Shown here in pieces: positions 1 to 64,000 of a DNA stretch of 64,000 nucleotides (its first letter is position 1; each line of letters opens with the position of its first letter). The DNA is from a virus, in the IMG/VR virus record IMGVR_UViG_3300005613_000027, positions 1 to 64,000 of that record. One strand, given 5' to 3'. The translations under genes and the position numbers were made by a program. A model generated the notes under the pieces. That model saw nothing but the letters and a program-made list of their open reading frames with translations, searched no databases and was not told where the DNA came from.

Positions 1-815
1 ATGTAAGCATCTAACGCCTCATCATCTTCTATGACTAATTCAGGGGGTCTATCTTCTGGAAGCATTTCATAAACACTTTGGTAAAAATTAGACCAATAAG
101 ATAAATTCAACATATCATTATTGTATTCACACGCCGGAACTCCAAATAAAGAGTCCGATGTTTTTTGACTGGCTATATATCTTATTCGCCATAAGTTACT
201 TCTAGCTATATATCTGATAATAGTACTATCAATACCAGCAATAAATGTTAAAAACTTAATTAAAATTTTATCTTTTAAAACTAAATCAGTTTCTTTTAAT
301 AAATCATCATAAGACTTCCAAAATAATTCTTTTTTATCATAATCATATGTGCAAGAAGCACATAAAAACGTCGTCTTGTCTTCCTGAGCTTTATTTTCAG
401 CAGCCATTAAAAGCTTGGAAGATTTTTTCATTCTTAATTCATTGATTTCTTTTTTTAAATTACCTATAACTCCTTTTATTCTATCTTGATGTGCTCTAAC
501 TACTGTAGTTTTAGCTAACAAAACTTCTTGGCCTTCTAATTGAGATTCTAATTTATCAATCTTCTTTTGGTCTTCCTCAGTAAATATGTTGCGATCTTTT
601 ATTAACTTTTCCAAATCTTCTGTCGACAACATGCCGCTGTTTATAGCATCATCATAAGAACTATCATAAATAAGATTGGCTCTAAGCATGACCGTATTGT
701 TAGGTTGTCTAAATTCAATACAAAAATTCTTAGAGCCATTAGTAATATACACTAATTCACGGCCAGTAAATATCTTATACAGATATCTCTCTAACTGCTC
801 ATAAGTGATATCCAT
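1..815 (-). CDS. Unknown phage protein, cut by the left edge
   Basis: An open frame of about 271 residues runs off the left edge. It starts MDITYEQLERYLYKIF, with the ATG two bases after the stop of the previous gene. The middle third is a charged helical stretch rich in K, E and L that is likely coiled coil. It is followed by a Cys pair (LCASC) and an aromatic region (WKSYDDLL). It lies third after the tail tube gene, where many tailed phages keep tail assembly genes ahead of the tape measure. I do not recognise the family, so a tail assembly role is inferred from position only. Confidence 0.75.
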   Translation of the reverse strand, partial: MDITYEQLERYLYKIFTGRELVYITNGSKNFCIEFRQPNNTVMLRANLIYDSSYDDAINSGMLSTEDLEKLIKDRNIFTEEDQKKIDKLESQLEGQEVLLAKTTVVRAHQDRIKGVIGNLKKEINELRMKKSSKLLMAAENKAQEDKTTFLCASCTYDYDKKELFWKSYDDLLKETDLVLKDKILIKFLTFIAGIDSTIIRYIARSNLWRIRYIASQKTSDSLFGVPACEYNNDMLNLSYWSNFYQSVYEMLPEDRPPELVIEDDEALDAY

Positions 816-817
816 TT

Positions 818-1582
818 TTAACTATCTTCTTTTTTAGTAGTAGGCGCTTTTTTCGCAGGCGCTTTCTTTTTCGCAGGTGTCTTTTTCTTAGTAGCTTTAG
901 TCTTAGCTTTTTCTACTTCTTCTTCTTCTTTTGCCAAAGCTTCGACAGCTTTTATAGCTTCTTCTGCTTTCTTTAATATATCAGCCTCTACTTCTCTCAT
1001 AGCCTGGGCTTCTGGTGTCTGCTCAAGAAAATTTGAGTCAAGCCCTTGCAAAAACAACATAACTTCAAATCTAGCTCTTACGGCCAGTGCTTGGCTTTTA
1101 CCGCCCAAATACTTATCATAAGAACTCCAAACTCTTGTGTCGGTTTCATCCTTAATCATACAAGCCGTTAAGTATTCTAATCTTGCATCGTCTGATATCT
1201 GCTCACAAGTATTATTCATGGGACCATTTAATCTTTGATTCCACTGAAATAATTCTTCCCTTGCTTGAGCAACTTCAATAGCAAGTGTTCTTTTCTCTTC
1301 TGAAGAACCAGCGTTGTTAAGTGCTGTTATTTTATCATTTAGATTGTTAGTTAATTCTTGTGCACGCTGTTCAAACTCAGGACCTATAATACCTCTCCGC
1401 ATTAAAATATCCATCATTTCAGCGCTTGTAGTAATCCCTTCCATCAAGCATTTAGTATACGTTTTACTATAATGCCAATCTGCACCTCTAATATCTTCAG
1501 CAGCAGGGGCAGCTATATAATAAACACTTTCTTCATCTGGCCCAAAAAAACTTCGTCTGTCATCTTTTTTTTCTTCTACCAT
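818..1582 (-). CDS. Putative tail assembly protein with Lys/Ala-rich tail
   Basis: This 254-residue protein has a strong GGAGGAGG ribosome binding site. The body is mostly helical and acidic. The last ~30 residues are a low-complexity basic tail of KKK, TPA and APAKK units, like histone H1 or phage DNA-binding tails. It lies second after the tail tube gene, the slot where tail assembly chaperones usually sit. No slippery-site fusion with its neighbour is obvious. Chaperone is a positional guess; the basic tail could instead bind DNA or an acidic partner. Confidence 0.6.
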   Translation of the reverse strand: MVEEKKDDRRSFFGPDEESVYYIAAPAAEDIRGADWHYSKTYTKCLMEGITTSAEMMDILMRRGIIGPEFEQRAQELTNNLNDKITALNNAGSSEEKRTLAIEVAQAREELFQWNQRLNGPMNNTCEQISDDARLEYLTACMIKDETDTRVWSSYDKYLGGKSQALAVRARFEVMLFLQGLDSNFLEQTPEAQAMREVEADILKKAEEAIKAVEALAKEEEEVEKAKTKATKKKTPAKKKAPAKKAPTTKKEDS

Positions 1583-1617
1583 AGTAACGATCCTCCTCCG
1601 TTGCCTTCTCTATTTAT

Positions 1618-1866
1618 TTATCGCTGAGGAATCTCAACAATGTCCTCAGCAGTAGCCTTATATTCCACATCATAATGATCTAGTCTCTTTTTAATAGTTC
1701 TTATACAATTATTACCTACTCTAAGAATTTTTGATCTAAGAACTTTATAAGTATCTGGGGTAGGGCATGCTACTTGCGCATAGTCAAGAACGGACTCGAA
1801 CATTCTTGTTACTTCTTCTTCCACCACTTTATTTAATTTTTCCTTACTTTTTTCTTTAACTACCAT
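1618..1866 (-). CDS. Small protein after tail tube, possible tail chaperone
   Basis: This protein has about 82 residues and starts MVVKEKSKEK. An ATG ten codons upstream (1896) is less likely: the bases between hold a GGGAGGAG ribosome binding site for the inner ATG, and a terminator hairpin touches the upstream one. The protein is short, charged and helical (VVEEEVTRMFESVLDYAQVA), with two Cys. Size and position directly after the tail tube gene fit the first of two tail assembly chaperones. No sequence motif proves this. Confidence 0.6.
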   Translation of the reverse strand: MVVKEKSKEKLNKVVEEEVTRMFESVLDYAQVACPTPDTYKVLRSKILRVGNNCIRTIKKRLDHYDVEYKATAEDIVEIPQR

Positions 1867-1897
1867 AGCCTCTAACTCCTCCCATAAAAATTTCATA

Positions 1898-1926
1898 GAT
1901 GGGTGGCATTATTAGTGCCACCCATC
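1898..1926 (-). terminator. Stem-loop after the tail tube gene
   Basis: A perfect 11-bp stem (GATGGGTGGCA paired with TGCCACCCATC) with a 7-base loop lies just past the tail tube stop codon. Read on the minus strand it is followed by TATGAAATTTTT, a short U-rich stretch. It probably ends or thins transcripts of the highly expressed tail tube gene. Confidence 0.75.
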
Positions 1927-1941
1927 TTCCTTCTAATCCTA

Positions 1942-3543
1942 TTATCCGTTTCTTCTAATTTTAAAATCTGTGGTAATATGATCGATATCAAAATCACCTT
2001 TTACAACATACAAGTCATTAGTAGACCTGAAACCAAAGGTTTGTGTCATATTAGCACCCATATCCAGCGTAGCACCTTCATCAGTGATCTTTAAATGTTC
2101 AACAACAATGGTTTTAAGAGCACGTTCCTGCTCTCCAGCACCCACATACACGGCTTCTGTACCATTATTCCAGTAACTTTGACCGACTAAAGTAGAATCA
2201 GAAGCAACAGTTCTAAGAGCTCCAGTTCCACCAGCTTCTTCGTCGGTTTGAGCATAAACTTTGACCACTAACTTCAGATCTTCAGATCTCATTAAATCAG
2301 CAAGATCGATATCATCCAAAGTATTATTTTCAAATGCTGTTAATTGGTCAGCAACCTTAGACCAGTTCTCAAGATCACCTGCTGTGGTATCAACCGTTAC
2401 CGTAATAGGAATCGGCAATGTCAGCGGACGATCATATGGACTAAGATGTCCTAATTCAGCAAGAGCTTCACGAGTAAGATCTGCTGTAATAGTGCAACCT
2501 GTTAGTCTCCAAGCAATGTCCCAATCGGCATCGTTAGGACCAACAATATAAACTTCTACCTGCCCCTGTCTAAGAGCACCCAGAAAATCAGGCCTGTCTG
2601 CATCTGCTAATGCTGTAAAATACGTGTCAGATGAGCCACTACCATAAGCATCAGCAGCATAAGCTACCTCAACTACATCACCAACCGCAAAACTTGATCC
2701 AGTTGGAAACCATAGTCTGTGAGGACCACCTGCAGCATCATAACCGAAGTCACTTGCAAGCGCAACACCTACTGTAGCTGATACTTCAATATTAGTAACT
2801 TCAGTAGCAGAAGTATCATACCAAGTTGCTGCTGGTGCACCATCATCATTTTTTCTCAAAAATGCTAGCTTACCAGTAGACAGTGTAGGAATAGCAACAC
2901 CAGACGCAATAGTTAGATCAACATATCCTGCTGTAATATCATCTGAATCTAGTGTATAACTGTCAAAGTTTACAAATTTTGCAGCATTCAGCAACCACAT
3001 CTTATTGTCCGTCTCAGCTCCGTAGTTCTCAGTGGCGTTAGCGCCAGTAGTATAACCAAACTCCAAACTATTGACGTAAACTTCATCTAAGAACAACGTC
3101 TGATCAATATTATTTGCCAACGTTCCTAATGAGCATTCGTCTTGAACAGGAGCCCAAATAGTAACACCCGGCAAGTTACCACACACAATAGCAAAGTCAG
3201 CTAGTGCCACACCATGCAGGTATGGGCCGACTTCAGCAAGCTGTGTACCACTAACAACAACTAAATTACCATTAGTAGAAGTAGCAGTAATATCCATGGC
3301 TTTTTTAGCAGGTGATAATTGAGCTAAAGTTGCGAGCGTGCGGACATCACCAAAATCATTGGTGTTTATTGTTACCGCCACCGCAGGAACATCGTCAACA
3401 ACATCGATAATATCTAAGTGTCCAAGTTCAAAGATGTCTTCAGACGTAAAAGTCGTAGTGCTTCCCAAGGATTGTACTCTGTAAAGTACTTCGCCATTGC
3501 ACCATACAGATTGACTCGCATAAATTATTCTATTTCTAGCCAT
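1942..3543 (-). CDS. Major tail tube protein, internally duplicated
   Basis: This 533-residue structural protein is rich in A, D, T, V and G, as expected of a beta-sandwich virion protein. The motif ELGHL occurs at residues 39-43 and again at 363-367. Each copy is followed by similar strands (VPAVAVTINT and LPIPITVTVD) and a similar helix (RTLATLAQL and SKVADQL), so the protein looks like two fused tail-tube domains. T5 pb6 and P74-26 tail tubes are known fusions of this kind that build trimeric rings. It lies between connector genes and the chaperone slot, with a 157-bp leader and a terminator, fitting high expression. No sheath gene is seen. Family assignment is inferred from layout and repeat structure. 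Confidence 0.75.
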   Translation of the reverse strand: MARNRIIYASQSVWCNGEVLYRVQSLGSTTTFTSEDIFELGHLDIIDVVDDVPAVAVTINTNDFGDVRTLATLAQLSPAKKAMDITATSTNGNLVVVSGTQLAEVGPYLHGVALADFAIVCGNLPGVTIWAPVQDECSLGTLANNIDQTLFLDEVYVNSLEFGYTTGANATENYGAETDNKMWLLNAAKFVNFDSYTLDSDDITAGYVDLTIASGVAIPTLSTGKLAFLRKNDDGAPAATWYDTSATEVTNIEVSATVGVALASDFGYDAAGGPHRLWFPTGSSFAVGDVVEVAYAADAYGSGSSDTYFTALADADRPDFLGALRQGQVEVYIVGPNDADWDIAWRLTGCTITADLTREALAELGHLSPYDRPLTLPIPITVTVDTTAGDLENWSKVADQLTAFENNTLDDIDLADLMRSEDLKLVVKVYAQTDEEAGGTGALRTVASDSTLVGQSYWNNGTEAVYVGAGEQERALKTIVVEHLKITDEGATLDMGANMTQTFGFRSTNDLYVVKGDFDIDHITTDFKIRRNG

Positions 3544-3578
3544 AATCTTTCAATCCTCCTATTTATACGTTTTCAATA

Positions 3579-3595
3579 AATACCAGGTTGGTATT
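3579..3595 (-). other. Small hairpin in the tail tube leader
   Basis: The 157-bp gap before the tail tube gene holds no gene. It contains a perfect 7-bp stem (AATACCA and TGGTATT) with a 3-base loop. A TATAAATAGGAGG sequence follows, ahead of the ATG. The hairpin may protect the leader of an abundant mRNA or be part of a late promoter region. TATAAATA matches the T4 late promoter consensus, but in DNA this A+T-rich that means little. Confidence 0.3.
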
Positions 3596-3700
3596 AAATC
3601 AATCCTTATTATTATCAACAAACTGAGGCTAGTTTGGCGATAATAAACCATTCCCTTTTCAAAAGTATATTCCTCTATTATTACAGAGGTTAGTTAAATA

Positions 3701-4639
3701 TTACACTTCAGTATATGTAACTAAATCAAAACTTATTTTAGATCTATAAGCATTTAGATCGCTTAACATAACTTCATCCCTTGCTCTAGTCATAATTAAT
3801 GGTAAATTAACATGCCTAGCTGTTACATTCTCAAACTGCATATAACCTACATATCCTTTTATACCGCTTCTATCAAATAAAGTGGTTAGTTTATTCATGT
3901 TTTCTTTTCTTCCATACCAAGTACCATCATAATCTAAAATTGTTCCTAATGGAAAATCAAATAATATATAACTTCTCAAATATAATCCATCATAAAGTGT
4001 TTCCACTAAATCATTTCTTTCAGCGGTATTAGATGCAAATACATGTATATCAACCTTTCTTGTAATTTTTTTACCAGGGCCTAATTGATACCCAGTCTTG
4101 TCAGTACCATGAATATCTACAACAACAACAGGTGGATCGGCTGCTTCAATGGCTGCCCATTCATCAACTAAACTTACATAATGCCAGTAATAATCAACAG
4201 ATGTAGGCGTCACAGTACCTGAAGTTATTACTCTTCCATCTAAATAATCTATCATATATTCACTATCACTAATACCACTTCCTAAAGGATCGTATACAGT
4301 TATCCTATCAGACTGCTCAGGCGTACCTGTAATTGTTGTACCATCAGCCCTTGTACCCACTACTGTTGCAAAAGGTTCACATCTATTATCAACACTTGAA
4401 ACTGAATCAAGATACGCCCACCCTCTACCTCTTTCTGTAGGGGTCGGAACCATATCTGTTAATGCCACATATACATAACTATCATAACTGTTTGTAGTAC
4501 TATTCCAAGAAGACAATTCTTCTGAAAATTCTAAAGGGATACCCTCTTCTATCTCAATAAAATTACACAGAACCACTTCTTTAAGATAATAATATAAACT
4601 TAAGTCTTCTTTTCTAAAACTTTTCATTTCATAGCTCAT
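3701..4639 (-). CDS. Virion structural protein near the head-tail junction
   Basis: This 312-residue protein has an N-terminal helical part (residues ~1-25) and then a beta-rich part with many Y, D and T (IDYLDGRVITSGTV). A C-terminal module carries VVVVDIHGTDKTGYQLG and KVDIHVFASN. The ATG overlaps the previous stop by one base, so it is translated with the 213-residue gene before it. Its place between connector-like genes and the tail tube fits a tail terminator or neck protein. I do not recognise the family. Confidence 0.6.
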   Translation of the reverse strand: MSYEMKSFRKEDLSLYYYLKEVVLCNFIEIEEGIPLEFSEELSSWNSTTNSYDSYVYVALTDMVPTPTERGRGWAYLDSVSSVDNRCEPFATVVGTRADGTTITGTPEQSDRITVYDPLGSGISDSEYMIDYLDGRVITSGTVTPTSVDYYWHYVSLVDEWAAIEAADPPVVVVDIHGTDKTGYQLGPGKKITRKVDIHVFASNTAERNDLVETLYDGLYLRSYILFDFPLGTILDYDGTWYGRKENMNKLTTLFDRSGIKGYVGYMQFENVTARHVNLPLIMTRARDEVMLSDLNAYRSKISFDLVTYTEV

Positions 4640-5280
4640 TATACTGACCTCTTATATCTTTTAATTGCTGTTTTAGTTGCTGTTTTAACCCATCTATCAA
4701 AATTATCTTTTACCCAACCTATTCCCTCGTCTAATATACGAATAGGAGGAGTATTAGAAAAAGGATATCTAGTTAAATAATTTCTTCTGCCAAATACTCT
4801 TAATTCTGCTGATCTTACATTTGCATCATACCTCATTAAATATATTATTTCTTTTTTAGGCACACTTGTATCTAAAGGTTCTCTACTTATAATTTTTTTA
4901 CCAAACATTTTTTCATAATCATCAAGAGACACCTCGACATAAACACCAGCAGTTCCTTCTAAAATTTGTTCAATAACTCTCATTTTACTACCACTAAAAT
5001 CAAAAGTATCCATGTCTGGCACCACAAACCTATATCCACCCTTAACTTCTTCAATATATTCAAAACTATTTAATCTTTGTATAAATTCATCTCTATATTT
5101 TGGAAGTAAAGGGTTCGTTTTACTTTTCCTATTACGAACCACCAATTCAGTATCATAAGTAATCATTATAACATCCTTTACTTCCTCAACACCTTGTTCA
5201 AATTCCTTATATAATTCTTCTTTTACCATAGAATCATATAACTTTATTGTTTTAACTACTGATCCGTGTAAATTTTTCAC
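4639..5280 (-). CDS. Unknown neck or tail-completion candidate
   Basis: This 213-residue mixed alpha/beta protein is basic at the C-terminus (KTATKTAIKRYKRSV). It starts one base after the preceding stop and overlaps the next gene. The long N-terminal helix (VKEELYKEFEQGVEEV) and the position between head-tail adaptor candidates and the tail tube gene suggest a neck or tail-completion role, in the manner of HK97 gp10-type proteins. No motif confirms that. Confidence 0.55.
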   Translation of the reverse strand: MKNLHGSVVKTIKLYDSMVKEELYKEFEQGVEEVKDVIMITYDTELVVRNRKSKTNPLLPKYRDEFIQRLNSFEYIEEVKGGYRFVVPDMDTFDFSGSKMRVIEQILEGTAGVYVEVSLDDYEKMFGKKIISREPLDTSVPKKEIIYLMRYDANVRSAELRVFGRRNYLTRYPFSNTPPIRILDEGIGWVKDNFDRWVKTATKTAIKRYKRSV

Positions 5281-5281
5281 T

Positions 5282-5854
5282 TTATGTATATTCCTTAACT
5301 ATTTCATCAGTAGAAACCTTAGGCTTCTCAGTCGTAAATGCTGTTATTATTAACACAGACTGATTACCAAGCCCTCTCAATATAGGAGGTCTAGACACTT
5401 TACAATCAACACCATCAACAACTAAATAATCACAATCTTTAAACGTATCAAAATATTTTGGATGAGCTTTTAACTGAACAATAGTAGATCCTTCTGTACC
5501 AGCAGGAGTATAAACCATTTGATTACCAGTACCACGAGCATTTGGGTCCCAAATTACTAAACAATCCACCCATCTTTTCCGTTTAGTTTCTATATAACCT
5601 TTACCCTTACATATGGGACAACGGCCCCTTAAAAAATATTTATATTTAGTAATATCATTTTTAGCTTGGGCCTCAGCTGGAGTCCATTTACATTTGCCTG
5701 TTGAGCTGGCTGTCATTTTATCATAATAACAGTTTGGACATTCACTTTTGATAGGCTGTCTGTAAACAAGAACCTTACGGCTAAGACCCTTAATTACATC
5801 TCGGATCGACTTTCTAAATTTTCGCTTTGTTTTAGGTCTTATTCTGCTTCTCAT
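5282..5854 (-). CDS. Zinc-finger protein in the connector cluster
   Basis: This 190-residue protein has a strongly basic N-terminus (RSRIRPKTKRKFRKS). Two Cys pairs, CPNC and CPICKGKGY, lie about 45 residues apart and form a likely zinc-binding knuckle resembling the DnaJ type. The rest is beta-rich (DYLVVDGVDCKVSRPP). Neighbours on both sides are connector or neck candidates, so this is probably a virion or assembly protein that uses zinc for stability. I cannot name the family. Confidence 0.6.
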   Translation of the reverse strand: MRSRIRPKTKRKFRKSIRDVIKGLSRKVLVYRQPIKSECPNCYYDKMTASSTGKCKWTPAEAQAKNDITKYKYFLRGRCPICKGKGYIETKRKRWVDCLVIWDPNARGTGNQMVYTPAGTEGSTIVQLKAHPKYFDTFKDCDYLVVDGVDCKVSRPPILRGLGNQSVLIITAFTTEKPKVSTDEIVKEYT

Positions 5855-5878
5855 TGTTCAGCTCCTACTGGTCGCTAA

Positions 5879-6829
5879 TTAATCTATTAATACTCCTTCT
5901 ATCCCAGTTAATATTAATGATTGTGTTAACTTATCTAATCTCCTTTGTAAATTATCTAATAACGCTCTTCTTGTTTCAAGACCTGGACTTGGATCATATC
6001 TTGATCCTTCATCCGCTATCCTTGCCCCATCCTCACCACTATCATGCCATACTTCTAAATACAACAACTCTATAGCAGTTTGAAGCATGTATGCTTCAGA
6101 AGTGGCTGTAATTGTAGTTAATCCTACTGGAGGCGGACAATTATCATACGCCTCCATTATTTGTCTGTCAGACCAACGGAATGTATAATACCATATATCA
6201 ACACCATATTCTATACCGCCGGACCAAGTTGTAATGGCTATGTCTTCATCAAATATCAAAAATCTGTAACCATTTATAGTCGGATCTGTGTTATCATTCA
6301 TAGATCGTCCTGCCATAGTTACCATTACAGGATAGCCTTTTTCATCCAACTCATAGGTTTTATTATCAAAATGAATAGAGGACGCCGCTTCTTCTCCATA
6401 TTCTCTACGCAGTCCAAGTGGATCACCTATTAATCTCCTAATTCTATCTATAATAAGTTGATCTGCTGTTCCATATGCTATTTCAGGTGGAAATAGCGGA
6501 TTATAAAACAAATCACCGGGCTCTCCCAATACAGGATCTGACCAACCACTATATGTACCTGTACCATAATTTACATATCTTGAAATATACCAGCTTGTTG
6601 ACAATCCATTATCATCGTAAATTGAATAATTGGTAACACCCTCATCCAGAAGTATAGGATGGCCATCCACAACAGGTAGACCAGCACCAGGAAGTAAATT
6701 ATAAGGACCGCCAGCACCACTTAAAGTTGCTGGTAAACTAGTAGTATCAGATCTAGCAACTTCTATGTAATCATATATTATTTTAACTGTATTTACATCG
6801 CTTACCGTAAACGATAATTTAACACCCAT
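5879..6829 (-). CDS. Head-tail adaptor candidate with long beta-rich front
   Basis: This 316-residue protein has two parts. The N-terminal ~200 residues are beta-rich. The C-terminal ~80 residues are helical (TAIELLYLEVWHDSGEDGARI, then a helix with RRALLDNLQRRLDKL), as in head-tail adaptors that add a ring beneath the portal. It lies next to the other neck candidates. A homing endonuclease gene separates it from the fibre block. Adaptor is a moderate inference from the helical end and gene order. Confidence 0.55.
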   Translation of the reverse strand: MGVKLSFTVSDVNTVKIIYDYIEVARSDTTSLPATLSGAGGPYNLLPGAGLPVVDGHPILLDEGVTNYSIYDDNGLSTSWYISRYVNYGTGTYSGWSDPVLGEPGDLFYNPLFPPEIAYGTADQLIIDRIRRLIGDPLGLRREYGEEAASSIHFDNKTYELDEKGYPVMVTMAGRSMNDNTDPTINGYRFLIFDEDIAITTWSGGIEYGVDIWYYTFRWSDRQIMEAYDNCPPPVGLTTITATSEAYMLQTAIELLYLEVWHDSGEDGARIADEGSRYDPSPGLETRRALLDNLQRRLDKLTQSLILTGIEGVLID

Positions 6830-6830
6830 T

Positions 6831-7517
6831 TTACACCTCCATTAAACCTTTGTCTTCGTATTCATCATGATATCTACATTTATATCCCTTATGATGGTTT
6901 CGTTTCTTTTTAGCACATTTAACCAAATGTGAAGCACATAAATTATATTTTCTACAAAAATCCCGTATTCCTTTTATTACAAACTCATTACCATTTAAAT
7001 CTGTTATAACATATTTTTTAGATGTTGGATTATCTGGTCCAAAAACCCTAAAAAATACATGATCAGAGCCCTTCGGAATATTAGTAAGTTGCTTCGTCCT
7101 GGCTTCATAAGAAAGCTTTCTTCCTTTATTAGCATTAGAAATTTTTTTACGGGTTTCTATACTTACCTTCCTACCCAAAGCTTTTTTAGCTATTTTCATT
7201 TTTGTTTTTTTAGACAGTTTACGGCCAAATGAACCATTACCGCCGTATGATAAATTATAACCACCGTTGCTAAAAGAATTATATTGTTTAACATAATGAA
7301 ATTCCATTTCATCTAATTCTTCTTTAGAATCACAATGTTCTAAGATTTCCCAATCAAAATTTTCTTTGCTATATTTTTTTATAGCTCTTCTAAAATAATA
7401 ATCAACAGTTGAATTTTCATGTCTGTATCTTCGCTTAGACAATTTTTCAACAGTTTGACCTATGTAAATTTTTCCATTAACCTTATTAACCGCTTTATAT
7501 ATTATACCAAAATTCAT
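6831..7517 (-). CDS. GIY-YIG homing endonuclease with NUMOD-type repeats
   Basis: This 228-residue protein begins with a GIY-YIG nuclease domain: IIYKAVN at residues 5-11 and KIYIGQT at about 16-22, then conserved R and H positions and a Glu in the EMEFHYVKQY helix. After it come NUMOD3-type DNA-binding repeats (GRKLSKKTKMKIAKKALGRK, GRKLSYEARTKQ) and a C-terminal NUMOD1-like helix-turn-helix (IRDFCRKYNLCASHL). It fills the space between two structural genes almost exactly (1 and 9 bases). Its role is to cut DNA lacking the gene and so spread it. It is intact. Confidence 0.9.
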   Translation of the reverse strand: MNFGIIYKAVNKVNGKIYIGQTVEKLSKRRYRHENSTVDYYFRRAIKKYSKENFDWEILEHCDSKEELDEMEFHYVKQYNSFSNGGYNLSYGGNGSFGRKLSKKTKMKIAKKALGRKVSIETRKKISNANKGRKLSYEARTKQLTNIPKGSDHVFFRVFGPDNPTSKKYVITDLNGNEFVIKGIRDFCRKYNLCASHLVKCAKKKRNHHKGYKCRYHDEYEDKGLMEV

Positions 7518-7526
7518 AATATCTCC

Positions 7527-9833
7527 TTATAAATTAATTGGTTTGGGATATAGAACTGGCGATGTTTCAGCTCCCCTTCCTTTCATACTGGGTCTTAAAT
7601 CAATATCTACAGCTTTTTTACTAGGCGTTCCTGGAAATTCATCCGGTTTAACAGACGGCTCCAATGGTTTAGCCGTTAATTTTCTCCCGCCCACTTCAGT
7701 ACCATACATATCGTAGCCAGCTATTGGAACTGTTGTACCTACAGTCAACGCTATATCATCTAAATATAAACCCATACTACCATTAGATTCGAATTCTAAT
7801 GTATCTACTCTATTATAATTTATCAAATCAAATCTACTTAATGGTATAATAGCTCTTTGCCATGTATTAAACATAGACATATCAATATAGTCACCTAATG
7901 AAACAGCATCACTCCATCCACCAGGAGAACCCAATGAATGAAATTTAAGATTCATTTCTTTACCAGATGCCCAACTTCTCATATTCGCCCAAACTATAAG
8001 CATATCGTATTCCGATATATTATCTCCATGTTGATTGGAAAACCAAATCTTATCATTCTTTTTCAACCCAGTAGCATCCAAACCATTTGTTCCTGTATGC
8101 ATAGAACCAGCTGTTTCGGTTCCACTCTTACTATGACCCCAATCTCCGCCCTCATCTAAAACCCCAGTCCCATTCCAAATTATATTTGTACAAACACCAG
8201 AAACAACAGTCTCAGGACAAACTTCATCTATGTATAGTATTTCATTGTCGCTTGTAGTAGCACCAGTTCCGTGAACATATCCTGTTATATTATACCACCC
8301 AACATCCGTAAAACATATTGTTTTATCTTGTTGTTCTACTCCTGTTGGGGTTGTCCATATAGTTGACCAAGGACCTGTTTGAGATATACCAGAAGCTATT
8401 GTCCAATTATATCCAGTCACAGAACCGTCACTAGACGTTCCAACAACATATAGATCATAATAACAATCTACTGGGGTCACTGTTACAGTTGTAGCAAATA
8501 CCACATCTTCCTCTACACATGTCTGTTGAGTATCCCACCCATCAGACCAATTAGCACACAACTTTACTTGACAATTAGGACTTGTTGGTATATGTTGTAA
8601 CTCATAACTATATGTTTTATCTAAATAGTCTGTAGTAACACCATCATCAGTCCAGGTCCAATCATATTCAGCACAATCTGGTAAACCTAATCCTACTCTA
8701 CTTGTATTTGTTGAAGTATTTACAAATTTTACACCACTTGTAACAGTAGCTTGCGCGGGCACTTGATCGAAACTTACAGTAGGACCAGTAAATATACCTT
8801 GGTTGAAATCCTCGTCGTAATTAATAGTTTGCATACTAAAACCATCATAATAATGAATTACAATTTCAACATTGTGAACTCCTGGATTTGTAAATGCTCC
8901 AGAATTACCGCTCTGGCTGCACCAATCCGTCCCAATACCATCTGTATGTGGCACTGTGGCTGACTTGGCTAATCCAGTAGTAGTAGTATCAGTACTACCG
9001 TACCCTCCTGAATCATGTATAACCCAGTCTATAGTTGTTATTGTATTATCTACATCAGTTCCTGTCCATTCAAATGTCACAACTTCATTAGGATCAGGTA
9101 CAGCTGGCGTCATGGTTATATCAGCTGTTGGTGCTTTCCATTTAATCTGTATTTGTTTAGTACCTGTCACTGTTGCTCCACACTCATCTTCTATTACAAT
9201 ATCAACATCATATATACCAGCAGCAGTCCATGTATGAGATGCTGTACCTGCACCTGGGATATCCAAAGTACTGCTGGTATCTCCCCAATAATAGTCACTA
9301 TTATTGACTTTGTTTATACTGAATATTGTCTGACCGTATCTTGTGTACCAATGATACATAGTAGTACTGGACCAGGTCCAATTATGAATATCATTACTAC
9401 TGTTTGTAGTTCCATAACTTACACCAACCCAACCATTAGCTGTTAATGTCCAAATTAAATTGGGTATTATATTAGATTTCACTTGTGTGGGATTTGTATA
9501 AGTATCCGCAGAAGTCATTGTAATTTCAAATGCGCCCCACTCTTGTAATATAGAACAATTTGCTGTTCTATCACTTCCACCTTTCCAAAATACTATAACA
9601 ATTATATCACCTGCAGCAGCAGTACCAGTTTGCGACAACCAATCAGCGTCTCCAAGATTTATATTATAATACCCCGCAGACCCGCCAGTTTCAACGGTTC
9701 GCACATTATTCCATGTAGATGGTGAGGAACTACCATTAACTTTATAGAAAAATCCCTGGTAGCTAACAGTACCATTAGCTAAAGTGCCATTTTCTTCACT
9801 TACGAACCCGTCAAAAGTTTTGTTCAAACTCAT
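7527..9833 (-). CDS. Large fibre or decoration protein with PKD-like domains
   Basis: This 768-residue protein contains several Ig-fold repeats of PKD type. The cue is the pattern YTWTxxGxYDVxxxI, seen for example as HTWTAAGIYDVDIVIEDECG and in segments with NPGVHNVEIVIHYYDG and DVGWYNITGYVHG. A later beta-jellyroll-like stretch (GLYLDDIALTVG) resembles a carbohydrate-binding module. It has no signal peptide or membrane segment. It is the last of the adhesin block and ends two homing genes before the neck genes. The likely role is host or glycan binding on the virion surface; attachment to head or tail is unknown. Confidence 0.7.
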   Translation of the reverse strand: MSLNKTFDGFVSEENGTLANGTVSYQGFFYKVNGSSSPSTWNNVRTVETGGSAGYYNINLGDADWLSQTGTAAAGDIIVIVFWKGGSDRTANCSILQEWGAFEITMTSADTYTNPTQVKSNIIPNLIWTLTANGWVGVSYGTTNSSNDIHNWTWSSTTMYHWYTRYGQTIFSINKVNNSDYYWGDTSSTLDIPGAGTASHTWTAAGIYDVDIVIEDECGATVTGTKQIQIKWKAPTADITMTPAVPDPNEVVTFEWTGTDVDNTITTIDWVIHDSGGYGSTDTTTTGLAKSATVPHTDGIGTDWCSQSGNSGAFTNPGVHNVEIVIHYYDGFSMQTINYDEDFNQGIFTGPTVSFDQVPAQATVTSGVKFVNTSTNTSRVGLGLPDCAEYDWTWTDDGVTTDYLDKTYSYELQHIPTSPNCQVKLCANWSDGWDTQQTCVEEDVVFATTVTVTPVDCYYDLYVVGTSSDGSVTGYNWTIASGISQTGPWSTIWTTPTGVEQQDKTICFTDVGWYNITGYVHGTGATTSDNEILYIDEVCPETVVSGVCTNIIWNGTGVLDEGGDWGHSKSGTETAGSMHTGTNGLDATGLKKNDKIWFSNQHGDNISEYDMLIVWANMRSWASGKEMNLKFHSLGSPGGWSDAVSLGDYIDMSMFNTWQRAIIPLSRFDLINYNRVDTLEFESNGSMGLYLDDIALTVGTTVPIAGYDMYGTEVGGRKLTAKPLEPSVKPDEFPGTPSKKAVDIDLRPSMKGRGAETSPVLYPKPINL

Positions 9834-10601
9834 TTATACACATACCTCCTGAGCTAAAGATCCAGTTGAACATTCATCTTTATGCCCATATTTATAATGG
9901 CATTCTTCACAACAAGCAACTCCATAATCTGGATCTAATGCGAAAAAAGGTTCTAATTTCTTTGGCTTAATATGATGCGCATCAGTAGCTTTTTTACCAC
10001 AATACTCACATTCATAATTTACTCTTTGTAACACTTCTTTCCTCCAAATATATAATTCACCATTTGTATATTCATGAGATTTTTTAAAACCTCTTGGATA
10101 TTTTGATTGTCCATATATTTCACAATTATACTTACACACATCCGAACAATATAAATAACACTGCCCGTGTTTTTCTTTATTTAAAGCACGAGATCTATAT
10201 TTAACAGCATCCCTAGTAGGCATAAACCATTTTTTACATTTTTTACATTTTACTTGTAATAATTTTATTCCACCTTCAAAAATATATCTTACTTCCTCAA
10301 CCCAATCAATTTGATGTGCGAAAGTATCAAACAACGGTAGATTTCTTTGTACAACTCCTATATGCCTTTTCTTCTGTGACTCGCTCATTTTAATTCTAGT
10401 CTCAACTGAAGGAATTTTTCCAGTTTGAAAATGTTTAGAACGACAAGATTTAGAACAAAACTCACCTTTATTATCAGATCTACTTAAATAAGAATCATTA
10501 CACCATTTACAATTATTCATATAAACATATTTTTGGCGGCGATAATACCAATTACCATTTTTATACTTTAATTTATTCAAATTATCCCAACAAATTTTCA
10601 T
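9834..10601 (-). CDS. HNH homing endonuclease, MKICWDNL family
   Basis: This 255-residue protein starts MKICWDNL, where the ATG overlaps the upstream stop as TAATG. An ATG five codons upstream would overlap the previous gene more. It has N-terminal Cys pairs (CKWC, CSKSC), a middle Cys cluster (CKKCKKW) and a C-terminal HNH domain: CEYCGKKATDAHHIKPK, then CCEECHYKYGH. The catalytic HH and zinc Cys pairs are all present, so it should be active. Its stop directly abuts the ATG of the PKD-like fibre gene. It shares its opening residues and HNH end with the gene at 11583-12440. Confidence 0.9.
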   Translation of the reverse strand: MKICWDNLNKLKYKNGNWYYRRQKYVYMNNCKWCNDSYLSRSDNKGEFCSKSCRSKHFQTGKIPSVETRIKMSESQKKRHIGVVQRNLPLFDTFAHQIDWVEEVRYIFEGGIKLLQVKCKKCKKWFMPTRDAVKYRSRALNKEKHGQCYLYCSDVCKYNCEIYGQSKYPRGFKKSHEYTNGELYIWRKEVLQRVNYECEYCGKKATDAHHIKPKKLEPFFALDPDYGVACCEECHYKYGHKDECSTGSLAQEVCV

Positions 10602-11050
10602 TATGGTTGACCCCATGTGATAACATAAGGGGCAGACCCCCCAATTATTTTAATCCAAAAACCTGATATCTCTCTATGCACACCATCATCATACATAAGT
10701 TGCCAATTATGAATACTTGATGTCGGTGTAGATCCTACAACATAACTATAAAACGCTTGTACATCACCAAGATATGTGTTTGCTACCTCCACTACTCCAG
10801 CTCCGTATAAATCAGTTATTTGGTCTAATACATAATTCTCAAACTTTGCTACTGTAGTATCATCGTGCACATGTTGATGTGTTGTAGAATTCCAGTAGCC
10901 GTGCTCGACGGGAATGGCTGCAAGTTGCCAACCAAATTCTAATTGAATGGAGCCACTACCTATACCACTACATATCGTACCTGACTCAACGCACGGTACT
11001 GTAAAGAAATCATATCCAACAGTAGAGGTATAACGAAGATCCATTCCCAT
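10601..11050 (-). CDS. Small virion protein in the fibre block
   Basis: This 149-residue beta-rich protein contains GTICSGIGSGSIQLEFGWQLA and a central helical part (VAKFENYVLDQITDLYG). It ends EISGFWIKIIGGSAPYVITWGQP. Its start overlaps the stop of the 176-residue gene before it. Its stop overlaps the start of a homing HNH gene. It is probably a small structural or fibre-associated protein; the family is not recognised. Confidence 0.55.
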   Translation of the reverse strand: MGMDLRYTSTVGYDFFTVPCVESGTICSGIGSGSIQLEFGWQLAAIPVEHGYWNSTTHQHVHDDTTVAKFENYVLDQITDLYGAGVVEVANTYLGDVQAFYSYVVGSTPTSSIHNWQLMYDDGVHREISGFWIKIIGGSAPYVITWGQP

Positions 11051-11580
11051 TAGTAAGCACCTCCCATACGAAATGGTAGATCATCAGTTATACTTCTGTA
11101 GTGGGCATACACCACACCACTTGTTGTGGTGCCACTCCAATCACTATCAGTGTCCCCTTTAAGTATTGTAATTATATAATCAGTTTTATTCAATCCAACA
11201 TTCCTTGCTATTTGTGAAGCGTTAGCTGTAGCATTCGTTCTCAACACTTCTTCGACACTAACATTATAGTGTCTATTTTGTTTCACTAAATCATAAATAT
11301 TTTCTGGGTTAACTATTATTTCTTCAGTACTTGAATAAAAACCAATAGATGTAGCGTAGCAAACATATTCGCCTGGCGTGTTTATGGTTAATGATTTCCT
11401 ATATATACCAGACTCCGTAGTCGACTCTGGTAGAACACCATTTAATGGTGGAGATAGGGCAGTATCATTTACATCTCTCACATCATAATAAACAGTTCTG
11501 CCTGAAGCATTTAGCCCTGTATCTTCATCCCACAATGCAACCGTAATTATAAAAGATTCGCCTATATTGACACGAATCAT
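11050..11580 (-). CDS. Two-domain structural protein, beta front and helical tail
   Basis: This 176-residue protein has an N-terminal beta domain (IRVNIGESFIITVALWDEDTG, then NTPGEYVCYATSIGF) that resembles an Ig-like or jellyroll domain. A short helix-turn region follows (ENIYDLVKQNRHYNVSVEEV) and then GDTDSDWSGTTTSGVVYAHY. It is translationally coupled to the next gene by a one-base overlap. This arrangement suggests a small adaptor that docks a fibre to the virion. No family name is assigned. Confidence 0.55.
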   Translation of the reverse strand: MIRVNIGESFIITVALWDEDTGLNASGRTVYYDVRDVNDTALSPPLNGVLPESTTESGIYRKSLTINTPGEYVCYATSIGFYSSTEEIIVNPENIYDLVKQNRHYNVSVEEVLRTNATANASQIARNVGLNKTDYIITILKGDTDSDWSGTTTSGVVYAHYRSITDDLPFRMGGAY

Positions 11581-11582
11581 CT

Positions 11583-12440
11583 TTAACCTCCACTACCACA
11601 GACAACACTAGACAAAATATAAGCAGCACATTCGTCTTTATGTCCATATTTATTATGACATTTTTTACAACAAGCAATTCCATAATCCGGGTCTAAGGCG
11701 AAAAAAGGTTCTAATTTCTTAGGTTTAATGTGATGAGCGTTCTCCGCATTTTCACCACAATATTCACATTCATAGTTGGCTCTTCTAAATACCTCATCTC
11801 TCCATACTTTGTATTCATTATCAGTATAGTATTTGTCTTGTTTATATCCTTTTGGATATTTTTTCTGATTAAAAAGCTCACAGGAAACTCTACAACCATC
11901 AGAACAATAGAATCTACATCCACCACCCTTTTTATTATTCAATACTCTTATTCTTCTATGAACTGAAGAAGTGGTTGGTGTAAACCATTTTCCGCATTTA
12001 GTACATTTTATCTGTAGTATTCTCAATCCATTTTCGATTATACATTTAGTTTCCTCAGCCCACTCTAATTGTACATTATAAGTATCATACAAAGGAATAT
12101 TTTTTTCTTTAACCCCGCCTTTCCAACGATGACTTTTTTCACCTGATTGCCTTTGAACAATTTGCTTTATATGCTCATCAGACAATTTTCTGCCCTTTAA
12201 AGAATTAGACAATTTTGTTAAAGTTTGTTTAGATTTAACTATCCCTTTGCTATAATTATTTCCAAACTTAGTAGTATCATAACATTCACCAGTACAAAAC
12301 TTAGCATCTTTATGTGGCGACAAGAATGGTTCATTACACACTTCACATGTGTCTATTTCCCAAATGGTTTGTAATCCTTTTCTTAGATTACCTCTATTAG
12401 ATAAATAAACTCCTTCTAAATTGTCCCAACAAATCTTCAT
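11583..12440 (-). CDS. HNH homing endonuclease with NUMOD3 motif
   Basis: This 285-residue protein starts MKICWDNLEGVYLSNRG, the same opening as the gene at 9834-10601. It carries zinc Cys pairs (CEVC, CTGEC), a NUMOD3 DNA-binding motif (LKGRKLSDEHIKQIVQ), a second Cys cluster (CTKCGKWF) and a C-terminal HNH domain (CEYCGENAENAHHIKPK, CCKKCHNKYGH). All catalytic residues are present. It sits between two structural genes, two bases from the downstream start. The two paralogs probably came from duplication or separate invasions by one family. Confidence 0.9.
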   Translation of the reverse strand: MKICWDNLEGVYLSNRGNLRKGLQTIWEIDTCEVCNEPFLSPHKDAKFCTGECYDTTKFGNNYSKGIVKSKQTLTKLSNSLKGRKLSDEHIKQIVQRQSGEKSHRWKGGVKEKNIPLYDTYNVQLEWAEETKCIIENGLRILQIKCTKCGKWFTPTTSSVHRRIRVLNNKKGGGCRFYCSDGCRVSCELFNQKKYPKGYKQDKYYTDNEYKVWRDEVFRRANYECEYCGENAENAHHIKPKKLEPFFALDPDYGIACCKKCHNKYGHKDECAAYILSSVVCGSGG

Positions 12441-12450
12441 ATTTAATCCT

Positions 12451-12846
12451 TTATGCTTGATCTAACGTCATAAATGGTGGAAGTGGAATAGATATCCATC
12501 CACTGTCTGAATCACCGTATACCAAAGTAAAAGACCCATAATCTTCGTTCAAATATAAATATTGATTCTCACCATTTAGTTTTTCTGAACCGCCCGAAAT
12601 TGTCGCAGCATTAGTTCCACAGTAACCACCTTTATCTACAAAGGTTGTTCTTTGACCCTCTTCAGGATTATCATACATAGTAATAATAAAAACACTTCCA
12701 GTAGTATCTACAAATATATTTTGTCCGCCACTTACTACTGTATGAGTACCAGTCACTGTAACCCATGCTATCAAAGCAGCAAATTCTGTCTCAGACAAAA
12801 CATCTTCATCTCTAAACTGACTTTCTCTTAGTCTACTGCGTGCCAT
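12451..12846 (-). CDS. Small beta-rich virion protein
   Basis: This 131-residue protein starts MARSRLRESQFRDEDVLSE. I chose the ATG at 12846 over an adjoining upstream GTG because GGAG lies 8 bases ahead. The N-terminal helix is followed by a beta-rich domain (GGQNIFVDTTGSVFIITMYD, LNEDYGSFTLVYGDSDSGW), typical of small trimeric tail or collar proteins. It sits between a homing HNH gene and a peptidase-like gene. The exact role is unknown. Confidence 0.6.
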   Translation of the reverse strand: MARSRLRESQFRDEDVLSETEFAALIAWVTVTGTHTVVSGGQNIFVDTTGSVFIITMYDNPEEGQRTTFVDKGGYCGTNAATISGGSEKLNGENQYLYLNEDYGSFTLVYGDSDSGWISIPLPPFMTLDQA

Positions 12847-12857
12847 CACATTATCTC

Positions 12858-13409
12858 CTATTTAGGCCAAACCGAATAAAATTCTTCTGACTCTAAAAAA
12901 TCATCCGGTAATATAAAATTATCACTTATTGAATCTCTTACAGGATAACCAAAACAAAAATCTACAAACTCTGTACAATAAAAAAGATCTGGCGAATCAG
13001 AATCAAAATCATAATCATATCCTACATCTTTATCTAATTGCGTCCAAGCGTTCTTTATAGCAGCCTGAATTATTGTTGAGTCTTTTGACCTCAACACATC
13101 AATATTATCACATCTCATAAATGTAAGAATATCTTCTTTACAAATACCACTTCCTAAAACATGAATAATTTGATCATCTCCAACATATATCGCCGCGTGA
13201 GTAAAATATCCAGGTATCATTAAACCACTTAAATAGTGATCATATCTTCTTAAAAATACATCGCCTGGCTCAATAGTATTTAAAATTTCTCGTTGATGTT
13301 CGCCTTTAATCTTGTAAGCTGTATGACCAGTAAGTATAAAAAACGGATATTTATACACTTTAACATTCCCAAACCAACTTGTAAATGCTGATTTAAATTT
13401 ATACCACAT
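12858..13409 (-). CDS. YiiX/YebB-type permuted NlpC/P60 hydrolase
   Basis: This 183-residue protein carries the hallmarks of permuted papain-like NlpC/P60 enzymes of the YiiX group: PGDVFLRRYDHYLSG near residues 48-62, the catalytic His in FTHAAIYVGDD (H71), and the catalytic Cys in FYCTEFVDFCFG (C145). The family is thought to hydrolyse amide or thioester bonds in cell-wall peptides or lipids. No signal peptide is seen, so it acts in the cytoplasm or as part of the virion. It abuts a metallophosphoesterase gene by one base. The substrate is not predictable from sequence. Confidence 0.75.
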   Translation of the reverse strand: MWYKFKSAFTSWFGNVKVYKYPFFILTGHTAYKIKGEHQREILNTIEPGDVFLRRYDHYLSGLMIPGYFTHAAIYVGDDQIIHVLGSGICKEDILTFMRCDNIDVLRSKDSTIIQAAIKNAWTQLDKDVGYDYDFDSDSPDLFYCTEFVDFCFGYPVRDSISDNFILPDDFLESEEFYSVWPK

Positions 13410-13410
13410 T

Positions 13411-14091
13411 TTATACCCCCATTAATTTAAACTCATTATTTTTATAAATCACGTAAGTCTTACTATGAATCCAATCCCCACAATTAATATATAAACAATC
13501 ATCTATATCTTCTATTTTGGGCAAATGAGTATGTCCTACAACAATATATTTATACTTATGCCCATATTTTTCCACTAAACTATGCTCGATATCAAAAACT
13601 AAATTCTTATAATAATCTTTATCTCTCTTATTTGCTATAGAATAAAATAACTCCCTAAAAAATGCTTTTATATTTATACCAAACCTTTCTAATACCCAAT
13701 GTATTGGTGAAAATACTCTGGTAAGCCATGAGTATTTAGTAATCATAGAATCAAACCCATCTCCATGAACTACTATACCTGCTTCATCTCCAATATAAAA
13801 CTCATACTCCATTAAAACTTGTTTACCAGGAAAAATACTTTCTAGACTTTGAAGTGAAGGGTCATGATTTCCTTTTATAATAACCACATTATCTAACTTA
13901 TTTATTACATCTATTATTCTTGAATACTTACTAACTATATATTCTATACTTTCTTCCCAAACATCTATAATATCACCTACTATAAAAATTAAATCATAGT
14001 CCCCTTTTAAAATAGAAATAATTCTTTCAACATCCTCAAAAAGAGGGCTTCCTAAATGTAAATCGGACATAAACAAAAATTTATGTTTCAA
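13411..14091 (-). CDS. Calcineurin-like metallophosphoesterase, LpxH-like
   Basis: This 226-residue enzyme has the full metallophosphoesterase signature: SDLHLG (D10, H12), VGDIIDVWEE (D40), KGNHD (N75, H76), VVHGDGFD and VVGHTHLP. The layout resembles UDP-2,3-diacylglucosamine hydrolases and related phage phosphoesterases. The start is TTG at 14091 with a GGGGGTG ribosome binding site. The first in-frame ATG is at the S-D-L-H motif itself and would remove strand 1. It is coupled to the YiiX-like gene downstream and lies inside the fibre block. The substrate is unknown. Confidence 0.85.
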   Translation of the reverse strand: MKHKFLFMSDLHLGSPLFEDVERIISILKGDYDLIFIVGDIIDVWEESIEYIVSKYSRIIDVINKLDNVVIIKGNHDPSLQSLESIFPGKQVLMEYEFYIGDEAGIVVHGDGFDSMITKYSWLTRVFSPIHWVLERFGINIKAFFRELFYSIANKRDKDYYKNLVFDIEHSLVEKYGHKYKYIVVGHTHLPKIEDIDDCLYINCGDWIHSKTYVIYKNNEFKLMGV

Positions 14092-14115
14092 TTTTACACC
14101 CCCTTTTTATTAAAT

Positions 14116-15096
14116 TTATATACTTCTCTTTCTATGTAAACACATAATACAAGCTACTGACCAGTTATGATCTTGAGATGTTGTAATATTAGTCTCTCCT
14201 ATCATTTTTAATCTCATCCCATGGCCCATTTGATCAGTATCAGATGAATTTAATGCTATAAATCCACTTTCTAATAGTGGTATTTTATTAATAAATCTTG
14301 CAAAAACAACTTCTGTAGAAAACATATTGTATCTTCCATTCCCTGTAGGAGCTGCTGTTATATTTTCATATCTTTTTGTAGAGGTGTTCCAATCAGCATC
14401 CCAAAACGCAGTAGAAGGATTATCTAAATCATCATTAGGCATATAAATTAATCCGCCTGAATGTGTAGTTATATCAGATGTAATTTCTATTGTACCATCA
14501 CCCGCTGCAGGAATAATCATATATCCACCATATAAATTATAATATGTACCAGACGAAGTAGTAATGGCTGTTGTTCTTGGCACCATATCTAATGTAAGAA
14601 GATCAACATGTCCATCCTTCCATGTTAAATATCCTTCATGAAGCCATGTTTCATTTTCTACTATGTTAAAGTCTACATATTGCACAAGTGGTTCTGTCTG
14701 ATCTATTTTATAATCAAAAGACAAACCCGCGCCGCCGCCAACATTAGTAACATCTTCTGGGTCATCACCTACACCTATCCACATAATACGAGTTCCTAAT
14801 TTACGAGAAGTTTGATGCACACGCAATTTACCTGATCTATCACGTTGCTCCTCTTGTATAGGAATATCCCATGCCCATTTAAGGGCAATAAGTTTTGTTA
14901 AATCCTTTTCACCATCATTTAATATTAAGTTTTCTTCATCTATATGATAAGGAATATCAGATTTAGAAATTTCGAACCTAGTAAAGTTTTCTAATAAATC
15001 AACCTGACCATCTAATGGGATTTCTAATTTTTTACCATTAGGCCCTATATAAATAGATAAATTTTCTACTGTATTATTTTTTGCCAACATTATCAT
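14116..15096 (-). CDS. Fibre-type protein with LNDG anchor domain
   Basis: This 326-residue protein has an N-terminal ~75 residues that include ENLILNDGEKDLTKL. That closely resembles LLVLNDGTKDLTMEE in the 242-residue gene at 17963, so both likely share a docking domain. The remainder is beta-rich with Y, T, D and G and ends in VACIMCLHRKRSI. It follows the 953-residue LamG-type fibre gene at a spacing of two bases. It is likely a fibre or fibre tip protein on the virion. Confidence 0.65.
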   Translation of the reverse strand: MIMLAKNNTVENLSIYIGPNGKKLEIPLDGQVDLLENFTRFEISKSDIPYHIDEENLILNDGEKDLTKLIALKWAWDIPIQEEQRDRSGKLRVHQTSRKLGTRIMWIGVGDDPEDVTNVGGGAGLSFDYKIDQTEPLVQYVDFNIVENETWLHEGYLTWKDGHVDLLTLDMVPRTTAITTSSGTYYNLYGGYMIIPAAGDGTIEITSDITTHSGGLIYMPNDDLDNPSTAFWDADWNTSTKRYENITAAPTGNGRYNMFSTEVVFARFINKIPLLESGFIALNSSDTDQMGHGMRLKMIGETNITTSQDHNWSVACIMCLHRKRSI

Positions 15097-15098
15097 AA

Positions 15099-17960
15099 TT
15101 ATTCAACTCCTATTAACATATTTATTTCTTTAACAGACTCTGATTCAGAACCATAATGTCTAACACTATTTGAAATCCTTATTTCATCATAATAACCTTC
15201 AAAATAATAATTTCTACAATGTGTTGATGCTATATATATATCATCTTTATTATTATTCCAAACATTTTGAAAATCTGTTGTTAATTCTTCATACCCAGCT
15301 TCTACACCATCCACATAAACCTTTATATAATCAACATCTATTGTTACAGAAAAATGATGCCATTCGTTGGTTTTAAAACTATTGGTGGCTGTAGTTATAG
15401 TTCTAAAAGAAGAAGCACCATAATACTTAACTTCAATCTTTTGTTCATACAGTTTCCACCATATCTGCAAAGCTCCCTCAGTATAACTACTGTTACCTTT
15501 TTGAAATATTACAGAATCATCACAGTAAGGTCTTATCCAACCTTCCACTGTTAAAACCGAAGTTTCATAAAATGAATTATGATTCAATCTTAACCAGTCA
15601 TTTTTACTATTATTCATTTTAATAGAATTAGTTCCAAACTTAACATAATCAGTTTCTATAGTACACATAGACCCAGTAGTTTGCATCATAGCATTTTGAA
15701 TAATACTCGATGAATCATAAACCACATTACCATCTGTTTCATCTAAATGCCACAACCCCAATGTATCATTATCATTAGTAAAAGGTATGGTTGAAGGTGT
15801 AAAATTACTTTCATATCTTCTTGTAGAGGAAATACGAAGTTCATCTATTTTACCATTAAAATGATAAGTATGATAATAAACATAACTATCATAATTACTA
15901 GTTAAACCGGCGCCTAAAATAAATGGTTCTCTATTACCATTTAAACCCTGTGTCCACGAAGCATCCGATGACTTAAGTACACCATTTAAAAATACTTTAA
16001 TACCACCTGTACCAAGCACCACTGCTAAATGATACCAAACCCCTGGTGTAATATTAGGATCAAATTGAATTTCTTTACTGGTATAAGTATTTTGAGATCT
16101 AACATAAATATCATCATAAACCAATCCAATTGTAAGATGACCCCCTGTATCATACCCACTACTGTCTTTAGAAAATAAATGCTGTGTGTTATATATATCA
16201 TCAGCTTTGAACCAAAACTCCACAGTAACATCTTGTATATCATAATCCTTATGATGTAAAAATTCTACATAATCAGATGAACCATTAAAATTAACACACC
16301 TATCAAACTTACCATCATAATTCAAATCAGCACCTTGGCGACGGCCGGGCATCCCGAAACATGTTGTAGATGAATTAGTAACATGCCTATAAACTTCATC
16401 ATCACCATCAAAATGCGCCAAGAAGAGTGTGTTAGAATCTGAAATATAAGAATTATCAATATCACTAAGTAATACCCCACTATATGTTACCATTTGTGCA
16501 GTTAGTATATCCCCAGCAATATATGGGACAGACATAGAGGTATCATACCCTTTTATGCCAGAAGAAAGCGTTAAAGTATACACCACGGCGTTGTTTTTCA
16601 AAATATTATAGTTATTAGAATTAATACAATCTGTTAAAACACTAACTTCTTCTATTTTACCATCGACAGGCATTACATAACCCAAAGTAGAGCCGCCAAC
16701 TACTTTTAACATAGTAGTAGCAGGCAAATCATCATCAGAACTATCACCAAAAGAAATATATTTTATACCGCCAGAAGTATTAATATCATTTATACTAACA
16801 CCATCTTGTGTATCAAATCTCTTTTCTGCATCATTCCAATAAGCAATATAATTATTAGTAGGTGAATATTCTCTAGTAGCTAATGCCTGGAGCGAACCTG
16901 ATATACCTGCAGTGAATATGTCGTATACCTCATCAAAAACTAAGAAAGCATTTGTAAGAGTTCCTCTATCAATTTCTATACCGGCCTGATTTTTTGATAC
17001 CCCGGCACCAAGTTCTCCTTTATTTACAACTATAACATTGTCTTCTACTTCCATTATTTCTGTATTAGCTATAAATTCAGTACCACTAACAACTAAATCA
17101 CCATCAATAACTAGATTTCCTGTAACATGTCTTGAACCATCAATAGGTAAATATTGTGGGTGGTCGTCATCATCCAGTCCTGTTAATCCACCATGATCTA
17201 ATAAATCATCTACTTCAGTCTCCGTGTAATATCTATCATCTAATTGACCACCATCTAACAAAGTTTTAGTATAATACCGCGCATCGCCACGAGCATCGGT
17301 GTGATATTGTGTATGATCATCATCACCTAAACCAGTAAGCCCTCCGTGATCTAATGTTAACCCGTCTAATTGATCCTGAAGTGTTCCAGAAATAGTATTT
17401 ATCTCATCTTCAGTATAATATCTATCATCATGTATATGATCTAAATCAGATTTTCCATCTATATTATCCTGTAAAGAACCACTTATTGTGTCAACTTCTG
17501 GGGTAGTATAAAAATCTAAATTATCTATATAATCTTGAAGTGTGCCGGATAGTGTAACAAGATCTTGGTACCTAATAATATATGAAGGTATTTGAGAATC
17601 ATCTAATTGACCTATATGATCTCCACCATATAAATTATGCGGTTCTGGATCTATTGCTACCTTTAATCTATTCTGAGAATCTACCTCTGTAATTTGATCA
17701 ATGTCTTCATCAACTAACCTCACATTTCCAGGCAATACCAAAGGTGTGCCTGTATGAGCAGCTATTACACCGCTTAAAGTAGTTTGTTCAGCACCAGACA
17801 ATGCGGCCTTAAACCATATATCACAGTCATCGGCTTCTTTGGCAATATAATCTAACGCCACAGTAATAGTAGATACTTGAATATCTTCAGTTAAACGACC
17901 AGCATCTACTATACCATTTAAAGTATCATCGTTTATTGAAAATGTATACTTAATACTCAT
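15099..17960 (-). CDS. Large fibre protein with HGGLTGL repeats and two LamG-like domains
   Basis: This protein has about 953 residues. The start is the ATG at 17960 behind a GGGGGGTATAAAA leader; a TTG five codons upstream overlaps that binding site. The N-terminal third has repeats such as YYTEDEINTISGTLQDQ and LDHGGLTGLGDDDHTQYH, common in phage tail fibres. A short conserved segment on VIVVNKGELGAGV follows. The C-terminal half has two concanavalin A/LamG-like jellyrolls marked by FNGSSDYVEF...VEFWFKADD and LTVEGWIRPYCDD...EWHHFSVTID, each ending with KVFLNG or KVYVDG and then ELRIS or EIRIS. The role is probably glycan binding on host or environmental surfaces. Confidence 0.85.
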   Translation of the reverse strand: MSIKYTFSINDDTLNGIVDAGRLTEDIQVSTITVALDYIAKEADDCDIWFKAALSGAEQTTLSGVIAAHTGTPLVLPGNVRLVDEDIDQITEVDSQNRLKVAIDPEPHNLYGGDHIGQLDDSQIPSYIIRYQDLVTLSGTLQDYIDNLDFYTTPEVDTISGSLQDNIDGKSDLDHIHDDRYYTEDEINTISGTLQDQLDGLTLDHGGLTGLGDDDHTQYHTDARGDARYYTKTLLDGGQLDDRYYTETEVDDLLDHGGLTGLDDDDHPQYLPIDGSRHVTGNLVIDGDLVVSGTEFIANTEIMEVEDNVIVVNKGELGAGVSKNQAGIEIDRGTLTNAFLVFDEVYDIFTAGISGSLQALATREYSPTNNYIAYWNDAEKRFDTQDGVSINDINTSGGIKYISFGDSSDDDLPATTMLKVVGGSTLGYVMPVDGKIEEVSVLTDCINSNNYNILKNNAVVYTLTLSSGIKGYDTSMSVPYIAGDILTAQMVTYSGVLLSDIDNSYISDSNTLFLAHFDGDDEVYRHVTNSSTTCFGMPGRRQGADLNYDGKFDRCVNFNGSSDYVEFLHHKDYDIQDVTVEFWFKADDIYNTQHLFSKDSSGYDTGGHLTIGLVYDDIYVRSQNTYTSKEIQFDPNITPGVWYHLAVVLGTGGIKVFLNGVLKSSDASWTQGLNGNREPFILGAGLTSNYDSYVYYHTYHFNGKIDELRISSTRRYESNFTPSTIPFTNDNDTLGLWHLDETDGNVVYDSSSIIQNAMMQTTGSMCTIETDYVKFGTNSIKMNNSKNDWLRLNHNSFYETSVLTVEGWIRPYCDDSVIFQKGNSSYTEGALQIWWKLYEQKIEVKYYGASSFRTITTATNSFKTNEWHHFSVTIDVDYIKVYVDGVEAGYEELTTDFQNVWNNNKDDIYIASTHCRNYYFEGYYDEIRISNSVRHYGSESESVKEINMLIGVE

Positions 17961-17962
17961 TT

Positions 17963-18691
17963 TTATACCCCCCAAAGTTCTAAACGGGCTCGTCTTATTT
18001 TAGATTCAGCTCCAGTTTTAGAACCACAATAATCTAAATCTATATAATGATTTCCAGCAATCAAAGTTTCTCGCTTAAAACCAGACACAGGGGACCAACT
18101 GGAAATATTGTCAGGTTGTTCTATATGTTCCATTAAATCAGTTGTATCATCCATTTGAACTCTTGCCTTAAATTGAAAACTACCATGTTTATACTGCCAT
18201 TCATAATACCATTTTATAATATAATCCCCCGGCGGAATAACTCCACTAGTTAACCTAAGCTTTTGTGTATAAATTGTATTTGTAGTAGATGACTCACCTT
18301 CACTAGAATCATATTTTATAATTGACACAATACCTGGAGTACCGCTTAAAGTTGCCCATTCTGTTCCAGATACAGTAGATTTTAAATAACTTCCATCTTC
18401 ATAATCATCAGGTGTATCCTCCATCTTAATAAGATGGTCTGGTAATTCATAAAATGTAGGCACACTAGAAATATCAAAAGACTCTTCCATAGTTAAATCT
18501 TTAGTACCATCATTTAGTACTAATAATCCACCAGAAATAGCTGTCTTTAAATCTAGCGAATAGTCTATATCATCGAGTGAAAAATATTCTCTTAAATCCC
18601 TCTGAGAATAAGCATCTATATATATACCAGACAAATCAGGTATTTGTATTCCACTAGATGTAATATTTTTTACATAAACATTCTTTGCCAT
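17963..18691 (-). CDS. Fibre-associated protein with LNDG anchor
   Basis: This 242-residue protein begins MAKNVYVKNITSSG and has LLVLNDGTKDLTMEE near residue 55, matching the anchor of the gene at 14116. It then has LIKMEDTPDDYEDGSYLKST and SGTEWATLSG, which match LIDTPNNYEVGSLLQST in the next gene. The C-terminal half is a beta-sandwich (GDYIIKWYYEWQYKHGSFQF) likely to form trimers. GGAGG lies 12 bases ahead of the ATG. It is likely a short fibre or whisker protein. Confidence 0.65.
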   Translation of the reverse strand: MAKNVYVKNITSSGIQIPDLSGIYIDAYSQRDLREYFSLDDIDYSLDLKTAISGGLLVLNDGTKDLTMEESFDISSVPTFYELPDHLIKMEDTPDDYEDGSYLKSTVSGTEWATLSGTPGIVSIIKYDSSEGESSTTNTIYTQKLRLTSGVIPPGDYIIKWYYEWQYKHGSFQFKARVQMDDTTDLMEHIEQPDNISSWSPVSGFKRETLIAGNHYIDLDYCGSKTGAESKIRRARLELWGV

Positions 18692-20251
18692 TTATTCTTC
18701 ATACCTCCATCTTACTTCTAACGTAGTAAATGGATTTCTTATTTTAGTATCAACATTATCAACATACATTTTCAATCTAGTGCCTATATCCACAGGTATA
18801 TTAGCTCTCATATTTACATATTCCCAATCAGTATGATTAAAAGTAAATAAATCAGTAGTATCATTTCTAATTCTAAATAGTTTATCGCTACAAAATACCT
18901 CTTCTGCTGCTGAAATTATTGCTGTAATAGTGGCAGGTCTAGGAATTAAATAATGTGCATACATATGTCTTAAATCACCTATAGACATATAAAGACCATC
19001 AATAACACCTTGATATGTAAATAAATAATTATGAACTGTAAGGCTTAACCATTCATCTCTATCAGGATCATAATAGAAAAATTCATTATAATTAGCATTA
19101 TACCATAAGTTAGAATCAGTGGGCGGGGTGGTACCAGTAGAAGTGGTACCAACAATAGCGGGAGCAAACTCTAGGCCGGAGCCATCTTCTTTTATCCTCA
19201 CATATTTTGGATCTGTGTAATCTACAACATCGTAGGATTCCGGTGTATCTATTAACTCTATAAATGTGTCCGCCCCACTTATAGTTACTATTCCACTTGA
19301 AGTGTTTTCAACATAATTAAACCCATGAAAATCAATAACCTCAAATGGAGAACCACTAACAGTAACACCCTCTTTATATACGTTTATAGTGGAACCAGAG
19401 CCTGGAGGTCCTTGCACACCTTGAACGCCCTGCTCACCCTGAGGACCTGTTTCTCCTTGAATACCCTGATCTCCCTGCTCACCTTTAATACCTCTTGGCC
19501 CTTTAAAACTAAAAAAGGTTATACTGGAACCATATTGTATAAGTGTAGAAGGATTTGATACAGTTTGGCACCTTAACCTATACTTATATCCAGAAATTAC
19601 ATCAAGTATAAACGGGTTAGTGGCGGCCGTACTATATTCATCATCAGACCTAGTATAACCATAAGAATATGAACCTGTTATAGTAGTCCACACAGACCCA
19701 TTATACTCTTCAAGCCAACATTTAAGGGTATCCCTTACACCTGAATCCAAACTACCTACTACTTTATAACTACAAAATAAATACTCTGTAGAATTTATAG
19801 TAATTTCATCAGATGCCAGAGAAAAATTATTAGCACCAGTTTTATTATCAGAATTAAACCTAATTTGATCAATATTCACTGTCGAAGCTGTAGTATTTAC
19901 GGTTTGACCGCCAGTAGAATCAATTGCTTCAAAATAAGTTTCTGTTGCATTTATTAACCCACTCACAGTAGCCCATTCAGTTCCTGAATAAGTAGACTGC
20001 AAAAGTGAACCAACCTCATAGTTATTGGGTGTGTCAATCAACCCTATAAGTGTGTCAATAAGACCTTTAGTATCTAAATAACGTTTTGTTATAAGATGGC
20101 CTGGCTCTGTAGGATCTACACCGCTAATAACAGTAGTGATAGTCATTTCATCTCTACTGTCATCCCAATATAGTTCAGCATCATCATTAGTACCAAATAT
20201 GGCTTTCTGATAATCTTTGAATTCTATACCTTTACCGGAAAATTTTGCGAT
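18692..20251 (-). CDS. Collagen-like fibre protein with apparent ATC start
   Basis: This fibre protein has about 519 residues. The first ATG in frame (20146) would cut off a conserved front. The frame stays open for 35 codons upstream and reads AKFSGKGIEFKDYQ...FGTNDDAELYWDD, matching AKFKGKELFLADGQ...FGTDLDSHIWWDD in the neighbour at 20402. At the expected Met is ATC, preceded by GGGGGTATAAAA, the same leader as the ATG of the gene at 17960. Later come the repeat LIDTPNNYEVGSLLQST and a collagen-like stretch of about 13 Gly-X-Y triplets (GPRGIKGEQGDQGIQGETG, residues ~255-295). The C-terminal beta domain probably trimerises. Confidence 0.75.
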   Translation of the reverse strand: MAKFSGKGIEFKDYQKAIFGTNDDAELYWDDSRDEMTITTVISGVDPTEPGHLITKRYLDTKGLIDTLIGLIDTPNNYEVGSLLQSTYSGTEWATVSGLINATETYFEAIDSTGGQTVNTTASTVNIDQIRFNSDNKTGANNFSLASDEITINSTEYLFCSYKVVGSLDSGVRDTLKCWLEEYNGSVWTTITGSYSYGYTRSDDEYSTAATNPFILDVISGYKYRLRCQTVSNPSTLIQYGSSITFFSFKGPRGIKGEQGDQGIQGETGPQGEQGVQGVQGPPGSGSTINVYKEGVTVSGSPFEVIDFHGFNYVENTSSGIVTISGADTFIELIDTPESYDVVDYTDPKYVRIKEDGSGLEFAPAIVGTTSTGTTPPTDSNLWYNANYNEFFYYDPDRDEWLSLTVHNYLFTYQGVIDGLYMSIGDLRHMYAHYLIPRPATITAIISAAEEVFCSDKLFRIRNDTTDLFTFNHTDWEYVNMRANIPVDIGTRLKMYVDNVDTKIRNPFTTLEVRWRYEE

Positions 20252-20307
20252 TTTTATACCCCCATTAAAAACTGATACAATTGAGCGTGTATATTAGTTT
20301 TCTTGCC

Positions 20308-20382
20308 CTATTTACTACCTGCGTATCTAATAACTTCTAATCTGCCGAAACTATGCCCCACTAAATCTATTCTCTTATCCAT
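20308..20382 (-). pseudogene. Remnant of an AP2/HNH-type mobile gene start
   Basis: A 24-codon frame with a good GGAG ribosome binding site 7 bases ahead of its ATG reads MDKRIDLVGHSFGRLEV and ends IRYAGSK before TAG. The pattern DLxGxxFGRLxVxxYAGSK is the usual first line of phage AP2-domain and HNH homing endonucleases, which then continue into a WxCxCDCG zinc motif. None of that is left here. It probably survives from a homing gene deleted between two fibre genes. It lies about 57 bases upstream of the ATC-start fibre gene. Confidence 0.5.
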
Positions 20383-20401
20383 TTAAAATCTCCATCATAT
20401 T

Positions 20402-21412
20402 TTAATCTTCTAACAAACTCCAATGCAGTACATAATTAGCGCTATCCATGTCACCCATAAAGGTTACATCAAAACCACTGGTAGTTGTAGCAGAAACTAT
20501 ATATGCATAAATAGATGGAGGTGAATCTGTAGTATTAGCCATAGTAGCATTCACTGTATAATTAGTGTGCCCTATATCAGCAAAAGAAACAGACACAAAA
20601 GAAGCACCGTTAGCAATTGCTTGTCTGCCTTTTTTACTTATACTTCCTTGATCAACATACCATTTAGTAGCAAGATGGTAGTCTAATGTAGGATCAATAC
20701 CAGAAACAGTAGCAGTAAAACCCCTATCTGCATTAGTAGGTACATACTGTAAATGATCATCGTCATCTAAACCAGTAAGATTACCATGATCCACTATAGT
20801 ACCAAGTCTTACCCAATCAGTGCCATTAAAAACATAAACAACATCTTCATCCTCTACCCAAGTAGCAAAACCCTCGTTAGATTCTATAATATCCCATGAT
20901 GTACCATTCCATTCAGCAATATTATCTTCTTCACCTGCCCAAGTACCACTTGCTGTAGCAGAAATAAGATATCTGTCTCCTATGGAAGGACCGCCTGGTG
21001 GGTCATTAATTATATCTAAAACAGAATCTTGCCAATCTAAAACTGAAACCTGGCTATCAACATATTGTTTTGTAGTTAAATGGTAAGGCTCTGTGGGTGT
21101 GACACCAGAAACAGTAGCAGTAAAACCCCTTACACCTGTTCTAGGAACATACTGTAAATGGTCATCATCTTCTAATCCTATAAGTTGATCGTGCTCATAG
21201 GGAATAGTACCGCTTAAGGTGTCAATCTCATCATCTACATACCATTTAGTAGTTAATTGATAATCTTGAACAGGGTCAACACCACTAATAGTAGTATCTA
21301 ATCTTAGCTCCTGAGCTACATCATCCCACCATATATGAGAATCAAGATCAGTACCAAAAATAATCCTCTGGCCATCTGCAAGAAATAATTCTTTACCCTT
21401 AAATTTAGCCAT
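20402..21412 (-). CDS. Fibre protein with LTGLDDDDHLQY repeats
   Basis: This 336-residue protein has an N-terminal domain (MAKFKGKELFLADGQRIIFG) followed by three units of ISGVDPxxxYxLxTKWYVD and two of GLxDDDHLQYVP, typical of long phage fibre shafts. A middle insert has VLDIINDPPGGPSIGDRYLIS. The C-terminal ~75 residues (KKGRQAIANGASFVSVSFA...VLHWSLLED) match the end of the gene at 21983, so this is a shared tip or trimerisation domain. It is a virion adhesin or fibre shaft. Confidence 0.75.
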   Translation of the reverse strand: MAKFKGKELFLADGQRIIFGTDLDSHIWWDDVAQELRLDTTISGVDPVQDYQLTTKWYVDDEIDTLSGTIPYEHDQLIGLEDDDHLQYVPRTGVRGFTATVSGVTPTEPYHLTTKQYVDSQVSVLDWQDSVLDIINDPPGGPSIGDRYLISATASGTWAGEEDNIAEWNGTSWDIIESNEGFATWVEDEDVVYVFNGTDWVRLGTIVDHGNLTGLDDDDHLQYVPTNADRGFTATVSGIDPTLDYHLATKWYVDQGSISKKGRQAIANGASFVSVSFADIGHTNYTVNATMANTTDSPPSIYAYIVSATTTSGFDVTFMGDMDSANYVLHWSLLED

Positions 21413-21430
21413 TTTAATTATTTCTCCTTT

Positions 21431-21967
21431 TTATAAATTTACGTCTCCTATATAAAATCCAGGATCAAATCTTATGACATCTTTAGAGATTGCCATACCA
21501 ACAGGTTGAACCCAAGAACCTTCTACAGGTTTAACCTTTGTTAAAGCGCCTTCAATAGTGGAAACATATATTATGTCTCCAGGTGTCCATGCCCATGAAC
21601 CTCTCCTAACAATCCCTTTCCATAAGATTTCTTTGGTACCCGTATCCTCTTCTAAGGCCAATGCCATACAGGGCATTTTTACAGTGCCTCTTTCTGCTGA
21701 ACATTGAGCCCATCTTCCTTTTTTATTCATGTATAATGGACAACCAAACCCAGTATCATTATCCACTACTTTCATGAATGAAGTTTCACCGCTCCAGCCA
21801 ATAACATAACCGTGTAAAACATCTTGTTTGGGTTTAGTGTTATATACTATACTATAACTACCTACCCGTAGAGCCCCTTCTAATACTGGGTCAGTCTTGA
21901 GAAGATAACTCTCAGACATTCTCTCAAGCAACTCTAATACATATTCTAATACTTCATTATCTGACAA
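21431..21967 (-). CDS. DUF2190-like beta-rich fibre-associated protein
   Basis: This 178-residue protein has an N-terminal helix (LEYVLELLERMSESYLLK) and then a compact beta barrel with ALALEEDTGTKEILWKGIVRRG and WTPGDIIYVSTIEGALTK. That pattern (alteration of permitted values, GxVRxxxW, PGDxIYxSTxEGxLT) recurs in small proteins beside phage fibres. It probably decorates or joins fibres. Both neighbours are fibre genes in the same direction with 15-18 base spacing. Confidence 0.6.
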   Translation of the reverse strand: MSDNEVLEYVLELLERMSESYLLKTDPVLEGALRVGSYSIVYNTKPKQDVLHGYVIGWSGETSFMKVVDNDTGFGCPLYMNKKGRWAQCSAERGTVKMPCMALALEEDTGTKEILWKGIVRRGSWAWTPGDIIYVSTIEGALTKVKPVEGSWVQPVGMAISKDVIRFDPGFYIGDVNL

Positions 21968-21982
21968 AATCCTTCTCCTTTA

Positions 21983-22516
21983 CTACAAACTCGTAGCCGT
22001 CCATTCCAAATAATAATTATTTGAATCTATAGTGCCCGAAAACTCAATAATGAAACCAGTAGTAGCCTTAAAACTAATAATAGAAGGATATATAGATGGT
22101 TCCGTGTCTATTACATTACTTATATCATAATTTACAACATAATTTGTATTTGGAAATGGATTAGCAAAAGTAACATACTTACTTGAAATTCCATTAGCAA
22201 GCGATGTTCTTCCTTTTTCATCTGCATCAACACAAGTATCATACTCATAATTAGCTCTTAATTTATCACCTGGGTAAGGGGCTATTTCTGTAAAAGTTAT
22301 TTCATTAGGCCCAGACTCAATAAAATCATAAGGACTGTGTAAAGATTGACCGTTCCACATTACCGTTATACTACCAGATAAATAATCATTAGGAGTATAA
22401 AACACTTTATTAGAGTTGTCTAAAGTGCCGCTCAATGTTTCAGCAATACCTACACATTTTCCCCTAGTAGTTATAACTGAATCTTGTATTGTTCTGCGTT
22501 TTTTTAAAACAATCAT
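21983..22516 (-). CDS. Short fibre protein sharing a C-terminal tip domain
   Basis: In this 177-residue protein, residues ~20-95 hold a module (NSNKVFYTPNDYLSGSITV, NGQSLHSPYDFIESGPNEI, then AYPGDKL-type YPGDKLRANYEY). Such modules with a hydroxyl-rich NGQ turn recur in phage attachment proteins. The C-terminal half (EKGRTSLANGIS...LEWTATSL) is homologous to the C-terminus of the 336-residue fibre at 20402. The shared end suggests alternative carriers of one tip domain. A terminator-like stem lies just upstream. Confidence 0.7.
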   Translation of the reverse strand: MIVLKKRRTIQDSVITTRGKCVGIAETLSGTLDNSNKVFYTPNDYLSGSITVMWNGQSLHSPYDFIESGPNEITFTEIAPYPGDKLRANYEYDTCVDADEKGRTSLANGISSKYVTFANPFPNTNYVVNYDISNVIDTEPSIYPSIISFKATTGFIIEFSGTIDSNNYYLEWTATSL

Positions 22517-22544
22517 TTCTATTCAAACCCCTGTTTTTAGGCAT

Positions 22545-22630
22545 AAAAAAAGGCCAAGAATTACACAAACAGCTCCGGGGTCGACTTTTTCATCCACACC
22601 GTCGCTGTGTTTACAGTGTAATTCTTAGCC
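22545..22630 (-). terminator. Long stem with U-run, candidate terminator
   Basis: On the minus strand GGCTAAGAATTACAC pairs with GTGTAATTCTTGGCC (15 bp, one G-U) across a 49-base loop, followed by seven U. The loop can extend the stem further (AAACACAGC with GCTGTTT). It lies between the 128-residue coiled-coil gene and the short fibre gene, so it could end the upstream transcript. A 23-codon frame (22561-22632) lies across the structure. I take the structure as primary and the frame as doubtful. Confidence 0.6.
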
Positions 22631-22663
22631 ATATCAACCCGTCCTTAGTTTGTGATATTATCG

Positions 22664-23050
22664 CTAGGAATCGTCTTCGTTGTCCTGTACCGTATCCTCT
22701 TGCTCATCTGGAGTTCTTAATGCTTCCAAATCTGCTTGTTCTTGTTTGAACCTAGCTTCTTCTTCTCTAGCATCCTTTAACTTAGCCATCGTTTCACGTC
22801 TTGCAACGTCTCTTTCAGCAGCAGCAATCATATTGCTGACTAAATCCATTATAATTTTTTCATTAAGCTTAAGTTGTGCTATTTCTCCTTGTAGTACGTT
22901 AAGTTGTTTAGTTTTCTTTTCAATATCAACTCTGAACCTTTCTACTAAAGCAACTATAAAACCAACTTCTTCCTTACTTATTACTTTCCTTTGTTCGGCA
23001 TTCATTATAGTATGCCGTAATTTATTGCGCTGTGCTCTATCCTCTAACAT
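22664..23050 (-). CDS. Small coiled-coil protein of the fibre block
   Basis: This 128-residue protein is almost entirely helical and charged. The middle (IVALVERFRVDIEKKTKQLN, then LQGEIAQLKLNEKIIMDLV) has heptad spacing. The C-terminus is acidic (EEEARFKQEQADL... ending DEQEDTVQDNEDDS). It could be a fibre chaperone or a trimeric coiled-coil linker. It is followed by the terminator-like stem. No family is recognised. Confidence 0.6.
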   Translation of the reverse strand: MLEDRAQRNKLRHTIMNAEQRKVISKEEVGFIVALVERFRVDIEKKTKQLNVLQGEIAQLKLNEKIIMDLVSNMIAAAERDVARRETMAKLKDAREEEARFKQEQADLEALRTPDEQEDTVQDNEDDS

Positions 23051-23140
23051 CTACCTTTTCCTCCTCAAATTAATTGTATTAAATCCAGGGGTATACGTTA
23101 GTACGCATACCCCTGGAAGCCTTGTAGCTATATATTTTAA

Positions 23141-23545
23141 TTAAGTAACGACGTATGGATTCCAAATTCCGTCACTACTTTGAACATACATATTAAATCT
23201 ATAAGTACCAGGACCAGTATAACTTGACGCTGAAGTAATCATAGCAGCAGTAATAATGTGTTCAAATTCAACGTCAGCAATAACATATCCTGTGAACATC
23301 AAATCACCCGTATAAACTCCAGTTCCACCCATTTCAATTCTATAATTACCATCTATATTGCTAGTCCATCTTACAACTACCGAATCAAAACCATCTGCAG
23401 TATAAACAGTTTCAAGAGACGCATCCTGTACCAATTCAGAGACTATACCAAACAGGAAATTTACATTTTGCCCAGTTGGGGCTACATAACTTCCTTCAAA
23501 AGTAAAATTAACAGCATCGCCCGCTGGCGGTGTATAAATTGTCAT
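23141..23545 (-). CDS. Small beta-sandwich decoration or fibre protein
   Basis: This 134-residue protein starts MTIYTPPAGDAVNF. Such short openings (YxPPxGDxVNFxF) occur in phage-encoded beta-sandwich decoration proteins. The rest (DGFDSVVVRWTSNIDGNYRI, GPGTYRFNMYVQSSDG) resembles a fibronectin-III or Ig-like fold. GGAGG precedes the ATG. It is probably a surface protein bound to head or tail. Confidence 0.6.
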   Translation of the reverse strand: MTIYTPPAGDAVNFTFEGSYVAPTGQNVNFLFGIVSELVQDASLETVYTADGFDSVVVRWTSNIDGNYRIEMGGTGVYTGDLMFTGYVIADVEFEHIITAAMITSASSYTGPGTYRFNMYVQSSDGIWNPYVVT

Positions 23546-23555
23546 AATTTCCTCC

Positions 23556-25964
23556 TTAAGTCCTTATCACATACGTAATATTGTCATCTTGGTACAGGTC
23601 CATATGAAATGTTATTCCTGATGTACTAGTTTCAGCGTAATCTCTATCCGCATTAACACCAGCAGATCCTGTGCTAGCAGCTAAAAGTTGACCATTATGG
23701 TATACATCCATATTTTGACCTTCTTTACCGCCAGCAGACACTGGTGTATAGGTGGCACTACCTGGTAATGGGTGTTCGACTCCAGCAGAAAGATCTGACG
23801 ACAAAGCTTCTAAATATTTGTCACCAGATGTGCTGGAAATAGCATCATTATTGTCTTTAATAGCTTGATCCAAAGCATCTAGAGAAGAGGTGATTGTTTC
23901 TCCATCAGTAATATAATTATCTTCTGTATAAGTCCTGTTACCAATCTTATCATTAATATTATCTAAAGCCTGCTTCAAATTATCAGTGGACTCAACCATC
24001 CAATAATTTCCAGTATTACTCCAACTTGGTCCAACAACATCATCGCCGCCGCCAGTAAAAGCCCACAGGTTAACCATATCATCTACTAATTCCGCATCAC
24101 CTTCCCAACGACTAACGAAATCTGTCCTCATCCATTCCCATTCTTCCACTTCACTTAAAAGCCTTCTGCGTGGAAAAACCATCGTAATGTTTGCAGGATC
24201 AGAGGCTGTCCATGTATAAGGAGCATCATTCACATAAAATCTTACATATACATCATAATTATCTCCGGTACCACCAAAATCAGCACCATCATAAAATTTA
24301 GCATATATAATATTAGAAGTACCTGAAGCAGTAAACTCTGCTCCAGTATCAGTATTGATTAAGTCAATAACACATACGTTATCGGTACCTCCCTCATCAT
24401 AATAACTACCATTATTAGTAGTGCTTGAAAAAATACACAACCCACGTGTATCTGTAGTATTTGCATATCCTACATTAGTATTATATAGAAAACCAGTATC
24501 AGTAGTCGAAATATCAAAACCAACACCTGAATTAGTGGCCTCTACAGCATTAATAATAGTTTTTGCATCTAAAGTATTACCTGAGAAATTATAAAGAGTA
24601 CCTTCTTTATCCGTACCAGTATCAGACGGATCAGTATATGTTTGTAAAGCATCGTACCAATTCCACGTGCCAGTCCCTCCTTTTAAATCATGTAAAATAG
24701 TTCTAATTACATTCATATCATGCTCTAAAACATCATCAGCACTAGCATCATCAGTAGAACCACTAGGTTCGGCCACTGCCTGTGTAGTAGTTCCAGAAAC
24801 AGTGTCATCATATGTTGCCGATCTCCTAATTTGTTCATATTGAGTTAACAAACTTCTTTGCAAACTAGGTGGTGTAGCATAACACGTAGTAATTTGATCA
24901 GGACTAGTGGCAAGGCTATCCACTGTCGCTTCATAAGTCGCAACACCAATACTTGTCAAATTAAGCGTAGCAGTAGCATAACCATTAGCATCAGTATTCA
25001 CCGGATTAGCACTAAAATTACCTATATTATCGCCAGCAATTCCAGAAAAAGTTACGGGAGCAGATTCTACACCCTCACCATTAGTATCAGTGACTAAAAC
25101 TTTCAACGTAATAGCGCTTCCGTTATATCCAGCTGTAATAGAGTCATTTGTAAACTCTATTTTATTTAAAGTTGCAAATCCATAGGTAGAAAATTTAGTA
25201 ACATCGAAGGTTAACTTCTTTGTGCCTTCAGTCCAAACAAAATTATCTAATCTACCTGCATCCTCAACCGAAAGTTCAGTTTTGGCAGTACCATCATATT
25301 GTGTTAAAGATGTGTATTCACCATCAACCAACATTGTAATAAACGGTTTAGCAGTTGTTGTAAAAGTTTTTTCAACTGACACAAATCCAGTATCATCATA
25401 TTCAATGAGTTTCCAAATCTGACTTCCAGATACCGCAGTTAAAGTATTACCTGTCATCTGGATACCAGTGAAATCCCTATCATGAAATCTGAGCTGCTTA
25501 ACATTTGCTTTAGCAAACGTTAAATCTATATCATTAGTAGAATCTCTTAAAGTATTAGTTTCATCATTACCGTCATTAAGGGCAACCCATGACAAAGATT
25601 CTTGTTTTGTAGGCGCTGTCCAACTAAATTTAATACCACTAGCTGTAATGACCCCAGATTCTACTTGACTAGCATCTCTAAATCTAGCATACAAATATTG
25701 AATATCACTTTCGGTAGTATCCAAATCAATACTTACAGTTCCACTAGCCGGTAATACATTCCAAGAAGCAGATCCTTCAGTAGGAAAATCAGCGTAGCCC
25801 CATAACTTATATTCCGTATAAGTAAGGTCATCGGGGGCAGATAAACCAACATTAACTGCCTCACCATGAGCATACCAATCTGCATCATCAGAGTTTTGCA
25901 CACTAATAAGGCCTGAAGCTGGCATTGACGTAGCAATGTCTAAATACATATAATTAGTAGCCAT
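23556..25964 (-). CDS. Large fibre protein with bacterial Ig-like domain
   Basis: This 802-residue protein has three parts. The N-terminal ~270 residues are a beta-rich region with a fibronectin-like WxxLPASGTVSIDLD segment. Residues ~270-370 form a bacterial Ig-like (Big_1-type) domain: SAITLKVLVTDTNGEGVESA, then PVNTDANGYATATL. The rest, from SLLTQYEQIRRSATYDD on, is homologous over its length to the whole next gene (25991), including NVIRTILHDLKGGTGTWNWYDALQTYTDPSDT and EEWEWMRTDFVSRWEGDAEL. It looks like a paralog with an added N-terminal half. The C-terminus GQNMDVYHNGQLLAA is a typical attachment module. Confidence 0.75.
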   Translation of the reverse strand: MATNYMYLDIATSMPASGLISVQNSDDADWYAHGEAVNVGLSAPDDLTYTEYKLWGYADFPTEGSASWNVLPASGTVSIDLDTTESDIQYLYARFRDASQVESGVITASGIKFSWTAPTKQESLSWVALNDGNDETNTLRDSTNDIDLTFAKANVKQLRFHDRDFTGIQMTGNTLTAVSGSQIWKLIEYDDTGFVSVEKTFTTTAKPFITMLVDGEYTSLTQYDGTAKTELSVEDAGRLDNFVWTEGTKKLTFDVTKFSTYGFATLNKIEFTNDSITAGYNGSAITLKVLVTDTNGEGVESAPVTFSGIAGDNIGNFSANPVNTDANGYATATLNLTSIGVATYEATVDSLATSPDQITTCYATPPSLQRSLLTQYEQIRRSATYDDTVSGTTTQAVAEPSGSTDDASADDVLEHDMNVIRTILHDLKGGTGTWNWYDALQTYTDPSDTGTDKEGTLYNFSGNTLDAKTIINAVEATNSGVGFDISTTDTGFLYNTNVGYANTTDTRGLCIFSSTTNNGSYYDEGGTDNVCVIDLINTDTGAEFTASGTSNIIYAKFYDGADFGGTGDNYDVYVRFYVNDAPYTWTASDPANITMVFPRRRLLSEVEEWEWMRTDFVSRWEGDAELVDDMVNLWAFTGGGDDVVGPSWSNTGNYWMVESTDNLKQALDNINDKIGNRTYTEDNYITDGETITSSLDALDQAIKDNNDAISSTSGDKYLEALSSDLSAGVEHPLPGSATYTPVSAGGKEGQNMDVYHNGQLLAASTGSAGVNADRDYAETSTSGITFHMDLYQDDNITYVIRT

Positions 25965-25990
25965 AGCTTATATACTCCCCTTATTTTATA

Positions 25991-27301
25991 TTAAGTTCGA
26001 ACTACGTAAGTTATATTCCTACCTATCTGAACATTAAATCTAAATGTGATACCAGAAGCAGTAGTTTCTCCGTAATCTCTATCTGCATTAGCTCCATTAG
26101 CACCAGTATCCGCAGCAAGTAATTGACCATCTATATAAACATCCATATTTTTACCTTCTTGGCCTGGGGTAGAATTAGGTGTATAACCACCACCAGCTGT
26201 GATAGCAGCAGGTAGTGTATGTAAAGTATTAACTGTAATCGGAGCAGCAACAGACTCTACATACTTATCTCCAGCAGAAGAGGTAATAGCATCAGCATTG
26301 TCTTTAATAGCTTGATCCAAGGCATCTAGAGAAGTGGTGATTGTTTCTCCATCAGTAAGATAGTTATCTTCCGTATAACTTCTGTCGCCAACACCATCAT
26401 TTATATCATCTATAGCAGTTTTCAAATCACTAGGATCACCATCTAATAGATAATAAGAACCAGTATTGGTCCATGGACCAGCATCGCTGTCACCATCAGA
26501 AGCGCCAGTAAATGACCATAAGTTAGAAATATCTTCTACAAGCTCAACATCGCCTTCCCAAGAGCTTACGAAGTCAGTTCTTAACCATTCCCATTCTTGC
26601 ATCTCTGATAATATCTTACGTTGAGGATATACAAACTTAACCGCTGTAGGTGCAGGATCTACTGTGCTCAAATCAGTTTCAACATCGTTAGCAAAAAATT
26701 TCACATATACGTCAGTTCCATCACCGGAACCAGCGTAATCAGCACCATCATAAAATTTAGCATATATAATGTTTCCACTACCATCTTGCATTTCAGCATC
26801 TTGAGTTACATCAAGAACATCGATACGGCATACGTTATCATTCCCACCTTCATCATAGTAAGTACCACTATTTGTGACACTTAAGAAAATAGGTAAACCA
26901 CGCGTATCCGTAGTATCCGCATAACCAGTAGTAATAGTTCTCAATAAACCTGTGCTAGTACCAGAAACAGTATAACCCGCTCCAGCAACACCGTCATCAG
27001 TAACGGCTAATATAATAGTATTAGCATCAAGTGTGTTTCCAGAAAAATTATAAAGTGTAGCAGATTTATCAGCCACAGTATTAGATGGATCGGTATATGT
27101 CTCTAAAGCATCATACCAATTCCAAGAACCACTACCACCCTTTAAATCATGAATAAGGGTTCTGATTACATTCATATCCTCTTCAAGAGAACCAGACACT
27201 GTAGGCTCAGCGACAGCAGACGTGTTAACACCAGCAACAGCGTCATCGTAAGTTGCTGAACGTCTAATCTGTTCTAATTGTCTTAGTAAACTTCTAGCCA
27301 T
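25991..27301 (-). CDS. Fibre protein, paralog of the 802-residue neighbour
   Basis: This 436-residue protein lies upstream in the transcript of its larger paralog (23556). It starts ARSLLRQLEQIRRSATYDDAV and carries the same order of blocks: LIHDLKGGSGSWNWYDALETY, a middle region with RGLPIFLSVTNSGTYYDEGG, EEWEWLRTDFVSSWEGDVEL, and a final GKNMDVYIDGQLLAADT. This segment may be the minimal anchor plus shaft. Tandem duplication with later insertion of an Ig domain in one copy is the simplest history. Confidence 0.75.
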   Translation of the reverse strand: MARSLLRQLEQIRRSATYDDAVAGVNTSAVAEPTVSGSLEEDMNVIRTLIHDLKGGSGSWNWYDALETYTDPSNTVADKSATLYNFSGNTLDANTIILAVTDDGVAGAGYTVSGTSTGLLRTITTGYADTTDTRGLPIFLSVTNSGTYYDEGGNDNVCRIDVLDVTQDAEMQDGSGNIIYAKFYDGADYAGSGDGTDVYVKFFANDVETDLSTVDPAPTAVKFVYPQRKILSEMQEWEWLRTDFVSSWEGDVELVEDISNLWSFTGASDGDSDAGPWTNTGSYYLLDGDPSDLKTAIDDINDGVGDRSYTEDNYLTDGETITTSLDALDQAIKDNADAITSSAGDKYVESVAAPITVNTLHTLPAAITAGGGYTPNSTPGQEGKNMDVYIDGQLLAADTGANGANADRDYGETTASGITFRFNVQIGRNITYVVRT

Positions 27302-27370
27302 AACAAGTCTCCTCCTAAATTGTTTTTTAGAAAATTAACTTTCGTAAATCATAGGAGGCACATTCAAAGT

Positions 27371-27850
27371 TTACCTCCTTTGTGTTTCCAATTCCATAAT
27401 TCTTTTTTTTAGAATACGACAAAGGCTGTCTTTACCAGATCTAGGTGTAGCTTCTGACAAGGAATACTTCAAAAGCTTAACATCTACAACATCTGGTATA
27501 ACCTCTCTCGCTTGTCTAACAGATAAATTAACAACTTCCTCTATACCCATATTCTTGGGATTTATCTTTGTTATATCTATTCGCCTTTCCTCAATTTGTG
27601 CAGGTGTTTCTTCCTGTACTTCTATAGCTTCCGCTTTTTCAGCTTCCTCGGCCATTACAATATGCCAATTATCGTTGCCTCGCAACTTAACATTTTTCAA
27701 CCACTCTATAAATTCTTGCCCCTTTTCCAACTCATGTTTCGGGCCATATTGGTCGTACAATTCATCAAGTGGGATCTTTTGGCCGGGGCTAACGGCTCTC
27801 TTCATAGCATGAAGCCACATAGACCCTTTATTAATAAGATGTCCATTCAT
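27371..27850 (-). CDS. Head-cluster protein of unknown role
   Basis: This 159-residue protein starts MNGHLINKGSMWLHAMKRAV. The front is a compact helical domain with SPGQKIPLDELYDQYGPKH. The rest is helical with an acidic middle (EEAEKAEAIEVQEETPAQ) and a basic end (RILKKRIMELETQRR). It lies between the capsid region and the fibre block, probably as a head accessory or decoration partner. I do not recognise the family. Confidence 0.55.
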   Translation of the reverse strand: MNGHLINKGSMWLHAMKRAVSPGQKIPLDELYDQYGPKHELEKGQEFIEWLKNVKLRGNDNWHIVMAEEAEKAEAIEVQEETPAQIEERRIDITKINPKNMGIEEVVNLSVRQAREVIPDVVDVKLLKYSLSEATPRSGKDSLCRILKKRIMELETQRR

Positions 27851-27889
27851 TTATCTTCTCCTTTTCTTTACTATTTCAATCCCCTTGTC

Positions 27890-28225
27890 CTAAAGTGCAT
27901 TCCTATCAAGTCTATCAATTAAATAATGCAGTATATTAGATAATCTGTGTAAAACAATGCCTGCAAAAAAAACATTAAGCATTACATTATTTATAACTAA
28001 CATACAAATAGCTATAAACCACCCTATCCACACCGAAGTACAATAACCGCAGTCAAGTAAATCATGTATGTATTTACAAAATCTGCTCTTCGTTCCCTTT
28101 ACGAAAAAAAACTTCCTAATTGGTCTAAATAATTTAGATTTGGTTATAATCTGTGTTATTGCTTCGGTAAGTATAACTGCAAACAAGATAAGGCCAATAA
28201 CTATCAATACTCTCAACATTTTCAC
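27890..28225 (-). CDS. DUF1360-like small membrane protein
   Basis: This 111-residue protein has three hydrophobic spans: residues ~4-24, ~64-84 and ~85-100. Between the first two lies RFCKYIHDLLDCGYCTSVWIG. The CxxC followed by SVW and G is the hallmark of the DUF1360 family, seen in many phages and in Bacillus. It is an inner membrane protein of unknown function. It lies just after the capsid gene terminator. Confidence 0.75.
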   Translation of the reverse strand: MKMLRVLIVIGLILFAVILTEAITQIITKSKLFRPIRKFFFVKGTKSRFCKYIHDLLDCGYCTSVWIGWFIAICMLVINNVMLNVFFAGIVLHRLSNILHYLIDRLDRNAL

Positions 28226-28238
28226 ACCATAAAAGTCT

Positions 28239-28276
28239 CATCTCACATTACCACACAACAGCAGTAATGTGAGATG
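28239..28276 (-). terminator. Stem-loop after the major capsid gene
   Basis: A perfect 12-bp stem (CATCTCACATTA paired with TAATGTGAGATG) with a 14-base loop lies 8 bases past the capsid stop, followed on the minus strand by AGACTTTTATGG. The T-run is short but the stem is long. It matches the terminator after the tail tube gene, the other very abundant virion protein. Confidence 0.75.
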
Positions 28277-28284
28277 TTTATATT

Positions 28285-29181
28285 TTACAGACTTCTGTCA
28301 ATAACTCCCATTCCCAGCATTCTACTGTCTAAACAAGCAAAGCCTATCTCAGCCCAACCAAAGAAACCTTGTTTCTGCATTCTCAACAGAGTTGGATCAT
28401 CATGAGCTTCATAGTCCTTACGGATAGGCATTACAAGAGAATCATTAACACTAAGATCAAATCCCAGAATCTGAGTTTCACCTAATGTGCTGACTGTACC
28501 GTCAGCAGCAGTTACATTAGGATTATCAAGAGTATAATTATTATAGGTATCTACACCATCTGCTAAGAACTTACCATAACTAGATGTACTACCGTTAATG
28601 TTGTACATACCAGTAGCACCTAAATGCTGTATTTCATGGAGTCTAACATTCCAGATGCTTCCCATACCCGCTGCTTGAAAAATCTCACGTCTAGTTACAG
28701 GATCAATATCTGTATCTGTCCACTCACGAATATCTGCAGCATCTTCTGGAGATACATACAGATCGCCGAGTGTTCTACCAGTTCTCTTGAACCCAACAAT
28801 CATTTTGTTAATAAGTTCTTTAGATAGATAACCGGCTCCAGTGGAAGCAGGATTAATCTCGTAAATTGGGGCGGGCCTTGACCCTAAAAGACCTTTACCT
28901 GAAAATGCTGAAGTTGCCGCAGGCATAATAACCCGCCAACCACACTCTTCTTCATAATTAGCGAGATCTTTGGCAGCCCTTGCCGCAGCTCTCTGTGGAA
29001 TATCCACACGAGAATCTCTTGCATAAGTAATTTTCCAATCCGCAGATGCATCAATCGTGAATGTCGGAACATATACTTCTTCTCCGATACCCTCGATGAA
29101 ATTCTGAGCTACATAACTCAGCCCAGGTAATACCCAAACCGGAATTTCAAAATCTTCTGCGATAGGGTAAACCGCTTGTGC
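28285..29181 (-). CDS. Major capsid protein, exon 2
   Basis: This exon encodes the C-terminal 298 residues of the capsid protein, from AQAVYPIAEDFEIPVW to the stop. Landmarks are GLSYVAQNFIEGIGEEVYVP, the spine-helix-like region RAAARAAKDLANYEEECGW and the C-terminal MRIQKQGFFGWAEIGF-type stretch LLRMQKQGFFGWAEIGFACL. With exon 1 (30362-30535) it makes a 356-residue HK97-fold-type protein. An ATG sits just before the junction, but it belongs to the intron end and starting there would lose the N-arm. The terminator-like stem follows. Confidence 0.85.
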   Translation of the reverse strand, partial: AQAVYPIAEDFEIPVWVLPGLSYVAQNFIEGIGEEVYVPTFTIDASADWKITYARDSRVDIPQRAAARAAKDLANYEEECGWRVIMPAATSAFSGKGLLGSRPAPIYEINPASTGAGYLSKELINKMIVGFKRTGRTLGDLYVSPEDAADIREWTDTDIDPVTRREIFQAAGMGSIWNVRLHEIQHLGATGMYNINGSTSSYGKFLADGVDTYNNYTLDNPNVTAADGTVSTLGETQILGFDLSVNDSLVMPIRKDYEAHDDPTLLRMQKQGFFGWAEIGFACLDSRMLGMGVIDRSL

Positions 29182-30361
29182 CATTCTGTTACTTGTATGA
29201 CCTGTAAAATTATTACAGGCGGGGGTTTGCGAAAACCCCTCTCACAGATTTCCTGTGAGTTCAGACTATGTCTTAATCTTCGTTAGAAGATTCCTCTCGT
29301 TTAGTCGTTGAGGTGTCTTTAACATTGTATTTAACTTTTTCTTTTTTCATAAGTTCGTATAATTCAATAGATTCTTCAGAATATGGTCTTGTGTTTTTAC
29401 CAATACGCGATTTACAAAAAGAGTGTAACAATTCACATTCAAATGTTTTACCTCTCACTTTATTCTTTAAAAACTCAACTAGTTTATAACACGCGTCCAA
29501 ATTTTCAATCTCAATCTCATTAATAACAAAACGCCTGTTTCTACCGTGCTTTCTGCCTTTTGGTCGTTCTCTAATGCTATATTTAATATTATACATTTTT
29601 AATGTTTCAACAACATTATTCAGTATGCATTTATTAGTAGTAGTAAATGATATATACGGTTTGTATCTAAAATTACCATTTCTACGCTTTATTCTTTTTA
29701 TAGCAAAACAACCATCACCATCGGCTAAACCAGCAAGCCAGTATAAAGAATTATTTCTAAATCCGTAGTCTATTAAATTACATTGAACATTGAAGTTATT
29801 TACGATACTAGTAAATCTTAAAGAATAAGCGTCATAACTGCTTTTTTTACCTTCATTAATTATTTTATCAAGTCTGTATCTACAAAACTCAGAAAGTGTT
29901 ATAAGTTGGTTTCTTTTACCAACTAAACTATTAAGAATTATGTCAGCCAAACTAATTACTTTACCCAATCTTCTAACAGAAATCTGGGTAGATAATTTTC
30001 TAAAGTTTCTACTACCACCCTCTATTCGTGTTCTATCACTAACATAAATATGATGATTTATATTGAACTCACTCAACACTATATGTGTATGTGTTACTAT
30101 ATCATCATTGGCGCTATATATAGTTACTTTAGGTTGTAAGGACACATTTCTTTTAGTCTTATTTTTGCTCAAATTAATACTACCATCTGAATCTATAAGA
30201 CCCGATAACCAATCAATGTCTTCAATGTTAAAGTTCCCTGCGTAATTGCCCATTGTAATCCTCCTTATTTTTACCATATTAGTAAAGTAGGCTTTAGGGG
30301 TTCTTAGCAAATAGAAAGGTTCTCATATAAATATCACTATTTATACGGGGCACAAAATTTT
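29182..30361 (-). mobile_element. Group I intron interrupting the capsid gene
   Basis: This 1180-base insertion splits the capsid frame exactly between GPG and AQAVY. The exon before ends in T (U at the 5' splice site) and the intron ends in G, as group I introns require. Near the 3' end is AAGACATAGTCTGAACTC (29257-29274), matching the conserved P7/S element, followed by three hairpins (CTCACAG/CTGTGAG; GGGGTTT/AAACCCC; CCTGTAA/TTACAGG). At the 5' end a perfect 8-bp hairpin TATAAATA/TATTTATA could be P2. The whole core (P3-P7) was not resolved by eye. It carries a LAGLIDADG gene. Confidence 0.8.
29273..30253 (-). CDS. LAGLIDADG homing endonuclease inside the intron
   Basis: This 326-residue single-chain enzyme has two LAGLIDADG motifs: WLSGLIDSDGSI near residue 15 and WLAGLADGDGCF near residue 173. 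The start is the ATG at 30253 with AAGGAGG 6 bases ahead; a frame extension to 30310 has no such signal. Acidic residues of both motifs are present, so it is likely active. Its stop overlaps the intron P7 strand, which shows close coevolution of gene and intron. It makes the intron mobile by cutting intronless capsid genes. Confidence 0.9.
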   Translation of the reverse strand: MGNYAGNFNIEDIDWLSGLIDSDGSINLSKNKTKRNVSLQPKVTIYSANDDIVTHTHIVLSEFNINHHIYVSDRTRIEGGSRNFRKLSTQISVRRLGKVISLADIILNSLVGKRNQLITLSEFCRYRLDKIINEGKKSSYDAYSLRFTSIVNNFNVQCNLIDYGFRNNSLYWLAGLADGDGCFAIKRIKRRNGNFRYKPYISFTTTNKCILNNVVETLKMYNIKYSIRERPKGRKHGRNRRFVINEIEIENLDACYKLVEFLKNKVRGKTFECELLHSFCKSRIGKNTRPYSEESIELYELMKKEKVKYNVKDTSTTKREESSNED

Positions 30362-30535
30362 ACCCGGACCAAGCCGTTCCACCGCGAAAAGTTTTCGCAT
30401 AATCGATTCCAATTCAAGTTTCTGCAGGATCGGAGTTGTCAATGCAGCTGCAAAAGCTCTATAAGCTGCAAGCCCTTCAGGTGTCTGAATTTCAGCAGTT
30501 GCCCTGAAAAGCTCCATCATTTCTTGTCTATCCAT
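30362..30535 (-). CDS. Major capsid protein, exon 1
   Basis: This exon encodes the N-terminal 58 residues, MDRQEMMELFRATAEIQTPE through LFAVERLGPG. Unspliced reading adds only KILCPV and stops at 30341. The frame joins cleanly to exon 2 (AQAVYPIAEDF). The sequence LFAVERLGPG...AQAVYPIAEDFE is a continuous block in related capsid proteins, as I recall the family. A TCCTCC-type ribosome binding site lies ahead of the ATG. Confidence 0.85.
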
Positions 30536-30594
30536 AATAACAACTCCTCCTATATTATTAGTTTCGGAAGCACTATTCGTGCTTTAATCCGTAT

Positions 30595-31257
30595 TTATAT
30601 CAAAAGTTTAATTCTAATTGGATAAAGTGTAGTATTATTCACATTGGCACTACATTTAGCAGCACTAACGCCTTTAACAGCACGTGCTACAGCTGTAGGG
30701 GTAACATTAGGTAAATATTGACCATCAACAGTATCATCACCAGCAGGACTTCCGCTGTTGGTAATCATAGAATCCATAGTGGCAGCAACACGAAAGTTGT
30801 CGCCAGGATTAATGGCTGCACAAACTGCTGTACCACCTGATTTACTGCCAGTAAATTCACTGGTATAATGTACAGTGTCCCAAATACCTAAGTGAGCAAC
30901 ACCGAGAGGTGCTTCTTTAGTACCATTAATACTACCAGCACTATACGAAGGCTGAGCAATAACATCGCTTGAACCCAGGTCGCCGGGCATCATGAATCCA
31001 GCCGGGTGTACCTGGTGGTATCCCGACTTAACTTTTTGCATAGAAAACCCAAAAGCAATTCTTTCTTCTGCATCAGTTGGTTCATTAGTATGAGAACCAT
31101 ACGCCTTCACGATTGCCTCTTGATTAGTAGCACTATTATCCAAATACAACACTGCACCAGCATAACACAGTACTCCGCCAACACCAGTAGCGTCAGCAGT
31201 CTGAGCCGCATAACTGCAGAATTGATTTTCTACAACAGGATGTCTAGGTATAAACAT
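30595..31257 (-). CDS. Capsid-associated decoration protein candidate
   Basis: This 220-residue small-residue-rich beta protein starts MFIPRHPVVENQFCSYAAQT. It contains GGVLCYAGAVLYLD, a helix (EERIAFGFSMQKVKSGYHQ), HPAGFMMPGDLGSSDVIAQP and a C-terminal beta end (NNTTLYPIRIKLLI). The ATG follows GGAGAGAGG. It lies between scaffold and capsid genes, where head decoration or stabilising proteins are common. It has no N-terminal signal. The role is inferred from position and composition. Confidence 0.65.
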   Translation of the reverse strand: MFIPRHPVVENQFCSYAAQTADATGVGGVLCYAGAVLYLDNSATNQEAIVKAYGSHTNEPTDAEERIAFGFSMQKVKSGYHQVHPAGFMMPGDLGSSDVIAQPSYSAGSINGTKEAPLGVAHLGIWDTVHYTSEFTGSKSGGTAVCAAINPGDNFRVAATMDSMITNSGSPAGDDTVDGQYLPNVTPTAVARAVKGVSAAKCSANVNNTTLYPIRIKLLI

Positions 31258-31271
31258 ATCCTCTCTCCTCC

Positions 31272-32012
31272 TTAATTACTCTTTTCTTCTTGATTAGTCA
31301 TTAAACTCGCCATTGCTTTACCCATTTCATTATATTTCGCAACCAGGTCCTTATCAGGGAAAATTTCCATGTTAAGTGCTGCCTGGATAGCCTGGCCTGG
31401 GTCTATGTTAGCAGGCGGGGTGTCAGAGCCATCTTCTTCTGCATCTTCAGCTTCAGCATCTTCAGCTTCAGCAGCAGCGGCATCTTCTTGTTCTTGTTTC
31501 TCTCTCGCAGCCTTTTCTTCATCAGTTTCACCATCTTTGGCTTTTGAAAGTTCCGCAATCACAGCTTCCCTAATTGACACCAACTCATCTTTATAAGACG
31601 CAAATTCATCATCAGACATCTCTCTGACTTTAGTAGATTGGGCTTCTTTATCAGACACAATACCAGCTTCTTCAAGCTCACGCATTCTGAGTTCAGCAGC
31701 TCTATCTTTCTTAATTTCTTCCAAAGCTTTCTCCGACTCTTCCAACTTTTGGTTAGCTTCTTCAATCTTTTCTTGAGCCGCCTCAAGCTCAGTCTGTAGA
31801 TTGTTAGCCTTGTCTTCAGATTCAGTAAGCTTCTCTTCGAAATCTTCAACTTCACTGTTCTTTGCTTCAAGAGCAGATGTTAATTCTTCAATTGTAGTAG
31901 CTGATCTGCTTAAAGCATCTTCAGTTTGTCTCCGAATTTCGACTTCTTCTTTCTCAGAAAATATTTTAGCCACTACAGCTTCAACATCTTTCCTTAATTT
32001 GTCATCCATCAA
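31272..32012 (-). CDS. Capsid assembly scaffold protein candidate
   Basis: This 246-residue protein is highly charged. The first ~130 residues are coiled coil (TEDALSRSATTIEELTSALE, EKLTESEDKANNLQTELEA). A middle low-complexity acidic stretch follows (AEAEDAEAEDAEEDGSD), then a short helical end (ALNMEIFPDKDLVAKYNEMG). Scaffolds upstream of a major capsid gene have this build: helical, acidic, with a small C-terminal capsid-binding helix. It lacks a protease domain; the protease candidate is two genes upstream. Confidence 0.75.
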   Translation of the reverse strand: MMDDKLRKDVEAVVAKIFSEKEEVEIRRQTEDALSRSATTIEELTSALEAKNSEVEDFEEKLTESEDKANNLQTELEAAQEKIEEANQKLEESEKALEEIKKDRAAELRMRELEEAGIVSDKEAQSTKVREMSDDEFASYKDELVSIREAVIAELSKAKDGETDEEKAAREKQEQEDAAAAEAEDAEAEDAEEDGSDTPPANIDPGQAIQAALNMEIFPDKDLVAKYNEMGKAMASLMTNQEEKSN

Positions 32013-32139
32013 AAATACCTCCTATATGTTCTTTTCCATATAAAGAAATATTACCAACCTGAGTACTCTTATTAAGTACTTTTTTATTTAATTCCTTTTC
32101 CTGAAACTTAATTACTTGTTAAATCTTATTTGTTAAATC

Positions 32140-32577
32140 TTAAGGATAATTTGCTCTTATATTACTTGAGCTCCAAGTACTACAATAAATACCTTCAATA
32201 ACTGGATCAGATGCGCCCAACATGAATTTCACATCAACGCGTGATGAACCATCGTTAGCACCAGCATTAGCTACTGTAAGTGAAATTACATTAGTAGTAG
32301 TATTCTTACTAACGTAAAAACTACCAGCGTTATACGCAGGAGTTACTTGAACATTAGCATACGTAGCTAAATCCATTCCATGGAATTTAACACCACTTAC
32401 TAATGTCATAGCTGTAACACCAGATGCTACTGTAAATTCTTGGCCCCAAACAAAAGGATGGGCATGGTTGTTACCCATGTTTCTCCAGATAACCTTAAGA
32501 TTATCGTCGCCATTAATCCTAGTAAGTTTTGGGGTACTTCTTAAAAACCCTACTTGTGCTTGCCCTAATTGTGGCAT
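32140..32577 (-). CDS. Small head decoration protein candidate
   Basis: This 145-residue protein is beta-rich (GQEFTVASGVTAMTLVSG, NTTTNVISLTVANAGANDG) with a mobile front, PQLGQAQVGFLRSTPKL. Size and composition match small trimeric head decoration proteins. It lies between the protease candidate and the scaffold gene. The stop codon sits in a 13-bp direct repeat (TTAAATCTTA-type, 32116-32142). Confidence 0.6.
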   Translation of the reverse strand: MPQLGQAQVGFLRSTPKLTRINGDDNLKVIWRNMGNNHAHPFVWGQEFTVASGVTAMTLVSGVKFHGMDLATYANVQVTPAYNAGSFYVSKNTTTNVISLTVANAGANDGSSRVDVKFMLGASDPVIEGIYCSTWSSSNIRANYP

Positions 32578-32631
32578 AATTAATTCCTCCTTTTACGATT
32601 ATTATTTTCACTGGCTCGTGTCAACCAGCTG

Positions 32632-33738
32632 TTAAAGCAACTTTTTTAATCTGTCTAACTTCTCTCTCCGTCTATCAGTACTAGCTCTTTGTTTCATATA
32701 ATCCTGTGCACATTCCGCAGCAGCCACACTAATTTGATTTCTTAGGCATTTCGGATCAGTGGTATCCCTAGAAAAAGAGGTACAGCTTTTTTCATACAAC
32801 GTACACCAGTCTGTATGTATGACCTTACTCGATTCATCTTTAAATGTATTATCATACACTTCTTTTTTATAATTGACACAAATACCTACTGTATCATTAT
32901 ATTGTAACTCACTCTCTTCAGAATTAAGTGTATCTGTATTATCAGAGGTTACATTAATATCAGCCATTTCTTCATTCTCCTCTTCTAATTTGTCGTAATC
33001 CAAAATAATTACATCATCTGTGTCAACCTTATTATCTTTTTCATTGGCTGTCTCCAAAACAATTGATGGTGGATTGGCTGGCTTCTTGACAAAACCACAA
33101 CCAGAAAATGTAATGTCCCTTAAAACCCTGTCTATTTTACCAGTAGCAATTTCTTTAGTATTTTTAAGGACCTTAGCAATCTTTCCATATACAGAATTAT
33201 CATCATGTGCTAATCCTAAAGCTTCTGCTTCCGGCTTGCTCAAAATCAATTCACCTATTTTTACATCATAATTTCTAAAATAAGCTTCCATACTTACAGA
33301 CCATTTTCCTGCTGCAACCTCTCTAGCTAAATCTGGAAATCTATTTTTATACACAATACCAGCAATAGCTATATGAACTTCTTGCGCATCCAAACTTCCC
33401 ATTTCCATAGACGCAAGATCTTCAAGTTTCACTCTATTACTATCCTTATCCGTAAATACACGATCATAAATATGTCCAACTATTTCATCTTCACTGTGTT
33501 CCAAATCCATAGCCTTATTAACAATCGTTCCCTCTGCCTTCACCAACTCTGACGGAAGAAAATAAGCATGATTTAAGTTGGCCCCAGAAGAAACAAATAT
33601 AGCAGAAAAATACTGTAGATCTATCTGTTTTTCTCCTTCTTTTGGCAACGCTATAACAGAAGCCGCTTCTTTAAGCTCTACTGTTTCATCATGCAATTCT
33701 ATTTTGGCTCTTAAGTATACAGGTTTATATTTCTCCAC
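32632..33738 (-). CDS. Prohead serine protease candidate with Cys-rich tail
   Basis: This 368-residue protein resembles phage assemblin-type (S78-like) proteases: a candidate catalytic His in KAMDLEHSEDEIVGHIYD (H81) and a Ser in GKWSVSMEAYF (S147 or S149). The segment LRDITFSGCGFVKKPANPPS follows and closes the fold. The remaining ~120 residues are an acidic region and a Cys-containing tail (GICVNY...TDWCTLYEKSC...PKCLRN). It lies between portal and scaffold, the usual protease position. The Cys-rich extension is unusual. Confidence 0.7.
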   Translation of the reverse strand: MEKYKPVYLRAKIELHDETVELKEAASVIALPKEGEKQIDLQYFSAIFVSSGANLNHAYFLPSELVKAEGTIVNKAMDLEHSEDEIVGHIYDRVFTDKDSNRVKLEDLASMEMGSLDAQEVHIAIAGIVYKNRFPDLAREVAAGKWSVSMEAYFRNYDVKIGELILSKPEAEALGLAHDDNSVYGKIAKVLKNTKEIATGKIDRVLRDITFSGCGFVKKPANPPSIVLETANEKDNKVDTDDVIILDYDKLEEENEEMADINVTSDNTDTLNSEESELQYNDTVGICVNYKKEVYDNTFKDESSKVIHTDWCTLYEKSCTSFSRDTTDPKCLRNQISVAAAECAQDYMKQRASTDRRREKLDRLKKLL

Positions 33739-33753
33739 GTCAAATCCTCCTTA

Positions 33754-33810
33754 TTAAGTCCTTTTTTTTCTTTCTTTGCCTCTACGATAACTTTGTTTAC
33801 GTCTTGCCAT
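33754..33810 (-). CDS. Tiny arginine/lysine-rich peptide
   Basis: An 18-residue frame, MARRKQSYRRGKERKKRT, fills most of the gap between portal and protease genes. It has a full AAGGAGG ribosome binding site 9 bases ahead of its ATG. Eleven of its 18 residues are Lys or Arg. It may bind DNA or RNA or be a fragment. Expression is supported by the binding site and the tight packing only. Confidence 0.5.
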   Translation of the reverse strand: MARRKQSYRRGKERKKRT

Positions 33811-33844
33811 AAGTAATAACCTCCTTATTATATTAACGGTTAGT

Positions 33845-35662
33845 TTATTCTTGCAATCTTGCCAATTCTAATTGACGCTTAAATTCTATAAACTGTTCAT
33901 CAGTCATTTCTTTAGCAATCTCGGCAACCGTTTTTGGCTTAGCTGTTTTAGGTTTTGGTTTTGTGTCAACTGTCCGTTTTTTAGCAGGCTGACCTTTAGG
34001 TCTTCCTGATGATGGTGTCCCTATAGGCGCTCGTTGAGTAGGCTGTACGGCAGGCCCCATTTTAGCTTGTTGCCAAGGAGAACCTAAAATACCAAATGTG
34101 CCATCATCCACTAATGGAAATTCTTCTTTCATGTTCATAAGCTCTGTAGGGTAGTCAAAACCAAGAGCCTCATGAGCAGTGCGATAACTCAACATTCTAC
34201 GATCTACAAGTTGTGATATTGTATTCATGTATAATATAACATCCTGTAATATTCCCTCATCCCACCTAATTTTAGGAAAACGATCAAAACCCGCAGCTTC
34301 AGCAATCTGTCTATATTCATTATATATCCAACGTGTGACTTGTCTACGAGCATAATTTATTTCTTCCATCAGACCTTTAACCACTAAACCAGCTTCAGCC
34401 ACATTTAAATCAGATATACCATCTATCAAAGCTCTAGACATAGCCAAACCACCAGTTAAGTCTTCATTGACTTGTTGATATTTTTCTTGGCCTAATATAG
34501 CCTCAATTTCAGGTGATACTACCTTTTCAATTTGTAAAGTATGATTCCACACAACATCGAAAGATTTGCTTGAAGTGTTAAACAATTGAGCTACAGCCTC
34601 TAATTCCCCTTGAGTAGTAACTGGATATTCATCTGAACCTATGGTTACCTTTAGAATATAATTAGAAATACCATCCAATGTACTTAAATCCGCTTCTTTA
34701 AGAGATTTCTTATACTCTATTGTGTCAAATACCCTAGTAGCTCTTGGTTTTGCATACCTTTCGTAAGGCATTTTTCTATAAGTTATTGTACCAACCAATC
34801 TAGGATCAAGCTTATATTCCTGGCCTGATTTAGCTGCTTGCTTCAAATCACTAGGCAGAGCTTTTATCAAAAGTTTTTCTTCTTCTGTTAACTCTCCAGT
34901 AGCTTTTTGTAGCATAGCAGTTAATTCGGGCGGGGGTCTTAATGCAACAGCAACTTTATCAAACAATAAGTTACCTACAACATTAACCAGTTGAGGATTT
35001 AAAATAGTATAAGATACTGGTAAATGGCCTTTTGACCATATATTCTTTTTAGCCGCTTTTTCAGCTTCTTTCTTTAACATTTCTCCAGTAGCTTTAGATT
35101 TTTTTGTAGGTTTTTTCATTTTCTGCCCTGGAACGGGTGATAGGTGGGATACTCTAGGTTCGTATTTTGCTAACACTTTATATGTAACAACATGGCCAAT
35201 TTTGAAAAAATCTAAATAAAGCCACTCCAACATTTCAGCCATGTTTACATCAAAACACCAAGTGTCAAAAAATTGTTTTATATTTTCATCATCTATATCA
35301 TTCTCAAAACCTTTTGTTGCTAAAGAAGCTAATATATTTACTACAGTTCCAACTAATGGATCTGTATAATAATACCTATCTGCTCTTCTAAACAACTCTT
35401 GTGGTGATTCATCATATGGATCTCTCTTAGCCAAATCAAGAAAAGTCCTATCCACCGCATCTCTTGTAATAGTAGCTGCTTTTTCTCTAAAATGTCTTGG
35501 AACAACAGCACCCTGTTCAAGAAATGCTAATGATTTTTTCGTTGGATCTAAATAGAAAGTAGATTGTCCGGTTTTCTCATTCACTTCTATATTTCTTATA
35601 CCCACATCAGGATATTCCTTTCTTAATGTGGCTGTAACCTTTTTTATTGTATTATCATCCAT
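33845..35662 (-). CDS. Portal protein
   Basis: This 605-residue protein lies two genes after TerL, ahead of the protease and scaffold genes. Portal-type features are the front RRADRYYYTDPLVGTVVNIL, helical wing segments with EWLYLDFFKIGHVVTYKVL, and SRALIDGISDLNVAEAGL followed by KGLMEEINYARRQVTRWIY. A Lys/Pro-rich C-terminus (PSSGRPKGQPAKKRTVDTKP) precedes the last helix. It forms the dodecameric head vertex through which DNA is packaged. Assignment rests on gene order and the helical layout. Confidence 0.8.
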   Translation of the reverse strand: MDDNTIKKVTATLRKEYPDVGIRNIEVNEKTGQSTFYLDPTKKSLAFLEQGAVVPRHFREKAATITRDAVDRTFLDLAKRDPYDESPQELFRRADRYYYTDPLVGTVVNILASLATKGFENDIDDENIKQFFDTWCFDVNMAEMLEWLYLDFFKIGHVVTYKVLAKYEPRVSHLSPVPGQKMKKPTKKSKATGEMLKKEAEKAAKKNIWSKGHLPVSYTILNPQLVNVVGNLLFDKVAVALRPPPELTAMLQKATGELTEEEKLLIKALPSDLKQAAKSGQEYKLDPRLVGTITYRKMPYERYAKPRATRVFDTIEYKKSLKEADLSTLDGISNYILKVTIGSDEYPVTTQGELEAVAQLFNTSSKSFDVVWNHTLQIEKVVSPEIEAILGQEKYQQVNEDLTGGLAMSRALIDGISDLNVAEAGLVVKGLMEEINYARRQVTRWIYNEYRQIAEAAGFDRFPKIRWDEGILQDVILYMNTISQLVDRRMLSYRTAHEALGFDYPTELMNMKEEFPLVDDGTFGILGSPWQQAKMGPAVQPTQRAPIGTPSSGRPKGQPAKKRTVDTKPKPKTAKPKTVAEIAKEMTDEQFIEFKRQLELARLQE

Positions 35663-35672
35663 GTAAGTCTCC

Positions 35673-35864
35673 TTATATTAATACTGCCCCTGCTGTACCA
35701 GACACAGTACCTCCGTATTCTGTAGTATATTCAGCAGCAGCTTTTACTTTTACATAATCTGGTCGGCCAATTTTTTCTTCCACTGTTGGCTGATTACCAG
35801 ACCATGTAGTAGCCCATATATTAGCTCGATACTTCGACTTATCCTCTAAATAGCTTTCAGCCAT
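35673..35864 (-). CDS. Small protein between portal and HNH genes
   Basis: This 63-residue protein, MAESYLEDKSKYRANIWATT..., is short and soluble, with a Gly/Thr-rich end (TEYGGTVSGTAGAVLI). A strong ribosome binding site and close spacing to the portal gene support it. It is probably a small head or connector accessory protein. No family is recognised. Confidence 0.5.
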   Translation of the reverse strand: MAESYLEDKSKYRANIWATTWSGNQPTVEEKIGRPDYVKVKAAAEYTTEYGGTVSGTAGAVLI

Positions 35865-35867
35865 TGT

Positions 35868-36734
35868 TCATTCTCCTTTATGAGTATTAGTTCTCCTATA
35901 TAGAATTGCTTGATACCAAGCCGTGTGCCATTCTCTATCTTTATTTGCGCGCGAATTGCAAGATGTGCATAAAGTTATTAAATTCTCCGGCCCACAATTC
36001 TTTTTGTTGTAATCAATGTGGTGTACACACAATCTATATATATTTCCAAAACAATCTGGATTTAAACATTTGTTACCGTCTCTTTCTTTTATGTAATCTT
36101 TGAATTCTTTGAAAGACCATTCGTGACAGTAGGGTTCACAGGAAATACCACCTTTCCAGTTTGGGTGGTTTTTGCCAGACATATTCACCACTTTACAAGA
36201 AGGACAACGTCTGTTTTGTTGCCAATGCCCCCACACCATACTGTGTTTATGCCCTTTGGGACACTCATATCTAAGTTTAGTTTGGCTATTTTTATAGATT
36301 TTAGATAGTAACTTATATCCTTCTTTCTCAAATTCTCTTTTAATAAATTTAATATTTAATTTTCTATTACCGCTACAATGAGAACATCTATTATTGTTGT
36401 GCATCCAATTATGCCATGAAATTTTATGCAGATGGCCGTTTTCACAAACATATTCTAATTTTTTATAATTATTCTTATATTTGTTTGTTAAAAGAATACA
36501 ATTTTCTTTTTCAAATTCTTTCCGAATAAAATCAACAGTTAATTTTACATTTCCAGCACAATAAGGACATCTATATCCGGCACGCCAATCATTCCATCTT
36601 ATAGAATGTTTATGTCCATTAGAACAAATGTAATCTACTTTTTTATGAGCATTAATATATTCTTTGTTTAATAATCTATATCCTTCTTTTTCAAATTGTT
36701 TTTTCACAAATTCTATAGTTAATCTTTTAGACAT
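35868..36734 (-). CDS. HNH endonuclease with zinc-ribbon repeats
   Basis: This 288-residue protein starts MSKRLTIEFVKKQF; the chosen ATG (36734) avoids overlap with the upstream gene. It has three repeats of ~55 residues (FEKEGYRLLNKEYINAHKKV...YICSNGHKHSIRWNDW...CPYC), each with GHxHxIxWxxW and a Cys pair. A C-terminal HNH domain follows (CLNPDCFGNIYRLCVHHIDYN...CTSCNSR). The same repeat precedes a different nuclease at 42456. It is a mobile homing-type gene inserted between portal and terminase genes. Confidence 0.85.
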   Translation of the reverse strand: MSKRLTIEFVKKQFEKEGYRLLNKEYINAHKKVDYICSNGHKHSIRWNDWRAGYRCPYCAGNVKLTVDFIRKEFEKENCILLTNKYKNNYKKLEYVCENGHLHKISWHNWMHNNNRCSHCSGNRKLNIKFIKREFEKEGYKLLSKIYKNSQTKLRYECPKGHKHSMVWGHWQQNRRCPSCKVVNMSGKNHPNWKGGISCEPYCHEWSFKEFKDYIKERDGNKCLNPDCFGNIYRLCVHHIDYNKKNCGPENLITLCTSCNSRANKDREWHTAWYQAILYRRTNTHKGE

Positions 36735-36744
36735 AACTTTTTCC

Positions 36745-37695
36745 TTAGAAAGGCACTGAAAACGAAACACCATATGACATTTCACCTTCAGTATCCCAGG
36801 CCATAGTAGGACCTAAAAACATGTTCTCTACTAATGGAACTATATTACCAAAATTCCATTGTACTGGTGTAAATCCAAAAACAGCCTCAGAACTATCGTT
36901 TTTATTAGCTATACCTATGGAGGGTATGATAAATCTCCAGTCCATGTCTCTTTTGGTTTTACCGTAAGACATCACACTTAAATCCAACGATGGTGCAAAA
37001 ACTTCACTTGTAAACATTGCTTGGAACGCCAATCTTGGATTCCAGAAGAAAAAATGTCTTTCGGTTATTGGATTTTTAGCCCATTCTATACTATTAATTT
37101 TGACAGGATATTTATTACCTTTTGTTTCTTTCATTTGATTATTCGTTATATTAAGTTCTACATATCTGGCATATTTACCAGATGGCTGTTCTGTTTCAAT
37201 AATATATGTTTCAAATTTTATAGGATAAGTTCCTGTTTTCCATAACTTCTCAGGATCATCTTGATTAGGATGAAACATGGCCCACGCTATAGGAAACTTA
37301 GTGCCATCAGACGCTGTAGCATAAATCTTTTTGAAATGATGGTCTGTCTTTTTTCCTGTGAGATACACATGAGATGATGTTCTATTAAGAAGATCTCTTG
37401 TCTGTTTAAGTTCGGCTTCTATTCTTGCTATCTCATCAATCTTTTCATTCCTCTTACGCACTTCCGCCAAAATCTTACTGTTAGAATCCTCTAACTTTTC
37501 TTTTAATTCCTGAACTTGTCTTTTGCTTGCTTCGAACTCCACACGCCAAGCGTTATCTGTTATTTGTACAATCTGTGGGGCTGGAGGTATAGGTGGTTTT
37601 AGCATTTCTAATATGTATTCAAATTTATTATATAAAAATCCTACTACTATTATTATTATTACTACTTTTACTATACCTAGAACTTTATCAAACAT
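36745..37695 (-). CDS. Membrane-anchored coiled-coil protein with outer-membrane-like end
   Basis: This protein has about 316 residues and starts MFDKVLGIVKV; earlier in-frame ATGs at 37710 and 37743 lie inside the HNH remnant. Residues ~8-20 are a very hydrophobic span (VVIIIIVVGFLY). It is followed by a Pro-rich linker, then a coiled coil (FEASKRQVQELKEKLEDSNS to ARIEAELKQTRDLL). The last ~190 residues are beta-rich and end GVSFSVPF, with a terminal Phe as in outer membrane barrels. It could span a Gram-negative periplasm. I do not know the function. Confidence 0.6.
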   Translation of the reverse strand: MFDKVLGIVKVVIIIIVVGFLYNKFEYILEMLKPPIPPAPQIVQITDNAWRVEFEASKRQVQELKEKLEDSNSKILAEVRKRNEKIDEIARIEAELKQTRDLLNRTSSHVYLTGKKTDHHFKKIYATASDGTKFPIAWAMFHPNQDDPEKLWKTGTYPIKFETYIIETEQPSGKYARYVELNITNNQMKETKGNKYPVKINSIEWAKNPITERHFFFWNPRLAFQAMFTSEVFAPSLDLSVMSYGKTKRDMDWRFIIPSIGIANKNDSSEAVFGFTPVQWNFGNIVPLVENMFLGPTMAWDTEGEMSYGVSFSVPF

Positions 37696-37774
37696 ATGTT
37701 TTATACCCATTATTTTTATGATGCTCATTATGACATTCAACACACAAAGTCATCCCGTTCTCCAAATCAAATAA
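37688..37774 (-). pseudogene. 3' remnant of an HNH homing endonuclease
   Basis: Directly past the tnpB right end, the minus strand reads LFDLENGMTLCVECHNEHH and ends NNGYKTYV then TGA. This is the typical last segment of an HNH domain (FDLxNGxTLCxxCHxxxH). The stop overlaps the start of the next gene (ATGTTTGA). No start or front is attached. The N-terminal end of a gene of the same family lies on the other side of tnpB at 38985-39134. Confidence 0.7.
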
Positions 37775-37778
37775 TGAA

Positions 37779-38963
37779 CTACCACGAAACTAAAGATTTC
37801 GTGGTTTCCTGCTTCAATGGAAAACTATAGTCTTCCTCCACAGGCATGAATTCGGGTTGTCCCATCCCTATTTTTTTTATATTATTACTTGCTAATATAT
37901 CCCTATCATGAGTTGTATTGCAGTTAGAGCAAGTCCATTCTCTATCACTAAGTTTCAATTTATGATTGATTTCCCCGCAAGAACATAACTTACTGCTTGG
38001 TTCATATTGACCAATTTGTATGAAGTTCTTGCCATACCAGTCACACTTGTACTTGATCATAGAAACAAACTCACCCCAACCTACATCACTGATTGATTGA
38101 GATAACCACCTATTTTGTTGCATTCCCTTTATATCAAGGGTTTCCATAACAAGGGTGTTCGTTTGGTTATCACGAACTAAGGTAGTAGAAACCTTGTGGT
38201 GGAAATCTTTTCTTGCATTAGTTACTTGTTCATATTTACGAGCAAGTTTAACTTTTGCTTTTTGTCTGTTATTGCTTCCTTTCTGTTTTCTTGCTAGGTT
38301 GCGTTGACTTCGTTTGAGTGCTTTCAACTTATGTTTCAAGTAACGAGGATTATCTATCTTTTCTCCTTTACTTGTAGTAAGAAAGTGAGATATTCCAAGA
38401 TCTATTCCAATAGTAGTATCTCCACTCATTGGTGCTTTAGTTGGTAACTCTTGTCCATCTTCAACTAAAATAGAGATATAATATTTACCAGTTGGAGTTC
38501 TACTTATCGTACAAGTTTTCATTTCTCCATCAAACTTACGATGAGCATCAAACCTCAAGTTTTTAATTTTTGGAACTTGTATTGTTTTTGTTTCGAAATC
38601 TATTTTAGTTGTAGAAGAAGGAGGGATCTCAAATGATTGGTTTGAATTATGTTTAGATTTGAACTTAGGGAAACCTTTCTTTTCACGAAAGAATCTAACA
38701 TATGCCATATCTAAGTGGATCAAACTTGCTTGTAATGTTTGAGAATTAACTTCAGATAACCAATTGGTTTCTTCTTGTTTTTTCATTAGTGGAAGTTGTT
38801 TCTGAATATCAAACCTACTTAGTGTTTTCTTTTCTTGTTCATAGATCTTAATTTTTTGACCAAGTGCGTAGTTATAGATAAAACGAGAACAACCTAAGTG
38901 TTTTTCAATTAACACTCGTTGTTCCTCGTTTGGGAATAATCTATATTTGTATGCTTTTAACAT
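37779..38963 (-). CDS. tnpB: TnpB RNA-guided nuclease, apparently intact
   Basis: This 394-residue protein has all TnpB hallmarks: helix-turn-helix front (LFPNEEQRVLIEKHLGCSRF), RuvC Asp in TIGIDLGISHF (D188), Glu in VMETLDIKGM (E274), a zinc ribbon (CSCG at 327-330, CSNC at 345-348), and final Asp in HDRDILASNNI (D355). Full length and all three acidic residues suggest an active guide-RNA nuclease. Its 3' end overlaps the right-end hairpin, where the guide RNA would be made. TnpB can promote element retention, and in phages can act like a homing nuclease. Confidence 0.95.
   Translation of the reverse strand: MLKAYKYRLFPNEEQRVLIEKHLGCSRFIYNYALGQKIKIYEQEKKTLSRFDIQKQLPLMKKQEETNWLSEVNSQTLQASLIHLDMAYVRFFREKKGFPKFKSKHNSNQSFEIPPSSTTKIDFETKTIQVPKIKNLRFDAHRKFDGEMKTCTISRTPTGKYYISILVEDGQELPTKAPMSGDTTIGIDLGISHFLTTSKGEKIDNPRYLKHKLKALKRSQRNLARKQKGSNNRQKAKVKLARKYEQVTNARKDFHHKVSTTLVRDNQTNTLVMETLDIKGMQQNRWLSQSISDVGWGEFVSMIKYKCDWYGKNFIQIGQYEPSSKLCSCGEINHKLKLSDREWTCSNCNTTHDRDILASNNIKKIGMGQPEFMPVEEDYSFPLKQETTKSLVSW
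37782..37804 (-). ncRNA. Right-end hairpin, putative guide-RNA scaffold end
   Basis: A perfect 8-bp stem (CCACGAAA with TTTCGTGG) and a 7-base loop span the last codons and stop of tnpB. In IS200/IS605 elements this region is the 3' end of the omega RNA scaffold. The bases just past the element end (from 37774 downward, beginning TTATTTGATTTGGAG) would be the guide. Here that guide would read the HNH remnant. The 5' boundary of the RNA cannot be set by eye. Confidence 0.6.
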
Positions 38964-38984
38964 TCCTATTGTTTCCTTACATCT

Positions 38985-39134
38985 CTATTTATAATAATTA
39001 TCTATATATTTATATTTATGTGTTCCCTTCTGTAAAGTTTCTCTACCTTTTCTCTCATAGTAAAAAACCTTTAACCAAAATCCACTATTTACATCATAAA
39101 TTAAATCATCCAAATTATCCCAACAAATTTTCAT
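38985..39134 (-). pseudogene. 5' remnant of an HNH homing gene of the MKICWDNL family
   Basis: A 49-codon frame starts MKICWDNLDDLIYDVNSG, like the intact HNH genes at 9834 and 11583. Its ATG overlaps the previous stop as TAATG, also as in 9834. After about residue 34 it probably runs into element DNA (GTHKYKYIDNYYK) and stops. The middle of the HNH gene is missing between here and the 3' remnant at 37688, so insertion was accompanied by deletion or followed it. Confidence 0.7.
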
Positions 39135-39439
39135 TATCTATCCGTATCCAATACTTCTTCATAGTTACCATTACCATTTTCGGTCAATTTAGTTCTTGTA
39201 TATATCCTTCCTAAAGCAATAGTTACATATCCACCTCCTAGGAAACCTAATCCAACTGCTGGAGATATTTTGGAAACCCACTGCGTTTCAGTCCATTTAC
39301 CGTCAAAAATTCCGTATATAACAGGAATATAAAGCAATATAAGTATTTGATATTTTACAGAAGCAAAATTTCTGAACACCTTCATTCCTAATAAGGACCA
39401 GAATTTCTTTGAAAAAAATGTAATCTTACCCTCCGTCAT
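39134..39439 (-). CDS. Small membrane protein, holin-like layout
   Basis: This protein has about 101 residues and starts MTEGKITFF, with GGAGGTGAT ahead of the ATG at 39439. There are two hydrophobic spans: residues ~30-46 (YQILILLYIPVIYGIF) and ~60-78 (ISPAVGLGFLGGGYVTIAL). Between them is a charged turn (DGKWTETQW). The C-terminus is hydrophilic and acidic. Size and two spans fit a holin or other phage membrane protein. It lies between TerL and the tnpB locus, so holin is only a possibility. Confidence 0.55.
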   Translation of the reverse strand: MTEGKITFFSKKFWSLLGMKVFRNFASVKYQILILLYIPVIYGIFDGKWTETQWVSKISPAVGLGFLGGGYVTIALGRIYTRTKLTENGNGNYEEVLDTDR

Positions 39440-39488
39440 AATATCACCTCCATTAATAAACAACTCTATTAGTAAGAAGGTTACATTA

Positions 39489-41240
39489 TTACTTTATTTT
39501 CTTTTTCAACACAGCGGCACTTAAATTACGACCAGACGTCCCAACTATAAGAGGTCCCTGAGCATGTTGTAATGCATCTAAAGGATTCCATGTGCTGTTA
39601 ACATTATGAGTTCGCATCATACCGCCTTTAGTAAACAGAATAGGATCACCTTCTTCTTCTAATTCTTTCTCAACCATTCTGGCCCCATATCCAGCGAGTA
39701 TTAACGCTGAATATAAGTCTTTCTTCTGTCCTTTTTTAGGAGTATCAAAATGCAGAAGCCCGCTTGCTGTTTGAGTAACAATTATACTCAACATCTGGGC
39801 TTTAAGTTTCTGTATATTCTCATAAACAATAGCAAACCTATCGTCTGGAGAAACTGGTGGTTCTGGAAATCTTAATCTTTTTTCTTCTAATAAAGATAGT
39901 GTAATGAAATTAGCATCAGAAATCCAGGCCGGATTAAAATTAATCATTTCCAATATATGCAAACCTTTTATATGAAGCTTATCCTTATCAGTCCTGTCAA
40001 TCATTGGTTCATGGCCATTATACCCATCTTCTAATAAATCCATTATAGCTTTTCCGCCACCACCTTTATCTATAAATATTCTTATTATATTATACATTTT
40101 ATATAAATGTTGAATGGCCGTTGTAAGTCCTTGTGTAGTTTTATCTTTTAATTCTAATACATTTACTACCTTATTAATAACTCCTAACTTAATGACTACA
40201 GCACCACAACTTGCTTCCCCGCCCTGATTAGGGTCTACACCTAAAACATATTGAGCTTCTGGATCGCCCCTCAATTCTATGTTAAATCCACTGTCAATAG
40301 TACACCCCTCTAACAATGATGCTTTAAAAAACCCTTCGGAATCTGAAATCATTGCTGCTTCATATTCCATTTTGAATTCATAGCTTGACATAGTACGCTT
40401 TGCTTCAATTATACTATCCTCTACCAGAAACCCCTCTGGCATAAACCAGTAAGGAACTTGATAAACAACATGCCTACAAGTTTCTGGAGGTTCCCTATCC
40501 ATCATATCCCAATGATCTTTCATTCGTCTCCACATATGATTGAATTTAAAAAACCCAGACGATGTCATAACCATTTTATTTACCGATTCTTCTTCAAAAT
40601 CATCTTCCGTAGCCAAACCTTCTGCTATAAGCTTCTTTTGATGTTCTATTCTTCTTACCTTTTCCATAGGCTCTAATGCAACAGCCGCAAATGGCCTAAC
40701 TACTAAATCCAACACCTTGTCTGGTACCTGGGCAAGCTCGTCTATACATATCAAATAAAAACGGGACCCCCTAATCTTGGCCCCGTCAACACCTAATGGT
40801 AAAGCTTCTATGTAAGAACCACTCATACCACCAACAGCTTTAAACTTTAAGAAACACGTATCAGTACCCCTAGTAGGCTTCTTTTCTACAGCCTCGCGTA
40901 TTAAAGCAGATTTGCTATATAACTTTTCAACTTCTGAAAACATCATTTTTGACTGGCGAAAAGTAGGTGCAATTAATCCTACCCTATATCCTGGATAAAG
41001 TAAACAATACAAAACAGCTAACAATCCCTGCATATACGTCTTTCCACATCCACGGCCCATTACAGCAATAACATAATTCTTTATCCACATATCATTAAAA
41101 ACTAGTCTTTGTATAGGAGCCAAATCAGACCTACATAAATCAAATGCTGCTATTGTGGGGTTGTCTCTATAAAATTGGATAAGTTCTACACCTTGTTCAA
41201 ACACCATATCCATGTGCCTCTTGGTCTTTCGTTTGGCCAC
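39489..41240 (-). CDS. terL: Terminase large subunit
   Basis: This 583-residue packaging motor has Walker A GRGCGKT (62-68), Walker B LICIDE (D167, E168), a coupling region near TSSGF, and a C-terminal RNase H-like nuclease with LGVDPNQGG (D336) and IRIFIDKGGGG (D391). It cuts concatemeric phage DNA and drives it into the prohead through the portal. It starts right after the 176-residue gene. All motifs look functional. Confidence 0.95.
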   Translation of the reverse strand: MAKRKTKRHMDMVFEQGVELIQFYRDNPTIAAFDLCRSDLAPIQRLVFNDMWIKNYVIAVMGRGCGKTYMQGLLAVLYCLLYPGYRVGLIAPTFRQSKMMFSEVEKLYSKSALIREAVEKKPTRGTDTCFLKFKAVGGMSGSYIEALPLGVDGAKIRGSRFYLICIDELAQVPDKVLDLVVRPFAAVALEPMEKVRRIEHQKKLIAEGLATEDDFEEESVNKMVMTSSGFFKFNHMWRRMKDHWDMMDREPPETCRHVVYQVPYWFMPEGFLVEDSIIEAKRTMSSYEFKMEYEAAMISDSEGFFKASLLEGCTIDSGFNIELRGDPEAQYVLGVDPNQGGEASCGAVVIKLGVINKVVNVLELKDKTTQGLTTAIQHLYKMYNIIRIFIDKGGGGKAIMDLLEDGYNGHEPMIDRTDKDKLHIKGLHILEMINFNPAWISDANFITLSLLEEKRLRFPEPPVSPDDRFAIVYENIQKLKAQMLSIIVTQTASGLLHFDTPKKGQKKDLYSALILAGYGARMVEKELEEEGDPILFTKGGMMRTHNVNSTWNPLDALQHAQGPLIVGTSGRNLSAAVLKKKIK

Positions 41241-41771
41241 TTAAAAAAATTCCTCCTTATCTGACACTTTAACATCTAAATCATACCTGTTACCTTGAAA
41301 TTTATTAAATTGTTTGGCTGCTTCAGTCTCTTCTTCTTTATTGAATATGGCCTTGTTTAACATATCTTCCTTTTTTTTCTTATCAAATGCTACAGCTAGG
41401 TCTATAATAGAAAATCCCTTATACTCATGTGGATTTATTCTATCTTTTCTTCTACTTAACAAGTTATCTTTTATTTTATCGTTTTGCTTTCTTAATTTTT
41501 CTATAGCAGTAGAAGCATCTATCTGTTTATCTGGACTACCTTTACTGGTTTTAAGAAGCCGTATCTCCAAAACCCTGTTCATAGCCAAACTCATAACATC
41601 ATCCATATCACTAGAAGTTAAATCCTCTTTATCAAAATCTTTCATATAAATGTCCACCAATGATTCATATATTTTCTTTTCATCATCCTCAAATATATCA
41701 TCTATAGGAATTACTTCCTTTAGCATCTCTTTTGCTTTTGGTGGGTTCTTAGGTCTACCGACAGATTTCAC
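41241..41771 (-). CDS. Terminase small subunit candidate
   Basis: This 176-residue helical protein is immediately upstream of TerL with no gap. It starts MKSVGRPKNPPKAKEML. It has a helical middle (YESLVDIYMKDFDKEDLTSS, MSLAMNRVLEIRLLKTSKG) and a charged C-terminal half (RRKDRINPHEYKGFSIIDL). Small terminases have this size and place and bind the packaging site. There is no clear DNA-binding helix-turn-helix to confirm it, and the 144-residue gene before it is a rival. Confidence 0.6.
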   Translation of the reverse strand: MKSVGRPKNPPKAKEMLKEVIPIDDIFEDDEKKIYESLVDIYMKDFDKEDLTSSDMDDVMSLAMNRVLEIRLLKTSKGSPDKQIDASTAIEKLRKQNDKIKDNLLSRRKDRINPHEYKGFSIIDLAVAFDKKKKEDMLNKAIFNKEEETEAAKQFNKFQGNRYDLDVKVSDKEEFF

Positions 41772-41782
41772 AAGCCCTCCTA

Positions 41783-42217
41783 TTATGTTAAATCATCAAA
41801 TAAAGTTTCTGGATCTAACCCATGCATCTCACAAAATTCTTTAAACAAAAGCAGTGTTTCGGGGGTCAATACGTGACCAAAATATTCTATATTATTACCG
41901 AAAGATATTTCCATTCTTCTTGCGCTTCTCATTGATCTATTAGTCAATACATCGTCTAAATCATCTAATTCTTCCCTCACCTGGTTAAGCCAACCACACA
42001 TACTGTCATCGTTTAATCTGCAATATGTATTTTCTATCTCTTCTGAAAGTGGATTCAATCTCCTAAAATATAATATTAGTGATTTAGAGATTTTATCTTT
42101 TGTTTCCTGTCTATGGCTCTGTCCAGTTTTAGATTTACTTATAGCTTGTTTACTCTTTTCACTTAATTTAAATCCAATAGGACGACCACGTTTCTTTTTG
42201 TCTCCATTACCAGACAC
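41783..42217 (-). CDS. NUMOD3-like DNA-binding protein near terminase
   Basis: This 144-residue protein has an N-terminal ~45 residues (KKRGRPIGFKLSEKSKQAIS, then KTGQSHRQETKDKISKS) that look like NUMOD3 modules, normally found in homing endonucleases. No nuclease domain follows. The rest is acidic and helical (NQVREELDDLDDVLTNRSM) and ends PETLFDDLT. It may be a domesticated DNA-binding protein, perhaps in packaging, or a degraded homing gene with a new use. It is directly upstream of the small terminase candidate. Confidence 0.55.
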   Translation of the reverse strand: MSGNGDKKKRGRPIGFKLSEKSKQAISKSKTGQSHRQETKDKISKSLILYFRRLNPLSEEIENTYCRLNDDSMCGWLNQVREELDDLDDVLTNRSMRSARRMEISFGNNIEYFGHVLTPETLLLFKEFCEMHGLDPETLFDDLT

Positions 42218-42220
42218 CCA

Positions 42221-42484
42221 CTACACCTCCTCCACACTGACGTATTTTTTACACTCAGTGCATATCATTCCTATTGTGTTTATAGGAACAGACGCTATGT
42301 GACCACAATCTTTACATTCTACGTTATTATGTCTTTTTGGTTTACTTGGTTTAGAAAATGTAAAGGGCAAATTACCATGGTCATCTACAAACTTACTTTC
42401 TCTGTGAATTCGTTCATTATGTTTTTTTACACCCTTTTCAGGTTCCCATCTTCTCTTAGTTACACCTGGATCTAATACCGCCAT
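42221..42484 (-). CDS. Small zinc-ribbon protein
   Basis: This 87-residue protein has a basic front (KRRWEPEKGVKKHNERIHRE) and a zinc ribbon at the C-terminus, CKDCGHIASVPINTIGMICTEC. Such proteins occur beside phage terminase genes. Its ATG lies inside the end of the previous homing gene (29-base overlap), which suggests the homing gene inserted at its start. The role is unknown. Confidence 0.55.
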   Translation of the reverse strand: MAVLDPGVTKRRWEPEKGVKKHNERIHRESKFVDDHGNLPFTFSKPSKPKRHNNVECKDCGHIASVPINTIGMICTECKKYVSVEEV

Positions 42485-43922
42485 TCCTTTTCTCCTTATT
42501 CTTGTTGTATTTTAAGTTGCCACAATCCCAGATCCTATTCCATCCCTGTAAAACCCTATTTTCCCATTCAGTAAGTGTTTGGTCATCATTATTGTTTTTT
42601 CTTAAATTAAATCTATGAATTCTTTTATATTTATTTCTGTCACTAAAATACCAATAATTTGGGGGTGTAATGGAATTTAGGTTAAACCCTAATTTTATAT
42701 ATAAATCACCAACTGACCATCTCCGATCAGCATAAGAAAATATTTCTGACCAATCATAATTTCTCTCAAAATATTTTAATAGTTTTGATGCGCCGCCAAC
42801 TACTTGATAATTTATTTTAGAACAAAATCTGTTTAATTCCCAAACACTAATTAAAGAATTCTTGGCTCCTTTAGAAATAGATGGTTTTGAAAATGTCATG
42901 GCAGAAACCATTTCTTCTTTATAAAAAAGACCTAATTTAACACTAGAACCATTATAACCCTGTAAATGATTTTCATTAAAAAAACTAGCTGCATCATTAG
43001 TACTTATTTCTCTGATAGAACAATTTCTGGCATAAACAATATTCGTATTATTCTCACCTAATATGCTTAACAACCTAGATAACACAATGTCTTTATTAAA
43101 CAAAAATTCATCTTCAAATATAGTAACAAGCCTATATCCAATCTCCTTACATCTAACTAGTTTATTTAAATGATATACACTATCTTTACCAAATAACTCT
43201 GAGTGCCACCTAATACCACAATACTCAATAGCTAATTTTTTACTTGGTATTACAATATCAAGTTCATAGGGTGGTATTAGTGTTTTATCATTAATAAATA
43301 AATCAGATTGTGTAACTACATTATTTAGAAACACAGCTAAAGTTTTTTCTACTCTTGATGTATTATTACTACATTTTTTACATCTACTATTATTAGTAAA
43401 CCAGTTAAACCAACTAGATATATACACATGTCCATTAGGACATAATAACTTTATTCTACTCCTAGAACTTTTATATTCACCTTCAATATATTTATACCCC
43501 TCTAACTCAACATGTTTTATAAAGACATCTAAATAATTATCCTTACATTTATTTGACACACAAAAAACACATTTATTTTTCTTCCTAGACCACGCACTCC
43601 AAATTACACTATTAATACCACCACATTTATCACATTTATAATATATCTTTTGTTTACTACTTTTATATTCATTTGTCAATAATGTAAACCCCTCACTATT
43701 AACTATATTACGCACATCATTTATATTAGAAAAACGATTAAATGCACATAATTTACATCTCTGACCCACCAACCATTTTTCTAAAGATATTTCTCCTTTA
43801 TGCCCAGCTGGACAAATATACTTCAATTTTTGTTTAGTGTTTATATAATAAGTAGTTAAAAGAATATAATTATTTTTATTAAAAACTTCTTTTACAAAAT
43901 TTATATCATATTTTCTATTCAA
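42456..43922 (-). CDS. PD-(D/E)XK-type homing endonuclease with zinc-ribbon repeats
   Basis: In this 488-residue protein, residues ~1-190 hold three zinc repeats (YILLTTYYINTKQKLKYICP with GHKGEI and CKLC; GHVYISSWFNWF and CKKC). Then comes a Vsr-like or PD-(D/E)XK nuclease: PPYELDIVIPSKKLAIEYCG, IRWHSE, then RLVTIFEDEFL. The C-terminal ~200 residues (ENHLQGYNGSSVKLGLFYKE, VVGGASKLLKYFERN, SYADRRWSVGDLYIKLGF) are a module known in phage homing nucleases. It is a probable mobile gene that shares its repeat with the HNH gene at 35868. Confidence 0.8.
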   Translation of the reverse strand: MNRKYDINFVKEVFNKNNYILLTTYYINTKQKLKYICPAGHKGEISLEKWLVGQRCKLCAFNRFSNINDVRNIVNSEGFTLLTNEYKSSKQKIYYKCDKCGGINSVIWSAWSRKKNKCVFCVSNKCKDNYLDVFIKHVELEGYKYIEGEYKSSRSRIKLLCPNGHVYISSWFNWFTNNSRCKKCSNNTSRVEKTLAVFLNNVVTQSDLFINDKTLIPPYELDIVIPSKKLAIEYCGIRWHSELFGKDSVYHLNKLVRCKEIGYRLVTIFEDEFLFNKDIVLSRLLSILGENNTNIVYARNCSIREISTNDAASFFNENHLQGYNGSSVKLGLFYKEEMVSAMTFSKPSISKGAKNSLISVWELNRFCSKINYQVVGGASKLLKYFERNYDWSEIFSYADRRWSVGDLYIKLGFNLNSITPPNYWYFSDRNKYKRIHRFNLRKNNNDDQTLTEWENRVLQGWNRIWDCGNLKYNKNKEKRNGGIRSRCN

Positions 43923-43924
43923 CC

Positions 43925-44485
43925 TTATCTCCTATAATCTACTTCTACACAACGTTTGGATGCTATGTAGTCTGACACATACACACACAACTCTTCAGGT
44001 GTATATTTAGATAAATCTTTCTTCCATTTTCCGTAAGACCATAATCCATAATGATATCCTACCATATTTTTAATTGCCTTATAGTCCTCATCATCCAAAA
44101 GCATAGTAGCTTCCTGTACCTCTATAACCAACTGAGCACCTAAATCTGGATGATTCTTAGTAGTATGCCCTGTCTTTTTCAATCCTTGTTTCCTCAAATC
44201 ATGAATTATACAAGCGCTTAAAATTAGATCTCTGCTGGTCTCACAACCAAGCCCCCTACACAACTCATACGCCAAAGTAAACACTTTCTTAGTGTGTAAT
44301 ATAGTACCATCAGGCCCTAACTCACTAATGGGATGATATTTTCCACTAGATGATGCAGGACAATCAGTAAAGAAATAATCAGGCGCATTTATCACACATA
44401 ACTTTGTAAATTCTCTTATATCATCGTCAAATATTAACTCTAATTCTGCCGCGAAAATTGCGGCTTTTTCTTCAATAGAAACCAT
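43925..44485 (-). CDS. HD-domain phosphohydrolase
   Basis: This 186-residue protein has the HD signature in LSACIIHDLRKQGL, further ligands in HTTKNHPDLGA and VGYHYGLWSYG, and a final Asp in CVYVSDYIASKR. HD proteins of this size often hydrolyse nucleotides or cyclic nucleotides. A role in nucleotide metabolism or in resisting cyclic-nucleotide host defence is possible, but the substrate is not predictable. It lies near the dNMP kinase gene. Confidence 0.8.
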   Translation of the reverse strand: MVSIEEKAAIFAAELELIFDDDIREFTKLCVINAPDYFFTDCPASSSGKYHPISELGPDGTILHTKKVFTLAYELCRGLGCETSRDLILSACIIHDLRKQGLKKTGHTTKNHPDLGAQLVIEVQEATMLLDDEDYKAIKNMVGYHYGLWSYGKWKKDLSKYTPEELCVYVSDYIASKRCVEVDYRR

Positions 44486-44505
44486 TAATTCTCTCCTTTT
44501 CCATT

Positions 44506-44736
44506 CTAACGTGGTTTTAAACTTAAATCCTCTTTATATAAATTAGCCCTTTCAACTCTTATAGATTGGTGGTTTGGGTTATATCCAGCTTGTGGATATC
44601 TACCACCTCTATAACTACGTGGATATTGTTCAAAATCCATGAACTTAGACCTTTCAGATACAATTCTAGCTACAGTATATCCTTTTTGATGTCTAACCCA
44701 GTAAGGTTCTCTATAATCACTTTCAGAAAGTGGCAT
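44506..44736 (-). CDS. Small basic hypothetical protein
   Basis: This 76-residue protein is Arg- and Tyr-rich (SDYREPYWVRHQKGYTVARI, EQYPRSYRGGRYPQAGYNPN). Its ATG overlaps the preceding stop by one base (ATGA-type), supporting expression as part of the operon. I do not recognise it. Confidence 0.5.
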   Translation of the reverse strand: MPLSESDYREPYWVRHQKGYTVARIVSERSKFMDFEQYPRSYRGGRYPQAGYNPNHQSIRVERANLYKEDLSLKPR

Positions 44737-45089
44737 TACTCATCTCCTTCACTAATTTTTTTAAGACTTTTAAGATAGGTAATATCATACTCACCTCTTA
44801 AAAATTTTGAAACACATTTTAAATTATCAACCCATCTATTCAAATCCTCTTCTATAGCGGACGCCCTAACTCTAAATAAAATAGTGTTACTATACTCTTT
44901 TATGTCTATATTATCTAAATCTACATCCACTCTAAATTCCACACTAGATAAAATATTAATCCATTTTAAAAAAGTATCCTTTTCTTCTGTATTAACACTG
45001 AACTCAAAAACTATCTTATTTGTAGATCTTAACAAATCAAATTGTATTAGACTTTCATTAAATTCAGACTTAAACATTTTATACACCAC
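44736..45089 (-). CDS. Hypothetical alpha/beta protein
   Basis: This 117-residue protein has alternating strands and helices (FEFSVNTEEKDTFLKWINIL, FRVDVDLDNIDIKEYSNTIL). It starts with MVYKMFKSEFNESL; an inner ATG at MFKSEF (45077) is also possible. It overlaps the next gene by one base. No family is recognised. Confidence 0.5.
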   Translation of the reverse strand: MVYKMFKSEFNESLIQFDLLRSTNKIVFEFSVNTEEKDTFLKWINILSSVEFRVDVDLDNIDIKEYSNTILFRVRASAIEEDLNRWVDNLKCVSKFLRGEYDITYLKSLKKISEGDE

Positions 45090-45158
45090 CTTTTCCTTGT
45101 CTTATTTATAATTTTATCCTAAAATAAACTATTTAGGCACACATTTTTTTCTTTTTGT

Positions 45159-45473
45159 TCAATAGCGCTGGCCTGGCGGACATTTAGGAGCAGAATCTTC
45201 AGCATCTCTCGCCAAATATTCTGCATACTCCTCCTCTCTACCCTCAACAACTTTACCAGTAGTTATTTCGCTGGCTTTTATTGTTCCCATTAAATCCATA
45301 GCAAAAGAAGGAATACTGTCTCCCTCCCACTCAACAGTTATATTCATATAAGTTTTATCCGCTATCTTTGATACCATTCTAGCAGAATTATAATTATCCC
45401 CGCTTTTTGTTATACTAGTATATACGATGGTACCAATGTCTATCTTTATATCTAATGTTTTTTTACTAGCCAT
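45159..45473 (-). CDS. Hypothetical small beta protein
   Basis: This 104-residue protein starts MASKKTLDIKIDIGTIVYTS behind AAAGGAGGAATAACA. The first ~70 residues form a likely beta barrel. The C-terminus carries an acidic helix and PKCPPGQRY. The 69-base gap after it holds a weak 6-bp stem (CCTAAA with TTTAGG) that might be a terminator. No family is recognised. Confidence 0.55.
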   Translation of the reverse strand: MASKKTLDIKIDIGTIVYTSITKSGDNYNSARMVSKIADKTYMNITVEWEGDSIPSFAMDLMGTIKASEITTGKVVEGREEEYAEYLARDAEDSAPKCPPGQRY

Positions 45474-45500
45474 TGTTATTCCTCCTTTTAATTTTATTTA

Positions 45501-45731
45501 TTAAGGTGACGGTGGCTCTGCTATAAGAGCTGCATTATAAGCATCTATATCTTCTTGAGTCATATCCCCCTGCATAAGCGGAGTACCACTAGCTGGGTCA
45601 TTAGCAGGCATAGTGTCTTCAGGACCATACCAACAAATCCAATCTCCATCAAATACAATACCAGTAGCATATCCATCGGCTGGCGCGGACTGCCCTGGTG
45701 TTAATTTGAACTTTCTATAAACATTAGCCAT
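45501..45731 (-). CDS. Hypothetical small protein
   Basis: This 76-residue protein starts MANVYRKFKLTPGQSAPADG. The ATG at 45731 has AGGAGG 5 bases ahead and follows the dNMP kinase stop. The protein is acidic, Pro- and Asp-rich, with DGDWICWYGPEDTMP and an end helix (MTQEDIDAYNAALIAEPPSP). Its function is unknown. Confidence 0.5.
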   Translation of the reverse strand: MANVYRKFKLTPGQSAPADGYATGIVFDGDWICWYGPEDTMPANDPASGTPLMQGDMTQEDIDAYNAALIAEPPSP

Positions 45732-45732
45732 A

Positions 45733-46383
45733 TTATCCTCCTGAAATTTTAAAATTTGCAAGATGTTTGCCAACTAAAAATCTAGCTACATCTTTAGCAG
45801 TCTCTTTTAATTCTTTTAATGTCCATTGATTATTCACTGTAAAATCTACTCTGTGCCCATCATCTAAATCAGTTTCTGATATATGTTGTTTATTATGTGT
45901 GGCTTTATCTTCTTCTCTCTCAACTCTTACATGATAACCACCTCTATCCACAACAGCATCAACTTCATTTACATGACGTAAATCAGTAATTATAACATTT
46001 TTATATTCTTTATCTTCAATAACTCTAAATAAGCGGTCTATCCAAAAATCATAATTTATTGTTCTGAAAAACTGACCGTAATTCTGCATTATCTCACGGG
46101 GTGTCCAATACTTAGGACGGGTTGGTAACTCACCTTTACCAAGACCTTCACAAAATGGTATTATGTGGTGTACCCTTTTATATCTCTCATCCTCAACTTC
46201 TTTCTCATCGCCCCAAAGCTGTTCGTAAGATAAATCAAAATCCTTTTGAACTTTTAACTTTAATTCATGAGCATATGCCATAAGAACATATGCCTGACCT
46301 GTTTGTATTTGTAATTCTCTTGCCAACATTTCTGCAAATGTATCTTTCCCAGACCTTGCCTTACCACTTACCCCGATTAACAT
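45733..46383 (-). CDS. Deoxynucleoside monophosphate kinase
   Basis: This 216-residue kinase has a P-loop GVSGKARSGKDTF (residues 4-16), then FWIDRLFRVIED, VIITDLRHVNEVDAV and a lid-type Arg region (RVEREEDKATHNKQH). The pattern matches phage dNMP kinases such as T4 gp1, which raise deoxynucleoside diphosphate supply for replication. P-loop Lys and Asp are intact. Its stop and the next ATG are adjacent, forming part of the metabolic cluster. Confidence 0.85.
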   Translation of the reverse strand: MLIGVSGKARSGKDTFAEMLARELQIQTGQAYVLMAYAHELKLKVQKDFDLSYEQLWGDEKEVEDERYKRVHHIIPFCEGLGKGELPTRPKYWTPREIMQNYGQFFRTINYDFWIDRLFRVIEDKEYKNVIITDLRHVNEVDAVVDRGGYHVRVEREEDKATHNKQHISETDLDDGHRVDFTVNNQWTLKELKETAKDVARFLVGKHLANFKISGG

Positions 46384-46441
46384 TTTAAACCCTCCCCCTG
46401 AACACCTTTAACAACTTTGTATACTTTATCATAAACTCCTA

Positions 46442-46702
46442 TCAAACTTTAAATTTTTTTATATTCCTTTTTAATTCAGAATCATACCTTTTTATCTTCT
46501 CGATTATATTTTTAACAGCCTTCTGCTCCCTGGTTAAAATTTCCGTTGCACGCTCTGTTGTTATATCTCTCTTTATTTCTACAAATTTAACAACATATTC
46601 TTTACACTTAGGCTCTTCTTCCTTTACACACTTCTTTCTATTCTCCTCACAAAAACACTCTACATCTAATCCATCAAATTTGACCCACAGTTTTTTAATC
46701 AA
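46442..46702 (-). CDS. Small Cys-containing hypothetical protein
   Basis: This 86-residue protein has clustered Cys in the front (DVECFCEENRKKCVKEEEPKC) and a basic helical end (KNIIEKIKRYDSELKRNIKK). Its start overlaps the preceding gene end by 8 bases. The Cys set may bind zinc. No family is recognised. Confidence 0.5.
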   Translation of the reverse strand: MIKKLWVKFDGLDVECFCEENRKKCVKEEEPKCKEYVVKFVEIKRDITTERATEILTREQKAVKNIIEKIKRYDSELKRNIKKFKV

Positions 46703-47096
46703 CGTTTATACTCCAATCGTTTATATTTATAACCCTATTAAGCAACATATATTCTTCAATTAACTTAGTTCTTTGCTCCATTAAATTAAAAATATCTAAT
46801 GTATTTCTAGGATTACTTATCAAACTTGCCATTGTTTCTATTTTCTCTAAAACTGTAGTCCTCAATTCAACAGCAGTGGAAATAGACACTTTAGTAGTAC
46901 CTATCTCTACTTCAACATCATTATTAGCTCTATTTATAGCTATAGAATACTTTTGAATTTTATCCTGTAATATAAATATCTTATTTATAATATCATTTAC
47001 ATTACCATGAACATCTTTATCTAATAAATAGTTCTCAAGCTCTTTAATTTCTGTTTTCAATATTTTATTTCTTAATATTAATTCTCCTAATAACAT
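46695..47096 (-). CDS. Helical hypothetical protein
   Basis: This 133-residue protein is mostly helical (ILRNKILKTEIKELENYLLD, TTVLEKIETMASLISNPRNT) and likely forms a helical bundle or coiled coil. It overlaps the next gene by 8 bases. It is the first gene past the left inverted repeat (47112-47129). No family is recognised. Confidence 0.5.
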   Translation of the reverse strand: MLLGELILRNKILKTEIKELENYLLDKDVHGNVNDIINKIFILQDKIQKYSIAINRANNDVEVEIGTTKVSISTAVELRTTVLEKIETMASLISNPRNTLDIFNLMEQRTKLIEEYMLLNRVININDWSINVD

Positions 47097-47111
47097 TTAA
47101 ATCTCCTTGTA

Positions 47112-48033
47112 AAATGTAGTTGTTCATCAAGGAACTCGGATAGAGCCCCGGCCTGCTTTTAGTCTAGTGCTGTGGAGCAATTACCACAGAATTTCAAATA
47201 TGAACGCCATCTCCTACCACAAGTAGGGCATTGAATTTTTACCCTAGTAGCTACTGCTTTTCTCACAGGTCTAACTTTACCACTCTTTTTAACAGTACCC
47301 TTCAACCTAATAATTATAGTAGAAGAACTGCTTTCCAGCGGGCCGACATCACCATAGTGAAAATCTTGTCTGACTTTGGACCCCTTCACAGTTATCACCT
47401 CGTCTGGCTTTGGGGTAGGAACATTACATGACACAGTAGTAGACGATTTCATACACCCTTTCACCTGATGGAAATTAGCCATGGTATATGTTGTTTGCGA
47501 AGGTCCGCCTTTACTATCTCCAAAAGTAAAATCATTTAAAGTATAATCAGGACTAAACCCCTCATCATAATTATAAACCACCCAAGGAGTAACTTGAGTA
47601 GTTTGCTCATACCAAAATTCTACTTCAACCATACCGTCATCAATTCTGTCTCCACGAAATCTTGCAATTTCCTTAGTCTTCTTAATAACTCTAAACTTAT
47701 GGGTAGCTCTAAGTCCTTTAAGAAAACCTTTTAATTCTCTCTGGGATTTACCAGGAACTATATACCTGTGACCGCCCATTACATCTTGTCCATCAACAGA
47801 AATTCTGGCTACCGCCGTTCGAGAATCTTTGTTTTTTAACAAAATAGAATATTCAGAACCAGGTGGTAATCTTACGACACCGCCTCGTTCTCTCATTATT
47901 CTACCTTTATGTTTTATTACTGCTATAAAATTATTCTTGTACACCATTCTATTTCCTCCCTTTTTACAGGCCTCCAGCCAAGGCCTCGTTTTATTTTTAA
48001 GCTGGATAGGATTTATGATGAACAACTACATTT
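47112..48033. repeat. 18-bp perfect inverted repeat flanking one gene
   Basis: AAATGTAGTTGTTCATCA at 47112-47129 and its exact reverse complement at 48016-48033 enclose about 886 bases. The enclosed DNA is the 262-residue zinc-ribbon gene plus its leader. The similarity stops sharply on both sides. Neither copy has a U-run expected of a simple terminator. The pair could be an invertible segment boundary, element ends or a pair of regulatory sites. No recombinase gene is in the window. Confidence 0.6.
47159..47947 (-). CDS. Zinc-ribbon protein between inverted repeats
   Basis: This protein has about 262 residues and starts MVYKNNFIAVIKHKGRIMRE at 47947, after AGGGAGGAAATAGA; a farther start at 48025 would overlap the inverted repeat. 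The first ~130 residues are beta-rich (SEYSILLKNKDSRTAVARIS, DGMVEVEFWYEQTTQ). A middle region has many T, S and P. The end is basic and closes with a zinc ribbon, CPTCGRRWRSYLKFCGNC. The role is unknown; a structural or nucleic-acid-binding protein is possible. Confidence 0.6.
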   Translation of the reverse strand: MVYKNNFIAVIKHKGRIMRERGGVVRLPPGSEYSILLKNKDSRTAVARISVDGQDVMGGHRYIVPGKSQRELKGFLKGLRATHKFRVIKKTKEIARFRGDRIDDGMVEVEFWYEQTTQVTPWVVYNYDEGFSPDYTLNDFTFGDSKGGPSQTTYTMANFHQVKGCMKSSTTVSCNVPTPKPDEVITVKGSKVRQDFHYGDVGPLESSSSTIIIRLKGTVKKSGKVRPVRKAVATRVKIQCPTCGRRWRSYLKFCGNCSTALD

Positions 48034-48036
48034 AGT

Positions 48037-48255
48037 TTATTCTTCTATTAATACTTCTTTGGCTTGCATGCCTTTTTCTTCCTTTTTAAGAACAAAAGAC
48101 ACCTTCTGCCCAGCTTTTAACGTTTTAAAGCCTTCCATATCAATGCTACTGAAATGAACAAAATACTCTTCATTCTCAATATCATCTCTGGTTACAAATC
48201 CGTAACCTCTTTCATTACTAAACCATTTAACTTCTCCAAATACTCTACTCATCAT
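48037..48255 (-). CDS. Cold-shock-type single-strand nucleic acid-binding protein
   Basis: In this 72-residue CspA-family protein, RNP1 is GYGFVTRDD and RNP2 is EYFVHFSSID, following GEVKWFSNERG. It has the full OB-fold length for the family. It likely binds mRNA or single-stranded DNA and melts structure in phage transcripts. Such genes are common extra genes in large phages. Confidence 0.95.
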   Translation of the reverse strand: MMSRVFGEVKWFSNERGYGFVTRDDIENEEYFVHFSSIDMEGFKTLKAGQKVSFVLKKEEKGMQAKEVLIEE

Positions 48256-48270
48256 TCTAAATTCCTCCGA

Positions 48271-48459
48271 TTATTCTTCTTTTTTCTCTTCTGTTTTATT
48301 GCCCGGCAGAAGGGGCTTCAAAGCAGCTTTAATTGCAGTTAAAATTATATCATCGTAAGGTGTAGGTGTTATGGCCACAACTTTATCGGCCACAAGTAAA
48401 ATTAGTAAAACTAATTCCCAATTTTGTATAACCCACGTCAAAACAGTAACATTATCCAT
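48271..48459 (-). CDS. Small membrane protein upstream of cold-shock gene
   Basis: This 62-residue protein has one hydrophobic segment (TVLTWVIQNWELVLLILLVADKV) and a hydrophilic, basic-acidic tail (LLPGNKTEEKKEE). A second amphipathic stretch follows (YDDIILTAIKAAL). It lies just after an M15 peptidase gene, so a holin or lysis accessory role is possible from context only. Confidence 0.55.
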   Translation of the reverse strand: MDNVTVLTWVIQNWELVLLILLVADKVVAITPTPYDDIILTAIKAALKPLLPGNKTEEKKEE

Positions 48460-48468
48460 GTTTCCTCC

Positions 48469-48957
48469 TTAAACGTCGTATAAACTCTTTAGGTAATTTA
48501 AAGACACCTCTTCATAACTATGTTTCTCATCCTTTAATTTTAACTTCTTAATATTCCCGCCTTCTCTGTAAGCCACGTGAATCCATCCATCTGGAAAATA
48601 TTCTGCAATGACTGCGCGATATTCCAGCCCACTACAAATAAATTCCACGACATCAATTAATTTAGTTTTCGGATCTATCGGCTCTATATCAGCAGCCTGC
48701 CCTCTTGCGTGATTCGAATTCTTATTGCTACCCACCGCTTCACACAATTCCACACTCCTAAAACCACTTGTAATCCTAATTCTGCCAAACTCATTTCTTA
48801 CAGGCTGTAATATATTTACAGCCAGCTTTTCTATACATTCCCACTCTTCATCAGTAGGTTCGTTTTTTATACCTTTCCTCAAAGCAGTCTGAGATCTTAC
48901 AAACTCCTTATAACTAAAGCTTTCTGCGCCAGGTATTTTATCATTTAATTTTCTCAT
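48469..48957 (-). CDS. M15-type D-Ala-D-Ala/endolysin peptidase
   Basis: This 162-residue enzyme is of the Peptidase M15 group. Zinc ligands appear as SNHARGQAADIE (H83, D90) and GWIHVAY (H127), with the supporting SGFRSVE at residues 64-70. It cleaves peptide crosslinks or stem peptides of peptidoglycan. No signal peptide is seen, so export would need a holin; the small membrane protein next to it is a candidate. This is the best endolysin candidate in the window. Confidence 0.85.
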   Translation of the reverse strand: MRKLNDKIPGAESFSYKEFVRSQTALRKGIKNEPTDEEWECIEKLAVNILQPVRNEFGRIRITSGFRSVELCEAVGSNKNSNHARGQAADIEPIDPKTKLIDVVEFICSGLEYRAVIAEYFPDGWIHVAYREGGNIKKLKLKDEKHSYEEVSLNYLKSLYDV

Positions 48958-48967
48958 TAATTATCTC

Positions 48968-49966
48968 CTATAGCTGTGACGCTAAAAGACATCCGTGCGC
49001 AACAGCGGTCATTGGATCTTCCGCTTCTCTCACTTCACTTATTTCTAATGGAAAATTCACAGTTTTTAAACTTTCTTTTATTTTCCTAGTAAACCCTTTA
49101 GCCCTAGCTAAACCACCTGAAACAATTATTGGCACTGGGTCTCTGAAAATAGGTAGCTCCTTTTCTCTTCTACCAAGTTCATACACAATATTTTGTAAAG
49201 TGTAAGTAATAACTGAATTGTAATACACAGCAACAGCTTCCATAATCTGATTACTCGGTTTGAATAAATCTACACCTGCTTCTTTTTCTAACTGCACCAA
49301 ACTAGGAGAAACATCCAATGCCTCACCTACAGATTGGTCTATGAAATCTCCTGCTTTAGTCATACTAAATTCAATTAAAGGATCTCCTTGGTGGATTACA
49401 GCCACATTACACATCCCAGCTCCATAAGAAAGACATATACCAGTAAGCCCGTCTTCAAGTAGCTCGGACAATGCTATGGCAAAACCCTCATTGATTGGTG
49501 ACGCCACATACCCCATTTCATTTAAATACATGTTCATAATTTCTGTGTGGTACACAATATTAAAAACTGCATCTATCGGTTTAGCAGGCACTGAATAAAT
49601 AACCACATCACCCTTATTACCATTACCTAGTAAACTTTTTATAATTAGTTTAAGCATAGGTAATGAGGCTTTCTCTTTGGGTGATATAATGCCTTTTTTT
49701 AATGGACGCCTTGCTACATCATTTCTTTCTATAGCAATCTCAAGGGCATCTTCACCCACCACTGTAAAAGCGCCATCAGAATTGGTTATGAAATTACAAC
49801 CTCGTTTTTCTAATGACAATCTAATACTATTTTTGTTTACTTCTGATTTAGGCACTATCGTATAGAAAGCATCCCTTTCCATTTTGAAAACCACTTTATC
49901 GTCGGCATCAAGCATTCCTGCTACCAACATATTTGTACCTATATCTAAACCTTTACTTCCAGACAT
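48968..49966 (-). CDS. Actin-like ATPase
   Basis: This 332-residue protein has the actin/Hsp70-type nucleotide fold: phosphate-1 LDIGTNMLVAG (residues 6-16), the second phosphate loop ICLSYGAGMCNVAVI (~177-191), the connect region INEGFAIAL, and the adenosine motif IIVSGGLARAKGF (~286-298). It resembles bacterial and phage actins such as ParM and MamK relatives. It may build filaments that position phage DNA or particles, or segregate a plasmid-like genome. It is adjacent to a long coiled-coil gene in one operon. Confidence 0.8.
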   Translation of the reverse strand: MSGSKGLDIGTNMLVAGMLDADDKVVFKMERDAFYTIVPKSEVNKNSIRLSLEKRGCNFITNSDGAFTVVGEDALEIAIERNDVARRPLKKGIISPKEKASLPMLKLIIKSLLGNGNKGDVVIYSVPAKPIDAVFNIVYHTEIMNMYLNEMGYVASPINEGFAIALSELLEDGLTGICLSYGAGMCNVAVIHQGDPLIEFSMTKAGDFIDQSVGEALDVSPSLVQLEKEAGVDLFKPSNQIMEAVAVYYNSVITYTLQNIVYELGRREKELPIFRDPVPIIVSGGLARAKGFTRKIKESLKTVNFPLEISEVREAEDPMTAVAHGCLLASQL

Positions 49967-49984
49967 AATTCTTCCTCCTTTTTC

Positions 49985-51337
49985 TTATCCATTCGCCTTA
50001 GGAAGTTTACCCATCAAACTTCTTAATCTCTCTACCTTACTCTGTACTTCGACCTCTGACTCTGATTTTTCTTCCTTTATATTTATATGCGATTCTAAAC
50101 CTTCACCAGCATCCTTCTTCAAAGGATCAATAAACGTAGTTTCCATCTTAGGCCTATTAGTTTCCAGTTCAAGTTGAGCTTCTGCGTTCGAAAGAGCGAA
50201 CGTTAAATCTTCAATCTTTCTAGTCTGTTTCTTCAATAAAGCAGTAACATCCTCATCAGTTTTGAATTTAACTTTCTCTTTTAATGTTCTGATCTCACCT
50301 TTTTTCTTTTCTATCTCAAGCTTAAATTTATTTATCTCTTTATTGTGCCGCGCGTTAATTTTATCCTTTTCTGATGCCATCATTGCTAATTCAGCTTTCA
50401 GCTTCTTTGGTTCTTCTGATTTAGAACTGCTTTCCAATTTCTCATATTTTTGCTTTAATTCATTTAATTCGGAAGTTATTTTAGACAACTCTTTTTCTGC
50501 TACATTCCTTTTTTCTCTTGATTCATCCAACTTTTTTTGTAAAACATCGGCTTTATCTTCTAACTCCTTATAATCGAAACTACCTACTTTTGAAGCCATT
50601 TTTGTTAATTCAGTTTGTAATTTAACCTGTTGTTTCTTAGAATCATCTAATTTTTTCTGTAATTCTTTGGACCCTTTTATCTTGGCGCCACGTTTAAATT
50701 CTGTAAACTTATTTACCAACTCAACTCTATTATGCTCGGTATCTGATAATTGTTGTTCAAGCGTCGCCTTTTCAGATTTAATATTATTTAGCTGTGCTTC
50801 TAATTCAGTTTTTTCAGATTCCAAAATTCCTATTTGATCTTGAGCCTCATTTTTTCTAACTCTCATGTTCTTTACTTCATTGACTAATCTGTCTTCATTA
50901 GCTTGTAAAGAACTTACTCTATCTTTAAATTCTAATTTTTTAGATTTAGCCTCTTCTAATTCTTTTTGAAGACCTACTTGATATATCTCTAAATTTTTTA
51001 TTTGCTCTAAAAGATCACTTTCATTCTTTTTCAAAGCATCTGTAGCAACACGTAATTCTTTAATCTCCTGTTTATTACCTTCCTGTACTTCTTTTACAGC
51101 AGAAGCTACGGCCCGTCTAATTTCGTCATCGACTTGCTCACCAGTATACTCTGCCTCAGACACTTTCTTAAGAGCTAATTCTTCGGTTAACCGTCTAACT
51201 TCCTCCCTTAAATACACAACTAACTCTGATGTTTGAGTTGCCATTGTTTTCTGGCGTCTCTGTAAATCCCTTGGCCCGCCGCTAAGTAATTTTCTACCGT
51301 CAGGCTTTTGAAATTCTTTATCATATTTCATTACCAC
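49985..51337 (-). CDS. Long coiled-coil protein paired with the actin gene
   Basis: This 450-residue protein is nearly all heptad coiled coil from residue ~35 to ~400 (KKNESDLLEQIKNLEIYQVG, EKTELEAQLNNIKSEKATLE). A short C-terminal tail follows with a helix (KVERLRSLMGKLPKANG). The start is GTG at 51337, with AGGAGG 9 bases ahead. It lies 18 bases before the actin-like gene, so it may be a filament-binding, nucleating or tethering partner. No family is assigned. Confidence 0.7.
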   Translation of the reverse strand: MVMKYDKEFQKPDGRKLLSGGPRDLQRRQKTMATQTSELVVYLREEVRRLTEELALKKVSEAEYTGEQVDDEIRRAVASAVKEVQEGNKQEIKELRVATDALKKNESDLLEQIKNLEIYQVGLQKELEEAKSKKLEFKDRVSSLQANEDRLVNEVKNMRVRKNEAQDQIGILESEKTELEAQLNNIKSEKATLEQQLSDTEHNRVELVNKFTEFKRGAKIKGSKELQKKLDDSKKQQVKLQTELTKMASKVGSFDYKELEDKADVLQKKLDESREKRNVAEKELSKITSELNELKQKYEKLESSSKSEEPKKLKAELAMMASEKDKINARHNKEINKFKLEIEKKKGEIRTLKEKVKFKTDEDVTALLKKQTRKIEDLTFALSNAEAQLELETNRPKMETTFIDPLKKDAGEGLESHINIKEEKSESEVEVQSKVERLRSLMGKLPKANG

Positions 51338-51352
51338 AACGAAATTCCTCCT

Positions 51353-51943
51353 TTACTCCCTCTTGTACTCCACACTATCTATAAGACCATATTCCTTCGC
51401 CTCTTCTGGCGTCATATAAAAATCACGTTCCATATCGATCTTTATTTTCTCTAGGTCTTGACCAGTTTTTTCGGCATAATGCTCTGCCATTTTAGCATGT
51501 AATCTTGTTACCTGTTTGTATGTAACTTTTAAATCACCATATTTACCGCTAACTCCGCCGGATAATTCGTGTATCATAATGTTAGCATTAGGTAACGCAT
51601 ATCTTTTTTCTTTAGTTCCAGCACACAAAATAAAACTACCAGCACTTGCTATAGTTCCATATCCAACAGTAATAATATCTGGTTTAATATACTGCATTGT
51701 ATCATATATAGCATACATAGCATCAATCTCACCACCACGCGAATTGACATACATACAAATATCTTTATCTGGATCATCTGCTTCTAAAAATAAAAGCTGA
51801 GCCACAATACTATCAGCCATATCAGGCTTAAATTCTCCGCTCAGAAAGATTATTCTATCTTTCAACATCCTTGAATATAAATCATAAACCTTCTCTTGAT
51901 TATTTTCCCCTTTTTCTATAACTAACGGTATTCTATAAGACAT
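51353..51943 (-). CDS. ClpP-like serine protease
   Basis: This 196-residue protein matches ClpP: MYVNSRGGEIDAMYAIYDTM, catalytic Ser in GTIASAGSFIL (S100), His in MIHELSGGVSGKYGD (H125) and Asp in KIDMERDFYMT (D174). All three triad residues are present. It may work with a host Clp ATPase on phage or host proteins. A separate prohead protease candidate exists near the portal, so a capsid role is less likely. Confidence 0.9.
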   Translation of the reverse strand: MSYRIPLVIEKGENNQEKVYDLYSRMLKDRIIFLSGEFKPDMADSIVAQLLFLEADDPDKDICMYVNSRGGEIDAMYAIYDTMQYIKPDIITVGYGTIASAGSFILCAGTKEKRYALPNANIMIHELSGGVSGKYGDLKVTYKQVTRLHAKMAEHYAEKTGQDLEKIKIDMERDFYMTPEEAKEYGLIDSVEYKRE

Positions 51944-51983
51944 AATTCTTCTCCTTTTCCTCTATTATTATATGGTTACATTA

Positions 51984-52781
51984 TTAAGCGTTGGCTGTTC
52001 CAGTCATACTGCTACGAGCAACCGTTACATCACCAAAGTCAGTTGCGTTACCTGGAGTTGAAATCGTAATATAATCTATAACATTAGTAGCACCACTAGA
52101 TCCACTACCGCCGCCAAATGTTCCTCTATCATTGGTGCCATTAGAAGCTGGGCCGCCAGTATGCCTTATTCCAGTTAAATCACCAAAGTCAGTCGCATCT
52201 CCTAAAGATGATATTGTGATGTAATCCATAACATCAATTTTAACAGTTGTGTTGCCTCCTGCAAATACACCTCTATTATTTGTCGTATTTGATGTTGCCA
52301 TTAAATAATCACGCGCTACTGTCATATCACCAAAATCATTCGCATCTCCAGTAGATGATATGGTTATGTAGTCTATAACATTCGTACCAGCATTACCCTT
52401 ACCGTGCCACACAGCTCTATCATTAGCGCCGTTTGATGTTGCAGCTGGATATGATTTAGTTGTTGTTAAATCTCCAAAATCAGTAGCATCCCCAGTAGAT
52501 GATATGGTTATGTAGTCTATAACATTACTTGTGCCTGTGCCACCAGCAAACACACCTCTGTCTCCAGGAGGTACAACATAAGAAATAGGTGACACACTAC
52601 CAAATCCTAATACTTCTCCAACACTATCTCTTGCAATAACTGTCTTGGTGCCTGATTCCAAACTATCAACCTCATATACGCCAACAGATTCTTCCGTATT
52701 GGATTCTACAGTCCAATCACTTTCTTTAATTATAATAACTCGTGAAGCATTTTCTAAAGTTCCTGAAATTTTATATGGCAT
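51984..52781 (-). CDS. Adhesin-like propeller protein, PYKISG anchor, 4 FAGG repeats
   Basis: In this 265-residue protein, residues 1-70 are the shared anchor (MPYKISGTLENASRVIIIKE, SDWTVESNT, TKTVIARDSVGEVLGFG). Then come four ~45-residue repeats of DRGVFAGGxxTNVIDYITISSTGDATDFGDLTVAR, a kelch-like blade pattern found in phage receptor-binding proteins. Four blades would need oligomerisation or be a part propeller. It lies downstream of the methyltransferase gene. It is likely a virion adhesin. Confidence 0.75.
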   Translation of the reverse strand: MPYKISGTLENASRVIIIKESDWTVESNTEESVGVYEVDSLESGTKTVIARDSVGEVLGFGSVSPISYVVPPGDRGVFAGGTGTSNVIDYITISSTGDATDFGDLTTTKSYPAATSNGANDRAVWHGKGNAGTNVIDYITISSTGDANDFGDMTVARDYLMATSNTTNNRGVFAGGNTTVKIDVMDYITISSLGDATDFGDLTGIRHTGGPASNGTNDRGTFGGGSGSSGATNVIDYITISTPGNATDFGDVTVARSSMTGTANA

Positions 52782-52793
52782 TATTTTATCCTC

Positions 52794-53408
52794 CTAAAGA
52801 ATCCATCCTATTTGCCACTCATTTACAATCTTTTTGTAACCAACATTCTTCATAAAATCATTTACATAAGCACCCTTACCTATTTGCTCGTTCATATTAT
52901 CATCAACCAAAACTATTGCGCCAGATTTTAATTTTCCTAAAATTGCACATAATTCTTTAATGTGATGAAGCATTGATGGGTGTGCTGTTTGGGTGTTGCT
53001 CATAACTATGTCATATGAATCTAAATACACTAAATCTATATCTTTATCATAATCAAAATTCCATAAAAACTCTACACTATCTCCGTTGTGCACCTTTACT
53101 TTAGAACTTGTTATTTTTTCACACTTCTCACAAGCATCTTTGTTTATGTCTACAGTAAAAACCACACCATCGTAGTAGTTTACAAAATCATCAAATAACA
53201 AAGTGCTGTGCCCATCTCCTTCTATTGTGACTGCCCTGTAACAACCTGTTTCTACTATTGTGTAGAAATCCTGTCGTTTGAACTCTAACAACTCCATAAT
53301 CTTTCTAAAAGTTCTCTGTCTGGCTGCCAAACGCGGTCCATATTTATTATCAAATAAATCTAAAAATGAACTACTACTCTTAAATTCCTCTTTCGTAAAT
53401 CTATGCAT
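52794..53408 (-). CDS. SAM-dependent methyltransferase-like protein
   Basis: This 204-residue Rossmann-fold protein has IVETGCYRAVTIEGDGHST as a motif I variant, VFTVDINKDACEKCE as the acidic strand-2 end, NGDSVEFLWNF, DIDLVYLDSYD as motif IV, and SGAIVLVDDN later. It fits the Methyltransf_24-like class. The substrate may be a sugar or glycan, since a glycosyltransferase gene overlaps its start by 8 bases. Catalysis is not proven by motif alone. Confidence 0.7.
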   Translation of the reverse strand: MHRFTKEEFKSSSSFLDLFDNKYGPRLAARQRTFRKIMELLEFKRQDFYTIVETGCYRAVTIEGDGHSTLLFDDFVNYYDGVVFTVDINKDACEKCEKITSSKVKVHNGDSVEFLWNFDYDKDIDLVYLDSYDIVMSNTQTAHPSMLHHIKELCAILGKLKSGAIVLVDDNMNEQIGKGAYVNDFMKNVGYKKIVNEWQIGWIL

Positions 53409-54417
53409 TTACCCTTTCCTTTAATTCTTCATGAACATTATCAAAAGGCGGTTCCCATATACCAACTGTGTCTTGTCTAAATAATTTTACACTATCATAC
53501 CAGGGTGAATCTGTTCCAGGGAGTGCCCATGTATAGTAAGGTAAAATAGGTATTACTATCCAAGTGGGTTTCCCCATAGCAGCTGCTAAATGAGCTACTG
53601 AAGTACAAGAACTAATAATTAAATCCATATTTCCTATTGCTCCTGCTGTATCCTCCCAATCATTCAAATACTTGTCTAATGGAATAATATGATCTGGATA
53701 ACCCTTATTCCAATCCTTCTGTAAACTGTATGCTTGTATATTATCTACATTTACAGCATCAAACATTAACTTTTCTGGAAACAATCTAAACTGTTCGTGC
53801 TCGAAAGTTGGATTCCCTGACCAACGAACACCTACTTTTAGTTTAGGACTATTTACTACTAACCTAAACTTATCTATCGCTTCCTGACTCGCTGAGAGAT
53901 ATGTCTCTCCTGATAATGTTTCATATGTGGTACCCAATATATAAGGGGTACTCATTGATGGTGCCCAATAATCGTGGTACATCGCTAGTGCTGCTTTATA
54001 ATCTACTACAGCAGATGCGTAAGGTATTCTAGCAAACATTGATTTTAAACCATCACTGCACGCTACAGTTACTCTCCCACCACGTTCGCTTAATTCTTTT
54101 GCAAATCGCACATATACCATCTCGTCGCCGAAACCGGCTTCCATTGTGAATAATATATGCTCTCCGTTTAATTCCCTTCCATCATAAATGGGTTTATTAG
54201 TTCCTATATGTAAATTTCCCCAAATCTCTTCCCATCTACCTCTATTCATCAATTCAAAACCGTTATGAAGATCGCCACGCATCATCAAATACCACCCGCG
54301 ATTGAATGCCGATCTATTACAGTTGGGTCTCTCTTTTTCAAGTTGTTTACATATTTCCCATCCTCTTTCGAAATTTCCTTCTAATCCTACCTTTAATTGT
54401 TCATCTAATAAATCCAT
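53401..54417 (-). CDS. GT9/heptosyltransferase-like glycosyltransferase
   Basis: This 338-residue protein has an N-terminal ~75 residues of TPR-like helices (LEGNFERGWEICKQLEKERP, FNRGWYLMMRGDLHNGFELM). The GT-B catalytic part has TMEAGFGDEMVYVRFAKEL, KVGVRWSGNP, and a nucleotide-sugar site IISSCTSVAHLAAAMGKPTW. It likely glycosylates a phage protein or host surface glycan. It sits between the methyltransferase gene and a frameshifted adhesin gene, so adhesin glycosylation is a reasonable idea. Confidence 0.8.
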   Translation of the reverse strand: MDLLDEQLKVGLEGNFERGWEICKQLEKERPNCNRSAFNRGWYLMMRGDLHNGFELMNRGRWEEIWGNLHIGTNKPIYDGRELNGEHILFTMEAGFGDEMVYVRFAKELSERGGRVTVACSDGLKSMFARIPYASAVVDYKAALAMYHDYWAPSMSTPYILGTTYETLSGETYLSASQEAIDKFRLVVNSPKLKVGVRWSGNPTFEHEQFRLFPEKLMFDAVNVDNIQAYSLQKDWNKGYPDHIIPLDKYLNDWEDTAGAIGNMDLIISSCTSVAHLAAAMGKPTWIVIPILPYYTWALPGTDSPWYDSVKLFRQDTVGIWEPPFDNVHEELKERVNA

Positions 54418-54427
54418 TTAATTCTCC

Positions 54428-55742
54428 TTAATAAGACTTTAATGCCATCATATAAGATACACCAGCCTCTACACTAGTCCAATCTGTGTCAGAACCAATT
54501 TGTACTGGTGAAGAACGATATGTTTGATCTCCTTGAGCTAATTGACCATCACCGTTAGCCCCCCAAGCCCAGAGAGTTCCATCTGTCTTAATTGCCACCA
54601 TGTTAGAACTTCTCACTGAAATGCTATTCCAATCAGTTAAAACTCCTACCTGAACCGGAGAAGAAAGTTTCGTTTGATGACCTAATCCTAACTGTCCTTG
54701 TGTATTATAACCCCAGGTCCAGAGAGTTCCATCTGTTTTAATCGCCCCAGTAGCCCCTCCATTCATAGAAAGCTCACTCCAATCAGTTCCAGAGCCAACT
54801 TGTACTGGTGAGGAATAACTAGTAACATTATTCTGTCCTAATTGTCCTTCACTATTACTACCCCAAACCCAAAGAGTTCCGTTTGATCTTATTCCACCAG
54901 AATTTAAACCACCTGCTTCTATCTTTACCCAATCAGTTAAGGCTCCTACCTGAACTGGAGACGAGCGATCAACTATGTCTCCTAATGCCAATCCACCAGC
55001 ACTATTATTACCCCACATCCATAGAGTTCCATCTGTTTTAATTGTAGCTACGACACCGTTATCAGTACTAATATAATCCCAATCCGTTAAAGCTCCTATT
55101 TGAACTGGAGATGACCGCTGTACTGTGTCTCCTACACCCAACTGCCCATCAGTGTTATAACCCCAGGACCAAAGAGTCCCATCGGTCTTTTGTGCTATAT
55201 TGAAATAATCACCACCGGCTGTATCACTCCAATCAGTTAGAGAGCCAACTTGTGCTGGTGAAGAACGCCGGTCAATATCACCTAATCCTAACTGACCGTA
55301 CTCATTATAACCCCAGGTCCAGAGAGTTCCATCTGTTTTGATAACTGCTGAATGCATACCTACATGTGTATTTAGTATTTCCCAATCAGTCAAAGCCCCT
55401 ACTTGTACTGGTGAAGATCGTGGTGTTATATCTCCCAATCCTAATGTACCGTGTATATTCCAGCCCCATACCCATAATTCTTTTCCGGCGGGTATATATA
55501 GTATTGGAGTAATGTTTCCATATGACAGTATTTCAATATAGTATTGGAGTAATGTTTCCATATGACAGTATTTCATCTTCATTGGATTCAGCCACAACCA
55601 TCTTTGTTCCATCAACAAGATCTAACACCTCATAAGCACCTGAACCAGATATTACTGTATTAGATTCAATGCTCCAGTCACTCTCTTTTAAAACCATTAT
55701 ACGAGCAGTATCGTTTTTTGTTCCAGAAATTTTGTAAGGCAT
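54428..55742 (-). pseudogene. RCC1 adhesin split by a 40-bp tandem duplication
   Basis: The anchor (55742-55533; MPYKISGTKNDTARIMVLKE, ESNTVISGSGAYEV, DEILSYGNITPILY) and the propeller (54428-55618; ITPILYIPAGKELWVWGWN, then seven RCC1 blades with RSSPVQVGALTDW) are in different frames. An exact 40-bp tandem duplication lies between them. Remove one copy and they join as one protein of about 420 residues. The ribosome binding site AAGGAGG precedes the ATG. As written, the anchor ends 69 residues in, so the propeller is not made unless a shift, slippage or recombination restores the frame. Confidence 0.8.
55496..55575. repeat. Exact 40-bp tandem direct repeat
   Basis: Positions 55496-55535 and 55536-55575 are identical over 40 bases, with no mismatch, and diverge at both outer edges. 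As 40 is not a multiple of three, the duplication shifts the reading frame of the adhesin gene that contains it. Encoded residues are EILSYGNITPILY in both copies but in different frames. Both slippage in the phage and an assembly artefact could produce it. Confidence 0.95.
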
Positions 55743-56544
55743 TATCTTCCTCCTTATTTAAATATTTTCTTACTAAAGAAAAAGCAGTATGAGGATTAAC
55801 CCCGTACTGCTCTAAATACTCATGTGTACCAACATTTAGTTTACCTGTCATCTCCACGTCTCTTACTGCGTGAAGAAACGCTGTTTTCACATGTTCTTCA
55901 ATCTCAGATTTTTCCATATCAAGCTCATCCCAAACCTCAGGTATGTTGTAAGATTCTCTAATCTCATCGTATGCCTCTTGATACATTCCTATTTCTTTTA
56001 ACGCTCCTTCTATGTATATATTAGAATCACTGACATCAGCAGCGAGCTTCTGAATCCTAATATCCAACTCTTGAAGTTTAAAATCGAGTTCAGTTACATC
56101 TCCTTCTTCCTTAGCTTCTTCAATATCAACTATATCACTAACTAACTTCTGTCTTTTATATAAATATCTGTCTAGTTTTACTCTATTCTGACGAAGCTTA
56201 AAAATGTTTTCTTTCAATGCGCTACGCTTTCTTTCAATTTTAGCTAAACATTGCTTCATTCTCCTATAGGGTGATTGTGCAATCATATGCAGCGACATAA
56301 GTTTACCAGTCGCTTGAGAGTTCTGTTTACCGAACGCTCTAGTTGCTCTGTTTATTTCTGGCATTCTTGAAGCCACCAATGCCAATTTTTCTTCATCAAA
56401 TGTTTTAAAATCAATTAAGTCTTTCGCATTAGGATCGGCACCCCGTGTAGAAATCTGCATAAACACATTATCTTTATCAATCAATTCTTCTACCTTTAGT
56501 GCCAAGTCTCTAATCTCATTTGTAGTTGTTAAATCTTTAGTCAT
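55678..56544 (-). CDS. Long helical protein of unknown function
   Basis: This 288-residue protein starts MTKDLTTTNEIRDLALKVEE and is mainly helical and charged (IERKRSALKENIFKLRQNRV, QLKELDIRIQKL-like segments). Its 3' end overlaps the start of the adhesin gene by 65 bases, and the adhesin ribosome binding site (AAGGAGG) lies inside it. The protein may be a structural chaperone or a scaffold. No family is recognised. Confidence 0.6.
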   Translation of the reverse strand: MTKDLTTTNEIRDLALKVEELIDKDNVFMQISTRGADPNAKDLIDFKTFDEEKLALVASRMPEINRATRAFGKQNSQATGKLMSLHMIAQSPYRRMKQCLAKIERKRSALKENIFKLRQNRVKLDRYLYKRQKLVSDIVDIEEAKEEGDVTELDFKLQELDIRIQKLAADVSDSNIYIEGALKEIGMYQEAYDEIRESYNIPEVWDELDMEKSEIEEHVKTAFLHAVRDVEMTGKLNVGTHEYLEQYGVNPHTAFSLVRKYLNKEEDNALQNFWNKKRYCSYNGFKRE

Positions 56545-56546
56545 AT

Positions 56547-56777
56547 TTATAACTCCCTTTGTATAAAATCATTAATTATATTACTTAATGTCTCTAGATC
56601 TTCGTCAGCAACAACATTTTCTTCCCAAATTTGCATAATTCCAGAAGCAATATTATTCCAAACAACCATAATAGGAACGCCGTTCCAAACCGTGGTCACG
56701 AATGTCTGAAGACCTGTTGAATTTTTTATCTGCATCAACTGCTGTGCCATATACAAGTTAATATATGTTATTGCCAA
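56547..56777 (-). CDS. Small hydrophobic hypothetical protein, TTG start
   Basis: This 76-residue protein starts at TTG (56777) with AGAGGTG 6 bases ahead. A later ATG at 56750 has no binding site. There is a moderately hydrophobic middle (VTTVWNGVPIMVVWNNIASG) and an acidic C-terminal helix (VADEDLETLSNIINDFIQRE). It is the first gene after the operator-like palindrome. No family is recognised. Confidence 0.5.
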   Translation of the reverse strand: MAITYINLYMAQQLMQIKNSTGLQTFVTTVWNGVPIMVVWNNIASGIMQIWEENVVADEDLETLSNIINDFIQREL

Positions 56778-56883
56778 ACGCTACACCTCTAGACCTTTTT
56801 TCTGATTTGGGAAATCTTTGTAAATAAACTTTAGTTTAGTTACTTTTATATATTCTTAAAACCTTTTATATTATATATTCTTG

Positions 56884-56915
56884 GTTCAGAAAAACTGACT
56901 TCAGTTTAACTGAAC
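56884..56915 (-). promoter_or_regulatory. Tandem TTCAG-N5-CTGA operator with promoter-like -10
   Basis: GTTCAGAAAAACTGAC and CTTCAGTTTAACTGAAC are two adjacent imperfect palindromes of the form TTCAG-N5-CTGA, and together they form a larger 32-bp palindrome (13 of 16 positions matched). On the minus strand TATAAT lies at 56870-56875, so the pair would overlap a -35 region. It sits directly after the winged-helix gene. It could be a repressor site controlling the operon starting at 56777. Confidence 0.5.
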
Positions 56916-56920
56916 TCACT

Positions 56921-57382
56921 TTACATAAACTTTTCTAAGATAATTTCACCTTTTTGTTTAGCGAAATGTGTAAATACATATAAGTATTCATAAAAATGTG
57001 GTTCCCCACTATGAGTTCCAAATTCATAAGCCCAAACTCTCTTACCATGTAAAATTTCGGGTTGTTTTACTATAAATCCTTTTTCTTCGAGTGATCTTAT
57101 AGTGCTGGATACCCCACCCACACTTTTAAGTTCAAGAGTGTCTGCTATATTTTGTAGACTCCAACGCGCTACTAATTTATTTTTACCTATGAAATATTTT
57201 CTATATAAATAATTACAAAATTCATTTCTCATTTCCCCACGTAAAATCCAAGAACATAAATATAACCAAACTTTTCCTTCTGTGGATGTAAGCCATTTTA
57301 GAAATTTACCATCTCTTAAAAATCTCAAAGGTATTGGAAAATGTTGTTCTCTTTTTTGCCCTTTAAAATCATCTTGTTTCAT
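56921..57382 (-). CDS. Winged-helix DNA-binding protein
   Basis: This 153-residue protein has a wHTH near the middle: KVWLYLCSWILRGEM, SLQNIADTLELKSVGGVS and STIRSLEEKGFIVKQPEIL. Such folds occur in replication initiators and phage transcription factors. The C-terminal ~40 residues (YEYLYVFTHFAKQKGEI) might be a dimerisation part. It precedes the palindromic operator, which fits autoregulation or control of the next operon. Confidence 0.7.
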   Translation of the reverse strand: MKQDDFKGQKREQHFPIPLRFLRDGKFLKWLTSTEGKVWLYLCSWILRGEMRNEFCNYLYRKYFIGKNKLVARWSLQNIADTLELKSVGGVSSTIRSLEEKGFIVKQPEILHGKRVWAYEFGTHSGEPHFYEYLYVFTHFAKQKGEIILEKFM

Positions 57383-57457
57383 CGCCTATCTCCTTCCCCT
57401 TTTAATATAACCATTAAATCTTATTTGTCAAGTCCTTTTCTTAAAAAATTAAACATT

Positions 57458-58756
57458 TTATTTGTAAGCAAGCATATGGTTTTCACCTGCTACAGTTTGA
57501 CCTACTACCCAATCAGTCAAAGCTCCTACTTGTACAGGAGAAGATCTGTGGTTAGTATCTCCTATACCTAATTCACCTTGGTTATTCCATCCCCAACCCC
57601 ACAAAGTACTGTCTGTTTTGATTGCATAGACAGAAACACCTCCACTATTAGCAATAGGCGCTAGCCAATCCGTTAAAGCTCCTACTTGTGTTGGAGATGA
57701 GCGTCGTGTTAAATCACCTTGACCTAATATCCCAAAACCAGCCCCGCCCCAAGACCACAATGTTCCATTTGTTTTGGTACCAAAACTAGCTGCAACAGCA
57801 CAACTTATATAATTCCAATTAGTATCAGAACCTACTTGTACTGGAGACGATCTGTGAATTTCATCCCCCAAACCCAAACAACCGCCGCCATTTCCACCTA
57901 CTGCCCATAATTGACCATTAGTTTTTATAAACATACCGTATCTAGCTCCAGCAGCTATTTTACTATAATTATTTCCAACTAGAACTGGAGATGAGTAACC
58001 TGTTATATTATTCTGACCTAATTGACCTAAATAATTTTGTCCCCAACCATAGAGAAGATTTACATTTGTTAAAGCGTATGTAAATCCAGGACCAAGAGCC
58101 AAACTTTGCCAATAAGTTTCAGATCCTACTTGCACTGGAGAAGAGCGATGTGTAACATCTTCTAAACCTAATTGCCCATAAGTATTATCTCCCCAAGCCC
58201 AAATTGTTCCGTCTGTCTTGATTCCAACAGTAAAATCATTACCACAAGCTACATCTAACCAATTAGTATCAGACCCTATTTGAACTGGCGAAGAGCGCCT
58301 AAAAGGATCGGTTTCACCATTACCTAATTGACCGCTGCCATTATAACCCCAAGCCCATAATTCACCATCACTTGTAACTACCATAGTATGACATTCACCA
58401 CCAGCTAATTCACTTGAGCTTCTGTCAAAACCAACCTGTACTGGAGACGAGCGCGGTATAACATCTTCTAAACCTAACTGTCCTTGTATATTATAACCCC
58501 AAGTCCACAAAGGATTAGGTATTATATATTCAGTAGGATTTATGGTATGTCCTTGAACCCACCCATCACGCACTCTACGACCAAGAACAAGCTTCTCTGT
58601 ATTTGTTAAACCTGTCAACTCATAATCTCTGTATCCAGATGCTCCCGAAGTACCAGAAAAAACAGTATTGTCTTCTATTGTATAATCATTTTTATCTATT
58701 ACAATAACTCTACATGTATGATTGTGACTTATAAATCCTGATATCTTATATGGCAT
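57458..58756 (-). CDS. RCC1-propeller adhesin with PYKISG anchor, intact
   Basis: This 432-residue protein has an anchor at residues 1-75 (MPYKISGFISHNHTCRVIVI, DYTIEDNTVFSG), then seven RCC1 blades, each with LWxWGxNxxGQLGxGD and RSSPVQVGxxTxW (for example LWAWGYNGSGQLGNGE). Seven blades is the canonical RCC1 number, so a closed propeller is expected. It is a likely virion receptor-binding protein. Its start overlaps the stop of methionine aminopeptidase by 11 bases. Confidence 0.85.
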   Translation of the reverse strand: MPYKISGFISHNHTCRVIVIDKNDYTIEDNTVFSGTSGASGYRDYELTGLTNTEKLVLGRRVRDGWVQGHTINPTEYIIPNPLWTWGYNIQGQLGLEDVIPRSSPVQVGFDRSSSELAGGECHTMVVTSDGELWAWGYNGSGQLGNGETDPFRRSSPVQIGSDTNWLDVACGNDFTVGIKTDGTIWAWGDNTYGQLGLEDVTHRSSPVQVGSETYWQSLALGPGFTYALTNVNLLYGWGQNYLGQLGQNNITGYSSPVLVGNNYSKIAAGARYGMFIKTNGQLWAVGGNGGGCLGLGDEIHRSSPVQVGSDTNWNYISCAVAASFGTKTNGTLWSWGGAGFGILGQGDLTRRSSPTQVGALTDWLAPIANSGGVSVYAIKTDSTLWGWGWNNQGELGIGDTNHRSSPVQVGALTDWVVGQTVAGENHMLAYK

Positions 58757-59510
58757 TTTTACTCTCCTTTGTAGTTAATATTATATGATTTTTTTCTGTA
58801 ACGGCAACAGTGTGTTCAAACTGTGCTACACAACTTCCGTCTTTTGTTCTTGCATCCCAACAACCATTTGGATGTATTACTTCATAACTACCAGCTGAAA
58901 TGATGGGTTCTATTGCAATAACCATTCCCTCTTTTAACATTATACCTTCATTTGCTTTTCCATAATTAAATACACTAGGCTCTTCATGTAGGTCTCTACC
59001 TATACCATGACCAGTATAAGCCCGTACAGGGTTAAATGAGGCCGCCTCAGCGGTTATTTGAATGGTGTTTGATATATCACCTATTCTGTTTCCAGGAATT
59101 GCTTTTTCAATAGCTTTATTTAAACACCTCTCGGTAATTCGCATAAGATTTGCTTTTTTTAAAGAAATTTTTCCCACCCCCGCAGTAAATGCAGCGTCGC
59201 CACACCAACCATTATAAATAGCGCCATAATCTATAGTTATAATATCACCTTCTTCTAGTCTTCTTTCACTAGGAAATCCATGAACTATTTGATCGTTTAC
59301 AGAAGCACAAATTGTAAATGGATATCCATTATAACCAAGAAATGCTGGTTTTGCTTTGTGTAAACGTGTTAGTTCATTTGCAAAATGGTTCAAACTTAAA
59401 GTTGTAACACCAACATCTATAGAATGTTTTAATTCATTTAACACATCTGCTACTATCCAACAAGCATCTTTAATTCTTTTTATTTCTTCTTTAGTTTTAA
59501 GTATTATCAC
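58746..59510 (-). CDS. map: Methionine aminopeptidase type I
   Basis: This 254-residue enzyme has all five metal ligands: D94 and D105 in TIDYGAIYNGWCGDAAF, H168 in GHGIG, E201 in AIEPIIS, E232 in FEHTVAV. The substrate His lies in QIVHGFP (H77). It removes the initiator Met from newly made proteins. It is unusual in phages, though some large phages carry Map or peptide deformylase. It lies between two adhesin-type genes. Confidence 0.95.
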   Translation of the reverse strand: MIILKTKEEIKRIKDACWIVADVLNELKHSIDVGVTTLSLNHFANELTRLHKAKPAFLGYNGYPFTICASVNDQIVHGFPSERRLEEGDIITIDYGAIYNGWCGDAAFTAGVGKISLKKANLMRITERCLNKAIEKAIPGNRIGDISNTIQITAEAASFNPVRAYTGHGIGRDLHEEPSVFNYGKANEGIMLKEGMVIAIEPIISAGSYEVIHPNGCWDARTKDGSCVAQFEHTVAVTEKNHIILTTKESKNAI

Positions 59511-59513
59511 TCT

Positions 59514-59726
59514 TTAGCCTCCACGTTGTTTATATGCTCTTTGGACAGCTTCCTCAGTTTTTTCACCTTCTATTTTTTTGGCTTTTTTAAGCCTTTTAAT
59601 TTGTGCATTAATCATATCTGCATTTCTTCCTGGAAGTAATTCCATTAATTCTTTTATCGTTGCATTTTCATAATTATTTGCTAATGTTTGTTTTTCAGTA
59701 TAAGTCCACCTTCTCCTTCGAGCCAT
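59514..59726 (-). CDS. SANT/Myb-like small DNA-binding protein
   Basis: This 70-residue protein starts MARRRRWTYTEKQTLANNYE. A basic first helix is followed by a SANT or Myb-type layout (W-T-x-x-E, then NATIKELMELLPGRNADMIN, AQIKRLKKAKKI), typical of phage and host transcription regulators. It stands one gene upstream of Map. Its target is unknown. Confidence 0.7.
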   Translation of the reverse strand: MARRRRWTYTEKQTLANNYENATIKELMELLPGRNADMINAQIKRLKKAKKIEGEKTEEAVQRAYKQRGG

Positions 59727-59752
59727 AATTCACACCTCCCCCTGTAATTTTA

Positions 59753-60268
59753 TTATTTTAAAGCCGAAACGTGATACTGACCACCAGTAATACTACTCCA
59801 ATCAGTTAGAGAGCCAACTTGAACAGGTGAAGAATAATTTGTTTGGTTACCTAAACCTAGTTGACCGCTGCCATTATAACCCCAAGACCAAAGAGTTTTA
59901 TCAGTTTTGGTTGTCATAGTGTGAAATTCACCACAAGCAATATTTTCCCAAGCAGTCAAGGCCCCAACTTGTACTGGTGAAGAGCGGGCGGTTATATCTT
60001 CTTGACCTAATTCACCATAGTCATTACGCCCCCACATCCAAATTTCTAAACCAGGCGGCGCATAAAATTCTGATGTAACATTTCCAAACCCAAGCATCTC
60101 TCCTTCAGCAGACCTTGCTACTACAGTCTTGGTTCCAACTTCAAGACCTGTTATTTCATAACTACCTGAGCCAGATATAACTGTATTATCTTCAACAGAC
60201 CAATCTGATTCTTTGACAGTTATAATTCTAGCGGTTTCTGATTTAGTTCCTGATATTTTATAAGGCAT
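59753..60268 (-). CDS. Short RCC1 adhesin with only two blades
   Basis: In this 171-residue protein the anchor is complete (MPYKISGTKSETARIITVKE, TVISGSGSYEITGLEVG, LGFGNVTS). Only two RCC1 blades follow (IWMWGRNDYGELGQED with RSSPVQVGALTAW; LWSWGYNGSGQLGLGN with YSSPVQVGSLTDW), then a normal blade end, HVSALK. This looks like a propeller shortened by recombination between blades, or a small oligomer-forming member. Reading is uninterrupted. Confidence 0.8.
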   Translation of the reverse strand: MPYKISGTKSETARIITVKESDWSVEDNTVISGSGSYEITGLEVGTKTVVARSAEGEMLGFGNVTSEFYAPPGLEIWMWGRNDYGELGQEDITARSSPVQVGALTAWENIACGEFHTMTTKTDKTLWSWGYNGSGQLGLGNQTNYSSPVQVGSLTDWSSITGGQYHVSALK

Positions 60269-60448
60269 TTATTCCTCCAATTGATCATCTAAGTAATCTT
60301 CCATAGATGATTTAACTTTTGCTCTTTTTGTAAACTCTTTCATTAATTCTAAAATCTCTTTATCAACAGATCCTTCCTCCATTAATTTATTAATACCATT
60401 CAAAATATCTTTTTTTCTTTGCTTCCAAATATCATCATAGTTAGCCAT
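60269..60448 (-). CDS. 59-residue helical acidic protein
   Basis: This protein reads MANYDDIWKQRKKDILNGIN, EILELMKEFTKRAKVKSS and DDQLEE. Its stop lies directly before the adhesin ATG with no gap. The ATG has GGAGAGGTG upstream. Overall it is helical and charged. It could be a translation-coupled partner of the two-blade adhesin. Its family is unknown. Confidence 0.6.
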   Translation of the reverse strand: MANYDDIWKQRKKDILNGINKLMEEGSVDKEILELMKEFTKRAKVKSSMEDYLDDQLEE

Positions 60449-60526
60449 AATACACCTCTCCGATAATTATTTTTTAACTTTCCTATTTATATATTTAGCG
60501 GATGTCTCCGCACTATTAACTATGAT

Positions 60527-60868
60527 TTATTCTTCATAACACATTGGGCATCTATAAAAAAATATAATACTCTCCCAAGGTGGATAATATTTACAAGCTC
60601 TGCTTTTCATTAACCATTGAGAACTGTTACATGTTAAACAATAAAATAATAACCAGTCTTCTTCATACAATGCCGTTGCGCATTCTTCACATATTGGTAT
60701 TTCTAATAAAATTTCTGGCCAATCTCCCCTCATATCTCCTAAATGTTGACATAAATAATCAACTGCCTGTGGGGGTTTTACGTCTTTTCCGTGATTTAAG
60801 TGACATTTTTCGTTTACCAGGGCCGCCGCTGCCGTTATTTCGTGCAATAATCTGTCGAACTGTTCCAT
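60527..60868 (-). CDS. Zinc-binding phage protein with two Cys pairs
   Basis: This 113-residue protein starts MEQFDRLLHEITAAAALVNE, GDVKPPQ-type front with DYLCQHLG, and then CEECATALYEEDWLLFYCLTCNSSQWL, RACKYYPPW and YRCPMCYEE. The CEEC...CLTC pattern recurs in small phage proteins. GAGGAG lies 7 bases ahead of the ATG. Its frame overlaps the previous gene by 110 bases. Its role is unknown. Confidence 0.65.
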   Translation of the reverse strand: MEQFDRLLHEITAAAALVNEKCHLNHGKDVKPPQAVDYLCQHLGDMRGDWPEILLEIPICEECATALYEEDWLLFYCLTCNSSQWLMKSRACKYYPPWESIIFFYRCPMCYEE

Positions 60869-60980
60869 TTATTTTCTCCTCAGCCACTTTTCTTCTTATC
60901 CTATTTAACTGATCAAACTGTTTACCAAAAAATTTACTTTTTTCTTCTAAATATACCAGATCATCAGTTTTTTCCCACAT
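60759..60980 (-). CDS. Small basic protein overlapping the zinc gene
   Basis: This 73-residue frame reads MWEKTDDLVYLEEKSKFFGK, with a helical front and a very basic, Gly- and Lys-rich end (GSGGPGKRKMSLKSRKRRK). It overlaps the zinc-protein gene by 110 bases in another frame. The front region before the overlap, and the following tail, look protein-like. It could be a nucleic-acid-binding peptide. The long overlap lowers confidence. Confidence 0.45.
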   Translation of the reverse strand: MWEKTDDLVYLEEKSKFFGKQFDQLNRIRRKVAEEKINGTVRQIIARNNGSGGPGKRKMSLKSRKRRKTPTGS

Positions 60981-60990
60981 TTTTCCCCTT

Positions 60991-61272
60991 TCACGGTGGA
61001 TCTTCCTTTAAATCTTTACTGACCCACTTTTTTGCTTGGTTTAATGTACAAATTTTTGATTTTTCCGATTCTCTAACTATCCAATGGATCTCTCCATTGA
61101 TGTATATTCTATGCAATAAAATACCATAAATATTATTAGGTATCCGATCTAATACACTTTCTGTTATTGGATACCAAAAACGATTTTTGCTCGTAAGAAT
61201 TTCTTTAGAATTTTCTAGTTTCTTTCCTTCCATGTTGTAAATACCATATCTTTTATGTATGGTTTTTTTCAT
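60991..61272 (-). CDS. Hypothetical small alpha/beta protein
   Basis: This 93-residue protein starts MKKTIHKRYGIYNMEGKKLE and is basic at the front. It has a beta hairpin (YGILLHRIYINGEIHWIVR) and ends TLNQAKKWVSKDLKEDPP. It lies downstream of an adhesin gene (30-base gap). No family is recognised. Confidence 0.5.
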   Translation of the reverse strand: MKKTIHKRYGIYNMEGKKLENSKEILTSKNRFWYPITESVLDRIPNNIYGILLHRIYINGEIHWIVRESEKSKICTLNQAKKWVSKDLKEDPP

Positions 61273-61302
61273 AGTTATTAGACATTAGTTGTTATTTAAC
61301 GT

Positions 61303-62367
61303 TTATCCTAATCCACCATGCCCATTGGAACAGGCTGCCAAACCCTCACTTCTAGTCAGAGTTAAATCACCAAAATCGGCCGCACTGCCAGTGGTAGCTA
61401 TTGTAACATAATCCATAACATTAGTATTAGAACATCCTGCAAAAACTGCTCTAGTATTATTTGAACACCCAGCAACGTAACTTCTATCAGTAGTTAATTC
61501 ACCAAAATTAGTTGCACTTCCTGGTGTGGCTATAGTAATATATTGAATATCACTGTATCCTGCGTGTGCTCCACCAGCAAACAACCCTCTGGTAGATGAC
61601 GATGCTGCACCATTATGCCGTCTTTCCGCTATAGTACCAAAACTAGTAGCATTACCAGTTGTTGCTATTGTAACATATTCTGTGTATCCTTGTGAATCCC
61701 AAGTAGTTCCGAGATTAAATACTGCCCTAGTTGGTGAGGACACCCCATCTCCATATGAACCGCTATGAAGTAAATCTCCAAAAGTACTAGCATCGCCTGT
61801 GGTAGCAATTGTTATATATTCAATAGCATTTCTAGGTGAATCATGCCCTGCAGCAAACAATCCTCTAGTAGAATTACTTGCTCCTTTACACCCATAGTAA
61901 TGAGTTATAGATAAATTTCCAAAACTGGAAGCATTGCTTGGTGTAGAGATAGTTACGTGCTCCATTGCTCTACAAGATTCCCCAGAGCCCCCGCCAAAAA
62001 CAGCTCTTTCTGTAGAAGACACTGCACCAAAGCCAAATCTTGCTAATATCAAATCGCCAAAGTCAGTAGCGTCCCCAGTTGAGGTAATATTTATATATTC
62101 TATTATATTAACACTGGAATACCCTCCGGCAAACAATCCCCTGTCACCAGGAGGTGGCATATATGAAATAGGATCTACATATCCATAAGATATTGCCTCA
62201 CCTGCTGTTGTTCTTGAAATAACCGATTTGTAGCCAGAATTTAAACCTGTAATTTCAAAACTACCTGATCCTGATACTACTGTATTGGATTCTATAGACC
62301 AATCACTCTCATTAACAACAATTATTCTTGCTGTTTCACTTTTAGTTCCTGATATTTTATATGGTAT
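61303..62367 (-). CDS. FAGG-repeat adhesin with PYKISG anchor, apparent ATA start
   Basis: This protein has about 354 residues. The first ATG in frame (62160) falls in the linker and would delete the anchor. The open frame upstream reads PYKISGTKSETARIIVVNES, DWSIESNTVVSGSGSFEI and GYVDPISY, matching the other paralogs. The codon at their Met is ATA (62367-62365), in a TAATA overlap with the previous stop, like the TAATG couplings elsewhere. Six FAGG-type repeats follow (RGLFAGGYSSVNIIEYINIT, ATDFGDL). It is likely a receptor-binding propeller with weak or altered initiation. Confidence 0.75.
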   Translation of the reverse strand: MPYKISGTKSETARIIVVNESDWSIESNTVVSGSGSFEITGLNSGYKSVISRTTAGEAISYGYVDPISYMPPPGDRGLFAGGYSSVNIIEYINITSTGDATDFGDLILARFGFGAVSSTERAVFGGGSGESCRAMEHVTISTPSNASSFGNLSITHYYGCKGASNSTRGLFAAGHDSPRNAIEYITIATTGDASTFGDLLHSGSYGDGVSSPTRAVFNLGTTWDSQGYTEYVTIATTGNATSFGTIAERRHNGAASSSTRGLFAGGAHAGYSDIQYITIATPGSATNFGELTTDRSYVAGCSNNTRAVFAGCSNTNVMDYVTIATTGSAADFGDLTLTRSEGLAACSNGHGGLG

Positions 62368-62786
62368 TATTTTTTACTCCTTTTCTCTTTTTGTTGACGG
62401 GCTAAAAAATCTGTTATTGTATGCGTGCCGTCCTCAATCTCTTCTAATTTTTTTGTATTAACAGTGCCCATACCATTACCCCTAAGGACACACATAACTA
62501 ATTGTTGTAATACCTCTTTAATAGTTTTTACTTCTCTAATTTGTTCTAATATTCTTGACGCAGCTGAAGCTTTCGTCTCTTGTGAAACCGTAACAAGATC
62601 GACTAGTTCCTCGTGGTATTCTTGAAATCTTGCTGCTGCTTCCCTTCTATCTTTCCGTTGTAACTTTATTAAATATATTATAAAAAACCCTTCAAATATA
62701 GCCACTGCCCATCCTCCGTAAATTTTACAGAATTCTCCTATCGCGTTTAGATAATCTATATCTAAAACTGGATGTGGTGCAGCCAT
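62367..62786 (-). CDS. Single-span membrane protein with cytoplasmic helix
   Basis: This protein has about 139 residues and starts MAAPHPVLDIDYLNAIGEFC at 62786, with AAAGGAG 10 bases ahead. One hydrophobic segment (YGGWAVAIFEGFFIIYLIKL, residues ~20-39) is followed by charged helices (RREAAARFQEYHEELVDLVT). The C-terminus is basic (FLARQQKEKRSKK). Its stop overlaps the ATA start of the next gene. It may be holin-like or a membrane tether. Confidence 0.55.
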   Translation of the reverse strand: MAAPHPVLDIDYLNAIGEFCKIYGGWAVAIFEGFFIIYLIKLQRKDRREAAARFQEYHEELVDLVTVSQETKASAASRILEQIREVKTIKEVLQQLVMCVLRGNGMGTVNTKKLEEIEDGTHTITDFLARQQKEKRSKK

Positions 62787-62854
62787 TTTTTTATTTCTCC
62801 TTTCCACAAAATTTAGAGAACAGCTGTTCCCTTAACTTTAATATGGTTAGTTTA

Positions 62855-63418
62855 TTATCTTTTACATATTGGAGCAGTTAAAATCATAGTACCACCAGTT
62901 CTTCCATTTTTAAACTTATGCCTTACTATACCGATACCCAACTCTATCATGTCTGTGTTTAACATTCTACCATCAGGAAGTCTTGCCATTCTGGCTCCAC
63001 AAGTCGGATGAATCCAATACTCCCATTTTTTCATTCTCTGATGTCTTTTTATAGCTATTTTCCAATAGTTAACTATATCTTCTATTACCTGTAATTTATC
63101 TTCGTATGATAATCTTTTATAATTACAATGACCCATGACATGTTTAGTAATCTGGTCTCTATTAGGTGGTATAAAGGTGTCTAGAACTTTAGGATATGGT
63201 ACTCTATGCTCCCTTATCCACTTTTCTATATTCTCTTTATAAACCCTACCATCTTTTTTTATAATAAAATGTGTCGCTGTTTGTTTTTTGACAAAACCAA
63301 GTATATAACGAGCATCTGGTGCTGACTGCCCGTCAATTGCTGCAGCTATAGATTGCGTACCAAATACAATTGCTAATCCAAACATTAAAATAAATATGTA
63401 ATTCAATAATTTTTTCAT
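62855..63418 (-). CDS. Exported protein with signal peptide
   Basis: This 187-residue protein has a classical signal peptide at residues 1-27 (MKKLLNYIFILMFGLAIVFG, SIAAA). The mature part is basic and mixed (FVKKQTATHFIIKKDGRVYK, WEYWIHPTCGARMARLPDG). There is a possible disulfide pair (CGAR and the final ICKR). It likely acts in the periplasm or cell wall, perhaps in exclusion or wall modification. Its start is overlapped by the previous stop by four bases. Confidence 0.65.
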   Translation of the reverse strand: MKKLLNYIFILMFGLAIVFGTQSIAAAIDGQSAPDARYILGFVKKQTATHFIIKKDGRVYKENIEKWIREHRVPYPKVLDTFIPPNRDQITKHVMGHCNYKRLSYEDKLQVIEDIVNYWKIAIKRHQRMKKWEYWIHPTCGARMARLPDGRMLNTDMIELGIGIVRHKFKNGRTGGTMILTAPICKR

Positions 63419-63744
63419 TCTAATCCCTCACGTCTTAGTATATCAAGTAATAACAATTCTACTACCAATCTAGATGCAATTATACCTGTCATTTTGGTCA
63501 TTAATTCCTCCATATCTAAATAAGTTACATCTCCTGTCCGTGTCATCATTAAATCTAATTCTTCAAAAACTCTATCTATATAATCTTTATATATTTCAAT
63601 AAAATGATCAATCATCTCTTCTAATCGCTCATTAGAAATTTTGGTTTCTAGATTATATGATCTTATATAAGATTTAAATATACTATTAATAGAATCACGT
63701 AATAGTATTTTACGAGTATATTTTAATAAGCTGTCATCAGGCAT
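63415..63744 (-). CDS. Small helical hypothetical protein
   Basis: This 109-residue protein is helical (KYTRKILLRDSINSIFKSYI, MIDHFIEIYKDYIDRVFEEL). It overlaps the exported protein gene by four bases and is thus likely co-translated. No motif is recognised. Confidence 0.5.
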   Translation of the reverse strand: MPDDSLLKYTRKILLRDSINSIFKSYIRSYNLETKISNERLEEMIDHFIEIYKDYIDRVFEELDLMMTRTGDVTYLDMEELMTKMTGIIASRLVVELLLLDILRREGLE

Positions 63745-63752
63745 GTTTCCTC

Positions 63753-64000
63753 CTATCCAGAGGCAGTAGTTCCTATAATTATGGATTTATACTCATCACT
63801 AATGTCTTGTGTAGGATGTATATAAAGATCTAGAAAAAGCACATCATAAACATCTTGATTGTTTATGGAGTATCCCGCTTCTAGTAATTCTTGTTCTGTT
63901 AAATCCACTGCATTCTCGGGTGATCCAGCTAAAGCAATAGCTCGACCATTGTCCCCTGCAAGCAATTCAAATTCTATATCAAATACGGTTGGCGCACCAT
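63753..64000 (-). CDS. Partial protein, cut by the right edge
   Basis: The open frame enters from the right edge (GAPTVFDIEFELLAGDNGRA) and ends after DEYKSIIIGTTASG. A TTG at 63965 could be read as a start, but the frame stays open to the edge, so the true start lies outside. It is an acidic, mixed alpha/beta C-terminus (DLTEQELLEAGYSINNQDVY). No family is recognised from the fragment. Confidence 0.6.
   Translation of the reverse strand, partial: GAPTVFDIEFELLAGDNGRAIALAGSPENAVDLTEQELLEAGYSINNQDVYDVLFLDLYIHPTQDISDEYKSIIIGTTASG

What the first reader, a model, noticed from the sequence alone, without database searches (positions are those of the whole stretch)
37688..39134. tnpB element nested in the ruins of an HNH homing gene
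On one side of the tnpB element is the front of an MKICWDNL-type HNH gene (38985-39134), on the other is the back of an HNH domain (37688-37774, LENGMTLCVECHNEHH). The middle is missing. So an RNA-guided nuclease element landed in a homing endonuclease gene, replacing one selfish nuclease by another at the same spot. The guide RNA, if made, would be taken from the HNH remnant, so it should target intact relatives of that HNH gene. That would turn TnpB into a weapon against the older homing gene.
Basis: partly seen in the sequence, partly recalled or inferred. Interest (0 to 1): 0.72.

Follow-up and report, generated by a model that had tools for sequence, protein, structure and literature searches.

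The report
tnpB stranded in broken homing gene
In this phage an RNA-guided nuclease gene (tnpB) sits inside the remains of an older selfish DNA-cutting gene (an HNH homing gene), so its guide RNA is read from that older gene; this nesting is real, but no held sequence offers a site it could be expected to cut.

Summary
The two HNH pieces flanking tnpB are the ends of one gene: relative L006 carries a full-length NUMOD3/HNH gene at exactly this site (between a small membrane-protein gene and gene g332) that matches both pieces in order. Closer relative L002 has nothing there. TnpB (394 aa) is intact: RuvC D188/E274/D355 and all 39 residues invariant in its family are kept. A model of the right end/omegaRNA, built without the window, finds it at 37893-37774 (E 5e-16), so the guide begins at 37773, in the HNH codons for "(L)FDLENG".

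Corrections: about 0.6 kb of the HNH gene is missing, and so is the left end that relatives carry 100-122 nt upstream of tnpB. The element is therefore probably a stranded, immobile TnpB-omegaRNA locus after a deletion. The only full-length HNH gene at this site (L006) has 6/20 guide mismatches and no TTTAN-type TAM, and the exact guide was not found in IMG/VR or GTDB genomes. "Weapon against the older homing gene" thus follows from general TnpB logic but has no demonstrated target.

The site recurs: relative L066 has a remnant of a different TnpB there. The same virus also encodes an IscB beside a truncated TnpA.

The parts
38985..39134 (-). 5' remnant of an HNH homing-type gene (49-aa ORF); its ATG overlaps the TAA of the upstream gene (TAATG)
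   Evidence: 53% identity over 45 aa to the front of the full-length HNH gene of L006 at the same site
38964..38984 (-). short linker; in-frame ...CKE codons (38981-38973) may be further HNH remnant and give an AAGGA Shine-Dalgarno-like motif before tnpB
   Evidence: alignment by eye and local alignment with L006; SD-like motif in 27 of 32 phage genes checked; tentative
37779..38963 (-). tnpB, 394 aa, intact RuvC catalytic residues D188, E274, D355 and zinc finger
   Evidence: Pfam OrfB_IS605 1.3e-28, Cas12f1-like_TNB 7.4e-20; phrog_506 2.7e-128; ISDra2 TnpB structure 8bf8 E 2.4e-72; no invariant residue lost
37774..37893 (-). right end / omegaRNA (reRNA) scaffold, overlapping the 3' end of tnpB, ending GGTAGTTCAT
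   Evidence: covariance model of 18 relatives, window excluded: 74.7 bits, E 5.2e-16; folds better than shuffles, z -2.4
37754..37773 (-). predicted guide, TATTTGATTTGGAGAACGGG, made of HNH codons ((L)FDLENG)
   Evidence: adjacent to the modelled right end; the stretch shifted by one base is unique in the record up to 4 mismatches
37688..37776 (-). 3' remnant of the same HNH gene, including its stop; overlaps the start of g332 (ATG at 37695)
   Evidence: 59% identity over 27 aa to the end of the L006 HNH gene; coordinates
39134..39463 (-). upstream neighbour: small, apparently membrane-spanning protein, present in relatives
   Evidence: homologs in L002, L005, L006, L007, L009, L059, L061, L065-L067
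36745..37743 (-). downstream neighbour g332 (real start probably ATG 37695)
   Evidence: homologs directly after the upstream neighbour in empty-site relatives such as L002

Best explanation
An HNH homing-type gene sat between the small membrane-protein gene and g332. An IS200/IS605-type tnpB element inserted near its 3' end, probably after a TTTAN motif, so the omegaRNA guide became HNH sequence. A later deletion removed the left end, the TAM and about 0.6 kb of the HNH gene, leaving a stranded locus: translatable tnpB, omegaRNA, and a guide that can match only HNH-bearing alleles of this family. If expressed, it would cut such an allele in a co-infecting relative, and repair from the flanking genes would copy the tnpB locus over it. 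Shown: anatomy, one-gene origin of the pieces, intact TnpB and right end, missing left end and HNH middle. Inferred: order of events, TAM, expression, cleavage, drive.
For: L006 has the full-length gene at the same site, L002 the empty site. Right-end model hit ending exactly where HNH homology resumes. Left-end hairpin 100-122 nt upstream of tnpB in many relatives but HNH homology within 45 nt in the window, and no left-end model hit. TnpB intact. TTTAN-type TAM in relatives keeps the HNH frame open before the guide. TnpB is known to take a guide of about 16 nt from the flank and cut TAM-flanked targets (PMC8612924) and to drive insertion-bearing copies in plasmids (PMC11870625).
Against: No sequenced allele with a matching target and TAM. 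No expression data. Left ends of some distant relatives are also not found by the model, so the absence rests mainly on spacing. The nearest TnpB relatives are only about 50-59% identical, so selection on this TnpB cannot be measured. Insertion and deletion could have happened in another phage or HNH copy and arrived by recombination.
Confidence: 0.68

Rival explanations
1. Pure relic: the element inserted into a dispensable homing gene, decayed by deletion, and persists only because the HNH tail now overlaps the g332 start and the front overlaps the upstream stop; TnpB has no current role.
For: Left end lost, no matching target known, no intact TnpA in the held part of the record (one truncated copy); HNH tail carries the g332 start; L066 shows a decayed, different TnpB at the same site.
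Against: tnpB is uninterrupted over 394 codons with every family-invariant residue kept and the omegaRNA scaffold is intact.
Confidence: 0.35
2. An active anti-HNH gene drive: TnpB cuts HNH-bearing alleles in co-infecting relatives and replaces them.
For: Guide is HNH sequence in a motif conserved among HNH genes (2-3 mismatches of 16 to unrelated HNH genes L077 and L076); nuclease intact; drive by TnpB shown in plasmids (PMC11870625).
Against: Only known full-length homolog at the site lacks the TAM and has 6/20 mismatches; most relatives are empty and untargetable; exact guide not found in the collections searched.
Confidence: 0.12

Closest known systems
ISDra2 TnpB (IS200/IS605 family), structures 8bf8/8h1j
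   Same: Full-length TnpB homolog with the same RuvC residues; omegaRNA from the tnpB 3' end and right end; guide from the flanking DNA
   Different: No TnpA beside it, left end missing, TTTAN-like rather than TTGAT TAM, located in a phage homing gene
TnpB gene drive of IS200/605 elements in plasmids (PMC11870625)
   Same: Guide records the insertion site and would cut insertion-free copies
   Different: Here the insertion-free copy is a homing gene that most relatives lack; the element can no longer transpose by its own ends; drive not shown
Freestanding HNH/NUMOD3 phage homing genes near terminase (PMC10448857)
   Same: The host gene of the insertion: NUMOD3 plus HNH, between structural genes, present or absent among relatives
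   Different: Broken, with a second nuclease element inside
Intron-encoded homing endonuclease used in interference competition between co-infecting phages (PMC11620839)
   Same: A selfish nuclease that could act against a co-infecting relative
   Different: Protein-guided cutting there; RNA-guided and aimed at another selfish gene here, unproven

Membership tests
IS200/IS605-type TnpB (OMEGA nuclease) | OrfB/TnpB fold with RuvC D-E-D and zinc finger | tested here: met
   by sequence:
IS200/IS605-type TnpB (OMEGA nuclease) | omegaRNA scaffold at the tnpB 3' end and right-end terminus | tested here: met
   covariance model hit E 5.2e-16, ending TTCAT
IS200/IS605-type TnpB (OMEGA nuclease) | RNA-guided cleavage of TAM-flanked target | not testable with these tools
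   needs biochemistry
complete, mobile IS200/IS605 element | left end with subterminal hairpin behind the TAM | tested here: not met
   HNH remnant lies where the left end should be
complete, mobile IS200/IS605 element | TnpA (Y1 transposase) in cis | tested here: not met
   only a truncated Y1 copy about 32 kb away; the record may be a fragment; tnpB-only elements exist in this family
HNH homing-type gene (flanking pieces) | HNH domain plus NUMOD-type DNA-binding region in one gene | tested here: met
   met for the L006 homolog (NUMOD3 2.6e-8, HNH 2.7e-6); the window pieces align to its two ends
HNH homing-type gene (flanking pieces) | sporadic presence at one site among relatives | tested here: met
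   L006 occupied, L002 and others empty
IStron | group I intron around the element | tested here: not met
   no group I intron in Rfam searches
TnpB drive against HNH alleles | intact HNH allele with TAM and matching protospacer | tested here: not met
   none found

The most novel reading that the evidence does not exclude
A TnpB-omegaRNA locus that has given up transposition and spreads by homing between phages, using a guide to a conserved HNH motif to destroy and replace HNH homing genes.
Probability: 0.1. Interest if true: 0.75.

Novelty: new member of a known kind. Interest (0 to 1): 0.42.

Why it matters
It is a clear natural case of one selfish nuclease element nested in another, with occupied, empty and nested states of the same site visible in relatives. 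It makes a testable prediction: whether a TnpB that has lost transposition can still act as a homing nuclease, here against a rival homing gene. If it cannot, the locus shows how TnpB persists as a by-product of insertion.

Tried and rejected
Chance match of the small HNH pieces: rejected by L006. Pieces from two HNH genes: rejected, both match one gene in order. The window's own MKICWDNL paralogs (9834-10616, 11583-12440) as source: rejected, their C-termini differ (FALDPDYG, not FDLENG). Group I intron/IStron: no Rfam hit. Recurrent TnpB-in-HNH association: 60 open segments flanking the defined element ends of about 20 TnpB relatives, no HNH or GIY-YIG domain. Degenerate HNH-tail searches: strict patterns gave nothing; a looser one recovered L006 as positive control plus two unrelated HNH genes without a TTTAN TAM. 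A DNA fold of the left flank is no better than shuffles. A weak mir-26 Rfam hit inside tnpB is chance.

Full report
Setting. The window is 64 kb of an 87,111-base IMG/VR virus record. All genes around the finding are on the minus strand in the order terminase (39489-41240), small membrane protein (39134-39463), HNH front (38985-39134), tnpB (37779-38963), HNH back (37776-37688), g332 (36745-37743), a CapR/HNH gene (35868-36785) and portal (33845-35662).

The HNH pieces are one gene. Ten viral contigs with a related terminase were fetched, and thirteen by g332. L006 (terminase 75% identical) has, between the same two neighbours, an HNH gene of about 850 nt (3864-4713) whose first 45 residues match the window front (53%) and whose last part matches the window back (59% over 27 aa). 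Its front half has NUMOD3 and its back half HNH, as in homing endonucleases. It carries one frameshift at a G run, either a sequencing error or decay. L002, the closest relative (86%), is empty: the stop of the membrane-protein gene overlaps the g332 start. L005, L007, L059, L061, L065 and L067 are also without insertion. So the site is occupied in some relatives and empty in others, as expected of a homing gene. About 619 nt of the HNH gene is absent from the window.

The tnpB element. TnpB is full length and matches ISDra2 TnpB structures (E 2e-72). In an alignment with 35 relatives it keeps all 39 invariant residues, including D188, E274 and D355. A covariance model of the right end from 18 relatives, built without the window, hits 37893-37774 at 74.7 bits, E 5e-16, and ends at TTCAT. 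Relatives end in TTCAC or TTCAT. The next base, 37773, begins HNH sequence, so the guide is TATTTGATTTGGAGAACGGG.

The left end is missing. In relatives a hairpin with a TCTTTAG-like loop lies 100-122 nt before tnpB. In the window HNH homology reaches to within 45 nt of the tnpB start, and perhaps to within 20 nt through an in-frame CKE; no left-end hairpin or model hit exists. Some distant relatives also escape the left-end model, so the spacing is the stronger argument. The simplest history is insertion near the HNH 3' end followed by one deletion covering the HNH middle, the TAM and the left end.

TAM and target. Element copies at different sites put TTTAA-, TTTAT- or TTTAC-like motifs at the left junction. 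TTTAN followed by the guide reads L-[I/L/V]-F-D-L-E-N-G in the HNH frame; L006 has L-M-F-D-L-D-N-G. Insertion at a TTTAN in an intact HNH frame is therefore consistent, though inferred. L006 itself has CCTGA instead of TTTAN and 6/20 mismatches. The 20-nt stretch 37774-37755 (the guide shifted by one base) was not found in IMG/VR or GTDB genomes; both searches may leave out records very near the window's own. No second site within 4 mismatches exists in this record. The guide lies in a motif shared by many HNH genes: two unrelated ones differ at 2-3 of 16 positions but lack the TAM.

Why the remnants stay. The front ATG overlaps the upstream stop (TAATG), and the back overlaps the g332 start (ATG 37695). 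Both remnants may now serve as translation context, which would keep them without any guide function. This is inference.

A recurrent site. L066 has, at the same place, the C-terminal part of a different TnpB (TNB domain E 1.8e-23; only 31% identical over 62 aa to the window TnpB), with GIY-YIG homing genes on both sides of this region. L008 has a LAGLIDADG intein in its terminase. Nuclease genes are known to cluster near terminase genes (PMC10448857).

Mechanism. TnpB takes its guide from the flank and cuts TAM-flanked targets (PMC8612924), and in plasmids this acts as a drive against insertion-free copies (PMC11870625). Applied here, an HNH-bearing, tnpB-free allele would be the only target; empty alleles are immune.

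Verdict. Observation confirmed and extended; interpretation partly supported; known parts in an unusual, well-documented nested arrangement.

Noticed in passing
L074:6673-7956 (-), record position 70673-71956: 427-aa IscB-like gene (RRXRR 1.2e-54, HNH; nearest solved structures are IscB) overlapping a truncated Y1 transposase stump (L074:6506-6712): the same virus carries both OMEGA nuclease types.
   Followed up: partly
L075:767-857 (+), record position 76267-76357: c-di-GMP-I riboswitch, 53.3 bits, E 1.9e-7, in a virus genome; hints at a bacterial host.
   Followed up: no
L066:1603-1986 (+): 5'-truncated remnant of a different TnpB at the same intergenic site in a relative.
   Followed up: partly
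L008:3879-6911 (+): Terminase interrupted by an in-frame LAGLIDADG intein at the Walker A motif.
   Followed up: partly
window 6831-7517, 9834-10616, 11583-12440, 35868-36785 (all -): Four more homing-type nuclease genes (GIY-YIG/NUMOD3, two MKICWDNL HNH genes, CapR/HNH) between structural genes.
   Followed up: partly
L078-L120 (genome contigs): The relatives of this TnpB found in cellular genomes are mostly from methanogenic archaea (Methanosarcinales, Methanomicrobiales), at about 50% identity.
   Followed up: no
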